From positions 3,942,704 through 4,006,703 of the forward strand of contig NC_045139.1 in NCBI RefSeq assembly GCF_008831285.2: 64,000 nt of DNA, in the 5' to 3' direction. The notes under the pieces are model-generated. The model was given only the letters and a program-made list of their open reading frames with translations, did not search any database and was not told the origin of the DNA. Origin of the DNA: Nymphaea colorata. Lineage: Eukaryota; Streptophyta; Magnoliopsida; Nymphaeales; Nymphaeaceae. This document shows positions 1 to 64,000 of this stretch, piece after piece. The position numbers and the translations under genes are program-made. Within the stretch, counting starts at the first letter, position 1; every line of letters starts with the position of its first letter.

Positions 1-1296
1 ATGCAGCATTTGGAATGTGAAAATAGAAGGGTTCAGGAAGGGGACCAAATTTTGATAATTGTGGACAATGTTGCAAGGCATGCTTCATGAATGTAAAGTT
101 TTGGGAATGTACATAACATATGGAACGTGGGCATGTAACCATTTAAGCGTCTGGAAATATTGAAGACTCACAGTGATCACCAACGATTGTTGCATAAAAA
201 AAATCTTCTGAAGTATGATTGGTGATGGTTACACCCTTTGTGAAATGTGATCGATGATGAGGCGACTGGCAAGTGAGCCGGTAAGTGGGTCTGGTCATAA
301 CAAGGTGTGACAAAGATCATATGACTGATAAAGTGTTCTATGAATGAATGGGCGGGTGCAAAGTTACATTAGTAGATCTTAGGACGTACAGGATGCAGCT
401 GCAGACTTGGAAAATAATTTCGCTCGTGCACCAAACCACAAGGAACACTTTTACAAGCTTTTCTTATGGGTGTGCAAGCAAGAAGTATCATCTATGAGAA
501 ACTGTCATTCTTATCGTCCATGGTTCTCAACCGGTGGTCGGTTTGCAACCATCACCCTTCACGCGTGTCGATTGTTGTCCATTTCGTCGGTAAATGGTTG
601 CTTTGGCTTGGTTAGAGCCGGAATCATCTGTTTGGATAAGGTCCATGTGCTGGTTACTCAGTGGACCTGAGAAGTAGAGGAGATAGAAATGAGAAGCTGT
701 AAAGATGAGTTCGAGAGGCAACCATTTGCATTGAGAAACAAGTTTCAGTTTTAGCCTTTTACAATAACACCGGTATAAATGGATGGTCTAACACAAGTAC
801 GAGATTAATGAAACAAGGTCAACCAGCTGGTGAACATGTTAAAGAATTGCATAGTTCCAGCTGGTGTTTTACATCGGTTGCTGGGAGGACCTGATCTCCC
901 TGTTTTAATGAAGCATACCTGTGACCAGATCACATGGAGAGGGAGAGGAGAGAGAGAGAGAGAGAAACCGCGAGCGAGCGAGCGAAAAGTGTACGAAGTA
1001 CAAAACACATAAAACTCTGAAAGGCATGTACAGGAATGACCATTCAACTTTCAAGTTTACAATCATCTGTCGTTTCAGAGTGGAGTCAGCATTAGAGCTA
1101 ATTCAGATTCGACATCTGAACTGTATGTAGTTCATCTGAAAACGGCAGTATCTTTCCTAGCGTCTCATTTTTTATGTCCTTAAATAAAGTATAAGGACAG
1201 CATACAACATGAAGACTAACTAAAGGAAGCCATCCCCGAGAAAAAGTAGGGACATTTCTCCCTTGACCCAGAAATCTATGCAGCTGGAACTAGCGA
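1..1296. other. Downstream flank of the lipase-like gene, no gene seen
   Basis: Non-coding left edge of the window, downstream of the minus-strand hydrolase; its right part should hold that gene's 3' UTR. Only short open frames occur, overlapping on both strands and without splice-consistent neighbours. A GA tract followed by CGAG repeats lies at about 941-985. No RNA gene or transposon end was recognised. Confidence 0.6.
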
Positions 1297-4200
1297 CTAC
1301 TCTGTTGGGACTAAATCCACTTCTTTCACTTCTGAAGGAAAATCTGACGACTTCCTATTACTGCTTCTTCTTTTACCAGTTCTTCCCAGCCTCATAGCCT
1401 TAGATTGACTTACTGATAATGGTGGCTCAACACGCAACAGGCGGGACATGACATAAGCCAGAAGCTCCTCACTGTGTGAAAAGAGGAAATCAACATGAGC
1501 ATATTTAAACTCATTATAGGAGACATCCACCCCAGAATTCTTCATCAACTTGTAGTGCTTCCTAACCATTGAGGCAGGAATTACTTTATCTTTGCATCCA
1601 GCAACCAAATCAACAGGCACATCAATCAAATCATAGTGTGAACCCAAGTCTAGCGGAAGGGCTGTTCCATAAGCTTTCATGTTTGCGTTTGCATTCCCAA
1701 AATCATACATGATAAACTTTCTGGAGTGCTTCATCTGTGCCAAGTGGACAGCAACATAATAAGAAACACCAGGCATATCGTTCATGTTGTAATGAGGCTG
1801 ACCAATCACTCCCACCCAATTTGAGCTATCTCCACCAACAACGTAACTCAGCAGAGTCTGCACTAAACCCCCAACAGCAGGATAATTGTGGAAGTCTCTT
1901 GCCAATTTGTTGAACAGCATGCGGAAAAACCTGGTGGGTATGTAGAATCCAGGAACAAGAGGAGCGAGGACAGGTGCAAGCAGGCGCAACAGATAGGATA
2001 GCACCGTCAGTGCAACAGTACACTCTTCATGGAAACCAGCTGGTGACAGAAGTATCAATCTTGAAAGTCGATGAGGCAAGTTTTCTAATCGTCTTGTAAT
2101 GAGATACATCAACATCACTGCCCCTCCTAAGCTGTGACAAATGGCAGACAACTTGTATGGCTGATCACTCGTGTCAACATCATGCTCAGGATGCTGATGC
2201 CGCAGTTCTGAGGTTTTAATTGCATGGATCTTGTCCAGCATTGCTGGAATATCCTGGGTTCCATGCTCATTCACAGAGTACCTCCAATACCTGCAGAAGC
2301 TTTAACGCTGAGGCTTATTCAATAACAAGAAACCAACAGTTAACTACAGAATTTAGTAATTACTTGCGAGAGGAGATGTTCTTGTCAACATGGCCCCTGG
2401 AAACCAAACCACGGAGATTCCCTAGAAAAACATCATAACCTGAAAAACAACAGGATGTTGTAGATGTATTCCTCTGATAATAAGGACATATTGAAGTTTG
2501 TTGAGTGTAGTGGTAAAGCATACAAGCACACCTTGATCATATGCTGCAAATGCTGGAGAACCAACAACCCCGTTAGAGACCCACCTGCATGTAAATTTGA
2601 ATGTCAGTAATAGGATAAAGGTGAAAGCTTGCGAGTGTCCTCACATCCTAGCCACCGCATATAATGTATACATAAGAAGAATAAACTGTTTGAATCAGGG
2701 AGTCCGAACAAAAACAAGAATCAAGTTGTTGTCAACTAAAAGCTTTCAAAATTCAAACTGAAATGCATGATTTAGATTCTTCTGCACAAAGATTCGAGGT
2801 TCTAAGAAATGTGAAACCATTACATGTTCTTTTGATGTCTGTTGGTTTTCAGAAAAAATCATGTAACGGGGGAAATAAATGAGCAGTTCAATGAGAACAT
2901 GACCATAGTGACCAAAATTGCCTTCCCTATATAGCATCTCTAACACAGGTTTTAAAACTACGTTAAAACTGACTGAACAAAGTGAACGGAAACTTTACCC
3001 CAAAGATGAATCCAGTATTCCATGCTGTAAGTAAATTACCTTCCGTGAATCATGCCTGAGCAGCAAAAGAGAAAAAAAGAAAAAAAAGAAAGAAACATTC
3101 AGTCAAGCAATTTAAGTACACAGTTAAAAAATAAATAAATAAATAACAACAGTTTCTCCATTTTGCACCTTGGTATCCTTTCCAAAAGCAATATATATCC
3201 ATCAGAAGTTACAACATGGATGGCCTCGTAAGGATACCTAACAAAGGAAAAGTCAACAGCTGCTATGACTTCAAAACTTGGGTACCAAGGGTAGGTAGGC
3301 AAACCAAAAAAATCAGAGTGTAACAAATAATCAGGAAAACATTAAGATATGGAAAGTGTCGACATGAAACAGAGATTTTGAACAAACATACCCAAGCTCT
3401 CTAATAACGTCTTCGCAAGTTCTGCAATCTGTATTCAGTGGTGGATGAAATGTGGTTTGCCTTTCAGTTAGAGATGGATCCACATCCCCAAGGATAGAAG
3501 TAGGAACAGATATAGTTACATCAGTAGCAACATCTTTGTTCTTGCTCTTACAAGAAAATATATATCTAATCAGCAGCCGGCAGGTGGCAAAGGGAGAGAG
3601 AAGAAGATGTGCAACACTATGGAATTTTTCAAATACAGACTCTATGAAGATCTCAATTGCTAGCTGCAAGTCCTGTTTTAAAAAAAAAAACAAAAAACAA
3701 AAATCAATGGTTATGTAATGATTTAGGACCCACTATACTTAATATATGCAAGAAAGCTTCATTAACTGTGCAGTTTAATGGGGAATAGATACCAGCCAGA
3801 GATAAAATGACAAAGTTCATCATCTTAGTGACCTATTACAGCCAAAAACCAAAAAAATATGCCTACATATATGTAAATATAATCAACCTAAAGTACAACC
3901 TCCACAACTCCACGCCTCCTATCTGTAGTATGGTGCACCAGATGATCCTTACTGAGGTTTATCTTCTTCAAATGCGAATGCGAATGCGAATGATGATGAT
4001 TTGTACAGCCATCAACAGAAGTGGATGCATCTTTCTTTGCTCCTGGTGAGTGAAAGATGCGGATAGGAATCCGTATAAGGAATATCAGAGGCCAAATAAT
4101 CCATAAAAAGAAGCTTCTGATCCAAGATACTTGATGTCTGTCATGCCTAGAAAAGTAGCTAGCCCGTGAAAATCGTGAAACTTGAGAAAGGGGAGATGCA

Positions 4201-7200
4201 GGTTGGCTGCTATCATCATCATCTTCATCCCCAGAGGCATAATCAGAAATTGATGAGGGATCATATTCAGCAGAAAGCTCATGAATAAGCTGGTTGAAAG
4301 AAGACGCACCACTGCAATTGAAAACATTTTGATACATGAAACATTGAAATGAGTCAAAAGAACATGCGGGATACATATTTTCTCTCTCTATGAAAGCACA
4401 ATATAAAATACAGAAACACCATCCTAGGATGTTATTAGTGGATGAAATTTTCAAAAGGTAAAGAGAGAATACATATTAGTGCAACACCATTTTTTCTCCA
4501 GTAGGCCTTTCCTTATACATCTCTACTCTTATACTACTGTATATTTCAGTTTTCAAGCATAGGAACTTTTTCAAAAGTTAAGCTTTTCTCATCCCAAGCT
4601 TTATCATTTTTAGGTCATCAGAAAAGCCAATAACTGGATCCTTGCTTTTATCATGTTTGCAATATTCACCAACATACAAATAGCCAAAAAAATAAGGTGA
4701 AGGCAGAAAAGCAAATGCCTTATATGTACAAGTACATATATATAACATAAAAAAGATGATGTTATAAACAGAAGAAGAGTTTTTGTGCATTCTCTATCCA
4801 GTGATGATATTCCACAAGTTTGATGTTGTTGCATCATTCTATACATGGTAATGCAAGTAGATTGGGTGAAAATATCTAAGGCCTGACGATGACAGACCCT
4901 TGTAGAAAGGCTATTTACTGCCTTGAATTTCTCACCGAAGCATAAAATCTACAGAACTACCAACTCAAGGTGAAAACTGTCACTTCAGATGTTGCCTATT
5001 AACATAAGGCCAATGCCTTAACATTGACAAACCACTCCAAGAAATATTCAGTTACAGAGGAAGTGACGAAGACATGGGCAACAGAAACCACCTTGAACCT
5101 ATGCCAAATGGACTCAAGTGGGGTGCCACCACCTGCATTAATACGGCTGGACATGGGTGCAGGTTCAGGACACAGCAAAATGATCAGTAGTTTTATTCAT
5201 TAATTTATATTTATGAATATGAATGATGAACATACTTTTTGTTTGCGTTAAATCCCATTGTTGCTTTCTAGTTGCTTTATATGTAACAGGTTGTAATACT
5301 CTAGAGTCCAGACCATGCCACAGTAACATGGATTTTATCTATATCAACTTCATCAGAACATCACATTAATGTCATAGAGACACTCTCAAACAATTCATGA
5401 TTTTTCTTTATTGATCATGATATTGTCTTCTCTATGACACATATGATTTAGTTCATGCATGGGTTGTAAAGATAGCTGGGATAAAAAGATCTTGACTCTT
5501 ACTGCAAATTGGTTTTCTTAGCATTGATTAGAAGTTTGCCCAAAATTCTTGTGGCATGGAGATTAATCTGCTGAAAGCAAAGTAGCGGAAATGAAGAGCA
5601 AAAACGACTTCAAGCATCTCATCCGAGCCATTATTTGTGCATGCACTCCAATATTATGGGAAACAAAAGACCTTACAGTGACTTTTAAAAATGATCTTTA
5701 AAGAATCAGCCCCTCTGGTAATGTTAAGTGTGAAGGAGAATCAACATCAGAAGCATCTTCTCATTGTCTACTTACCTAAGATATGCTTCATATTAGCTTC
5801 ATCAATATACAAACATGAAATTTCACCAATGTTACAAATGTGATGTTTCTGGTCCCCAAGACTTGTACTAAAAACTAACTCTCACAATCTATGTACTATG
5901 CTAAGTAATCTATGATAAACACACCTAACAGCTTACATCATGCAAAAAGTATCTACAATTATCTTCTCTGATAATGCCTAAGAGAAGATGTAACTAAAAT
6001 CAATCCCAAGCATTCCCTATATGACTGCTTTTTAGTAGGAAATAATTCTTATAAAATACTTCGCTTGAAGACGCTTTAGACAAAACCAAGATAATTCCAA
6101 CACAGAGCTAGGCAGAACTAGGAAGTTGTTAATCTATAAAAGATGGTGGTTTGCATGGAACTAACTTCTCCATCCATCGAGGAAGTCGAGGGCCCCGAAA
6201 AGTAGGCCTAAGTTCCCAGCCATGGATGCCTTCAAGAATACTGGTCTTCCCAGGCAAAATAGCAAGAACAAGAGCTGAGGTCCCATTAATTACCCTTGCC
6301 ACACTGTTCAAAGATTCATAAGTGAACGTCTTCACAGATCTGCAGAGAACAGCTCAAATCAACAAACTGTACAAAAAAATTGTCAACATAGCTAACCAGT
6401 AACAGTAAAAAGAATTACAACTAGGGAAGCTTGGAGATACGCAGCCACAGACTGAGGAATAAGTGTGAAGCATGAAAAGGTTAAGTCATTTTCAGCATAT
6501 TAATCAGGTTCAGTAGAGTAGAACTTAATCAAAATAGAGGCAGCGAGCCTTGCAACTATAGAATCTAGAAGATAAACAATATAGTTGTTAGGTAAAGTGG
6601 CTGGACCTAGAAAGTAGTTTTAAAGTAGTCAGATGACCAGAGCCACACATATCAAAGCCTAACCTTACCATTTGAGTCAATGACATAAAGAGCAAATTTG
6701 GACGACGCTTCCAGTTCTCTACTCCACACTGAACACAGTCTATTTTTGTTCTTCTTTTTTCATGAAGACAAACATTTAGAGAACAGGAACCAGAAAACAT
6801 TAGACAAGTTTGTATTCAATTCATGCCATATGAGAAACATTTTCAGACTCTGTCCTGTGATCTCTAAGTACTCAAGATTATGGACTTCCACAAAAGCATG
6901 CTTCTGTAACTAAAAGAACAATAAAATCAAGCAGATGAACAAGATGTTGGTTTGGGTTTAAGTTAGGAAAAGGGAAGAAGCATATTCAAGAACAGGAACG
7001 AGGGAAAAGAAAGTTGCCTGTGTGTTAGAGTCATCACAATCACAAACGAGAGGTAAATAAAGATAGAGACCATCTAGGAAAATAGTTTCCAATTTATTAC
7101 AACTAAAAGCATATTCGAGAAGTTGCATGAATGCAGAATGAATCTTGGAAGATTAGTAAGTACATGCACAAAAAGGAATCTCATTTCTGAAGTAGTAGTT

Positions 7201-8169
7201 CTAACATTTGTTTCCATGCACGCTCTTTCACTATATATTCGTGCAGGTTTTCTCTCCTGCAATCAATGTCTCTTTCTACAAATTCTGCTGCCTACCAACT
7301 TCACTAGTGGGCATGGAATTCCCCCCAGCAGAAGCCAGCTTAGAAAAACGTCTTGAAATCCAGCTAGAGAATGGGAATTCTTGTTAATACAAGTTAACAA
7401 AGAACGATAAAATTTCATCACTCTAGAATTTTCTTGATTCTAAAGACAAGGAAATGTATCCATATGAAAGATCGTCATCTTTAACTCTTTAAGAAATTTA
7501 ACTATAGTTTCCTAAAAACATCGTTAGCAGCATATGTGCGCCTAGACACGTTATATCAAATCAACGTGGTCAAAAATCTCATAAGCTTGAAAGAGAGAAA
7601 CATTTCCTCCCACAACCAGAATATACCAAAAAAATCTCAAATATGATCAGCTCAAAAGTGAAAGTCTGTAAATGTACGTCCAAATTCCTGCCCGATACTG
7701 AAAAAAAAAAGAAAAAAAGAGAGAGAAAGATAGTGCATTTAATTTCAAACTCATGGTTTCCCACATTGCGAGAACCGAAAATAATTTCAACCGAACCCAT
7801 CAGAAACACAAACAAAAGCCCACATCATGACCATGGTTCATCCAGGAGTTCGAAAGAATCGCCAGATATTAGCCAAGCAACGAGATACATTAATTACGCA
7901 CGGAAACCTTAAGCAGGATCGATGGCCCACCTCCCCAACGACCACAAAACTCAGGATCAGCCATCAAACTAAAAAAAAAGAACAACTGCCCATCTCAATA
8001 AACGACATGAAAAGAAAAGAATTCGATGGCTAGCGACAAAGCAACCAAATAACGAGACAAGAACTCAAACCACCGAATACCCAATTCACAGAATACGGCG
8101 ACAACAACATTTCCACAGAAATCATTACTCTTTGGCAACGGCGAGGGCGCCATCCACGAGCCTCTGCAT
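1297..8169 (-). CDS. Lipase-like alpha/beta hydrolase (AT1G73920/AT1G18460 family)
   Basis: Predicted serine hydrolase of the acid-lipase/AB-hydrolase-associated type; substrate unknown. Coding exons, 5' to 3' on the minus strand: 8169-8129, 6339-6166, 4311-3900, 3672-3392, 3237-3169, 3055-2999, 2584-2532, 2439-2364, 2290-1297. They sum to 2157 nt, 718 residues, with GT-AG ends and unbroken phase. The ATG at 8169 starts a short conserved N-terminus (MQRLVDGALAVAKE) matching remembered homologues of about 700 residues. A hydrophobic segment rich in F, W, I and L lies in exon 3 (about residues 140-165), followed by a His/Ser repeat. The nucleophile elbow is C-H-S-L-G-G with Ser441; likely triad partners are Asp622 (AGCKDK) and His653 (YAHVDF). 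The C-terminus is basic and Ser-rich. The two long introns, 4312-6165 and 6340-8128, show no recognisable insert. Family assignment is strong; activity is inferred. Confidence 0.93.
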
Positions 8170-9660
8170 CAGAACGCCAGAATCGACTCCCCAAACGAGA
8201 AGACGGACAGAAGAGGCGAGGAGAAGGGTCGGTTGAAACAACGGTCGAACTTCGATAAACGAGAAGGCAGGTCGTGCCGGGAAGAGGAAAACAGAGCGCG
8301 TAGAATGCGACAGCGGAGTTCAGAGAGGGGGAAAACGTGGCCCTTTTCGTGTCCGAGTCGGTGCTCCAACCCCCCTCTCGTACACGTGGGGAGCTTCCAT
8401 TGGCCGTCTTCTTCCACCGGCAATTCCGCACCTACTCCAAGAGCGAGATTCTCTCGGATGATCAATATGGTTGTGTACCAACCGTCCATCTTTAAATCTG
8501 ACGGACAAAAGTTTATCTCATACAAATAGTTTAAGGCTTGCTTCAATGCAAACGTCCATCTTATCCATCTGTCAGTTCCTTATTGATGTGTAAGTCTCAC
8601 TTCATCCCGGTTCGATTCGCGCGCCGATTGAAACAAATCGGTCAACAAAAAGAATCGGTTGGCCCTGAAAAAATTCGACTCGATATGACTCAATTTGACT
8701 TTGACTTCTTGTGCATGTAGGTCCGATTCACCAAACTGAGCTCAAGTCGGCTCGAGCCATTTCACGTACGAAGCATGGATTTGGACATGGAGCAAGTTGA
8801 CCTGAGTTGGCCGCTTTAACCATTCTCTCATGGATGTTTCGCGGAGACTTGTCGTCAATGGGCATGGTCTTTACGTAAGTGGAATTCAATTGAAATATAA
8901 TTTTTCGTAACAGTAGTTCAAGTCGGCTCGATGGCGACAAGGTTTTGGATGAAGCAAATTTGGCTGGACGAGCCCACTTAACCTTGGTCTCCAAGAGATG
9001 GGCTTGATGGTCTAAGGCCTTTGACTCATGGGTAGGACCAATGTAGGATGGCTGGTGACTCGGGTTAGCTGAGTCCACGTTTAGAACCGGGTCAGTACCA
9101 GACCTGAGTCAACAACTTTAGAAAATAAATAATTTCCTTTTTTTAGCTTTGGTAATAAATAAATGGAGAAAATAGATGAAAGCAACACGAACAAGTTATC
9201 TTTTTAGGTTTTGTCGTGTGAAAATGAGAGGTAACGAACTATTTTTTAGTGGCTCAGATTTTAGCTATTTTTTAAAAATAGGAGTAGGCTTTAGCTATTT
9301 TTTCAATGTTCAAGTTGCAATCGCGTTAAATATAACTAAAAGATATATTTATATTTTTTTCATGCCAATAAAAGCTTCTTTACTTAGTTTAGAATATGAG
9401 AATTTAAAGTTAAACAACATTTAAAATTAAGAAGTTAAGAATTTAATATGCATCTAATAACTAATAAAGCCTTAGTTTGTAAATAAGAAGAACATGATTT
9501 TCAAATGAAGATACAACTTTTTGACAAATCTCAGATTAAGTCCTACTATTATTGGCTGCTTAGCTTAAATCAAAGTTTGAATTAGATGAAACTAAATAAA
9601 GTCAATTATTTGTCATTTTTCATATTTTCGTAAACCCCATAACTGCAAAAAAAAAAAATT

Positions 9661-9987
9661 GAGGAATTTTAAATAGTGCGGCTCATGGCTCATCTCTTTA
9701 TATTCAAAGATAAAAGTGCACGCTTGGATGCCCAAGAAAAGAACTCATTTTATAATATATATTTCAGGCTAACTTTAGAACTGAAAATTTATTCTCTTGC
9801 ATTAAAGAGCCTATCTCTTTCATGACAGATCGCCTGTTTCTTTTTTGCTTTCACTCTAGTTCCAAGAAGTCTTGATGAGCTCATCGTTTAAAAAAAATGA
9901 AGTGGTTTTGGAAATTGCACCTAGATGTCCAGTACTTAGTAGTTTATATGTAAGAAATAGTTACGTACAAAACTATGATTTTCAGAC

Positions 9988-10018
<31 letters not shown>

Positions 10019-10200
10019 TGTATATATATGTATAAAATATTATATATATATATATATTCAATAATATGGGACTTGTAAGCAAAATTGTATATATAAAGTC
10101 TTTTCCGATGTGACTATGAAAATCTAAAACAATAAATGAAAGCAAAGTGTACAGTATGTTGACAATAGAACTTGTTCTTTATGCATTTGAAATAACTTCC
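9661..10200. repeat. Diverged direct duplication, copy 1
   Basis: This segment realigns in the same orientation with 10562-10975. Shared landmarks in order: a CTCAT phrase, GC(A)TGCTTGGATGCC, AAAGAACTCAT, TTTATTCTCTT, TTGATGAGCTCATC, AATTGCACC, AATAAATGAAAG and TTGACAATAGAA. The spacing differs because a TA microsatellite has expanded inside this copy (about 9990-10060). No coding frame or terminal repeat was found. Confidence 0.75.
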
Positions 10201-10372
10201 TTCCTTTATGGATCTCTTTATACAATAGAATAAATGGTTTCTAGAAATCTGTGGATTCTATGAGTTCTGCAGAACTGAGATTGAATGACTTTTTATAGAA
10301 TTGGCCCTGGACTCCATGCACCATAACTTGATTAAAGACTTATTTATTTATTTGTTTGTTTTTCTTCAAAAA

Positions 10373-10374
<2 letters not shown>

Positions 10375-10429
<55 letters not shown>
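10375..10429. repeat. Compound (TA)n(GA)n microsatellite
   Basis: About 16 TA units run directly into about 12 GA units, between the two copies of the diverged duplication. Confidence 0.95.
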
Positions 10430-10561
10430 GTTTATGGTATTTCAGCAATGGTATAATAGAAGATTTTTTTTTCAAAAATTTTAATGTTACAGAATTAATC
10501 ATAAAAAACATTACTAATACTATGAATGATAAATTACAAAAAAGAAAATTAAAAAAGACTC

Positions 10562-10975
10562 AGGAGAAATTAAAAAAGTGTGTGTCATGACTCATCGTTC
10601 CAATTGAAAATAAAAGGGCATGCTTGGATGCCGAAAAGAACTCATGTTACAAAATATTTCAGCCAACTTTTGAACTCAAATTTATTCTCTTACATTGAAT
10701 TGGTCAACTGTATTTCTTTTCCTTGTTCCAAAGAACGCTTTGATGAGCTCATCATTTTAAAAAAAAATGTGGCTTTGAAAATTGCACCCACATGACCACA
10801 GTTAGATATTTCTATTCTATGTACGTAGTCATAGATATTTGTTTTGCATATATGTCTTTCTCTGTATGACTTTGAAAATAAAAATAAATGAAAGTTATTG
10901 TCCGTTTACTGTGGGTTGCTTTTTGACAATAGAATTGTTCTTCTTTGTTATTTCTTTTTAAATGTGAATTTCCTG
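10562..10975. repeat. Diverged direct duplication, copy 2
   Basis: Second copy of the 9661-10200 segment, with the same landmarks in the same order and many substitutions and small indels, about 900 bp downstream of copy 1. It lacks the internal TA expansion seen in copy 1. Confidence 0.75.
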
Positions 10976-11601
10976 TCTCCGAAAGGCTGTGATATTATTC
11001 GAGAGCTCCATTTGGCAGTTATCAGCAAGGAAAAATGCTAGAAACGCCGTTTTTGGGATTGCATCTAAAAAAGTGGGGCACTTGTTAAATTGAAGTTTCC
11101 GTTAAAAAATGGAGGAAGAAAGAAGCGTGAGTGTGACATTACGCCAAATTCTCCAATTTTTTGGTTAAAACTCTTTGGATTCATCGCCACACACTTCTAG
11201 AAAAGCCTAAGCTGATTATCAGAAACAGTAGAATTATAGATCAGAGGGTGTGAACAAGTCCAACTTCATTTGCTCGCAGCAGCCAAATTGCTTTCAATTG
11301 ATCTTGACATAATTGTTGAAATATATTCCAGAAAGTTGCACTCCAATATCTGAGGGCAAACAGTAAGAGTGTTTAGAATAATAAGATTATGGATTGCGTG
11401 GGCGGCTGATGGCGTGAAAAAAGAAGAAAGAGAAGTTTTGCACTGCACGTCAGTCTTTGCTGGAGCAAATCATAAGAAAAGCATCCTATTTGCTTGTTAA
11501 ACCAGAAAATGTTTCATGATTTGTCTTTTTTATAAAGTTTGTTGATAGCGTGTATTAACACATGAAAAATGTTTGCACACCCATCAAATGCCTCTGAAAG
11601 T

Positions 11602-12009
11602 TAGGGATGTAACCATATTCAAATTGGATATAGTCTTCACCATAGCTGCTTCGGGATTTAAATACAAAAATGAACAAAAGTTATATTTGAATCTAAAATC
11701 CGATTTCATAATCTGAATCAGATTTTTACATCTATATCTGAATCAAAGTTTTGATTCGAATCCTGCAGATTTTCAAAGTATAAGAGCATTGAATATAGGA
11801 TATTTATTTAAGATTAAATCTGATCTGAAACCAAATATGATTGGATATTTATGTATATTTGAATCTGAATTTAATCAGATGTCATTTCTTAAATCTAAAT
11901 CCGATCTGATTTCTTAATAGGATATTAACTTTTTTTTTTTCATATCTGATTTTTTCGGAACGGTTTGATTAGGTATCTGATTCAAATCTTATATATATTG
12001 ATATCCCTA
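11602..12009. mobile_element. MITE-like element with TAGGGATGT ends
   Basis: The left end reads TAGGGATGTAACCATATTC and the right end, reverse-complemented, begins TAGGGATATCAATATA, giving short terminal inverted repeats. The interior is a run of degenerate GATCTGAAT/ATTCAGAT phrases with no open frame. Related sequences lie at 44463-44780 and from 45009. The 8 bases flanking each end are only partly alike (CTGAAAGT and CTTAAATG), so the insertion is old or the boundaries are slightly off. Non-autonomous and probably hAT-like; the superfamily is not certain. Confidence 0.55.
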
Positions 12010-13355
12010 CTTAAATGTGAGAAAAAGTTATTCTTTAATTGGAGGCTTTGATTTATGGCTTGTGAATGCCTGGCAGCATTGGGCTATGGCTGCTTTGGCT
12101 TTGGCTTCTGCAGAAGATTGACACCCATGGAACCAGCAAGCAACTGCTGGTTCAATCAGCTAATATGACCCCTGAGGCCTTTTCCAAGGTCTCTTGAACA
12201 CACCTTCATGTAACTATGTTTGAAGATATAGCTTTGCAACTCGCGACTCATGATGGGACTGCAAGCACAAAGTTTAGTTTTAGTCCTCCTGCAAATGATG
12301 TCAAACTGCCCGGACATCAACCAAAATTCATGTTGTTCGATCCATGGTGATATCTTGAGATATAGATCCAATAGTCCTCAACAGATGTGTTCTCATTCCC
12401 TCAATTTTGCTTGTAAATAAACGGATTGGTGCAACTTGTATGCGAACATATTGGAATCTGAACTTTGTGTGCACCCAAAACCGATTTTGCACCCATGACT
12501 GAACTTTGAACAGCCCAGACCCAAAAACAAGCACAAAAATGAATGTGTGTGCGCCCATGTTTGCGCATGTGATTGTAGGTGTGCACCCAAATTGCAACTT
12601 GTTTGCTTGCGCATCAATACAAATGATAGTTATATCTTTACACAACTAAGATCCCTTTATTTCCTCCAAATTAAGAGAGGAAGAACCAGTTAGCTTGGTT
12701 TGACCAAGGTATAGGAGCAACAATGCAAAGGTATCAAGAGTATACAACCGCAGTATAACAACTCTGGAAATGCTTGATAAAGCTTTATGAAAGCCCAAGG
12801 ATTCTGTAAGTTCCAGCCTGCCAGAGTGGTAGTGGTCATGAATCATCAATGATGTTGAAAAATATTAATTTACAGAGTGGGATTACATTATCAAAACTGA
12901 TCTCTTTGTTTCTCTCACAGCCGTAAAAAAAACTAGCGATCTCACCAACATCTACATGGATTTTCAGCAAGGATGCCACAGGTGTTCCTCAAAGCCTCAA
13001 GTTGTAAGCACTTGAAAATGGAACTATTTGCTGCAAAAATTTCCCACGCTGCCACAACCAAGCTCCTCCTTTCCAGTGACTTGAAAAGGATACTAATGAA
13101 ACGAATCCCAATATTATTCCCTTCATTTAGACTGTAAAATCTTTTTCTACGAATTCTTTTACGCCAAACAGTCACCAAAGAATCTTCCTCTGATCTGCAG
13201 CCAACTGGTCGAATGTGCTTTAAACGTGCAATCTCTGGTTGCAACTTCAGAGATTTTACCTCACAATACCAAACTAGCATGTAACACCCATGTGCTTGCT
13301 TGCGCACGTAAAGTGGCTGGTAATAAGTCCACTACTTGCGATCGAATAAGTGGCA

Positions 13356-16300
13356 CTAGAAATTACTAATCTTTACATCAAACACTCTCACAGTATGATC
13401 AGCACCACAGGAACCAAGTTGCAAGGTCATCTCGCCACCTGTATCTTCCTCATGGTTTTTCCTCCAAGCCAAGCGATGCACTGTGGAAGCATGGCATAGA
13501 AATGGATGCAACCGAAACGCAGGCCTGGCACTGAACTTTGATGGAACTAAAGAATCACTGGCAGTTTTTTCAGTGCTAGTGCTCCATAGCTCAATTAGGC
13601 CATCTTCCATACCAATTGCAAGAAGCCCATTGCAAAGCCCAACCCCACCAGACCAAGACAAAGCCGTCACACTGCTAGCAAACTGTGGCAACACCATCAG
13701 CTGCTTGACACAAGCTTCCTCATCAGGGCTGACAATGACTGTCCATATCTTCACAGTTTTGTCCCTAGAACCAGTTGCAAACTGGTGGCCGTGTGGGTTC
13801 CAAGAGCATGCCCATATAATTCTCTTATGTGCTTCAATCTTTGCAACAAGTTTATGACTGACCTCTTGCAGCCCTGCAAATAAAATATCACATTAAAATA
13901 CAGTGCTATGTCCTGAAAGAATAGATGAAAAGGAGAAAAAATGTGCACCATCTCGTGTTATTGAGAAAAGAGAAAAATGGCGATCTCTTGAGACTGCTAA
14001 CAGGAAAGAGTCATCTGGAGAGAATTCCATCTGAGTCACAGTCAAGCTGTGGGATTGTAAACGATCCAGACCCTTCCATGACCCTACTTGCCATAGCCAT
14101 ATTTCTGCAACTTTCGCAGATTGCGCCTGCCAAAAAATCGCTTGAGAAAGAGATACTAGGAATTCCTGAATAAGAAGAAATTTTCTTTCTACATAATAGA
14201 ATGCAAGACATGAAAATATCAGGTAAAGTAAGGGCATTCCAGTTTTCAGGTTTATTAAGCTCACTAGCAGTGACACTCCTATAACTTCAGAATTTGAGTT
14301 GTTCATCAAAGTAATGGACCAAAGAAACTTTATGCATAATCTGCAGACAAGTGTCAGAAAACAAAGAACATGGTTTAGACAAGTACTCATGGTTATTATT
14401 CGCTTAGCAAGTGTAGTGATGAAAAGTTATTAAGTAGCAGAAACTGAGCAGCTTTTATATCTAAAGAAATTGTCAAAATACCAGCACAAGCCTCCAGGGC
14501 CATAATCCTCCACAGATGTGGTGGATGTATGGGGTCACCCTGAAATTTCAGATTTAATTCCACAATAAAATTCAAGAGCGACCCCTAACTTTTTTAACAT
14601 TTTTTTCCCTCCTTTTCAGAAAGCTTCATTCAATGACTTAAAAAACGGACACAAATATCACTTACGATTTTATAAAAAAGGCACCGATAAGGGAGTGGCA
14701 GTATATTTTTTTATTTTTTCTACATTCTTAGTTGATTCTACCTTTTCTGTAGAAGAGATACCAGCCCCAGGGTCAACAAACCCACTTAGATCCCAATAAA
14801 ATGTCCAGAGCAACCTTGACAGTATAACTAAAAGGTAGCAATTTCTGTAAGCTTGAGTGCCAAATAGCTCCAAGATCAAGAAACCTTTGCAAATATCAGA
14901 TAACGTAGATGAGATTTCAATATCAAAGCTACAAAAAGCCTAAGCAGCCCTCAATTTACTTTGCATAAGCTTGACTGTGAAATACAAGCCCCAGGTTAGC
15001 AACCCTTTGCAGATCTTAACTATGAACGTCAACAAGATTCCAACAGGTCCTCACTTCTCAGTAGCATTGACATGACAAGTAAAAGAAATTGGTTTTTGTA
15101 AGCTTACTAACTCCAGAACCAACAACCCTTTGGAGTTTGGATATCTCATGTACTTATGTTGATAAGTTTGATAAAAAGTTTAGTTGCATATCTAATGCAT
15201 TTATGTCATACTCAGGTGAATCAATCCAAAAGATATTTGAAAACGGAATGTTGAGTTGAAAAGCATACCTTTTGCACACCTAAGCTGGATCCTGACCATT
15301 AAAATATCCAAACCATTCCAGGAAAGACAAATATACTGCTTATCAATCTATCGGATAGCAAAACAATGGATTTACCACAGCAGGACATTCAGTGTAAGAT
15401 GCGAGGACATAATAATCAAGCTGCCACATAAAATGACCACTGTAATGTGCAGCCCAACAATAACTCTGCTACAAATATGGAAACATAATACCAAAAAAAT
15501 ATTTTACAATAACAGCTGATCAGATCTGATATTTTGAAGCACTACCAGCCCAGAAATAATCAATTCCTCAACACGAGAAATAATACCCAAAGAATGAAAA
15601 GATACTAAAAATCCATAGAACAATAGCATTCATTAGAAAGAGCAAGTTTTAACCATCAGAGGCATCTTCCAAGTCATTTCAAATACAAAATCATACAAAT
15701 ATATTAAGTAAACAAGTGACATATCTTTTGATGAAAGAATCTTATGTAAACAAGTGATACATTTTTGACGAAAAAAGGTAATGAATTCAGCTCATATTAC
15801 CTTGCACGAGGAAGCAACAAGCTTCCCTTCGTGATCACAGCATAAGGAGAAAAGCTCATTTCCATGACCATAAAGCTTGTGTGTTTCTGGCCATAGAGTG
15901 TGCCATGCCAGTTGCTCCTCAATCGGGGGTTCCATTAGTTCAATTGGAACTGCATCTGGAATAGTTTCCAATGGTTCTGAACCAACTTGTGTGGCCATAG
16001 CTGCTGTATTGTGCTCTGCTGAAAGAGAAAAAAAAATAGCAAAGTACCTTAACAACTGTTAAGAACATGAGTAACAGAGAAAAGGAAAATCAAACATTGG
16101 TATAGAACTTTAAGATGAAAAGCAGATTCCATTGAACTTCAACTGAAGGCACCTAAAATGCACAACCATTACCAAGAAGCTTGCCACCTGTGAGCAGGCA
16201 CTTCTCAAAGCATGCATGCCTCGTATGTAAGCCCATGTGCCTCTGGACTTTGGACTGTCTTGTTGCAAATCTGAAGTAGCACTTGGTTAAGTCATGCTCT

Positions 16301-19300
16301 TCATGCATAAGTGCAACAAGGGAATGTCCACTGTTCCCCAGATGGCACAATTGCTCGAAGTATTTATGTGCTCCACCCACTATTTCTTGTAGAAGAATAA
16401 AATCAAATGACAAGTAGAAACAAACTAGAGAGAGGATTTCTTACAATGAACATAGATAGGTTTCTGAGATAGCCCAAGAGCAGACATATTTGCACCTAAA
16501 ATTTGAACATCTTCTCCAGTATCTTCCAGATAGCTTGTCATTTGTGCCGAAGCATGTCTTAGTGTCTTTAAAAATGAGAGTGGAGCACTAAATACTCTAG
16601 CAACCTTTTCATCTGCTCCACTAACAAATCGTTGATTGCCTTTCCCCTGAATAACTGTTACACAATTAATGTCATGACCATGAACCTGTGGCCGAGCTAT
16701 TTCATGCCAAGAAGGTTTCTCGCCAGAGGATCTTTTACTTTCCCATGAAGCAAAAATGCGAGTAGTCTGTCAATTAGTGAATGTTCAATTATAAGGCTCC
16801 ACATTTAAAGTTGTACAAAAGAAAAACTAAATGATGGTGAGGGCTACAGTAAGTTACAGAGACAAATCATTAGGAGCTACAACTATCCAAGTCTTAATCA
16901 ACAACTTGAGACCTTGTGACAAAATAATCTGAATCCACATGCAAAACTCATTGGTATTAAGAACAGTATGCTAAACAAACTTCCAAAATGAAACTTACCA
17001 TACATATGCAAATCAAAATGTATCACCCAACTACACATACGGCCAGGGTCACTGACAGGCATGCATATGTGTTTTTCAGTTATGTACTAGCAGTAAGAGT
17101 AAACCAGTGAAGAAGAAGGTTATGAACAAAGGTAGGCTAGAGATGAAGGAATTGATTAATGATATGTTGATACACCTAGGTCGATAGTAGCTCAAGAGAA
17201 AAGAAGCAAGCTGAAGGCACAGAGTAACAGGCACCACCTTTCTGTGATTAATATGTAAAGCAGTTGATTGGCATGATCCCAAGAACTTGACTAAGCCACA
17301 TTTTTTTAGATGAAAGCACAAAAAATGTCTCAAGCAGATCGACAAAATTGCAGTCGAAGATAAAAATTCATGGTATGGTTCTAGAACTACCAAGTCATGG
17401 CCAAAATGATGCATGTACCAAAAGAATAGACTTAATTTGCTAGAGATAACTTACTATCTTATATCCTATCTAAGGACAAGAATAGTTCAAAAATTTGATC
17501 CATTGTAACCCTTGAAAGTGAGGACTTGTGTCTCATATTTAGAAATGTAAAAGAAAGGGTGAATAAAACATTCTCTACCCTTCTCCACCTTTTTGAATCA
17601 GATAATAACAGTTTGGATAAATAAGGATAGTGAACATTTTAGGAAAGTAAAGGTAAATGATGTGTAGCTTTGAACTATTTCTTTCCAACAGTGGTGGTGG
17701 TATGAACCACCCAAGGCAGTCGCATCTTTGGATGATATGGACTATGGCTGCAATTTGAGCAGATGTTCTGTGATTTTTTTACCCAAATATAACTGTTACT
17801 TGTAAATAAAAAAATATGCCTGAAGATTGCTCCAGGTTCATCAATTCAAAGCTTCAAATCCATATCACACAGACAAGGTCATGGGCGTCAGAACAGGTGC
17901 ACCATCCAACATGTTGCAAAAACAGTCGGGAACTTGTTAAGTGTGGTTAACACACTGAATACTTATTCTTGTCCAACTTGGGAACTATGTTAACCTTGAC
18001 CAGTCCAAATTGTCCTTTCATTAGGGTTCAGATTTAAAGACCAAAGGAAGCCTGTCGAGACTGCTTCTTCTTCTCTCCCTGTCTGCAGATTGTTTTGACT
18101 GTAGATTTCTCTTTCTCCCCGGCTTGGTTTGCCTTGCTGGGCGAGCTGGCCATGCTGCTACCACCCGGATGCCAGCTTAGAAACAGAAACAGTTGAGCAT
18201 AAGCTAGTGAAACTCAAGTCACTGATGTTGCTGTTGGAGCTCGAGTTCTAGCAGGTGGTGGTGGCAGCAGAAGTCGAGCCACCACTATTATACTCAGTCT
18301 TCAGGATACCTGATTATTTTTGTCTCTCTCTCTCTCTCTCCCCCTCTCTCTCTCTCTCGCTCTCCAGCAATAAAATGTTGCAGGAGTGTCATAACCGCTA
18401 TGCGCTTTAGTAGAATGAAACTATTTGTATAATTGTGCACATTTTGGTATATTAGTTACTTTATTTGTCTATCAGTTTATGCATTATGATTTATGAATCT
18501 ATTTCTTAATATATATTATACACACAGCAACACAGTTGTGCCCCACACCTAAGCCTGGGCGTCGGGCCGGGCCGGCCCGTTTAGCCCATTTAGATTAAAA
18601 AAATAATTTTTTAAATTTTTTTGTTTTAATAATATATATTTATTATTAATAAATATATTTTATATTTAAAAAAATATTTTATAATTAAAAAATTGTTTTT
18701 AAATTTTAAATGGGCCGGGCCCGGGCCGAGACCCGGGCTATCGGGCCGGCCCGATGCCCACCCTTACCCACACCCAACCTGCAACAATGTCACATAGGTT
18801 CAAACTATGTGTATATTTGGATCAGATCAGATTCATATTTCAATCCAGATCTATTCTGTATCTTAATTGATATCTGAATGTTGCTTTTATGTGGAAAATA
18901 AAAATTAACCATGTAGTCGATTGGCTACGGTGGCAGGATGCATGATCTGCATCTGGATTCAATTCTACACAATTCAATCTTATTCAAATTAAATTCAAAT
19001 ACAAATTGAATATTACCATTGATTCCAATCTAATAAAAACTAGTCCTTGCTCGATTTGTGCATTCCCACAGATTAACATATCAAAATGTTCACCCTATGA
19101 ATCGGATGACTCTCTCGTAACACAAAAAGAAAAAATGTCAGCAAACAACATCATGCCCTTTTGTGTTCAAACTTCAAAATACCAGGATAAACCAACTGTA
19201 CCTGATCATGGCTCACTGAAAGAATATATTCACCAGATCTGGACCACGAAAAATCAGTTACAGTACCACTGTGCCCTGATGGAACTACCTTTGGCTGCCA

Positions 19301-22300
19301 CTTTTCTTGTTCTGAGCCTACGTTCTTCCACAAATGAAATGATCCACCATATCCATGAGCTAGAATTGAATCTCCATGAGGACCCCAATGGCCGCCATAA
19401 AAGCCTAATGCAGAATGGCTGAGTTCACCAACACTGACCATATTTGTCCAAATACCGGTATTCTTTTCAGGCTTCCATATCATCATCGTCTTGTCCATAG
19501 ATGCAGATAAAATGCTCTGGGGCTGAATCCAACCCTTTTTGCTGTCATCCATGATAAGAGCAGGTTGCCAATCCACTGAATACACCCAATCATCATGTCC
19601 CACTAGAAGAGATTCAAGAGAAACCTGATAGGTGGAATCTGCAACCGTGAAAACTGGACCCTCAATATATGACATCATGGAAATGCAGTTTTGGATGCTT
19701 GTTGCTTGAGCATTGGATGGAAGTTCACGCAATGCTATCCTCCATACACGTATTGTTTTGTCCTGTGATGAGCTTGCCAGAAATAAAAAATCTGATCCTC
19801 CATCAACAGAAATTGGTAATGAAAAATCCAATCCCCGGATCCAGTCTGTGTGTCCCTTTAACTCGCAAGCAGGTGAAAGCTGATGCAGTGCATGAAAATA
19901 CAGTATTGAGCTTACAGGACAAATCAAATGAAAAGATAAACATACAAGTTTTTTTTTAAAAAAAAAGAAAACTCATAGACCTTTCCACTTCCTTCTCCAG
20001 AATATAAATGAATCTTGTTGTCAAGTCCCCCCATTGCAAGAACCAACTGTCCAGGATTTTCTGGCAACGAAGCCAATGAGAGTGCAACCATGGGTCTCAT
20101 CCCAACAGAGATAGAATCCAGGCATGTCATTTCACAGCCATCTGCAAGAACCACAAAAGCATAAGGAAAAAGAGACCTGGAAACTGGATGACACCTTTTT
20201 TTAAAAAAAAAAACTCTGGTTGATGTAGTTACATTTGTTCTTTATTGAAATGGCTACAGTGGTACAGAACTTCGATCACGGAGGAAAATTTTTAATAGTT
20301 ATTTCCGCCTGGAAAATAATCTCCTGACAAGCTATTTTTTGATCTGCAGTTCATAACTAGTTCCTCAATGAAATTGTTATAATAATCTTCTTCCATGTGA
20401 TTTGCTTATCTGCATGCTCATGCACATGTACATGCTTGCATTTTTTAATTATAGATGATGATAGCAAGATTAATTTCCAATATTTTCTGAAAAGCATTCA
20501 CATGTTAGGATGTCATCTTTAAGTATTCTAGCTTGTTTGACATTCACCATATTTTGTAATGCATGATAATATCTAAATGAACCAGAACTGGATCTATGAT
20601 ATCCTGTTCTCCCCATCATTGAATACATCTCACTGTGTTTTGTTTCTTGAGAAGCCATTATAATCTTGCTGAATATATGTACTCCTTTAACTTCTGAAGT
20701 GTCCCCAGTGGCTTGCAAGTGGACATGGATCTAAATTGAAGGCAATATTATGTTACCCCAACCAACTTAGCTAAAAAGTATTACATCACAAGCAGAAGAA
20801 ATAGACCACGAAAATAGTAAACCACTTTGCTTCAACAAGTGAACAGATAAAAAATACATGAAAATCGCAAGAAGGTTGAAATACAACCACATATTTTTAG
20901 ATAGCACGTACAGAAAGAACCAAGTAGAACTTGTAATAAAACATTCATACATCACAAAAGCAATCACGAGAAACTTATAATCACTTACAGGATATCATTT
21001 GTTTGAAGATAGTCACAAATAACATCTTGGAGTTTTAAACAGCAAGGTTTTTCTCGATAATACGGCGAGCTTGAAAAAAAGGGAAAAATACGGTAAAATT
21101 TTAAAGATTTTAAAAAACTAAAAATGGGGGAAAAATAAAATAAGTGAGAAACTAATAACACAAACATCGAAAGATAAGTAGATTTGCAACAAATAAAAAA
21201 TAGAAAATGAAAAAAAAACTGTTTGACATTAAAAAACTGAAAAAAGTGAAAAACACGAAAAAACGTGTTAAAATGCATTTTTTCGTTTTTAATGTTTTTT
21301 TCAAAAAAATGAATTTTTTTAAGTTTTAAACGGTCATTTAATTTATCATGTTTTTTCTTTGCGTTTTTTTTTTTGGAAAAAAAAGCGTATTTGAACACTA
21401 TTGAGGCCTTTTCCATATCTAACATGTACAGTAAACTATATACTAAGTGATCCAACATACCTCCATAGCTTGACGGAAGATCCATTTTCCAGAGAAAAAC
21501 AATGCCATCAGATCCTGTGGAAGCAAATAGAGAAGCACCTTCTGAAACGAGAAGTCCAGTAATGCACGTCACACCTTTTCCATGTGATTTTGGCACTTGC
21601 ATTACATACATCCACTGTTACAACAGAGTTATTAAGCAAGCAAGCTCCAGAATACCTCAACAATGGCTAGGCAATCAACACCCTATTGAATTTCCACAAC
21701 CTTGAAACAAATATGTAGGATGAATGACCATTTTTTTTTTTTGGTGGTGGTGGTGGGGATGTGTGTGTTGTTGGTTGGGAAGAGAGAGTGTCTAGCCATA
21801 AGCAAGTCAACATACTAACTAGTGCCTCCCATATGCCAGAGAGCAATCATGGCTACAGCTGCCAGAGTTTCTTCTTTTTTATCATGAAGGTATTGTCATT
21901 TCTCAGTTACTTTCATGCCTGTTCTTTTTGGAATGCTCAGAGCTTCTATTAATCGTAAATGGCAAAAGCTTAATACGCAGCAGATGCCAGATGCCACAAA
22001 AACAGAGGGATCAATGTGTTTTAAGGACATGCCTGTTAGCATATTCCAGTGGAAAATTTCGGGCCCCTATAGATGATCCAAGTCAAGCTATATGATGTCT
22101 ACACTCCCCTTTCAATTGACATAGAATCTTTTTGTCATTTTTGTTTAACATGCTTTATCTAGATTTGCCATAACGGAACAATTCTCGCTCTTAGATATTG
22201 CCGTTGGACTGAAAGACAACATAACATAGATAAAACAGGGAAGAGGAGGCACTTGTCAATCCTTGATCATGGACATACAAATATCAGAATAGTGGATTCG

Positions 22301-24078
22301 ATCAAACAGAATGTAGCCTGATCTTTCATAATGCAGTTATATGATATCCTATTACAATAATGAAAGTTGTAACAGCATAAGAACACATAAGGAATAAACC
22401 AATTCACTTGAGAAAAGGTCCAAGCAGTTACCTGCATTTCTTTAAGAAATACTGCCCACATAAGGATAACCCCATCAGCACCTCCAGAAAGCAAAAAATG
22501 CTCTTGTGTTTGAACTGTAAGTGAAAACAGTACAGAAGAATGAAACATATAAAAGCTCCAAAGAATGGAAACGAGATTATGATGAAATCTCGAAAGTGCT
22601 GATTAAGTAATTTTTTCTTTAATGCACATCTAGCTAGAGGCTTTAAAAGTAAAGCTTGGAGAACCAACTTCAAAACTATGGTGAAATAAAAACAAACAAG
22701 ACAAGTCCTTGCAACCAAGAAGGCCATTATTAATTGAAACTTGGAGATAAACTCTAAATACTCAGGAAAAACATACAATCTAGTATGCTCTGCTGTGAAT
22801 CTAAAATTTCATCTTATTTGCACTTATTAGACTGTGTTTATATATCTATGTTAAAAGACAAGTTCAAATAAGAAAAAAAAAATATCTAGGTGCTACCCTG
22901 ATAAGCAGTTCGCGTTCAATAGGTTCACCTGGGATTAAATGAATATTCCTGATGAAGGGGGAAAAAATAGATTTTTCTACCTAGTTTAACAATATAACGA
23001 CCACTGGAAAAGTTAGCAAAAGAAATGGAAATAGAAAAAAAACACAATGAAAGTACACAAAACAAAAAGTCCCACATGGAAAAAACAATTGCAACATTTT
23101 GTGAATTGTGATAATAGGTTTCCTTAGAAGAGTCATAACTATGTTCTCTCTTAATAATTTTACATGTGAATAACATCTTAATGACATTTTTAGAATGTCC
23201 ACGGTAATAGTATACAATATCATGGTACTAAACTTCCACATCATTAGCATCAGACTTAAGGTGATGCATCTAGATTGAACTTTCAAACTGTTCATGTATC
23301 TCCTGAAGTTTCAAAATTGAGATCTCAGAGATGACTATCAGCCAGCATATATCTGATCACTAACAGGTTCAGCATACATGTCTTCCCGCCAAAATAAACA
23401 AGACAAGAAGCAATTCGCAAGTAAATGATTTCCTCCACATAGTAGATAAGTTCATTATGACATCCGCAAAAAGAAGTTCCCATTTCAAAGCAAAATATTT
23501 CACGTATCACTATTTCAAGCATAACCACTACCAAGCGCATAGTTTGCCATAATGAGTCCCATGTTCTTGCGAACTCATTAAAATCCAGAAGGATCCTCAA
23601 CGGCCACTTGAAACAGCAGCAACAGATTATATCATATGAAAACTGAAATGAATTCTTATAGTAACAACTACCACATCAAGGGCCAACCAAAGGACGAAGA
23701 ATGAAAGTAAAACGAAGAAAACAACAAAACTGACCTTTGAATACATCCTTAGAACTAGGGATCCAACAAGTACAGTTCACAAGGGCTTTATGACCAGGAA
23801 GAGTTGTCAAGATCCTCCCTTTCTGTCCAACCAAACCCATAGTCCAATTTAGTTTAAAGACCAATGTCAGAATCATAAAAACAGTACTTTAAAAAAAAAA
23901 AAAAACAGACGCGATTAAAGACCTCGGGGCAAAATATGGCCACGGCATTCTGGGCACCAAAGGCAACCAAATTGCAGGCACCCCACGAGACATTATTCAC
24001 GACTCTGTTGCATCCGGCGCCGATGAATGTTCCATCTACTCCGCTTACACGCATATCACAATTATCGGAAGTACCCAT
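13356..24078 (-). CDS. ELP2: Elongator complex protein 2 (WD40 scaffold)
   Basis: ELP2 is the WD40 subunit that holds Elp1 and the catalytic acetyltransferase Elp3 in Elongator, which is needed for wobble-uridine tRNA modification and linked to transcript elongation. Exons 5' to 3' (minus): 24078-23923, 23822-23735, 22514-22432, 21614-21461, 20141-19981, 19879-19202, 16766-16445, 16018-15801, 14126-13949, 13873-13356. They sum to 2556 nt, 851 residues, all phases agreeing; plant ELP2 is about 840. The ATG at 24078 precedes the conserved [19 protein letters not shown] signatures include [57 protein letters not shown] and [10 protein letters not shown]. The protein ends just after a final WD strand ([11 protein letters not shown]). 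The exon at 16445-16766 has no internal ATG near its start, so only splicing and similarity reveal it. Several introns exceed 1 kb; that at 16767-19201 carries a MITE. Confidence 0.96.
18323..18362. repeat. CT-rich microsatellite in an ELP2 intron
   Basis: Interrupted CT tract inside the 16767-19201 intron. It sits in a locally GC-richer stretch (about 17960-18400) that is unlike the rest of the intron and may be an old insert, but no ends could be placed. Confidence 0.85.
18550..18766. mobile_element. hAT-type MITE with perfect 8-bp target-site duplication
   Basis: A 217-bp element inside the ELP2 intron between exons 6 and 7. It is flanked on both sides by CCCACACC (18542-18549 and 18767-18774), an exact 8-bp duplication as hAT transposases make. 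The left end is TAAGCCTGGGCGTCGGGCC and the right end, reverse-complemented, is TAAGGGTGGGCATCGGGCC, 16 of 19 identical. GC-rich arms full of GGGCCGG enclose an AT-rich centre, so the transcript could fold. No coding capacity. The intact duplication implies a fairly recent insertion. Confidence 0.85.
21183..21417. repeat. A/T-rich dispersed repeat in an ELP2 intron
   Basis: This segment of the 20142-21460 intron, A-rich then T-rich, aligns with the reverse complement of 30796-30992, in an intron of the neighbouring hydrolase gene. Shared phrases include GCAACAAA followed by an A-run and TAGAAAA, then CTGTTTGACATTAAAAAA against CAGTTTGGCATTAAAAAA, then AAGTTTTAAA and GCGTTTTTTTTT. Likely a non-autonomous element; ends and superfamily were not resolved. 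Confidence 0.6.
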
Positions 24079-27000
24079 CTACTCAAATCCATCAGAAAAC
24101 AAAATGACTGATAAACTCCATGGAACAAAACAGATAATCAATTTCAATGAAAATCGACTTGAAAACGACATTTTCTATGAAAATTTCCTCCAATTTTCGC
24201 CATTTTTTATTGTTGGCACTCACTTACTGGTGGGAGATGAAGAGGCGAACCAGATCTTCCGACGGGAAAAAACTCAACGAAGAATCCTATACTCGAAAAA
24301 ACCCCTCGTAAACCCTAAGCAACGTCTCTCTGTCAAAAACCCTCCCTGGGGAACTCTCGCAATGGATCGGGTAAAAATGATCTGATCTGGATCGACACTA
24401 TGAGCCCTGGACCTATAGGGATGCAGATGAACCGTGTCCGACCTTGTTATCTGAACCCAAATACGTTGTTGCAATTTGATCAAGCCAACAGGGGATTACT
24501 GGTTGGGATTGTTCCACTGTCAAGCCTTAACTAGCGGCATAATGCGGTGATTTGAAGAACATAGGATAGAAAATCCAAGATATTTTCACATTGGGATCTA
24601 AAGGAGCAGCTATGTTTGATGAGAAAAAAAGGTTTCTTCTCGGTGAAAATCATTTCAGACTTTATTTTAGACCGCCATCACAAGTCATGGATGCAACTTC
24701 CCTTTAGATTCTCAGTCTCAATGCATCTAAGCTTCACCAGGAACAAAGAAATTGAGTTTTTTCTCCTGTGAATTTTCAAACTCGAATGACATGCTGGAGG
24801 TGCATGTAGATGCATGTAGTAACAAGTTAAGGCACGTGTTTGTAGCGTGAGGTGAGCAGGGGAGCCAAGATAGGACCCGCATGGGCCCCGACCCACCTAA
24901 AAAAAATAAAAATTTTACATGTAAATTTTAAAAACTTTCACTTGTTTTATATAAAAATTTTGAAAAAAAATATTTCGGCGAAAATCAAAATTTATAAACT
25001 TTAATTCAACCTGCATCATCGAGCTTAACACAAGAATCGGCTTCATTCTTAGATAACGCCCCAACTATGTTAAAAATAAAGAACATGTGAACACCACTTT
25101 TTTTAAGCTAGTGCAGTACTAGAGTGAGCCTCACACCATTTCTCACCTATTTTCAATTAGGAACTGTTACGAGCTGAGTTCGTGCTGAACGGAACATGTT
25201 GAGCTCGACTCCAGTGACAACTTACTTGGCTCGAACTCGGCTCATTAGCTTGAGCTTACACCAACTCAATCTGAAAAAGATCCTTCAAACAATTTGTGCG
25301 GCTTGCTGTTCTATGATTTGAAAGATCATTTGTTAGCAAATGTGTCTTGAAAGTGTAGAAGATAGTGCATAGCGGCGCACTCGGAGGGGGGATATTATAA
25401 AGCAGCCTGGACCCTGGGAGGACGAAGGGAAGGAGGAGTGGGGGACGGCTTCAGCCTTCACTTGCGAGGTGGGATATATACTATGCAGTCTATACTTTGT
25501 CTATGTAGTAATCAAACTGACAGCTAAACTTTACCACTTTGCTAGTCCGACCAACTATGCCAGTCCCCTTGAGGCAGCTTCATATGAAGTTGAAGCTGAC
25601 TCACTAAAGAGTATATTAGTTATCAACTTGGCTTGACCCAGCCTACTCCATGATTAGGACCTAGCTCGAGCTTTAGACAATCTTAAAAGCAGGGGTGAAG
25701 GGGTCAGCAGACGGCAGGGGCCTCCTCAACAATTTCTATTTAAAAAATTTACACGTAATTGTTGTTAAAATTTTGAAACTATAATTTGGTCATCTCGTAA
25801 AAAATGCATAGTTATGAAGAACTGCAATTAAAGGGTGTGTTGGTTATCCACTAGGCTCCGCCTAACCTTGCTGATAATTACTATACGTTAATGTAGTGTT
25901 ATAATTGTATTATTTTTAAAGAAATCAATATTTTTTAATCAAGCTTGTTGTTTTTGAATTGGGAAATTTGAGACAAAGTCAAAGAATTGATCAAACCCAT
26001 CAACCTAAAACTTTGATCAAGTTCAATGTTTAATTTTAGCTACGAGCTCGGCTTGAACTATGAGTGCTTAATCCTGACATTGAGCTCACTAAATATAAGT
26101 CCCTCGTTGTCACATTTGGAAGAAACATCGTATGTCACATGACTATTTTCTAGTGATAAAGCACTTAAATTTATGTTAAAATGTGTTTGTAAATACTAAT
26201 TTAATGTAAATTGTAATTTAGTTGAGGTTGTTTTTGTAAAAATAAATGATTTTTATGCCATCAAAATTTTGTTGTTATAAAAACCGTTCATTTTTTTACT
26301 GTTAAAAAAAATATTTAATTAAATTAATAATGAATTTTAATAATTTTGGTTTTTGTCAAGTGATGTGGGAACTTTCGATGGCGCAACTGCATACACGACA
26401 CTAATATATATAAGTAAGCAGAACGGTTGAGGCAATATATATGCACATAAATGGATCTGATGAGACTATGTGGCAACTGCAGAGACATGCCACCAGACGA
26501 CTGGTCTGCAATAATGTCTGGTTGACGAGAGGATGCTTAAAGCAACAGGGTAGCCCCAACCACTCTGACTGGGTCGGCCCGCGAGGGTGAAGGTTGTTCT
26601 TCGGCGGAGTTTCCGGAAGTGGTGCAGAGGGCGCAGCCGGAGATTTCGTCAGGTAAGAGAGAAACCCATCTATGTTCACTCAGGATTTCTGTGCGCCTAG
26701 CGAATGAAATGCTTGTTTTTTTTTTTGGTTCAACCGACTTGGTTGAGAGGCAAAAGCGCATGGTGCGGGTTCGTGGCCGCATACCAAGTGTTCCTGTAAT
26801 TTTCGACATAGACTGATCATATTCATGAATCGAAAACGTTTTGCTAACTGAAACTTGGAAGGAATCATGTTGCACCAAATAATAGGGTCGGTATATGATC
26901 CTTACGGTAATTGTTTGGTGAAATGCCTCAGAAAAGGCGATTCTGCTACCTTTTCTGTGTTAATCTAGTGTTGGTTCTATAATTTATATTTGTTGGTGCC

Positions 27001-27470
27001 TAGACCCCGGGCGGCTGCTTGTTTGGCTTCAGCTAATTGTTGGGTGCGTATAGATCTACGTGACAGTTTCAATGGCGCGTCGACCATGTTATGACACCAT
27101 GTCGGATTGACAGGAAAAATGATGATTGCACGGGACAGGGCAACTCTGATAATCGTGAGACGGTCGCAAAATTGAAGATCTTCAAGGTGGCAGGGTCTCA
27201 AGAGGATATCTCCGGGATACTGTATTTCGTTGTTCTGTAAGGTTTCAGTATTTCTCAATCTTTATGAGAATATTTTGCAATTGTGTCTTTCCTTCCGTTG
27301 GTGACCGGTATATCGCGGGGATAAAGGAGGCAGCGGATTTAAGATATTGCAATTTTAATCGTAAGAACTATACTTAGCAAATTGATACAAAAAGGTTGGT
27401 CTTACTATATCGAATTATGGCCTTTCTGTTTCAGTTAAGGAAGGCAGGCGAAAATTCAATTAAGGTCTCC
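24079..27470. other. Head-to-head intergenic region between ELP2 and the UCP031088-type hydrolase
   Basis: About 3.4 kb holding the promoters of two divergent genes. 24079-24480 should contain the ELP2 5' UTR and core promoter. 24855-25010 and 25690-25830 look like truncated relatives of the hAT-type MITE at 49422 (shared TTACATGTAAATTTT and AAAATTTTGAAACTATAAT-like phrases). 25140-26100 has several GAGCTCGGCT/GCTCGAGC phrases typical of degraded plant repeats. 26380-27434 probably contains a 5' UTR exon and intron of the plus-strand gene. No other coding region is supported. Confidence 0.6.
26653..27434 (+). other. Candidate 5' UTR intron of the UCP031088-type hydrolase gene
   Basis: A strong donor, CAG|GTAAGAG at 26653, and an acceptor, TTTCTGTTTCAG|TTAAGG ending at 27434, frame an intron just upstream of the start ATG at 27471. 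Reading the upstream exon in the coding frame meets a TGA with no ATG after it, so it would be untranslated. A TATA-like run at 26403-26412 could be the core promoter. Inferred from splice motifs only; a start at the in-frame ATG at 27396 without this intron is the alternative. Confidence 0.4.
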
Positions 27471-30400
27471 ATGCAGCTTTCATGTCCATCAAGGTCCTGT
27501 ATTTCTTGGACAACAGATGGTATAATGCCCAAACAGAGGATAATGCCGTGCATGAGGCAATGGCGGTGGAGGTGGCGGGCTAAAAATGGTGGTGGGTCAT
27601 GGGGTTGGCGCTTCAACATCGTTGGTGCTTTGTCTGTGCGTCATATAACGAGCAATGCAGAGGACAAACCGGCCATCTGCACAGCTGATGAGTTACACTA
27701 TGTGTCGGTGCCTGGAACTGAGTGGCAACTCGCTCTTTGGCGTTATGCCCCAACCCCAGGGGTACCAACTCCTCTCTCTCTCTCTCTCTCTCTCTCCATT
27801 GGACCAACGTAATTGGCCGGTTGACCCTTTATGCAGGCCACTTCCAGAAACCATCCTTTGTTGCTATTATCTGGTGTAGGAACGAATGCTATCGGATATG
27901 ATCTGTCACCTGGGGTAGGTACTTCTGGATTGTGCCTTATGGGGGTTTTGTCGTGTGGCTTTGTGGATTGATTTTGCTAATTCTTGTTTAATTGTTTAGG
28001 TGCTAATTCTTGCATGATTGTACATTTTCATGTTTCTTCTAAACTCGTGGTTCATCTCATCTCTTTTATTAAACAATCAAATTTTTGTGTTTGCTTAGTT
28101 TCACGACCTCTGTTATTGGATTTTAGTTTGACTTTTTAGGGTTGCTAAAACCGTCTTCATCGTTTTCTTAACTTTTATAGTTGGCAACGAGGTGACTACA
28201 CTCAGCTAAGTTGGTGTTTCATCTACGGAGATCATCGGCAACTTCTTACTTCATCCAGCAGGGCTACTTTTGTCTAAAATTTTATAAATTTCAAGTTTCA
28301 TTTTCTTCCTTTGTGAGGAGTTTTTCTTGGGATTTAATCACTGATTTTAATGATTTTTCTAATATTTATGGTTTCTAAGTTTCCTCTTCAATAAAAAAGG
28401 AAAAGAAGTCCTATTTGAAGTTCTCCACGGATTGTTGTGATACTGTGTCTCGACAACAATGCAATGCCATGACAACTTTAAAGTTCATTTTGTTTTAGTT
28501 TTATTTTGAAGTTCACCTTGAAAATGTCTTCCTAAATGTGTTCTCCAAATCTGTGTACAGCTTTTAATAAAACTACATGTCTGAGTCCAATCGTGACCAA
28601 AATATAGGTTTATGGTCTAATTCTCCACACTTATTGTGCTAATCCAGATCTAGTCAAATTTTACTATTTTACAGTTGCATATTCTATTTGATGACATATA
28701 ATTTATCATTGAAACCAAATTCAATTAGGTTCCATCATTTATGTGAAAGGCTAGTGATTCATGTACTCTTGTCCACTAACATGTTTGTAACTGTTCACAG
28801 TATTCATTTGCAAGACATATGTCTGGAGAAGGATTCGATACATGGATTCTGGAAGTCCGTGGTGCTGGTTTGAGCAAAAGGCAGGGGCTATCCAATTCTC
28901 AGGGCAACTTGCCTAATGGACCTAAGCAGGATCTTGTAGCGCCTATTGATGTAGGTGTCACAGATGGTTCACTAACTATTGCGAAACAGTCAGCCCTAGA
29001 GGCCAGTGATTTGTTGGGTACTGGGAGTTCTGATTTGGACATAAACAAAAGTAATAGTAGATGGGATGAGTCTGAACTGGTATCCAAATTATCTGATATT
29101 TTCATGCGTTTGGCTGAAAGATTATCTGGTTTCCTCAGTGAAGGTCAATCAAGGATTGTATCTGCTAAATTATTTGACCAAATATCAGATTTCTTAGAAG
29201 ATGCTCAGCTATTAGATCGTTTTAATGAGGTCAGAGGAAAGATTTCAGGTTTGCTTGAAGCCAGGCAAAATTCAGCCATGGCTGGCCAAATTAGAGACCT
29301 AAGTCAGAGGCTTGTAAATATCATTGAAGATGGACAAAAATCTATGTCACCACAATTATATGATTTGCAAGAGCGCCTTGCTACTACACTAGAGGACTTC
29401 CAGAAACAACTTGACCTTATTGTGAAATATGATTGGGATTTCGACCACTATCTGAAAGAAGATGTACCCACAGCTGTAAGTTATATCTTCTAAATAGCAA
29501 CGATGAACAGCCTTTTTGTGCTTTTTTCCCTTCAACATTAGCATGTTGGAACTTTTGTAAACAAGCAGAACATGGCCCTGCATTTTCCTTTAAGGCATAG
29601 GACTAGGATCCTCTCTAGAATTCACGTTTTGCATTGACAGATGTTCCACATGTACCAACTGCATGTCTCTAAGACATGGAAGAGTTTGATTATCTGCCTG
29701 TCCATAATTATTTTGTGCAGCAAACCTTTTCATCTATCATTTACTAGTCGCCTCTTGTGCGCATGCAAATGTTAAAATTTAGTGCTAAGAAAAGGAAGGT
29801 GGTTACCATGAAAATGTCAGGGTACAAAAAGATCTGCACAGACCTGTCTACTATTGAGTCATAGAGATACACACACAATCACTCACAGTATGCAACGGGA
29901 CATTTTGGTTAGTGCACCTGCATCCATATGTGTCTGGCCATGGTGTAGTAGAACAATTTAATTACTTTGGCGCTAAATTTGCTGTTGCATTTCTGTCATG
30001 CAGATGAGATACATCCTGGCAGAAACCAAACCCAAGGATGGGAAGCTGCTTGCTATTGGCCATTCAATGGGTGGTATCCTGTTATATTCTATGCTTTCGC
30101 ATCATGGTGAGACTGCATGCCAGTAAAATACCTCTTGTCTGTGTCTTTGAGATTGAGATCAGAAAGGATGATTGTTCAGAAAATTTTGGGTGACCATTTT
30201 TTTGAAAGCTTAAAAGAACTCAAAACAGTTAATGTGAGAGAGTCACTATCATTATCTCCAGGTTTCATTCTTCCTGTTTGGGTCTCATCCTATGTGTCCA
30301 TTCCCCTACCAAAGTCTAGAACTTGGGGATGCCCCATCACCTGAATCGAAAGTAGAAGAGGAAGAAGGTGGCTCTTATTGATGGGTCTGCTGTGCTTGCA

Positions 30401-32422
30401 TGTGTAGGTACATGCAGATGGGCATTTTCTTTGGTTTTTATGGGTTCAGTCTCAGTTTGTCTAGGTTTCAAAGCTTTTGATATTTGAACCAACAACCAAT
30501 TATTCCGGAGTATTAAATATAAATAAGATCTGAATTTCAGTGATGTTTATAGAAAATATACTGGTAATAAGATGCGTGTTATTAACATGTCTTTTACAGG
30601 TTTTGAAGGAAGTAAAGCAACATTGGCTGCGGTTGTGACATTAGCTGCTTCCCTTGATTACACACCATCAAATTCATCCCTTAAGTTGTTACTGCCCCTT
30701 GTAAGTAACAAATACATTCTCCTCAAGGGTTCTAATTTAATACTGTCATAAGGAAATGAGGTATGTTCATCCTTGATTGCTTCTGAAATTCATAGTGACA
30801 AAAAACGTATTTTTTTTCAAAAAAAATGCGATAAATAAATCAGCCATTTAAAACTTTAACAAACGCCAAAACAAAAAAAAACGCAAAAAGAAAAACCGTT
30901 TCTCCTTTTTTTCCTTTCTTTTATTCATTTTTTTCCACATTTTTTAATGCCAAACTGCTTGTTTTTGTTTTCTAATTTTTGTTTGTTGCATTATGGTCCC
31001 AAATTGAGTGAATTTTAGGTTTAAGGAAGAAAAGCGTCATCTTTATTTTAACTATTAGCTCAACAAGAATTATGGTTATCCCTTTCACAACAAGCTCATT
31101 TTTCCATAATTGAGCAGTCTTCTGAATCCATACTGGGAGTTTCATTAAGTCGCTCTTAAACGAATTTTATGATTGAATCTTTGTTGGGTTTGTTAAGTTG
31201 GCATCAGGCTGTTCATAGTGGAGTTATTTGGTTTGACTAAATCTTGTTATGCTATTCAGGCAGACCCAGCACAGGCTCTTAATGTTCCCGTCGTTCCACT
31301 TGGTGCATTGTTGTCTGCAGCATATCCTCTTTGTACCCGACCTCCCTATGTCTTGTCTTGGTTAAATCCTCAAATTTCAGCAGGGGATATGATGCATCCT
31401 GAGCTGTTTGAGAAGCTAGTTTTGAAGAATTTCTGTAAGTTCTGCAAGCTAGAAGCTGTGTAACTTATTCATGTCTAATACGTTGCTCAATTGAGTATAT
31501 ATGACATAGTCACAATATTAGATTTTTAAACACAGGAATTTGAAGTTGAGAAAAATTGTAATATATATAGAAAATTAGATATCGACTACTAAAAGGTAGT
31601 TATCAGTTAAATAAATTATCATTATTATATTTATTTGTTGCTCTACATGTCAGCAAGCAATCTAGGAAGGCAGAATATCCATCCTTTGCTCTCTCAGATC
31701 TCATGGAGGATGTGGGATTAATTGATACTGCTTATTAGCAATCCTATTTGTCTATTCATGTGATAGTTCTCATTTTCATTCTGAAAAATGAATGTTTTGT
31801 TTTTTGAATTTTAACATTTGTGACTTGTTTGCTTTACATGTTTTTTGTAAATTTTCTAACAAAATTATACTAAAATTTGCAGGTACAATACCTGCCAAAG
31901 TTCTTTTGCAGCTTACAACTGCCTTCCGTTCTGGTGGGCTACGTGACAGAAGTGGCAATTTTTTTTACAAGGATCACCTACACAACTGTGATGTCCCTGT
32001 CTTAGCACTTGCTGGAGACGAAGATTTGATCTGCCCACCTATAGCTGTATATGGTGAGCAGATGCAATTGAATTAACTTTTTTGCTTTTGGTAAGATTTT
32101 CTGACATAATCTTTGATGTTATGATTGACAGAAACTGTAAAATTCATACCAGCACACCTGGTAACTTATAAAGTATTTGGGGGCAAAGACGGTCACCATT
32201 ATGCTCATTATGATCTTGTTGGTGGACGACTGGTAGGCGTGCTCAAATCTGCTAAAAACTAACTTGGACACAAAAAAATAGAACACATTTATATACAGTG
32301 AGAGTGACAGAAGGATGTTTCATGATGACGTTTATTCTTCTACATCTATGCAGGCTAAAAGTGAAGTATATCCTTGCATAATCGAATTTCTTGCTCGTCA
32401 TGACGTTGTCGATACTTCGTGA
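27471..32422 (+). CDS. Alpha/beta hydrolase, UCP031088 family (AT1G15060/AT1G73750-like)
   Basis: Predicted serine hydrolase of unknown substrate. Exons: 27471-27761, 27837-27914, 28801-29475, 30004-30106, 30600-30700, 31260-31434, 31883-32053, 32132-32232, 32354-32422. They sum to 1764 nt, 587 residues, every phase matching. Residues 1-70 are rich in R, S, W and G and poor in acids, like an organelle transit peptide. The core starts at ICTADELHYVSVP; SGVGTNAIGYDLSPG and GFDTWILEVRGAGLS follow. The nucleophile elbow is G-H-S-M-G-G with Ser369; likely triad partners are Asp522 (GDEDLICPP) and His557 (HHYAHYDL). Exon 3 encodes a long, mostly helical insertion of about 170 residues before the elbow (SERLSGFLSEGQS-type repeats in the family), which may form a lid or docking surface. 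The start is uncertain: an in-frame ATG at 27396 would add 25 residues. The gene is divergent from ELP2 and convergent with the RING gene. Confidence 0.93.
27770..27798. repeat. (CT)n tract in intron 1 of the UCP031088-type gene
   Basis: About 13 CT units fill much of the 75-base intron between 27761 and 27837 and form most of its polypyrimidine stretch. Confidence 0.85.
30796..30992. repeat. A/T-rich dispersed repeat in a hydrolase intron
   Basis: Lies in the intron 30701-31259 and matches, in inverted orientation, the ELP2 intron segment 21183-21417. The left edge CATAGTGACAAAAAACG resembles a sequence at 53818 (ATTGTCACAAAAAACG), suggesting a shared element end. No open frame. Confidence 0.55.
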
Positions 32423-33662
32423 AGCTGGCTATTGGTCCTTGACAGAAAATTTTGCGCCTGCAGTCAATGGAGGTTCGTCATTTTCAAAAGAAACCTTCAT
32501 ATTTCAGAAGGAATCATTTACACGAGGGACATTGCTGTCTCTCTCTCTCTCTTTTTCTCTGTGTCAATATATGGGGATATAATACCACCAGGCGTTTTTT
32601 TCCAGAATGAATACTACAATATACACATCATATCCCCTACAAATAGGGGATATAACCCCAGCAGGTGTTTTCGAGGACCAGGATCCTGCAATGATGCGGC
32701 GATCATTTTGTAACGGAGTTGTCTTTGAGAAACTGAAACTCTCGATCCCCGTAGGGGACTTGTAACCATTTCGAGTCTCGCACTCTATGCATACTGATCT
32801 TGCAGAAAAATGTATTATTTTGTCAATGAAATGAATATAGTTGCAGAAGAATAATGTCAAAACAAAGAGTTGAGAAATTGGAGAGCACTTTGTGGATGAT
32901 TAGCTACTTAAGAACCCATAGCGGCGTGTCATAACAGCCTTGAATGTTTTTTGCATTATTTTCACTCAACCATCATTGGTTGGAGGAAGACGAAGCTCAG
33001 TGGAAACCGCATTACGAATGGAAAATTTGTTGGAAGTTAATGTTTCCTTTTCTGCGGTGGAATTTGGAACGAACTAGAAGATGAAATGGCAACAGAATCT
33101 TCTGCAAGGGTGCTTCCATTTCTGCATTCACTGCATCCTTTCTTTTACCAACAGGAAACCTTGATTTAACTGGTATCCAGCTAGTGGGTAGAATCATTAC
33201 ACCATTCAGATTAGTTTGACGCCTTAAGACCCCATTCTTATGAAACACCTTTCTGCAAGAGGCAAACAGTGAAGTTTGTAGGAGGGTAATTTCATGAATT
33301 TGGTCAACCAACATGAGTTGTCAAAAACGTATTGCACCCAATTTTCCTCAAAGCGTTCAATACAGACTACGCAAAGGTGAAGAAACAGAAGCATGATAGC
33401 AAAGGAACATCTCACTCAATTCAAAAATCCACACCATGTAGGGCAAGAAGAAAATCCAAGCAATGGATATATTAACGAACTTATAGCTAGCCACATAGAA
33501 GGGCCATACTTTCTAGTAGAACTTTGGTAAAACCAGATTGCAACAAGATAAAGAATAAGCGCTCGCTTATTGCAAAGCCCAGACTATACAAGTAATAGAC
33601 GAAGAGATAGAACAGGGAACTAAGGAAGCAAAAATCATGAAAACCAAGCAAGAGAATTTGTT
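32423..33662. other. Tail-to-tail intergenic region with a short direct repeat and a hairpin
   Basis: Holds the 3' UTRs of the plus-strand hydrolase and the minus-strand RING gene. A direct repeat, GGGGATATAA(T)ACCACCAGGCGTTTT against GGGGATATAACCCCAGCAGGTGTTTT, occurs at about 32574 and 32647. ATATCCCCTA at 32630-32639 and TAGGGGATAT at 32644-32653 form a perfect 10-bp hairpin with a 4-base loop. A CT tract lies at about 32538-32560. No gene seen. Confidence 0.65.
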
Positions 33663-34109
33663 CTAAAAATGAGATGCTGCAGCCTTGCAGACAGGACACG
33701 CATTCTTCTGCAAGAGCCATTGCTTTATGCAACACATGTGGAAGTTATGTCCGCATTCTAGCTTTCCCACTTCATCTCTTCCTTCGTATTCCTCCTGTAG
33801 AGTTTAAATGTAATTAATTTACACCAGACATGAAAATTAAAGCAGTAGAGGATGGAAGCAAAATAAGTCCTTGTCAAGTCCTAAAAAGTCCAACCTGACA
33901 AATGCTGCACTTCTTTTCTTTTTCACAAGAAAAATGTGATGCTAAGGAGCCTGTGTGTTTCATTTTCATTAGACAACGAGCGATCTGATCCTCATTCAAG
34001 CCTGTGCTCACATATCCGATCCTGTCACCAAGCTCAAGCAATTCCTATCCAAGATGTTAAATAGAGTTCAATATAAGCATCCATATGGTATTGGGGAGAG
34101 CGAGCCAGC

Positions 34110-34148
<39 letters not shown>

Positions 34149-37100
34149 CTTACCTCATATGTCATATTGTCAACATCAAGCCGCCAATCCCTAAACTGAT
34201 CACACAAATCCACTCCACCCAAAAGAAGGCTAGTTTGAAGCATAACGAGCTGCAAGAAGTTCAGGAAGTATTAATCAAACACAACCAACATCTATTCAAG
34301 AAGCTGGCCACCTAGGGACTTACAAAAGAACGGATGAAAAGCAGAGGCGCATTTAAACTGCAATATTCTTGGCATAAAAAGTTTGAAGTTTGAACAGAAG
34401 GCAATTAATTCATCAGATCCAAATGAATGTAAAATTGCAAGACCAGAAGCTAGGATGGCCAGAAAACTATTAACTGATGCAGCTAAGAGCAAGAATCAAG
34501 ACTAAAACGACATAATAGCATGTTCAGAGAATCAGAAGACATTAATGACCAAACATTTATTGTGATATCTATATAATGGTAGTGATAAGGCGACTGCCAA
34601 ATGATCAATCTTCAGCAGAATGAAAAACATGTCTAAGGAACCTAAACATCAACAGTGCATACAAAAGCAGTAGACTAAGATGGGGATACAGAGAACAATG
34701 AAGATGCCATGGGCCACTTTCACATTTGGAAGCACCAGAGAAAAGGCCATTGCTTAAAGTCTATAAGTACACAGGCAGCAGCAATAAAGTAAATCTTAGT
34801 ATACACTATGCTGAACAGAAAAGGCCAATCCCCTGAAAGACAGCATAGGAAGCCAATAATTTAAAGAGAATATGAAAAACTAAAGAACGAGTGCAACTCA
34901 GTAAGCACTTGTTCAACGCTTAAAAGGGATGTCATTTTCTGCTGAAAATTTCAACCTGTGTATTTAACATCCAGAGCTCAAGCTAATGTCATCCATAACA
35001 TGTTGCATAATGTAGCTTATATTCAAGCTTTCATAATTTAGCCAAGTTGATGTTCCTCCTGTCCCTTCTCTTTCCAGCTGCTTTAACATGGCAACAGACA
35101 CATAATCGGATGCTATACACTGGTTCAGATGTGATAGGACTAGGAAGAAGAGATCATATTATTATGGGAATTTTAGATGGATGATCATAAAAATTAGTGG
35201 CTCATGAGCATGAAATCCTGGTAATGGATGATCGTTATACTGGACATTATTAAGAAAGTGAAAGGGTAATTAACATCAGATAACACAACAAAATGCAGTC
35301 ACCAGGTGACACCGTGATAGTATTAGGTAGCTCTTGCTCTTGATAGTAATAATACACGGTTAAGGGAAACAAAGTTTTCTTCCTGTTGGTATTAGTGGAA
35401 CTTCTATGCTTCATTGTTACAGTGAGCTAATTGCATTTGCATACCCATCCACTGATGTTAATGATCTTTTCTTTCATGCAATGAATATACATGAAAAAGT
35501 AGTTGACTCAATGCTAATATGCTTATCTTTTTATCCTTGAACAATACTAGGAGCATATAGACTTCAAACAAAAATATCATGATTACTGTGATCCCACTCC
35601 CATAACAATCAAGTCTTATTTTCTAGCAGGGGTAGACCTTACAGGCCCCATTTCAGGAATGAGCTGGGAGGCAAGGGAAGAGACAAAGGGGGAGAAGTCA
35701 GCCACCGCTAGTGTAGTTTGCAAAGGTACACTAGTACAAGTTTCCCATTCCCCCCATTTTGGCCATGTCTAGGTTTAGATCATGATCAGTCACCCCAAAA
35801 GAAGGCTTTTCATACCGGGGAAGAATCGTATGGCATATGCAGATGAACAATAGATAATGTTAAGTATTGAATGATATTACATGTTTCATTGGCAATGTTT
35901 GATCGAAGACATACCTCTGCAAGGTCTCCTGATGTACGTCGTACTCCTCGCAAGTGCCGATAATGCATGGGGGACAAGGTTTCAAACACAGGCACAGGGT
36001 CTAATTCAGAGATATGCTCCATGATGCTATTTGGTCTTCCACTATGAAGGCGCTTCAGTAATGAGTTCGTCAAAGGCAAAGTTAGTGGAAGAAAGCCTCA
36101 TATGCAATTCAAAGAAACATTACAAAATTAAGTTGAATCTACACATAGACAGGTAAAATAACGAGCCTAGAAAATAATCAGCAATGCTCGTTTAGGTAGA
36201 AAAGACCAAAACAGTTTGCAGTTCACCTAAAAAGGAATCCAAATAGAATAAACAAGTTCTTGGTGGCATTTATCAAAATTACAATTTATTATGCATGATT
36301 TTTTTCTTTTACAATAATTAATCTAGAAAAATCAAGCATGCTATTGATAATCGCCACCACGCCGCGATAAAATAGATAAACAGATCGAAAATCGAGACGA
36401 AAGCTTCCTATAATAATCAGCACGATTCTCGAAAGCATGCAACTCATTATCATAAGCTCTAGACCATAAACGCATGCAAAATTGAAGCCACAAAAAAAAA
36501 AAAAACTATGGGAGAAAAAGAACTTCTGCATCCACAACGCCGCATAGGTGCAGAGCTCGAAGAAGTAAAATGATAAGATCAACCCGTCAGGCTAAAAAGA
36601 GGATCGAAAACTTGAACAACTCTCTCCAGTCTCCACCAAAAAAAGGTAAACAGCTCAAATGAGAAGGACCAAGAACCGAACAAACAAAGGAAAAAGAAAA
36701 AAAAAATTCATAGGACCGTAAAAGCAATCAACCAAACTTGTTCTACAGATTTGAAAAATCGGATTTTCTCTTTCCTTCTCTTTTTGTAGGAAAAGAAAGA
36801 GGGAACTAAAGCAAGCAGATACCAAGAAAATTTCAAAAAAAGGGCGAATCTAATTCCAAAGCAACAACAACAATATGTTCACGCGCTCACCAGAAAGAAA
36901 AAGCAAAACTAGAAAAGAAAGAAATAATAAAAGTAAAGCCGGCAACAATCGAATATCTCACACAGAACTACAAAAGAGACAGAACCCAGAAAGCAAATTA
37001 CCTCTCTGTGCTTGGTATCGACGTCGAAGGAGAAATCAGACGCCACACTTCTCTGATGCCGCGAGCTCCTCTTGGTTCCCAAAGATTCGGCCGGCCGACG

Positions 37101-37541
37101 AGAAACCACACAGTCTACGGAGTCCGCGTCGGTGGAGAAGGGGATCCCTGGAGCACACCAGACATCAGAATCCACCACATGGGTCTTCTTCTTTCTCCCT
37201 TCACCGCCGCCGCTTGCCTTTACCGGCTTCGGCCGCGCCTTCTTAACCTCCCAATCGGCAGTCGACGGCCGGACAGACGAGTGTGCAGAAGAGGGGTTGA
37301 AGACATCCGGCGCCGAGGTGCAGCCGAAGCCTCTGAAAGAGTTCTTGCCGGGCGTGTTGCCTAGCGTTAAGGAGAGGAGCATGGAGGAGAGGGAGGTCCT
37401 GCGCTTGCAGGCCTCATGCTCATCCGCCGCGGCTCTGCCTGCTTCCCCCCTCTTCAGTCTGGACCTTGTCCTCCTGCTGAAGCTTCTATTGCCGCTTGGC
37501 TCTGCTGGGATTGTTGCTTCATCTGATATCTCCGCAGACAT
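33663..37541 (-). CDS. RING-H2 E3 ubiquitin ligase (AT1G73760/AT1G17970-like)
   Basis: Predicted E3 ligase passing ubiquitin from an E2 to unknown targets. Exons 5' to 3': 37541-37002, 36052-35915, 34249-34154, 34044-33895, 33794-33663; 1056 nt, 351 residues, all phases zero. The ATG at 37541 starts a basic, Ser-rich N-terminus (RRTRSRLKR). Family signatures follow: FGCTSAPDV, VVDSDVWCAPGIPFSTDADSVDCVVSRR, then DQFRDWRLDVDNMTYEELLELGDRIGYVSTGL, shared by this plant RING clade. The RING-H2 finger is complete: C304-x2-C307-x14-C322-x-H324-x2-H327-x2-C330-x10-C341-x2-C344, and the protein ends 7 residues later. The exon 2 acceptor is the weak GAAG|CGC, supported by phase and by a CTAAC branch-like motif about 30 bases upstream; the exact 5' edge of exon 2 is therefore less certain. 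A GA/CT tract fills most of intron 34045-34153. Confidence 0.88.
34110..34149. repeat. GA tract inside a short RING-gene intron
   Basis: GA repeats on the plus strand, CT in the sense of the gene, directly after the donor of the 109-base intron 34045-34153. Confidence 0.9.
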
Positions 37542-37589
37542 GAGTGAGAAAGAGAGACAGCGCCTAACGCAGTTTTAGAAAGAGAAAGA

Positions 37590-37935
37590 GGCCACCAACT
37601 TCAATGGCGAGGCATTCTCAGCGGCACAAATACGAAATTGACCAAGGAAATCAAGAATAACTGGAGAGAGAGAGAGAGAGAGAGACCAAGAGAAGGTGGC
37701 CGGGAAAGGAAGAGCTTGTAGAGAGAGAATTAGGCCGCCAACTTCAATACCGAGGCACCCCAAGAGACAGAAACTAGAAACTGACGAGGGACAACACGAA
37801 TAATGGCAGAAAGAGAGAGAGAGAGAGAGACAGAAGAGACTCTAATCTTCACATCAAACCACCACTGAGAGAAACCGAAACCAATTTCAACAGGTTTTCC
37901 AGGCGACCAAAGAAGACGAAGAGAGAGAGAGAGAC
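37590..37935 (-). promoter_or_regulatory. GA-repeat-rich duplicated 5' region of the RING gene
   Basis: Just upstream of the RING start codon, a unit beginning GGCCACCAACTTCAAT (37590) and ending in a GA tract recurs as GGCCGCCAACTTCAAT (37733) with another GA tract, period about 143 bp. A third GA tract is at 37920-37935. Long GA/CT runs near plant start sites are known binding sites for BBR/BPC GAGA factors, so this is likely 5' UTR and promoter. The regulatory role is inferred. Confidence 0.55.
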
Positions 37936-39449
37936 AAGGGGGGGAGAGTAATTAATGTCAGCCATCGTCCTACCATTTATATATACGGCCCTACGTTACT
38001 TGAGGTTGCAGGGAAAGTATGTGTCTTTTTCCTTCTTGGTAATAAATTAAATTATTGAATATTCCTTTCTTTCCCCATTTAATCTCTCTCCTTACATCTC
38101 CCACTGATGGCGAGAGGGAAGGAGTTGCAGTAGAGAGAGAATGAGAGAGAGCGAAGATGGCGCGATAGAGAGAGAGTCCGTCTTCCTTTGCCACAAAAAA
38201 GGACACCACTGCCCACAGCAAAGTTGCAAAGCATCCCCATTTCTTAGGATTCTTTGATATTTCCAATATCGTCAACATCGGTTCTTAGACTGAACCGTTC
38301 TGTAAACCGATACGAAGAAATTAGACTGTACCGGAGCCATTTAATCAAATACGGATCAATCCGCCTTGTCTTCTCAAATCTCAAAACAAGTACAAATAAT
38401 TTAATTAATTTAATCAAAAGTTGGCTCGGCCTCTGTATCGTTCCGGAAAAAGTGAATCCGATACGCATGAAAAGCCACATCCGTATCGGTATACCATACA
38501 AAACTTTAGAAATGAAAAATTATTGTGGGCGTTTGAATGCCTTCACCTAACATATGTTCCTCCACTTTTAGGAAATCCATAAATTATGATTTTGTTTATT
38601 TTTGGTTAAATTCATATTTCATGTTTGCACTTTGAAGATGAGTTGATCCTTTCTGCTATTTTAAGCATCATTTTCATCTACCCATATTTATGAAGTCAAC
38701 ATAACGCTTAAAAAAAGTAATTATATTTGATTTTTCTCTTTTTTTGATCTTTTGATTGAATTCTTAAATTTAACCCGGAGAATTAATTTTAAATAATCAT
38801 GTAAAAGAATAAATATGCCCATATTCCACCACAAAAGTGAACGTCAAAATAGTTTCTTTTTAGTTCATTCTTGACTTAATAAGAAATTGACCAACATATT
38901 CTTTTTACTTCTTTCTTGACTTAACAAGAACTTGGCAAACTGATTCAATTTCTTTACTTAATTCTATTTACATTTTACTTTTTTTTTTACTTTAACATTA
39001 TTTTTCATACATTATTTATTCATTTTTAGATTTTTTTTTAAAACTAATTCACGAACAACTTGGCTGAATTGGCGGACCAGCGGATTTTTCTCCTTAAGTG
39101 CAATTATCAATAGAAGACTCGCTAATCTCAACAAAATGAGACCCATTATGTCAATTAGTAATAATTTAGAGACCAATAAAGCAAAACCAAGCGTATCAAT
39201 CATTAGCCAACAAGGTATAGAGAGCAATTTGTCAATGCCCCATTAACTGGATGAAATTTACAAAAAGATGATCATGTAATTTTCTTTTCAACAGTTTGGT
39301 ATGTGGGGCCCACTAAGAAAGAACAGTGTAGAGACGCTGCCTTCTCACTACCCCCACATGCATGGTTTATAAAAGTTTTAACATTTGTGGCTCCCACTTT
39401 GATGGATTGAAATGATATTTGAACTCTCTTATTTGCTTCAAAAATTATT

Positions 39450-39451
<2 letters not shown>

Positions 39452-39532
<81 letters not shown>
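39452..39532. repeat. Compound (CT)n(TA)n microsatellite
   Basis: About 21 CT units followed immediately by about 19 TA units. Confidence 0.95.
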
Positions 39533-39536
<4 letters not shown>

Positions 39537-39718
39537 TTGATAACCAAACTGAATTATGAGTATTGTTTGATATACAATGATGAATAATTGAGAGAAAAAA
39601 AGAAGGTGTGACGGGCGTTCATGCATCTTTCTCGTTTTCTCTCAATAGTCCATCAGGATGGATCAGATGCCAGGTACGGTGTCTCCTACTTGTATTAGTT
39701 TTAGAGTAATTGTTCATG

Positions 39719-39721
<3 letters not shown>

Positions 39722-39775
<54 letters not shown>
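39722..39775. repeat. (TA)n microsatellite
   Basis: About 27 uninterrupted TA units. Shorter TA tracts occur nearby at 40446-40478 and 42169-42201. Confidence 0.95.
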
Positions 39776-39779
<4 letters not shown>

Positions 39780-40444
39780 TGGTTTTTATGAACAAATCTA
39801 TTTTTCTACTATTTGTATATTGATATTGTAAGAACGGCTAATTTTGTGATAACAAGAAAACAACATTTAAGCTCCAAAAAATGAAGATTTTAGCATTTGT
39901 TTTTCTATCAAGTCATTTCTAAGATCATACTATAAGGTTGTACCAAGCCAAAATAGTTAAATATTGAATTTAAAGAAGAATTTGGTCTTTGTCAAAAGGC
40001 AAACCAGTTTCTTGAGGTTGGCAAAAGATTGAACAAACTTTTTTTTTTTTTTATGTTTGAAAATTTTAGAAACATAGAAATTACAAAATCGCTAAGATAT
40101 AGGCAAACGAGGGTAGGTAGGAAAAGGATGGAGTGGAGATGAATTATGAATGGGGAACTTGTCTTTTCTTGTGTCTTCTAACCAAAGTAGGGAAAAATAA
40201 TAGAGAATCCAGTCAAAAGACTAAAAACCAAATACTTTTATTATAATTAATTGTAATGGTTTTTTAATTAAAAAAGTGAATGGAAAACCTAAGTACAAAA
40301 ATATCCACACAACATGGATTTTAACTGGCCAAGAAGAAAACTGTTCATTCTTCTACAAGAAACTTATGTCACATGCACATCTACAAAGCACACCTGAATG
40401 CATATTTTTAAGTAATTTTTTATTAAAATTATATGTAGAAGATG

Positions 40445-40480
<36 letters not shown>

Positions 40481-40625
40481 GGCCCACCTTAGGGTGAAAC
40501 GGCGCATCTGAGATCCTCGGTGAAATGAGATCCTTGGAGACATTAAATCCATGGATTTGAAGTCCCCCTTCCTCTCCCTCTATTCCAAACCTCAAATCGA
40601 ACCCTAACGGCTCAAAAATTTGTCA

Positions 40626-40664
40626 GCGGAAAAAAGTCAGACCTGAGGTCCGACTTTTTTCCGC
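40626..40664. repeat. 39-bp near-perfect hairpin
   Basis: GCGGAAAAAAGTCAGACC, a 3-base TGA loop, then the reverse complement GGTCCGACTTTTTTCCGC: 18-bp arms with one mismatch. The flanks (40490-40620) carry CATCTGAGATCCTCGG and TTAAATCCATGGATTTG phrases shared with the Tourist-type MITE at 53895, so it is probably the centre or junction of a related element. Confidence 0.8.
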
Positions 40665-41216
40665 GTTAATTTTCACCCTGTCGTACGAAAAATCCGCGTT
40701 AAAATTTCCAGCGTTTGATGGTCTCACCTCACAGCAGTTACAGTTTTCACCCGCCCTCAAGTTTTTCCCTTACAATCAAAAGCAGCCTTAGATCAGTGGG
40801 TTTCAGACAAAATCATAAATCTGTGTTTTCTATTATTATGAAAAATCTATTATAATGTACCCCAATTCAAACTGTGGATCTCATGGTTATGAATTTAAGA
40901 GATTCAACATACCAATTTTGGCATGCTAGACTTGATATTCAGGAATTTCAAGATTCAAGGATTACAATCTCTCAAACAAGAACTCTTGTATCTTTATTAG
41001 AAATAAAGTATCTAAGATATTCACCTTCAATAGAGACTCATGTTCGAATCCCGTAGTGGTCACTGTCACGTTTCAATGCGCTTTTTTTCTAAACCATAAA
41101 AGGTCATAAAACATGCTCTGTGAATCCAGGAGGGCGGGCATAGGAAGGCCAGTAGTCTCTCTTAAGGGCGGCAGAATGAACAACTCACCCTTAAAAAAAA
41201 AAAAACTTTCCTTTTA

Positions 41217-41386
41217 TGTGAGGTTTTGGATTTCATATTTAAAGAAAAATGAGAATTCACGATCTTCAGTATGTAGCCAAAACTTCATATTTGAGGTCCG
41301 ACAGGAAGGGGGACTGATCTTAAATTCTTGAATCTGAGATCCTCAATGATCAGAGATCACATCGGATCTGGTAAACAAATGACACC
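41217..41386. mobile_element. Fragment of a Tourist-type MITE
   Basis: Contains GAGGTCCGACAGG, GATCTTAAATTC and GAGATCCTCAATGATCAGAGATC phrases like those in the element at 53895. It ends in GGTAAACAAATGACACC followed by TAA, matching that element's right terminus (GGTAAACAAACACCCCC, then TTA). No matching left terminus was found. Confidence 0.45.
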
Positions 41387-42162
41387 TAAGTCTCCGGCTT
41401 TGACCACTAGGAAGCACATCTTTTGACCTCGGAACACGAACACATTACCCTTTTCCTTTCTTTTGATGAATCCGCATGCAAAAGCCGAACTAGAACACTA
41501 TTGGGCAATTTGGACATGTTCTTCTTGACGATTGCTTCGGCTTGCGCAAAGAGTCGCACCGACACGAGTCCGATTTGTAATTGGACAACAGCCAGGGCCT
41601 GCCCCACTAAGGGCATGAGCTCATGCAAGCTCATATAAACTATGTGGAAAGAGAAGCATACTAAAGATTGACCTCCAAATGTAATAACATAATAATATCA
41701 TGTCATGTTTGGACATTGGATCCAATTATTTTATGCAAAGTTAGAAACATATGGTCCCACAGTTGAAATTTTGGATCTGGTGTTAGGTTAGTCTTGACTA
41801 TGACCATGCATGTTAGGCAAATTATTTATTTTTTATTTTCAAGAAGAGAAGTCACTTTTAAGGTGGGAGACCTAATTCTACTGATTTAACCTTGTGGCTA
41901 TGTTTACTTTCTCTCTCTTTCTCTCTCTTCTCTCTCTTTCTCTCTCTTAACTATAAAGAGATCCCATAGAGTTGCTTGTGCTTGGATCAAAGTCTCAACC
42001 ATATCAATCCATATCATTGTACTGTTCAGTTTTTCAATGGTATTGTGTGGTCAAACCTAACGTGTTGAAAGGTGCTCAGGCTTGGTCCCAAGCAATGGTG
42101 ACTAGTGTGGGCAGCCAGTCTCTTAAAAGTTCTTTATTTTTAAATGATAATCTTAAATATTT

Positions 42163-42205
<43 letters not shown>

Positions 42206-43189
42206 TACTTCACCAAATTTAAGTATTTTTAAACAAGTGCCCTTCTAGCGAATTTTTCTGGATCCACTATTTGTCATATCTGGACCACATAGGCAAAAGG
42301 AATAGGGTAAGGTTTCACTTCTGGTCTAACCTCATTAAACAAAAGAAAAAGCAATGAATTTTTTGTTTATTAGTTTAAACTAAAGAAATGTTAATATGTC
42401 TAGATTAAGAAAAACTTAGAAAAAACGCTCAAAATTTAAGGAACTACATATTATTTCTCTATTTTTTTAAAGTTAAGAAATAAGAGAAAAATGCTTAAAG
42501 AGCTGCCTAATGAAAGAGAACACTGATTTTAATATGAAAGGTTTTATCAACGTTTCAAAGCACAAACTAATATTTTCGATTAGCATGTGGCACTTTGAAA
42601 AAGTTGAGTGCATATTTATGAACTTTTAAAAGCTAGAATGGTGATTTGTTATTTTGTCAATGATTAGGTGCTTTTTATAAATTTTCTTACATCAATTTAA
42701 TGACAAATAGCAACGCTACTTCTTCCACTATCTTGCACAATATTAATTTATATGCCTATATTGTAAGGTAATTTTTAATTTAAATGTCTCGTAATTTTTA
42801 TTGAAAGGTAAAAGGTGTGTGTGATATTTTTTTAGATGAGTGGACGGAATATTTCATCCTACTACCCAAAAGAGAGCCGAAGCTTCTACATGAAAGCATG
42901 CTTTCAGTGCCCCATGGTGCCGTCTTCGTCGTACTTCAACTTGCACATCAGTGACCCCCATTTGTAGCACAAAGAATTGACAACTTCAAAATTCGAAACA
43001 AAGACTAGCCACCTATCAGCCTCCATTTCATCCATTGTGCTAACGCCATAAGCGTAGAAGTATTTTCTTCATTTTTTAAACTTTACGAGCCACAAATATT
43101 TAAATTAAGTTTATTCAGCTCATTTACTTCATAAAATAAGTGAATTTTGGCATTTCGAAAATCATAAATCTATTTATTTGAATATTTTC

Positions 43190-43330
43190 AATAACTACAA
43201 AATCAATCTACGTATTTTTCTTTTAACTTAGTCTAAGAAAACCTCAACTTAAGCCTTTGTGGGGGAGTCCATTGTACCTATGAGAATTGAACCATGAGTA
43301 CCAACCAGGGGAATTATCAAGTTGCTAGAA
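43190..43330 (-). mobile_element. Possible SINE-like fragment
   Basis: On the minus strand GGTTCAATTCTCATAGG (near 43290) resembles a pol III B box and shares the phrase TTCAATTCTCAT with the SINE at 49689; TAGCAACTTGA about 40 bases earlier could be a degenerate A box. No target duplication found, so boundaries are approximate. Confidence 0.3.
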
Positions 43331-43658
43331 AAATTAAGCCAACTTCTACCAATGGCTTGCTATTATGCAAATATATAAGATAATTATATACCTCCTGATA
43401 AGCAAAGAGCCGACTTGACGACGACTTAAGAACCACCATTTTTCCTCTTGTCTTCAAGGTCCAGAGCTACATCAGGGTCTAATGGTTTGTTATGAGATAC
43501 TGTTACAAAAATTCTCATTTTTGAAAGGATACAACATATATAAATACGTAAATAATTGTAAGAAATCTATGTAAAAATATGTAAAAAGAAATAAAAATTA
43601 ATCATAGAACACTCCAATTTATAACATTGACTATATTTTAGAAGTGCACATGCACATA

Positions 43659-43660
<2 letters not shown>

Positions 43661-43730
<70 letters not shown>
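43661..43730. repeat. (AT)n microsatellite, 70 bp
   Basis: 35 uninterrupted AT units followed by a short GA-rich run. Confidence 0.97.
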
Positions 43731-43733
<3 letters not shown>

Positions 43734-44462
43734 GAGGAAGAGAGAGAAAGAGAGTACAGGAAAAGGACAATAAGGAAATAAGATCTCCATGTGAGCTCAC
43801 AAAATCAAAATGGTGAGTGTGTTGTCTTCCACAAACAATGCAGAAGAAGAGTGAGAGAAGACTTAGGAATATAAATAAAATATTAAAGATCTCAAGTTTG
43901 ACCTATGCTCTATAGTTGAAATCTGCACTTTATATTTTTATATTGTGAAAAGTCTGATTTAAGATAGAAAAAAGTTGATCTCATCTTAAATCCATAGATC
44001 ACAAATTCCAAAGTTTTTTTTTGAACACATGCAATTCGATTGAAAAGTAAACTCTAAGCAAGCCCAGTGATAAAAATCGGTTTCTGAATCGAATCCACCA
44101 GGCTGCCAATTAGAATGAACAAGAAAATGTATAAAAATAACTAAAATATTTTTTGAATGTATAAAAAATAGTAAAACTTCGCAAAGGTGCTTGAATTTGA
44201 ACCAGTTTGCCATCGTTTCTATTACAAATGCGAGCGTTGTGACCTTCCCACTCAGTTTCACGATTTTCCTTGCAAAGTTGTGGTCTCGTTAACAAGGTTA
44301 TTATATTCTCTGACCTTATTGATATGCAATGTATAAAATAATTATGTGGACTTTTGGTCTCCCATGTTTAAGCCTCAATAGGAGGTAAGCATATGTTTTA
44401 TATAGTTAATGACTCATTTTTTAATTATATATATGCACGCTTTTCCGGATGCCACCATAGCC

Positions 44463-44780
44463 TAGAGATGTCAACGGGACATATTTATTTGATTATCAGA
44501 CCAGATCCCGATCCCATTAATCAGGTTTGATAAATAAAAAATAAGATCTGATTAATTAATTATTGAAACACCAGTGTTGGACTTGAATATGAATCCAAAT
44601 CTAAATCCTAACCAAATCATACTTTTCAAGTGATTTGATTAGGGTTTTAAGCTAGTCGGACATGAATCCGGCCGGCTCTAGAAAAGATTGCACCCAACTA
44701 AACCCGATTAAGTGAGATCTAATCAGGGGGTACTTGATAAAGTCTGGATCTAACGTGTATCTGATCATTTTACATCCATA
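44463..44780. mobile_element. MITE-like element with TAGAGATGTCAA ends
   Basis: The left end is TAGAGATGTCAACGGGAC; the right end, reverse-complemented, starts TATGGATGTAAAATGATC. The interior repeats GATC(C)GAT and AATCCAAAT phrases as in 11602-12009. No coding capacity. Target duplication not clear. Confidence 0.45.
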
Positions 44781-44827
44781 GGTCTCATATACAGTATAAC
44801 TTAACTTTTTCGAATAAGCACGGAGAA

Positions 44828-44930
44828 CAAGAAGAGTATTTCATTCGTAGCAAGAAGAGTATCTCATTTCATCGCCCAAGATGATGACCAAGAAGAGTAT
44901 TTCATTTCATTCATAGCAAGAAGAGTTTAG
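44828..44930. repeat. Minisatellite, about four units of CAAGAAGAGTATTTCATT
   Basis: CAAGAAGAGT starts at 44828, 44851, 44889 and 44917, each followed by ATTTCATT-like sequence except the last, which is cut short. Unit spacing is 23, 38 and 28 bases. Confidence 0.8.
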
Positions 44931-45008
44931 ATAAGTGTTCTTGGTCGTATAAAAAAAAACAGTGAGACAACCAGTCATGATCAGAGTTGATCGTGTTGCA
45001 CTTGTCAG

Positions 45009-45351
45009 TAGGGATGTCAACGAATCGGATTCAGATCAGATATATCCTTAATCATATCCGCTTTCTCAGATATTCATATATTCATATTCGAATTCGAAAG
45101 CCATATCCGAATCTGAAATCTGATTTTACAATCCGAATCCAATTTTTATATTTATATCCGAATCTGAATCCGAATTTTGAATCGGATTTTGCCAATTTTC
45201 AAAATTTAATAGCTATTTGTCTAAAAATGAATCCGATCCGAATTCATATCCGAACCCGATCAGTTATTTATGTATATCCGAATTAGATCGGATGTCATTA
45301 TTAAATCCGAATCCGATTCGATTTCTTAATCAGATATTAAATACATAACTA
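45009..45351. mobile_element. MITE-like element, TAGGGATGTCAA family, right end unclear
   Basis: Begins TAGGGATGTCAACGAATCGG and continues with dense TATCCGAATCTGAAT phrases, then GTTATTTATGTATATCCGAA and GATTTCTTAATCAGATATTAA, which parallel TATTTATGTATATTTGAA and GATTTCTTAATAGGATATTAA in the element at 11602. The right terminus was not recognised before the AT tract at 45387. Confidence 0.5.
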
Positions 45352-45384
45352 AGGAAAGTTGTTAGGCATATATGGACCAGTCTA

Positions 45385-45490
<106 letters not shown>

Positions 45491-46841
45491 TCCAGATTCT
45501 CCAAATGTGGAGGGACACTTGAGTCCTAATCAACATAATTATCTTTTTCGATTGATTGGTATCTTAGATAATTCTTCATCTTCACCTTGCTCAAACCGAT
45601 AACTATATCCTTCATTTTTCTTTGATCTGATCCTAAAATGTCTCTCACCGAACCATATCTTGTGTTTCAGATGTGACCCCAAAACAAGAACTATGTATCA
45701 CAGGAACTCGTTAGGTTGGATTCATACATTTGCCAATCAGGATTCGCATTGGAATCTGGATGTATTTTTAATAAATAAGAGTCATATATCCAATATCCAT
45801 GCATTTCCAAAGTCGGTACTGTGGTTCGGATTCAGATGTATATTTAAAATTCGATTCATATATATAATATATAGACTTTTCTTCATTCACATATGAATGG
45901 GAATTGGAGTTTGAATATGTGAATATCTGACATAAACAAAAAAAAAAAAATCTTTTGGATATGGTTTCAATGCGGCTAGCGTAAGTTTCAACCGGCCTTC
46001 TCAACAGAACTGTTTTACATTATTTATCTTTCTATTATAAGTTTTAGTATAAAATATAAGTAGTCTCTTATTTAGTACTTTTGTCAATTGTTGGTTTCCT
46101 TTGAAAAACAAAATTCGTGCTGACATGTAATTGAAATAAAGAAAATTAAAAAAATCTTTATAAAATCACACATTTACATTATTTATCTTATGAAATAATT
46201 TCTTAATTCTGAAAAAATTAACTAACCGCTGATTTAGTAGCATTAATTTTTTTATTTTTTATATATATATATATATATTGAAAGTTTGAAACTAGCTTTG
46301 CCAATGGCGGAAAAGCAGAGTAGGAACTAACTAATTACGTACAAGTTAGGAGCATTTGATGGCAGGAAAAAATGTTTATAGTTAGGTTTTTGTTTTCGTT
46401 TATATTTGACAATTCTTTACCGTGTTTGTTGGCAGATGGATTCCGCAAGACCCTTTAGTGGAAATCAACTAAATGTGGAAATAAGTTAGTGATTATAGTT
46501 TTTTTCTAATTTTAATTTTATTTATAACATTTTCAAAGTTTAGTAAAAAATTTTAAGGGCTTATAAAAGGGGTTTTTTTTTATGTGGATTGAATAGAGGT
46601 CCGGTCGAATAAGCAGTTGAACTTGGGGTCTCTCATGCGTGGACGCTTGTGCTTGAAAAGGGGTGAAACCCACTTTCTAATAGCATCAATTTCAATTCAA
46701 AAAATCAGAACAATCAATCACTTAACAACTCATTTTATAAGTCTTCTAAAATTCTTGTTGAGAGAGAGTAAACTGTTATGTATTTGCCATGAAGTTAGCT
46801 AATCCAAGCTTAAGCCTCATTCAAACAAGTGGAAATTTGTT

Positions 46842-46844
<3 letters not shown>

Positions 46845-46876
<32 letters not shown>
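46845..46876. repeat. (TA)n microsatellite
   Basis: About 16 TA units in gene-free AT-rich DNA. Confidence 0.93.
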
Positions 46877-46880
<4 letters not shown>

Positions 46881-47118
46881 AGTCAAGTTGACAAGAACCA
46901 CACCCTTCGAAGATTTGTTTGGTTGATTATGAGAAAGTGGACAATAGTGACAACAAGGTGGAGACAAGAACGTCATGCGGATGATCATTTTTTAATTTGA
47001 AAAATAATTCATGTCCGTGCCGAAGTGACTTCGACAAGACTTCTCAAGGCAGTTAGTCGTCCAAAAGAAAAATTGCATACATTAGAATACTTCACATTTT
47101 TTTTGAATTATATATATA

Positions 47119-47203
47119 TCGTTTGGTGATCATATGCTAAGTACATTCATGAATTATTGCTCAATTAGTTAAGAGTGTATAAGGATATGTAGTCATGAAA
47201 TTC

Positions 47204-47246
<43 letters not shown>

Positions 47247-47333
47247 TTTGGTGATCATATGCTAAGTACATTCATGAATTATTGCTCAATTAGTTAAGAG
47301 TGCATAAGGATATGTAGTCATGAAATTCCTGAT
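47119..47333. repeat. Recent 90-bp tandem duplication split by a TA tract
   Basis: 47119-47208 and 47244-47333 are the same 90 bp (starting TCGTTTGGTGATCATATGC, ending ATTCCTGAT) with one difference, GTGTAT against GTGCAT. A TA tract separates them and another TA run precedes copy 1, so slippage or unequal exchange between TA tracts is a likely origin. Confidence 0.95.
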
Positions 47334-47644
47334 TAAGGACATAACTCTATGATATTGTTTCCTCGTTGGGTCAAACCACAATTCATGGGGTCAAAATCAC
47401 AAAATTCTCACTACAAATTTCTCAATTTCAAGTTATATTATGTGGTGTTGCAAAGGGTTAGGTAGGATTCTTTGCCTTTTTCTTTCTCTAAGTTGGTTGC
47501 TTCAACTGAGGCCAAAATTGATGACTTATGAACCAAAAATTGACATATTACTATAAAATGCGTTAGGTTTACCTAAGTCTAATAATATAATGTCTTAATC
47601 TCTTGCTTATCAATCATCTTATGCTTCAGTTATGTCTAGTGCCG

Positions 47645-47669
47645 TCTCTCTCTCTCTCTCTCTCTCTCC
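47645..47669. repeat. (CT)n microsatellite
   Basis: About 12 CT units. A compound (CT)n(GT)n lies at 48202-48237 and a GA tract at 48299-48316. Confidence 0.93.
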
Positions 47670-48200
47670 AAATTATATCCATAAGATATCTGAATTAGTA
47701 TGGTTCGTAAGTAGATTATAATAAGATGTGAATCCAATTAGTGTAGGAGACTCACAAGAATGGAGAAGTACATGACACCCATTAGAACTTATGTCAGGGT
47801 GTACTTATAAATGAAATAAGAACAGTGACATAAGATCCAAAAACACAAGTAAGGTCCAAATGATCAATCCAAAGTCTACATCAAAGTTCAAAAAAAGAGG
47901 GGAATCCAAGATGAAACAAAAGCAAGCATCTCTCTCTCTCTCTGGGTCACTTCCTACTGAATGACTCAAGATGATTTGACTAGTGAGATTTGATGTTGGA
48001 TAAAAACCCTCATCATTGGAGAAAGATCTAAAGAAAAAAAAAAATTCTTTCTTCCTTTTCAATTCTTCCTTTACTATATTTTTGTTTAAAGATGAAAAGG
48101 AGGAAGAGTGACTTATAGACATCCAATACAAACAAGTCTCCCACTTATTTATCTATCTCATTAGCTTGTCAAGCCTAGCTATTAACCAATTTATTCATAA

Positions 48201-48235
<35 letters not shown>

Positions 48236-48407
48236 TGAAATGAGAAAACAAGAAACACTTTTTTTTTAAAGCTTAATCTTATAATATATGTATTTATAGA
48301 GAGAGAGAGAGAGAGAAATTGATACATGAAACCACCTATGTCGGAACAAAAACCAGGGAAAGCTGTGAGTTGGTGTTAATGATAGACAATAAAATGCTGT
48401 ATAGTCA

Positions 48408-48552
48408 GGGGTAGAGCCAGAAATTTTTTGTCGTAAGAACCAAACTATAGTTTCAAATTTTAACAGGAGCCAAAATAGAAAATTTCATTTTTTTTAATAT
48501 ATTAAACTAAAATTTTTTAGATTTACACCCACCCCTTCCCTCTACTCCTATG
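48408..48552. mobile_element. Degenerate hAT-type MITE, inverted relative of the 49422 element
   Basis: Starts GGGGTAGAGCCAGAAATTTT and contains CAAACTATAGTTTCAAATTTT, matching the reverse complement of the right half of 49422-49614. Flanks TATAGTCA (48400-48407) and TGTAGTCA (48553-48560) differ at one base, consistent with an aged 8-bp target duplication. Confidence 0.55.
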
Positions 48553-49421
48553 TGTAGTCATTTTCTTTTTTTCCTCTCATTCATCCATGGGAGAAAATGA
48601 TTGGCCAAGATGATTCTTATGGATCTAGCACCTACTTGTGTGTGTGCGTGTGGATATGTATAATGTGCAATTCCTTTGCCCAAGAAAAGAAAATGCCACA
48701 ACAAGGAGATATTATTCCTTGTGTTTGATTCACTGGTTGGTGAATCCAATCTACAAGTGCCACTGATCAACTGTTGATGGACTTTGGTGTCCTATTCCTT
48801 GAAGCTTTCTTGTACAGCCATTGTCCATAAAGAATGAAGAATTTATGAGTTTCTCAAGAATCTAAGTTGACGACATATAGTCGCAAAAGCTGTATTGGGA
48901 GCACCAATGCTTTGCTTTTTGTTAATTTGTACTTTTCAGTTTGATTAAATGTCATAAGTTGTCTACTGCAGAGGGCCATGGTTTGGGGATAATGAAGCAG
49001 GGTTCTATCTTTTTAGTGTTTTCTAGGGGAGGAATCTATTGCAGGGGATGCTTTGGTTCTCCAACTTTTGGGGTGGAATAATTTCTTATCGCTCCTATCT
49101 TAGGAGAGAGAAAGTTGTGTGCATGGTACGCAGTAAAAGTCGGAAGAATATTTTGGTAATTTGTTAAAAAATGTCATATGTAGTTCCTTTTCATTTTCAT
49201 TTTCAGTATGAACTAAGGGTATTTTAGTCATTAACCATACCGATATACATAAATTCATGCACTGGTATGGTGCATTCGATCTTAGGAAACATAAGCATAT
49301 TCTTACATTTATATTGAGGAAAGAAAATAGATGCTTAAAAGGGTTTGCTTATATGCTAAGAGTGACTTGTGAATGTGGTCATGTTGATGGAGTATCAAAG
49401 TTTAGAACCCATATAGAGGAG

Positions 49422-49614
49422 CAGCGGCGGAGCCAGGGGGGACCGCTGGTGCCGTGGCCCGCCTTGAAAAAAAAAATTAAAAACTTACATGTAAATTTTT
49501 AAAAATGTCATGTATCTTATATAAAAAAATTTGAAAAATAATATTTCAGCTCCTGTCAGAATTTTGAAACTATAATTCGGCCCTGCTCGTGAAAATTTTC
49601 TGACTCCGCCTCTG
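49422..49614. mobile_element. hAT-type MITE with perfect 8-bp target-site duplication
   Basis: A 193-bp element flanked by TAGAGGAG at 49414-49421 and 49615-49622. The left end is CAGCGGCGGAGCCAG; the right end, reverse-complemented, is CAGAGGCGGAGTCAG, 13 of 15 identical. The CAG start, short inverted ends and 8-bp duplication fit the hAT superfamily. The AT-rich centre includes TTACATGTAAATTTTT. No open frame. Degraded relatives are at 24855, 25690, 48408 and 50752. Confidence 0.85.
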
Positions 49615-49688
49615 TAGAGGAGGTTCCAAAGATTTAAAGAAGTAACTCAAAACTCAACTTCGAGACAGCAAACAAGTACACCAAGTTC

Positions 49689-49849
49689 TACAATATTGTT
49701 TTTATATTTGGGCCCCAACAAACCGCACCTAGGCCGAGGGATTGTCGCTCAAAACCCCGAGGCTGGTGCCCGTACACCCATATCTTTGACGCCCATGAGA
49801 ATCGAACTAACAACCGGCCTTATACCAGCCACCACCCAACCAGCTATCC
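49689..49849 (-). mobile_element. tRNA-derived SINE
   Basis: Read on the minus strand it begins GGGATAGCTGGTTGGGTGG (A box TAGCTGGTTGG), then has a B box AGTTCGATTCTC at 49808-49797, about 40 bases on, the spacing of a pol III internal promoter. It ends in an A-rich stretch (AAATATAAAAACAATATT). Flanks CCAAGTTC (49681-49688) and CCAAATTC (49850-49857) match 7 of 8, as a target duplication would. At 161 bp the size is typical of plant SINEs. No known family name can be given. Confidence 0.7.
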
Positions 49850-50084
49850 CCAAATTCAGCTTTATAGAGCATCTTTTCCCGCAAGATCCAAGCTGGGTAC
49901 CCTTCCAAAGAATTTCCGCAAAACGCGCACGGGAAAGGGATTTTATTTCCTTGGGTCTGTGTGCAATCAAACACGAGAATAAGGGGCTGCCATAGCACGT
50001 CAAGCACAGTTGGGCCTGCTTGCTTGTAGGCGCCATGTGATCTCCAAAGCCATCAGTGTCCTCTTGCGGCTTCCTTTGTTTGCT

Positions 50085-50381
50085 TTAGCTAAGAAATAGG
50101 TCCACAGGGAAGGTGCCTTCCCTGTAGCCGAACATTTGGGACCATTGATGGGAAAATGACCCGTTTGGTACGAAAATTGTCATGCTTGCTGTCATTTTCT
50201 TGGCTTTCTCTGGCAAGGGAAACAAACTCCCATGGTACCTGCACTGTCCATACCCCTTCTGCTTTTGCACCCAACAACTGGAATCTTCATTTTCGTCACT
50301 CGCAGGTATAGAGTTACCATGAAATCCGCCAACGAAGTCGCACGTTAAGCTTTCCGTGGAAATCATTTCCCACTGCAAGAA
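50085..50381 (-). pseudogene. Unassigned coding-like fragment
   Basis: A frame open for about 98 codons follows a splice-acceptor-like AATTTCTTGCAG on the minus strand and ends with TAA near 50085. The translation (starting WEMISTESLTCDFVGGFHG, later QCRYHGSLFPLPEKAKKM) has balanced protein-like composition, unlike the AT-repeat frames around it. I do not recognise the family and see no partner exon upstream, so it may be a gene relic, a captured exon or chance. It lies 230 bp from a SINE. Confidence 0.3.
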
Positions 50382-50751
50382 ATTGTTCAACATTTGAAAA
50401 GGAATTCAAACTTGAGCGTGTTTTTATTATGCCTTCAGGAGTTGGGGGCGTTTGATATGCCTAGAATCATCATGGAATTTTGAAATAAAAATGTTCAATA
50501 TTTAAGAAAACTGAATTATTAAATGAACGAGGTATTTTGTTTTCGAAATTAAGAAACTGAAACATGAAATTTGTATTCCATTCCTGTTTGAGGAGGAATT
50601 CTGATTCTAGGAATTTCATTCTTGAATCAAATTCCAAACCATCAAACGGCCCCTTAGAATGCCACTTTAATAAATTTTTTTGGACCTATTTAGCATTTTC
50701 GAATTCAAGGGGTTCAAACACTATCACCAAGAGGGTTAGGTTAGGTAAGTA

Positions 50752-50852
50752 GCGGAGCTACATGTGCCCACATCAGTCCATCAAAAATTTCATAACAGTG
50801 GAACTGGACCTATGTCCAGCCACATGCATGCGGTATCGTGACTCCGCCATTG
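50752..50852. mobile_element. Short degenerate relative of the 49422 MITE
   Basis: The left end GTAGCGGAGCTACATG and right end CGTGACTCCGCCATTG are imperfect inverted repeats carrying the same GCGGAG core as the 49422 element. Only about 100 bp long; no target duplication was found. Confidence 0.4.
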
Positions 50853-51739
50853 AGTTTGAGTTTTCCCTTCGGCTGATTAAGAAAATTTGAGAATACTGGG
50901 CATCTTAGGAATCAGATTCACATGTGAAATCATGTTGATGGCGATTCAATGAGAGGCGGAAGTTTAGGTGGAAAACGAGACATCCGTCAACTAGAGTGTA
51001 GCACATCCATAGTTTACAATTCAAAAGAATAACACCCATATGAATCAAACTATGACCGCACTATCAATAGTAGGTGGAAAAATGGTCGGCCCTTATTGTC
51101 TTTTTTTTTCCTGCGATGAAGCCCTTTTTCTAATGGGAAGACTTTTCCAAGGATTTCTAGGAGAAAAGCACAGAGTTGTCAATTCCATTGAAATTGGTTT
51201 TCCTTATTGATTCAAATTTCATTTTCAAGAAAGACAAAACAAACTGTGGGTCTCACTTGTCCAACATGACATTTTTCTGTCTTGTCATTCATTCCAGCTT
51301 CATATTAAAATAGCGAATTTATTCCCATCAATTCAGGTTTTCATCGACTTGGCCTATTTTGTTTGTCATATATAAGCTACACCAAAACTTATTTTGGCCA
51401 TAGTTTTTGAGGCCTTATTCTTCTTCTAACATCGGCAAGGAAAATATGAGAAAAAAAAAAATGTGCAATGAGGCAAAAACAGAAGTGAAAAAACAAATCC
51501 TAATCGAATTGGTTGAACAAAATAGTTAAAAGAACGATAGAGGGGAAAAAAAAATCCAAAAATGGATTGATGTGCTCGATATTATTAAATGGTAAAAAAT
51601 AAAAAAAATTGTCACCATATGCACTATAACTAGTTGCAAACAACACATCAATCATTCTGCATTATAAACTATTGTTAATGTTCATGTGACAAATTTTTTT
51701 AGTAAATAAATTTTAAGTTTTTGTTACGTAGGAACATCT

Positions 51740-51945
51740 GGCACACAGTTAGCATGAAGTTAACAACCCACGATACGGAAAGAGGTCAGATAGCCCCTTC
51801 GATCTTCTTGCATCGGAGATTCTGAGTTTCACTTATGTCAACAATGGTAGTGGTGTACTCTTCAACTTAAGTAGACATAAAGGCATTACATTCATGAGAA
51901 TTGAACTAGATATCTCTCCTTTTCATTGCCCCTAACCCGACCAGG
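51740..51945 (-). mobile_element. Possible SINE-like fragment
   Basis: On the minus strand AGTTCAATTCTCATGAATG (near 51905) shares the B-box phrase of the SINE at 49689; CCTGGTCGGGTTAGG about 40 bases earlier could be its A box. No target duplication identified; boundaries approximate. Confidence 0.3.
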
Positions 51946-52018
51946 TACGTTACACTTCTTGAGGCGGCGATCAAAGAGGGTATTGAGATTAGAGTCTAAG
52001 AATCAAGATGTTATTGTC

Positions 52019-52260
52019 CATGGGAAATGGACTTCCATTAAAGCTAGTCTTTACATATTTTCCTTTGTGCTGCCCTCAATAGAAAAAAAAATGTTATTTT
52101 TTCGGGCAAACAGAACTATTATGCTAAAAGTCTGATCAAAATGAAGTCACCCATGGAAAATGAACTTCCATTAAAGATGGCCTTTACATATTTTCTCTTG
52201 TGGTGCCCTCAATAGCGAAAATTTATTATTTTTCAGGCAAACAGAGCCAGCAAGCTAAAA
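52019..52260. repeat. Diverged 110-bp tandem duplication
   Basis: 52019-52129 and 52152-52260 share CATGG(G/A)AAATG(G/A)ACTTCCATTAAAG, CTTTACATATTTT, TGCCCTCAATAG and GGCAAACAGA blocks in order, ending in GCTAAAA. Period is about 133 bp. No coding potential recognised. Confidence 0.85.
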
Positions 52261-53894
52261 AAGCATCGATCAATATCTCAGGTTTATTATAACAGGGAAG
52301 CATTTTCCAGGTACTTGTCTTGGTAAAGTTGTTTTCTTTAAATTTTTTTGGGAAATGTACAGATTCTTAAAAATTAGATAAATGAGAAACTAATTAAAAG
52401 ACAACAAATAATTACATAAAATAATAAATATGATGCTTTAGTGATGATAAAAAAATAATAAACAATTGAGTCGTCTAAGTTTGAAGATTAGACAATGAAA
52501 AGTAGAACTAAGAACTTATCTTCACAAAAAACACTGCTTCTTCAAGTTTTTTCCTTTTCCTGAACGTTAATATCACATTCTGTTTGTATCTTTCAGGTAA
52601 CAAAAACTAGCAGTCAAAGGAAGCAAAGGTTATGTGATTATAGGAAACATATTCTACTTTCAGGAAACATGATGCAGGGGTCAATTCTCATTAACCAATA
52701 GTAATCACACTTTGTAATGCTCAACTTTGAAAAGTTTAGTCATGTAATTTAGTAAAAACCAACTTGATGAAAGAGATTTCAGAGTTACTGCACCTAGGAT
52801 TTTTACCGGATCGCGACATTTCCGAGAGGTGATATGTGAAACAAACGCCCCCATAATGATGTATGATAATTAAATGAGCCATATTTAACATTTTATCTAG
52901 ATTGGTAGCTTTCAATTTGGACGTAAACCAACTTCATTAGCAGACAAAATTGACAGCATAAACAACAGCTCAGGCACAAGTACCAAGTCACAAGCTGAAA
53001 AGCCATAGCCAAGGACTAAGTCAGATGAACCAGGACTTAGAAAAAAAGTAGTCTTGTAAGAACCAGAGAAATTCAAGATCTACCAAACATAGTTCTTGGC
53101 ATTATTGTCCATGTATGATTTGAAAGCGAACTATTTTCCGCAAAGATATGGAAAATTGGCCCGCAGAGATCAGAAAGAACAGCAAAAGCACTCCGCTCTT
53201 ATGTAAGGAGCCGATAGGTGCTGATACACGGAGACTCATAAGATTTGGAGTTTTAAACTTTCAGATTAGAGCACTATCTTGAAGTATGTAAGAATCTTGT
53301 CTTTAGGAAAAAACATCAGAATTACAGCACTGTCAAATCATGCACTGTTTTATATGTATACATCCCAACCTAGAAGTTTGCACAGAATCTGTCTCTACAT
53401 TCTCATCAAATTTGCAGAACCAAAAAATATTACAGACAAAACCTTCTCTATAAGTCTGACAGATTGAAATGTGAATGGTCCATGACTCTCAGTACCAATA
53501 TGAGCTCCTCCATGTTTTCTCTTGCATCAAAAAAGTGGATTCCTTCACTGTCTGTTTCCTCTTGCTTTTGCAAATGGGTGAATTCATTGTGCGGTCAAAT
53601 TCCCAGTACAAAGTCTCAGGCTTACTGGCATGTACTGCATATAAAAGAAAAATGAAACACATCTTACATCATTTTTGGTAGGAAGTTCATTCAACCGTTA
53701 CTTCTTGTAAGAATTCAAAACCATATGTTGTTTTTGCATCTTTAGATTTTTTCCCCCTAATTTTGAAGCATGGTAAATATTTTAAGCCTATCTCATTTTG
53801 AGACTGGAACTTTTAGGTATTGTCACAAAAAACGAGGACGGGTATTAAACGGCGAGGAAAAAAACGAGTATAATACGGCAAACGGGAACTTTTA

Positions 53895-54336
53895 GGGTGC
53901 CTTTGTTTCACCGCGGATCTGAAATCCATGGATTTAAGGTCGATCCCGCCACCAAAAAAAAAGTCTGACCTTAAATTATGGTTTTTTACATGTAACATAT
54001 ACTTAAAATCCACATTATTGATATCCTCAGTTTGTTTAAATTGAGGATCTTTCAAAGCACACCTTTTAATGCAGCTTTTAATGCAGCTGTATCAAATGCA
54101 ACCTTAGAGTGTATCTGATAGCCACTGATCTTAGATTTAATGCTGATTAGAAATCTCTTTTATGTGGGAGACAGAGAGTATATAGACATCAAATGTCAGA
54201 TCCACGGAAAAGCAAGGATTTAAGATCCTCATTGTGCCCAAAACCTCAGATTTAAGGGCGGATGAGAGAGGGTCTAACCTTAAATCCTTGCATTTGAGAT
54301 TCTCAATTCTCAGATCCAAGGTAAACAAACACCCCC
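53895..54336. mobile_element. Tourist-type MITE(s), PIF/Harbinger-like, TTA target duplications
   Basis: Left terminus TTA|GGGTGCCTTTGTTTCACC; right terminus GGTAAACAAACACCCCC|TTA. A 3-bp TTA/TAA duplication is typical of PIF/Harbinger elements. An internal junction ATCAAATGCAACC|TTA|GAGTGTATCTG at 54103-54107 suggests two abutting elements, 53895-54103 and 54107-54336, sharing a TTA. The inside is made of repeated CCTTAAATCC, GAGATTCTCAATTCTCAGATCC phrases and has no open frame. Related pieces lie near 40490-40620 and 41217-41386. Confidence 0.65.
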
Positions 54337-55516
54337 TTAAGGATCGACATTCTTGAAAAAACAATTATGCAGATATGATTTGCTTCTATAAAAATATATA
54401 ATCGACATTGAAGGTGTGTTTTTGAGTATGAAAGATAATTTCAGAAGTAAAAAAAATACAGACCATTGATTTAAAGTCTCATAAGATCTTGTCTCCCCAT
54501 TCAATTGATATCATCTTTCTGTACAGATTCAGAATGCTTCGGATCTAAAAATTCAAATATAAGGAAAAGGAGGAAAGATAATAAAATTCATCTAACTCAT
54601 AGATCGACATGTCTATGAGTTACATCTGCACCTGGTCCACCTGCAGATCCAAATGCATGGTATGGTGCTGCAGGATCTGGATGCAGGATTTGTCGTACCT
54701 ATCAATAGGGGGAAACCGTACCTAGATCTTGTAAGGACATAGACCAGGCAGACCAGAACAGCGAGTACTATATCTTTGCCCTATTCATGTTAGAATTTAT
54801 AGTTCTGATTTGGATCTCATGTTAAATCTATGCCCAATATGAAATTCTTAAATACTGCTTTCCTCACTATGCTAATCAAACCATATTGGTCTGGCAAGAA
54901 TTCCTTATTTGGATCTCCAACTGTTCATCAAACTAAGATCCAATTAGTGTAGATTCTGTTCTCAATTGTCTTGCTTCTCTCAGGTGAACAGAACAACAGC
55001 CGGGGCCGATGAAATCAACACAGAAATTGAACTGGTTGGCCAAATCCTAGTTACCTCTGGCTTGAGAAAGGCAAATCACAGATCAAATCCAGTCCAAGGG
55101 TTCAGTACAGAGTCCGAGACGGGAGTAGAATAACCAAGTTGTCTCTAAGGCAAACAACCATGCTAAATCTTAAAACCCTAAACTTCTAGCTCCCTTGAAA
55201 GGCTTAAAGTGGAGGCAGATGTAGGTGCAGGAATGTGCGGTCAGTTGCCCACACAGACCCATTCATTTTCGGAAGCCAGTCAAGACCAGTTATATGGGGT
55301 GCCTCTCGAACCCGGCTAAAAGCTCTCATCCAGCAGGAATTGAACCTACGAATTTGTCCCTTCAGCGTACAAAGCACTTGCAACTTTGAACTTCTCGTGC
55401 CGCTCCCGAACAACTCCCCAGCTTGTCATGGGGTAGCCTTGTCGTGTCCTTTATATGGAAATCGAAGGCCGGGGCAAGAAGTGAGTTATTTATTCCAAGC
55501 ATTCTTCTTATGGCTA

Positions 55517-55780
<264 letters not shown>

Positions 55781-56211
55781 TCAACGGATCCGCCGGGCCT
55801 AAAAACCTCAACCAAAAATGTATGGCTTCACTAGAGGTTTGAAGTTCGCTTGTTATTGAAACGGAACACCCATTGATTCAATGAATGAAGTGTTTTAGAT
55901 CCATGCATTCACTGCATTGGGCAGTCACATATGAGCACCAAACCTTACTCGACTTGCCAAACTTGTTGACATAAATAAATAGAGATAGTCGTCCTAACCC
56001 CTCTAAACGAGAAGCTTACATATTTGTGCTCCTCCACTTTAATTTCTAGCTTCGTGGCTGGTTCAATGGTGAAAGATAAAACACATGGAACACAAAAGAG
56101 GTATTTTGGATGAACAAAATAGAAGTGTATTATGCATCTTTAACGAAAAGGGAAAAACAGCTATTGATTAGGTTTGGAGTTGATAAGATCGAATCCCTTC
56201 CCTATCTTTGA

Positions 56212-56233
56212 GAGAGAGAGAGAGAGAGAGAGA
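56212..56233. repeat. GA microsatellite downstream of the HEAT-repeat gene
   Basis: About 11 GA units roughly 290 bp beyond the stop codon of the minus-strand gene. Confidence 0.9.
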
Positions 56234-56523
56234 GGAACATTAGGGACTTGCATCTACAAAACAAACAAGATCATGAGATGACAAATGACTCCTCAAAGAG
56301 CCTTACATGCAGGGGCGCATGCCCCGACGCATACATCTACACACACACGGTTTACAAACAACAATATTACAACTCAGGTTTATTATTACAAAAAAATTAT
56401 CAGGTGTTTGTGCTGCAAAGCCTCTTGCACATCGAAACTAATGAGGCCAAACAAATACAAAAGGGGCGAAAAAAAAAAGTATCAGAAAAGCCATGAGAAT
56501 TGATGAGTGGAACGTTTCAGACC

Positions 56524-59500
56524 TTACTGTTTCCAAGAACTTTCTTCGGGAGCCTTCGGTTTACCGCGGATCATCTCACTGAAACTGCCCCGCATAATTC
56601 TTCTGAACCTTGTGTCCTCGGGAGCAGGAAGCTGCGGTGGGGCAACCTGTTCTGGTGTGTCTGCACTTTCTTTCTTACCCAAACGCCCGCTGTCGCCAAA
56701 CAAGCTGCTTACTGAGGAGGCAATGCCAAGATGCGCACCCATGACCTTACTCAGGGCATCAAATGCTCCACCTGATCTCTCCCTCAGTATGACCTCCAAA
56801 GCTTCTTTGTGTGCTGGGTCAAGCGCATCTGTGTCTTTTAACAAGTTCTGCACCGTTGGCAGAAGAAGATCCTTCACGGTAGATGCCGGAAGATCTGCAT
56901 ATGAGAAACCACATCAGGCGGACGTTGGTACCATAAAAACCCATCAGTCACCCAACTGTCCCATGCACCACACACACCCCAACCAACAAAGAGCAAACAG
57001 ACATAATTGCCAACGATACCTTCCACTTGTGGCTCTTACATGTTACATTTATGATTTATCTAAGAAAAAGACATGCTACTGATTATCTTTTATACATGAC
57101 CTAAAGTCCAGAAAAAAGCCGAACCCCCTTCAATTAAACTTGCCTCCAGAGTCCTTGGCTGTGTCGGTGTCAGTGATGACAGCAATACAACCTTCAACTA
57201 CGGTCCGGTATCCCCCCATTTAAGACAGAGGCATAACACCAATGGGATTTGAATTTAGATATATGGTTAGCAGTCACCGTCTTATTGACTTTTCCATGCC
57301 ACTAGTTCTTTCATTTCTAATTTTGACCAAATTAAGATAAACAAAATTGGTGTAATTTCCCTAGAAGATGTGAATTTAGATAATATGAAGTCAAAAGCAC
57401 ATCTACTATATGTATCGGGCAGCACATTAAAGTCAAGCTGTATGATACCTGAAGGAACACAACCAGAGTTCAAAAAGCGTCTGTTAAAGAGTGTAGATTA
57501 TGATACAAAAACTCACAATCAGAGGCATAATGGCTAGGCTCCAAGTTGATGAATTTTATCACAATGACTCAACAAGTCCATTATGACATTGAAGAACTTG
57601 CTAAACAGAGGATGATATGCCAAACTCTACCTTCCACTGACTTTTGTAACCATTAGTTGCTTTGTGGATCAATTAATACGAAATTCAAGAAAACTCTACC
57701 AAAGCAAGGAGATTTTAGCACTCTCTTAAACTTCCAGAGCATGACAAGATCCGCTCAATGAAAATTAAACTTGAACTCACAGCTAGAAATATTTAATTAT
57801 TCAAGCTAGGCATTATGAAGCACTTTGTCCAAATCAGTAACCATGGTGTTTATTTCATTAAAAGGACTGGCAGGCATTCATTATATTTGGCCTGTGTTGG
57901 CTTTTCCAAATGCTTAACTACAAAAGTAAAAATTGGTTTATTATGATTATTTTAAAAGATGAACATCATCTGCTTCAAATTGATTCTGTTGATTCAATTT
58001 CAATTGCAGTATTGGATGGCATATGGGACAAACATTGGCCCTTATACGGTTTCATCAAAGAGCCAAGAAGTATTCCATCAGCCAATACAGGCTGTTACTG
58101 GCAACACTAATGGAATGCATGCAGAAGTCATGGGAAGTAGTGTGTTTCAGCTGAACATTCCACTACGAATATGAAAGAAGGAACAGAACAGGCATAAGAA
58201 GTAGATTGTTGAATTCAGATGACAAAAGAGTTACACAAGTTCATCATCATGGACCAGCAATAATTACCAGTCAAGAATGAACTATCCTGGTTCAATGAAA
58301 TACACGAGAAGAAAATTACTGTATCAATGTCAAAATGTCCAGTTTTGGAATGCAGTGCAACTATATGAAAAGCATCTAAAATAAACAATATAATCTGTAC
58401 CAACTATAGAATAATAAAAGCAAAGACCAGTAAATAAACAGAACAAGGAAAATGGCAAATTGCAGTCAAACCAGAAGGATGATGACCGATACATGATTCA
58501 CCAATGTACCTGTTGCATCCAAAGCACGGACTGATTCACAGAAAGCATCAGCTCTTTCACGGCGTCGTCTCAAATCAACTCCAGGAGTAGGCAAAGAACT
58601 AAGGTGGAAAATCTTGGAAAGAACATGTAATGAAATGTCAAGGGAACAAAAATGACAAAGAACCAACTTCTACTGGTAAAGCACAAAAAGACATGAACAG
58701 ATTTCCTTAAATGTTAAAAGAATATTTGCAAAATTTATTAATTAAGGATATAATTTCTTAGTTTATCAGTCGTGTGTGGTATTGCCACCACCAAAGCTCG
58801 GAAAACAAAAAGAGTAGCTTCATGAGATCCATCTTCCAGAAAGGCATCCATCTGAACTCGTATCTTATCAACAATCTGGAAAAATGCAAATATGGAAGCA
58901 TGATGATGGCTGAACCTTGTTTGAGAACTATAATAAGAAGAGTAATAGTTGAAGATGTACCATGTCACTCTTGAAATGTTGAGCAACATATCCAAAAGCT
59001 TCAATACTGGAGTATTTTACATTGACATTAGGATCAGAGCCAAGTGTCACAAGAGCGGGCAGAACATTAGCTGAGGCAGTTTTCACATCAACACATGGTG
59101 CCTACACATGGAAACGACATGATTGCATATGCAAAGAAGTCTTATTCAGAGTAAACTCACTCAGAATTTCTACCTACCAGCGCTTTCAACTGGTTTGCAG
59201 CACCAATCTTCATTGTGACGTTTGGACTAACTACCATTTCCCACAGTATATTGAAAATGATCCCTTGATGTTCTTCAAATGTACTGCATGGATATAGACT
59301 CCATAAAACATAATTCCATATACAAGCTAGAAAAATCTCAGTAGGTACAGATGTGAACATGAAAATACAATAAGCATGCAACAAAATTCTTTTAGAACTG
59401 ACCATCCAAAGAAAATTGTTAGCCTACAAGCAACAGAAAATTAGTTTACTACACACTCATGCATGCGTTCAGAAAGCAGGTTCTTATCTGTCCAACTGTA

Positions 59501-62500
59501 GGTGCCCTTGAGTAATAAGTGCATCAAATCCAGCAACAGAGGAGCACAATGTCACATTTGACAGAACTATTGCGAAGCAGAAATACAATTGAAGGAACTA
59601 CTTAAAAAGAACAGGGACAAATGACAAATAAATAAGAAACAGCCAAATGCAGCAATAACCAACCAAAGGAAGCGGACGGCATTGATGAGCTCAGGACTAT
59701 AATAAACTGGACTAGCACTTTCCCGCTCTGCATTCTGGACCAAAAGCTTTCTCAGGTATTCCGCAAGCTGTTCATGTCTACCAGGTGAACCAAGTAAACC
59801 AGACAAAAGAAGAGGAAGGGCACATCCAAGAGCGAGCTTCTCAGTCACAGTAGTTTTAGGTTGCAAGCCTGGAATATTAAAGAAAAGAAAAAATTACCAT
59901 ATAGTAGCACAACAGGCAAGAACACATTTGTTGGAAGATTCTCACCTTTAACTCTTGAATGTAGAACTGAGGGAAAGTGGGAAAAATCAGCTACATCCCC
60001 TACTGCTAATAAGAAAATAGGCAGCATAATGTGATTGACGTAATGGTCACCAAATAGGCCACAGGCAGACCATAGGAACTGAAAATAATGATAAGTTAAT
60101 TAGGTAAACAGGAGGCCTTTCATCAATCATTGCAAAGAAAGCAATATGGAAACCCACAAAGGTGGCACTAGGACAATGAAGCAGCTAGTAAGGTAAAATG
60201 TGAGGCCCCAGTTATTGGTTGAAAAAACAAAAAATGTGTGTAGCCAAGACATACCTTGGTAAGGCGGTTCCTCAATTTGTCTTCTTTAGGAGGTAGTAAG
60301 CAAGAAAGTTGGATTAATCCAGGAAAACAATCCACATGTAGCCAATCAAATGCAGGCCATTCAATATATTGCCTAGTAATAGTGAGTTAAAAGAGAATCA
60401 GTCGAAGGATCCTCAAAGCATATTATGAAACAACAAAACATAATTGACGCAATGACATTACCCTGCATACAGCTCAAGCAAAGAACTGCAGAAAAAGGAT
60501 TTGCCTTCACCAGTATTTGGAACAGGGTCGCTGTGATTCGGAAATGGACAGCATGCTACTGCTCTTTGATGCACAAAGGGTAGCAACTCTGTTAACATCC
60601 GAAGCAAAACATCAATATTCCAGCGCTCACGTTCACCCAGAACTCGGAAATGAGAATCCACAGAGCCTTCAACCCCTGATAGTGGTGGGCAGCGCTGATA
60701 AAATATGAGTCACTTGAGTTTCCTTCTGAAATTAGAACCAATGGAGAAATTGTGTATCTATTAAACAAAATGTCAGGTCAGATACATACCTGAGCAGAGA
60801 CCAACATATGAGAAAGTAAAATTCGTAGAATGTGGTCAAGTTTGTTTCCCCATCTCACGACAGCAGGAACTAGCTCTTTAAGCGAAGTTTCAACAACAGG
60901 TCCTGAAGGATCACATACTAGTTGGAACATCAACTCCTCCACCTATGCACCAGAACAAAGAAATTTACTTGGACACAAAGGGCAAGTAAAAGAAAAAAAT
61001 TACATAGTAGTTATCACATGATAAAGTCTCTCAGCCATCCCTAAACCATGTCTTTCACCCTGTTCTTGAGCTTACATTGCAGGTAATCTCAGATTTCTGC
61101 TCCATGTTTGCCTCTGAGCATATTTAGTGAGGCTGACCTTGAAATATTTGTCCATATCTGGAAAGAGTGGAATCAGCAAGGCCAAGTTATGAGCAGCAGC
61201 CTCTCGAACAATAGTTGCAGAGTCCTCAACCAGCTGTTGTATAATTGATAAAATCAGTGAAGCACGGATCTCAGGTCTCACAAATTCAGCCAGTTCTCCA
61301 CATGACTGGGCAACAAGCAGCCTGCGCTCCTCATACATGTGATTTATCTACAGGGGACCAGAACACTAAGTAAACATACAGCCCAGCCATTTTGTTATGA
61401 CAAGTTCGGAAGTTCCAGATCCATTTAAGTTGCCTAACCTGTTCCCAGCACTGTGGTAACAACTCTGACTCAGTTCTCACCTCACCAACATTCTTGGCCA
61501 GATTGACACAGGCCTGAGAGAGATGGAAAAAGGCAATTAACATGTTGCACTACCAGATAGAAAGGTAAAAAATCAGCATAATGATGACTGCATATTTTAG
61601 AACTCACATCCATTATAATTCTTCTCTGTTGTTCATCTGGCCTTTTGATTAAATTAAACAATGTGTGTGTTAAGGAATCTCGTGTACTGCTATCTGGATG
61701 GCGTTCAATAGCACACATTATAAGTGGAAGAAGCTCCTGCAGTGTACAGAAAGCCACGTCAATAATCAGCAACAGAAGTATATAATATAGTTACTAATCT
61801 TCAGGCCAAATCAAATAACCAACCTCCCGATGATTTATGAGTACAAAAGGAACAATCTTTGGCAAAGCATCTGAAAGAATCTGTATGGTTTCCAAACCCT
61901 GCAGCACAAATGCCAAAATCAACAATATTCAGGTGGAAAAGCTCATGTTGCAAAAGAAAAGGTGGGTCCAATCTCAAACAAGATTTAAGAGAGTATTCAT
62001 TATTACCGTCTTTTCATGACACTTTTCTCCCTTAAGAGTGTTGTTGTTGATAGGATGGTTCCTCTCTTCAAGTGTAGTTTCGGAACTGTCTACATTATCA
62101 GCACATTCGATAAGACTTGAATAAGAGGACCCTAGTGCTTCACTGCTTAGCCTCAGATCCTTGTGATCTTCATGCTTAACATCCAACGTGCTAGGACATG
62201 CAGCATTTTCATCTGAATTTCCAGATACTAGATTTGCAGCATGAGAAACTACTATTTTATCTTCATGTATTTCAACCACTTCCATTTCTGACTGTTCAGC
62301 AACACTTTGTGGGTCAACAAGATCGCCAGTGCTTCCGGTAGCGGTAGCATTTTCTTTCAACTTTTCAATTTCCATCTGTAATGATTTAATCTCTGCTTTG
62401 TAGCCTTCAATAGTTGATGGCCGCTCATTGTCTGCACTAATCCACCCACTATTGGCTCGAAATCCTTCTATATGCATCTTCAATGAAGTGATTTCGGCTC

Positions 62501-63118
62501 TGCAATCATTAAGTTCTTTTCTCTCAGCCTCCAATGACTTTTTTAATTCTTGTATCTGCCAAGAAAAGACACAAATGTGTTGTATAGCAGAAGGAAAGTT
62601 TTGAAATATACAAGAAGCTAGGTTAACAGTGATAGAGTAGTAGTCACTATAAGTGAATTTGCAGACAATTCTTGGTATTACTATTTGCCTCAAGGTCTCA
62701 TTAACTATTTCTATTGCCCATTTCTTTTGGAGATATTTAACTCTACATAGAGTAGCAATCACTATCAGTAAATCTGCAGCTATTCTTGTTACGACTGTCT
62801 GTTTTAAAGTCATAACTATTTCCATTTTCCTCTTACTTTTAAAGATCTCTGACTTTTCAGGAAAAAGAAGTAGAAGAAAAGAGGAAAAGTAGATGTGAAA
62901 AGAAACTCCAATGAAATGATGTCAATACAATAACAAACAATACTAACCAGATTTTCTCTGTCTTTGGTTTCCTTTTGAGAAGACTCCAATGACTTGCTTA
63001 ATGCAACTATTTGTCCATCGGACAGCTCCTTAGCTCTCATCAAGGATTCTTTTTCCTTTAACAGCACATCCTTCAGTTTCAGTAGTGTCTCATTTTCCCG
63101 AAGAATAGACATTCTTTC
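56524..63118 (-). CDS. Coiled-coil and HEAT-repeat protein (At5g16210/RELCH-like), 5' end outside window
   Basis: Plant counterpart of the LisH/coiled-coil/HEAT protein RELCH, which in animals acts in endosome-to-Golgi cholesterol traffic; the plant role is unknown. Exons 5' to 3': 63118-62948, 62555-62007, 61898-61824, 61736-61608, 61513-61439, 61347-61138, 60942-60790, 60694-60462, 60372-60255, 60078-59946, 59868-59664, 59283-59178, 59101-58961, 58875-58752, 58626-58510, 56894-56524. They sum to 2910 nt (969 residues) in one frame. The first two exons encode heptad-rich coiled coil (ILRENETLLKLKDVLLKEKESLM) and an acidic linker; HEAT-type helices follow (PLIMCAIERHPDSSTRDSLTHTLFNLIKR; QMDAFLEDGSHEA). 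The C-terminus ends with a conserved EDTRFRRIMRGSFSEMIR stretch. Homologues are about 1180 residues, so about 200 N-terminal residues including LisH lie beyond 64000. Fifteen introns lie between these exons: 14 are GT-AG and one is AT-AC. Confidence 0.95.
58627..58751 (-). other. U12-type AT-AC intron in the HEAT-repeat gene
   Basis: 125-base intron with 5' splice site AAT T|ATATCCTTAATT, an exact U12 AT-AC donor, and 3' site CATTAC|ATGTTC. A branch-like TCCCTTGAC (58645-58637) fits the TTCCTTRAY consensus at 8 of 9 positions and puts the branch A 11 bases from the AC end, in the range of minor-spliceosome introns. Joining gives AAT TAT GTT CTT TCC AAG (LRNYVLSKIF), in frame and matching the family (LRDYLLSKI). 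No usable GT donor is present at this position. It should depend on U11, U12, U4atac and U6atac. Confidence 0.92.
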
Positions 63119-64000
63119 CTAAGCCAAATAGAAGCAAGCAGCCATTCAACTATTGCACTAGCAGATTCTAGTTTGAGAGCACCGGTGACATGTCAATAGT
63201 TCAATTATCAACAAATTATCTGGATCCAGCAACCTTTTGCAACTACACATATAGGAGGTAATCAAGCCATCAAGGCAAAACAAGTGATACAACACTTTGA
63301 AACAAAATACCATACAGTTACAATATTAACTCCTTTATTCTCAGAAGCTAAGTCTCTGTAGAAAACCCTAGATGAAATTCTAAATTATGTCAAAGTTTTG
63401 ATGAACTTACCTACATGATATGCTACACAGTGACAACCAAAAACATACGGAACAACTTCCTTTTCCTCATTTTTGAAAACTCTTTACACCGTACAAACTT
63501 AGATGTTAACAGTGAAAGATGCACTATGACTTGCAGTACATGAACTAATTAACAAAGGCCGATGTTCTTTGTGTACCTATTGATGGAGGCCTCAAACGGC
63601 ATACTTGAGGACAACTACAATGTCAACGGGCTTGTTATTTAAGTTAAAATGAAGAACAAACTTTCAAAGTGAATGTCTACAGTGTGTTCCGTTTGGAAGC
63701 AGGTCAGCCAATGCAACCTAACTGGTGTATGGGAAAGAAGGGAATTCCAAGGACCAGTTCAGGGGTTTGGTACTCCACCAATTCTACCATGGAGATCGAC
63801 CCAGATGGCAACAAATAATTTCAGATATATTGGCATTGGAAGAGTTTCAGCACCATCAGTAGATTTCTTTCTCAGCTTTAAAGGTCAAACATGCTAAGAG
63901 TTTTAGCCCTTCAGGTGTCATATGAGGTGTGATGATACGTAACCTGAGCTTCACCATCGGATAGGAGTGGATACTACCATATAAAAGAAGGCAGAAGAAT
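63119..64000 (-). other. Intron of the HEAT-repeat gene, running off the window
   Basis: Upstream of the acceptor TTTGGCTTAG| at 63119 I found no further exon on the minus strand; the family's preceding coiled-coil and LisH segments are not encoded here. The plus-strand frame at 63673-63897 has no family support. Confidence 0.7.

Follow-up and report, generated by a model that had tools for sequence, protein, structure and literature searches.

The Arabidopsis protein TGNap1 (At5g16210) has been described as a trans-Golgi network protein and a homologue of mammalian KIAA1468/RELCH (PMC6294250). In that study its N-terminus, for which two LisH domains are predicted, associates in vitro with microtubules, and a secreted marker is partly retained in a mutant (PMC6294250). 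In another report At5g16210 is termed a HEAT repeat-containing protein, and its counterpart in Brassica napus is listed as a gene with both alternative splicing and differential expression (PMC7548069). U12 splicing of At5g16210 is not mentioned in the passages of the literature on the gene that were consulted. A search for RELCH together with "minor intron" gave no match in the main texts of the papers searched. The matches to KIAA1468 combined with U12 concern, by their titles, dog copy number and joint disease and look unrelated, and neither KIAA1468 nor RELCH occurs among the matches listed in a wider literature search. An orthologous intron may well be present already in public lists.

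The signals of the U12 class of AT-AC introns are given as a donor that begins at the exon boundary with ATATCCTT and a branch element TCCTTAAC located 10–15 bases upstream of the junction (PMC2426677). According to one plant survey, the share of AT-AC introns among those of U12 type is 26% in Arabidopsis, 23% in soybean, 22% in rice and 13% in maize (PMC7367187, Table 2). Regarding their position in genes, a broader survey reports that minor introns are biased significantly towards the 5′ end in 112 of 290 Streptophyta species, of which 11 remain after multiple-testing correction (PMC10639083).

Here we analyse a window of 64,000 nucleotides of Nymphaea colorata (contig NC_045139.1, positions 3,942,704 to 4,006,703), for which an AT-AC intron in a HEAT/RELCH-like gene had been predicted from the DNA letters. 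Judged by its sequence, the stretch 58751–58627 on the minus strand is almost certainly a true AT-AC intron that depends on U12. It lies in the 3′ part of a HEAT-repeat gene, probably of the trafficking type and most likely a homologue of TGNap1/RELCH. The junction would then be expected to be used in RNA.

Results

The HEAT-repeat gene enters the window at its right edge (Table 1). Its exon model was made by reading the three minus-strand frames and placing splice sites by hand, while positions were located by a script. When joined, the 16 exons (63118–56524) give 969 codons and one terminal stop. Fourteen of the 15 introns in the model are GT-AG and one, intron 14, is AT-AC. No exons were recognised between 63119 and 64000, and the gene probably has its 5′ part outside the window, past base 64000. 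With exon 11 joined straight to 59283, the intron between them is a clean GT-AG one, in phase 2 and 380 nt long. The stretch LSNVTLCSSVAGFDALITQGHLQLDR (about 59564–59487) was considered as an extra exon and dropped by eye, as no standard in-frame join to exon 11 was seen. The last intron, downstream of exon 15, is 1615 nt long as compared to 76–392 nt for the other 14 modelled introns.

Table 1. Positions in the window of the HEAT-repeat gene and of the elements around its predicted AT-AC intron
Feature	Positions	Strand	Remarks
HEAT-repeat gene	56524..63118	-	16 exons modelled in the window
Exon 14, upstream of the AT-AC intron	58752..58875	-	ends ..IPHTTDKLRN plus base 1 of the following codon
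Intron 14, predicted U12-type, AT-AC	58627..58751	-	125 nt, phase 1; from the exon model and motifs
5′ splice site ATATCCTT	58744..58751	-	identical to the U12 AT-AC donor given in PMC2426677
In-frame stop on intron retention	58738..58740	-	within the first 14 nt of intron 14
Terminal AC of intron 14	58627..58628	-	from the sequence
Putative branch element TCCCTTGAC	58637..58645	-	1 mismatch to TTCCTTRAC; then 10 nt to the intron end
Exon 15	58510..58626	-	coding for (Y)VLSKIFHLSSLPTPGVDLRRRRERADAFCESVRALDAT; the next intron, 58509–56895, is GT-AG

In Pfam the whole protein scores 42.1 bits for HEAT against a cut-off of 23.5, which agrees with the HEAT assignment made in the original prediction; no single stretch passes an E value of 0.001 alone. 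Solved structures in the PDB show a general HEAT likeness, the best being the PP2A scaffold subunits (E 3.7e-11). More specifically, the gene is probably homologous to TGNap1 of Arabidopsis and RELCH of mammals, in line with the RELCH-like identity given in the first reading of the sequence. It resembles TGNap1 in its HEAT repeats and in a coiled-coil-like sequence seen by eye upstream of the HEAT part. It differs in that the predicted N-terminal LisH domains of TGNap1 were not found in the 969 residues seen, for which Pfam reported HEAT only. Upstream of 63118 no LisH was found either (no Pfam family in any of the 10 stretches tried, out of 18 open stretches of at least 18 residues), and it is important to note that the 5′ end of the gene is probably beyond 64000. 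Pattern searches with the last 250 residues gave 64 matches in prokaryote contigs and 14 in viral contigs, none of which was confirmed by tblastn. The lack of a relative in these two collections is expected, because this is a plant gene.

The coordinates, donor, terminal AC and branch element of the original prediction are exact when read on the minus strand, and the sequence supports its assignment of the intron to the U12-type AT-AC class well. The donor begins at the first intron base with 0 mismatches. The 9-base U12 branch consensus is TTCCTTRAC. The TCCCTTGAC element differs from it at one position and its distance from the intron end falls within the 10–15-base rule for this class; the branch A would be at 58638. 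In the other 14 introns modelled for the gene, the donor departs from the U12 consensus at three or more positions and the branch element at two or more. The G+C content of intron 14 is 0.27 as compared to 0.40 and 0.45 in the flanking exons. Across the junction the coding frames join, and the T that ends exon 14 forms a tyrosine codon with the AT that opens exon 15. AT is found after the exon end as well as after the acceptor, so that a shift of the junction by one or two bases gives an identical product and the placement is not unique from the mRNA alone. Of these placements, it is the one in which the intron opens with ATATCCTT that agrees, by its sequence, with a known class of introns.

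It had been claimed that only the AT-AC pair joins the coding sequence in frame. We enumerated the in-frame pairs within 58875–58510 for introns of at least 60 nt and found the frame kept open by 15 GT-AG, 12 GC-AG and 36 AT-AC pairs. The claim in its strict form is thus too strong, but none of the 27 GT-AG and GC-AG pairs leaves both exons whole, and in this restricted sense it stands. The same enumeration bears on the alternative that a GT-AG intron is removed here by the major spliceosome, for example with 58788 or 58791 as its first base and an exon start at 58612 or 58669, and that the U12-like motifs are coincidental. For the pair with 58788 as the first intron base and the exon resuming at 58612, 17 residues, VAIPHTTDKLRNYVLSK, are deleted; with either of these two donors an exon start at 58612 costs 17 or 18 residues, while with 58669 the end of exon 14 is lost and intron-derived residues are gained. 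On site matrices built from the other 14 introns of the gene, the in-frame GT donors score 1.4 (58788), 2.8 (58791), −2.7 (58806), −1.2 (58857) and 2.5 bits (58872), and the acceptors, given by exon start, 2.5 (58612), 1.0 (58666) and 3.5 bits (58669). Genuine sites of the 14 GT-AG introns, scored by leaving one out, range from 1.2 to 9.1 for donors and from −2.1 to 8.1 for acceptors. The better GT-AG alternatives are therefore weak yet not impossible as splice sites, since their scores are inside this range.

What speaks against all 15 GT-AG pairs is the loss of at least 37 nt of exon 14. These 37 nt score +0.39 bits per codon, as does exon 14 in its entirety, in a codon test that covers only 12 codons of this tail and had exons 14 and 15 and intron 14 kept out of training. 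Exon 15 in its frame scores +0.43 bits per codon over 38 codons, and intron 14 scores from −0.39 to −0.65 over its three frames. The tail that every GT-AG join would cut thus carries the gene's own coding bias. Pfam does not discriminate between the joins, as the best HEAT stretch reaches 24.3 bits with the AT-AC join and 24.6 bits with one GT-AG join; the best-stretch match stops before the AT-AC join, to which Pfam gives no support.

Coincidence of the motifs was evaluated on 200 simulated strands of 64 kb (first-order Markov). A pair was defined as ATATCCTT with, within 60–400 nt, an AC and a branch element that departs from TTCCTTRAC at no more than one position. The donor occurs on average 1.93 times per simulated strand, and the complete pair is present in 16 of the 200 strands (about 8%). 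U12-like motifs alone are no proof, because an AT-AC pair within 400 nt is found in that many simulated strands; it is the position exactly at the required frame junction that is the strong part of the evidence. By rough arithmetic rather than a test, the chance of such a pair at the needed place and in the right frame is about 3 in 100,000 (1.93 per 64000 × 0.085/1.93 × one third for the frame × 60 positions, i.e. a placement tolerance of 60 nt). Considering this figure together with the coding bias lost from exon 14, we regard splicing of a GT-AG intron at this junction as very unlikely.

In the window itself there are 6 exact ATATCCTT sites on both strands, and 1 of the 6 has a partner within 400 nt. 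For the sites at 47313 and 47188 a branch-plus-AC partner is found only at 2181–2310 nt. The region 47109–47333 is a 125-bp tandem duplication (99% match), each copy of which carries one of these two minus-strand sites. There are also four GTATCCTT sites in the window, three of them with a branch-plus-AG partner, at distances of 601–2411 nt.

AT-AC ends could also belong to an intron that is spliced by the major (U2) spliceosome. Such introns exist: the CENATAC paper counts 85 major AT-AC introns or related subtypes in human cells (PMC8280824), and figures for four plants put AT-AC at 0–0.05% of U2-type introns (PMC7367187). The intron considered here has, on the contrary, the full U12 extension ATATCCTT and a U12 branch element at the U12 distance, and its donor scores −7.2 bits on the major-type donor matrix of the gene, which was built from GT donors only. 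Removal of this AT-AC intron by the U2 machinery is accordingly extremely improbable. Equally hard to believe is a pseudogene or an assembly fault in which no functional junction is needed, for which nothing specific speaks and against which stand the single open frame through all 16 exons, with its stop at the very end, and the GT-AG sites of all other 14 introns.

Elsewhere in the window, WD40-repeat exons are located on the minus strand at 13356–19972. The part at 19151–19972 is a match to Elongator complex protein 2, the E value for the top solved structure being 1e-49, and the WD40 part at 13356–13892 may belong to the same gene. A long open frame at 1300–2301, also on the minus strand, has weak alpha/beta-hydrolase similarity (Hydrolase_4, 26.7 bits, cut-off 27). 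Two arrays consisting purely of AT dinucleotides are found at 45387–45483 (48.5 copies) and 43661–43730 (35 copies). Rfam gave nothing at the gathering score over the whole window, and ARAGORN found no tRNA in it.

Discussion

In its AT-AC ends, perfect donor, branch element with its distance, and phase 1, intron 14 is like the U12-type AT-AC introns of plants, and like them it is the sole minor intron here, among 14 major-type introns. We see no difference in sequence. Its location at 83% of the coding sequence seen, i.e. near the 3′ end, is less usual for plants (PMC10639083). One late minor intron does not contradict a tendency towards the 5′ end.

In the textbook pathway of minor splicing the U11/U12 di-snRNP is followed by the U4atac/U6atac.U5 tri-snRNP. 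If intron 14 is spliced in this way, recognition of ATATCCTT and of the branch element TCCCTTGAC would fall to the U11/U12 di-snRNP, the tri-snRNP would act next, and removal of the intron would bring together the two parts of the tyrosine codon. With intron 14 retained, translation would end at the stop near its beginning and the 162 residues past the junction would be lost. This stop is 228 nt upstream of the junction between exons 15 and 16. By the usual distance rule for nonsense-mediated decay, the retained mRNA would be a likely target of this pathway, because the stop is so far ahead of the next exon junction, and the retained form may therefore be degraded.

The original prediction also expected that expression of the gene would be sensitive to the loss of minor-spliceosome factors. 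DROL1 is the plant orthologue of TXNL4B, the partner of CENATAC, and DROL1 mutations in Arabidopsis are stated to cause splicing defects in AT-AC U12-type introns (PMC11039992). By analogy with the work on DROL1 and CENATAC, it would be fair to expect such sensitivity of the gene described here.

A further claim was that a gene finder restricted to GT donors would miss or truncate the exon at 58510–58626. This is only partly right and needs correction, because there are in-frame GT-AG joins that can spare all or most of that exon, cutting at least 37 nt from the upstream exon instead. The locus is in this respect a clean case where GT-AG-only annotation would err: frame-preserving GT-AG pairs would drop at least 12 residues and still look plausible. 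Otherwise our analysis adds one intron to a well-described class. As a U12-type AT-AC intron by its sequence, intron 14 would be a definite test case in plants for splicing factors specific to AT-AC introns.
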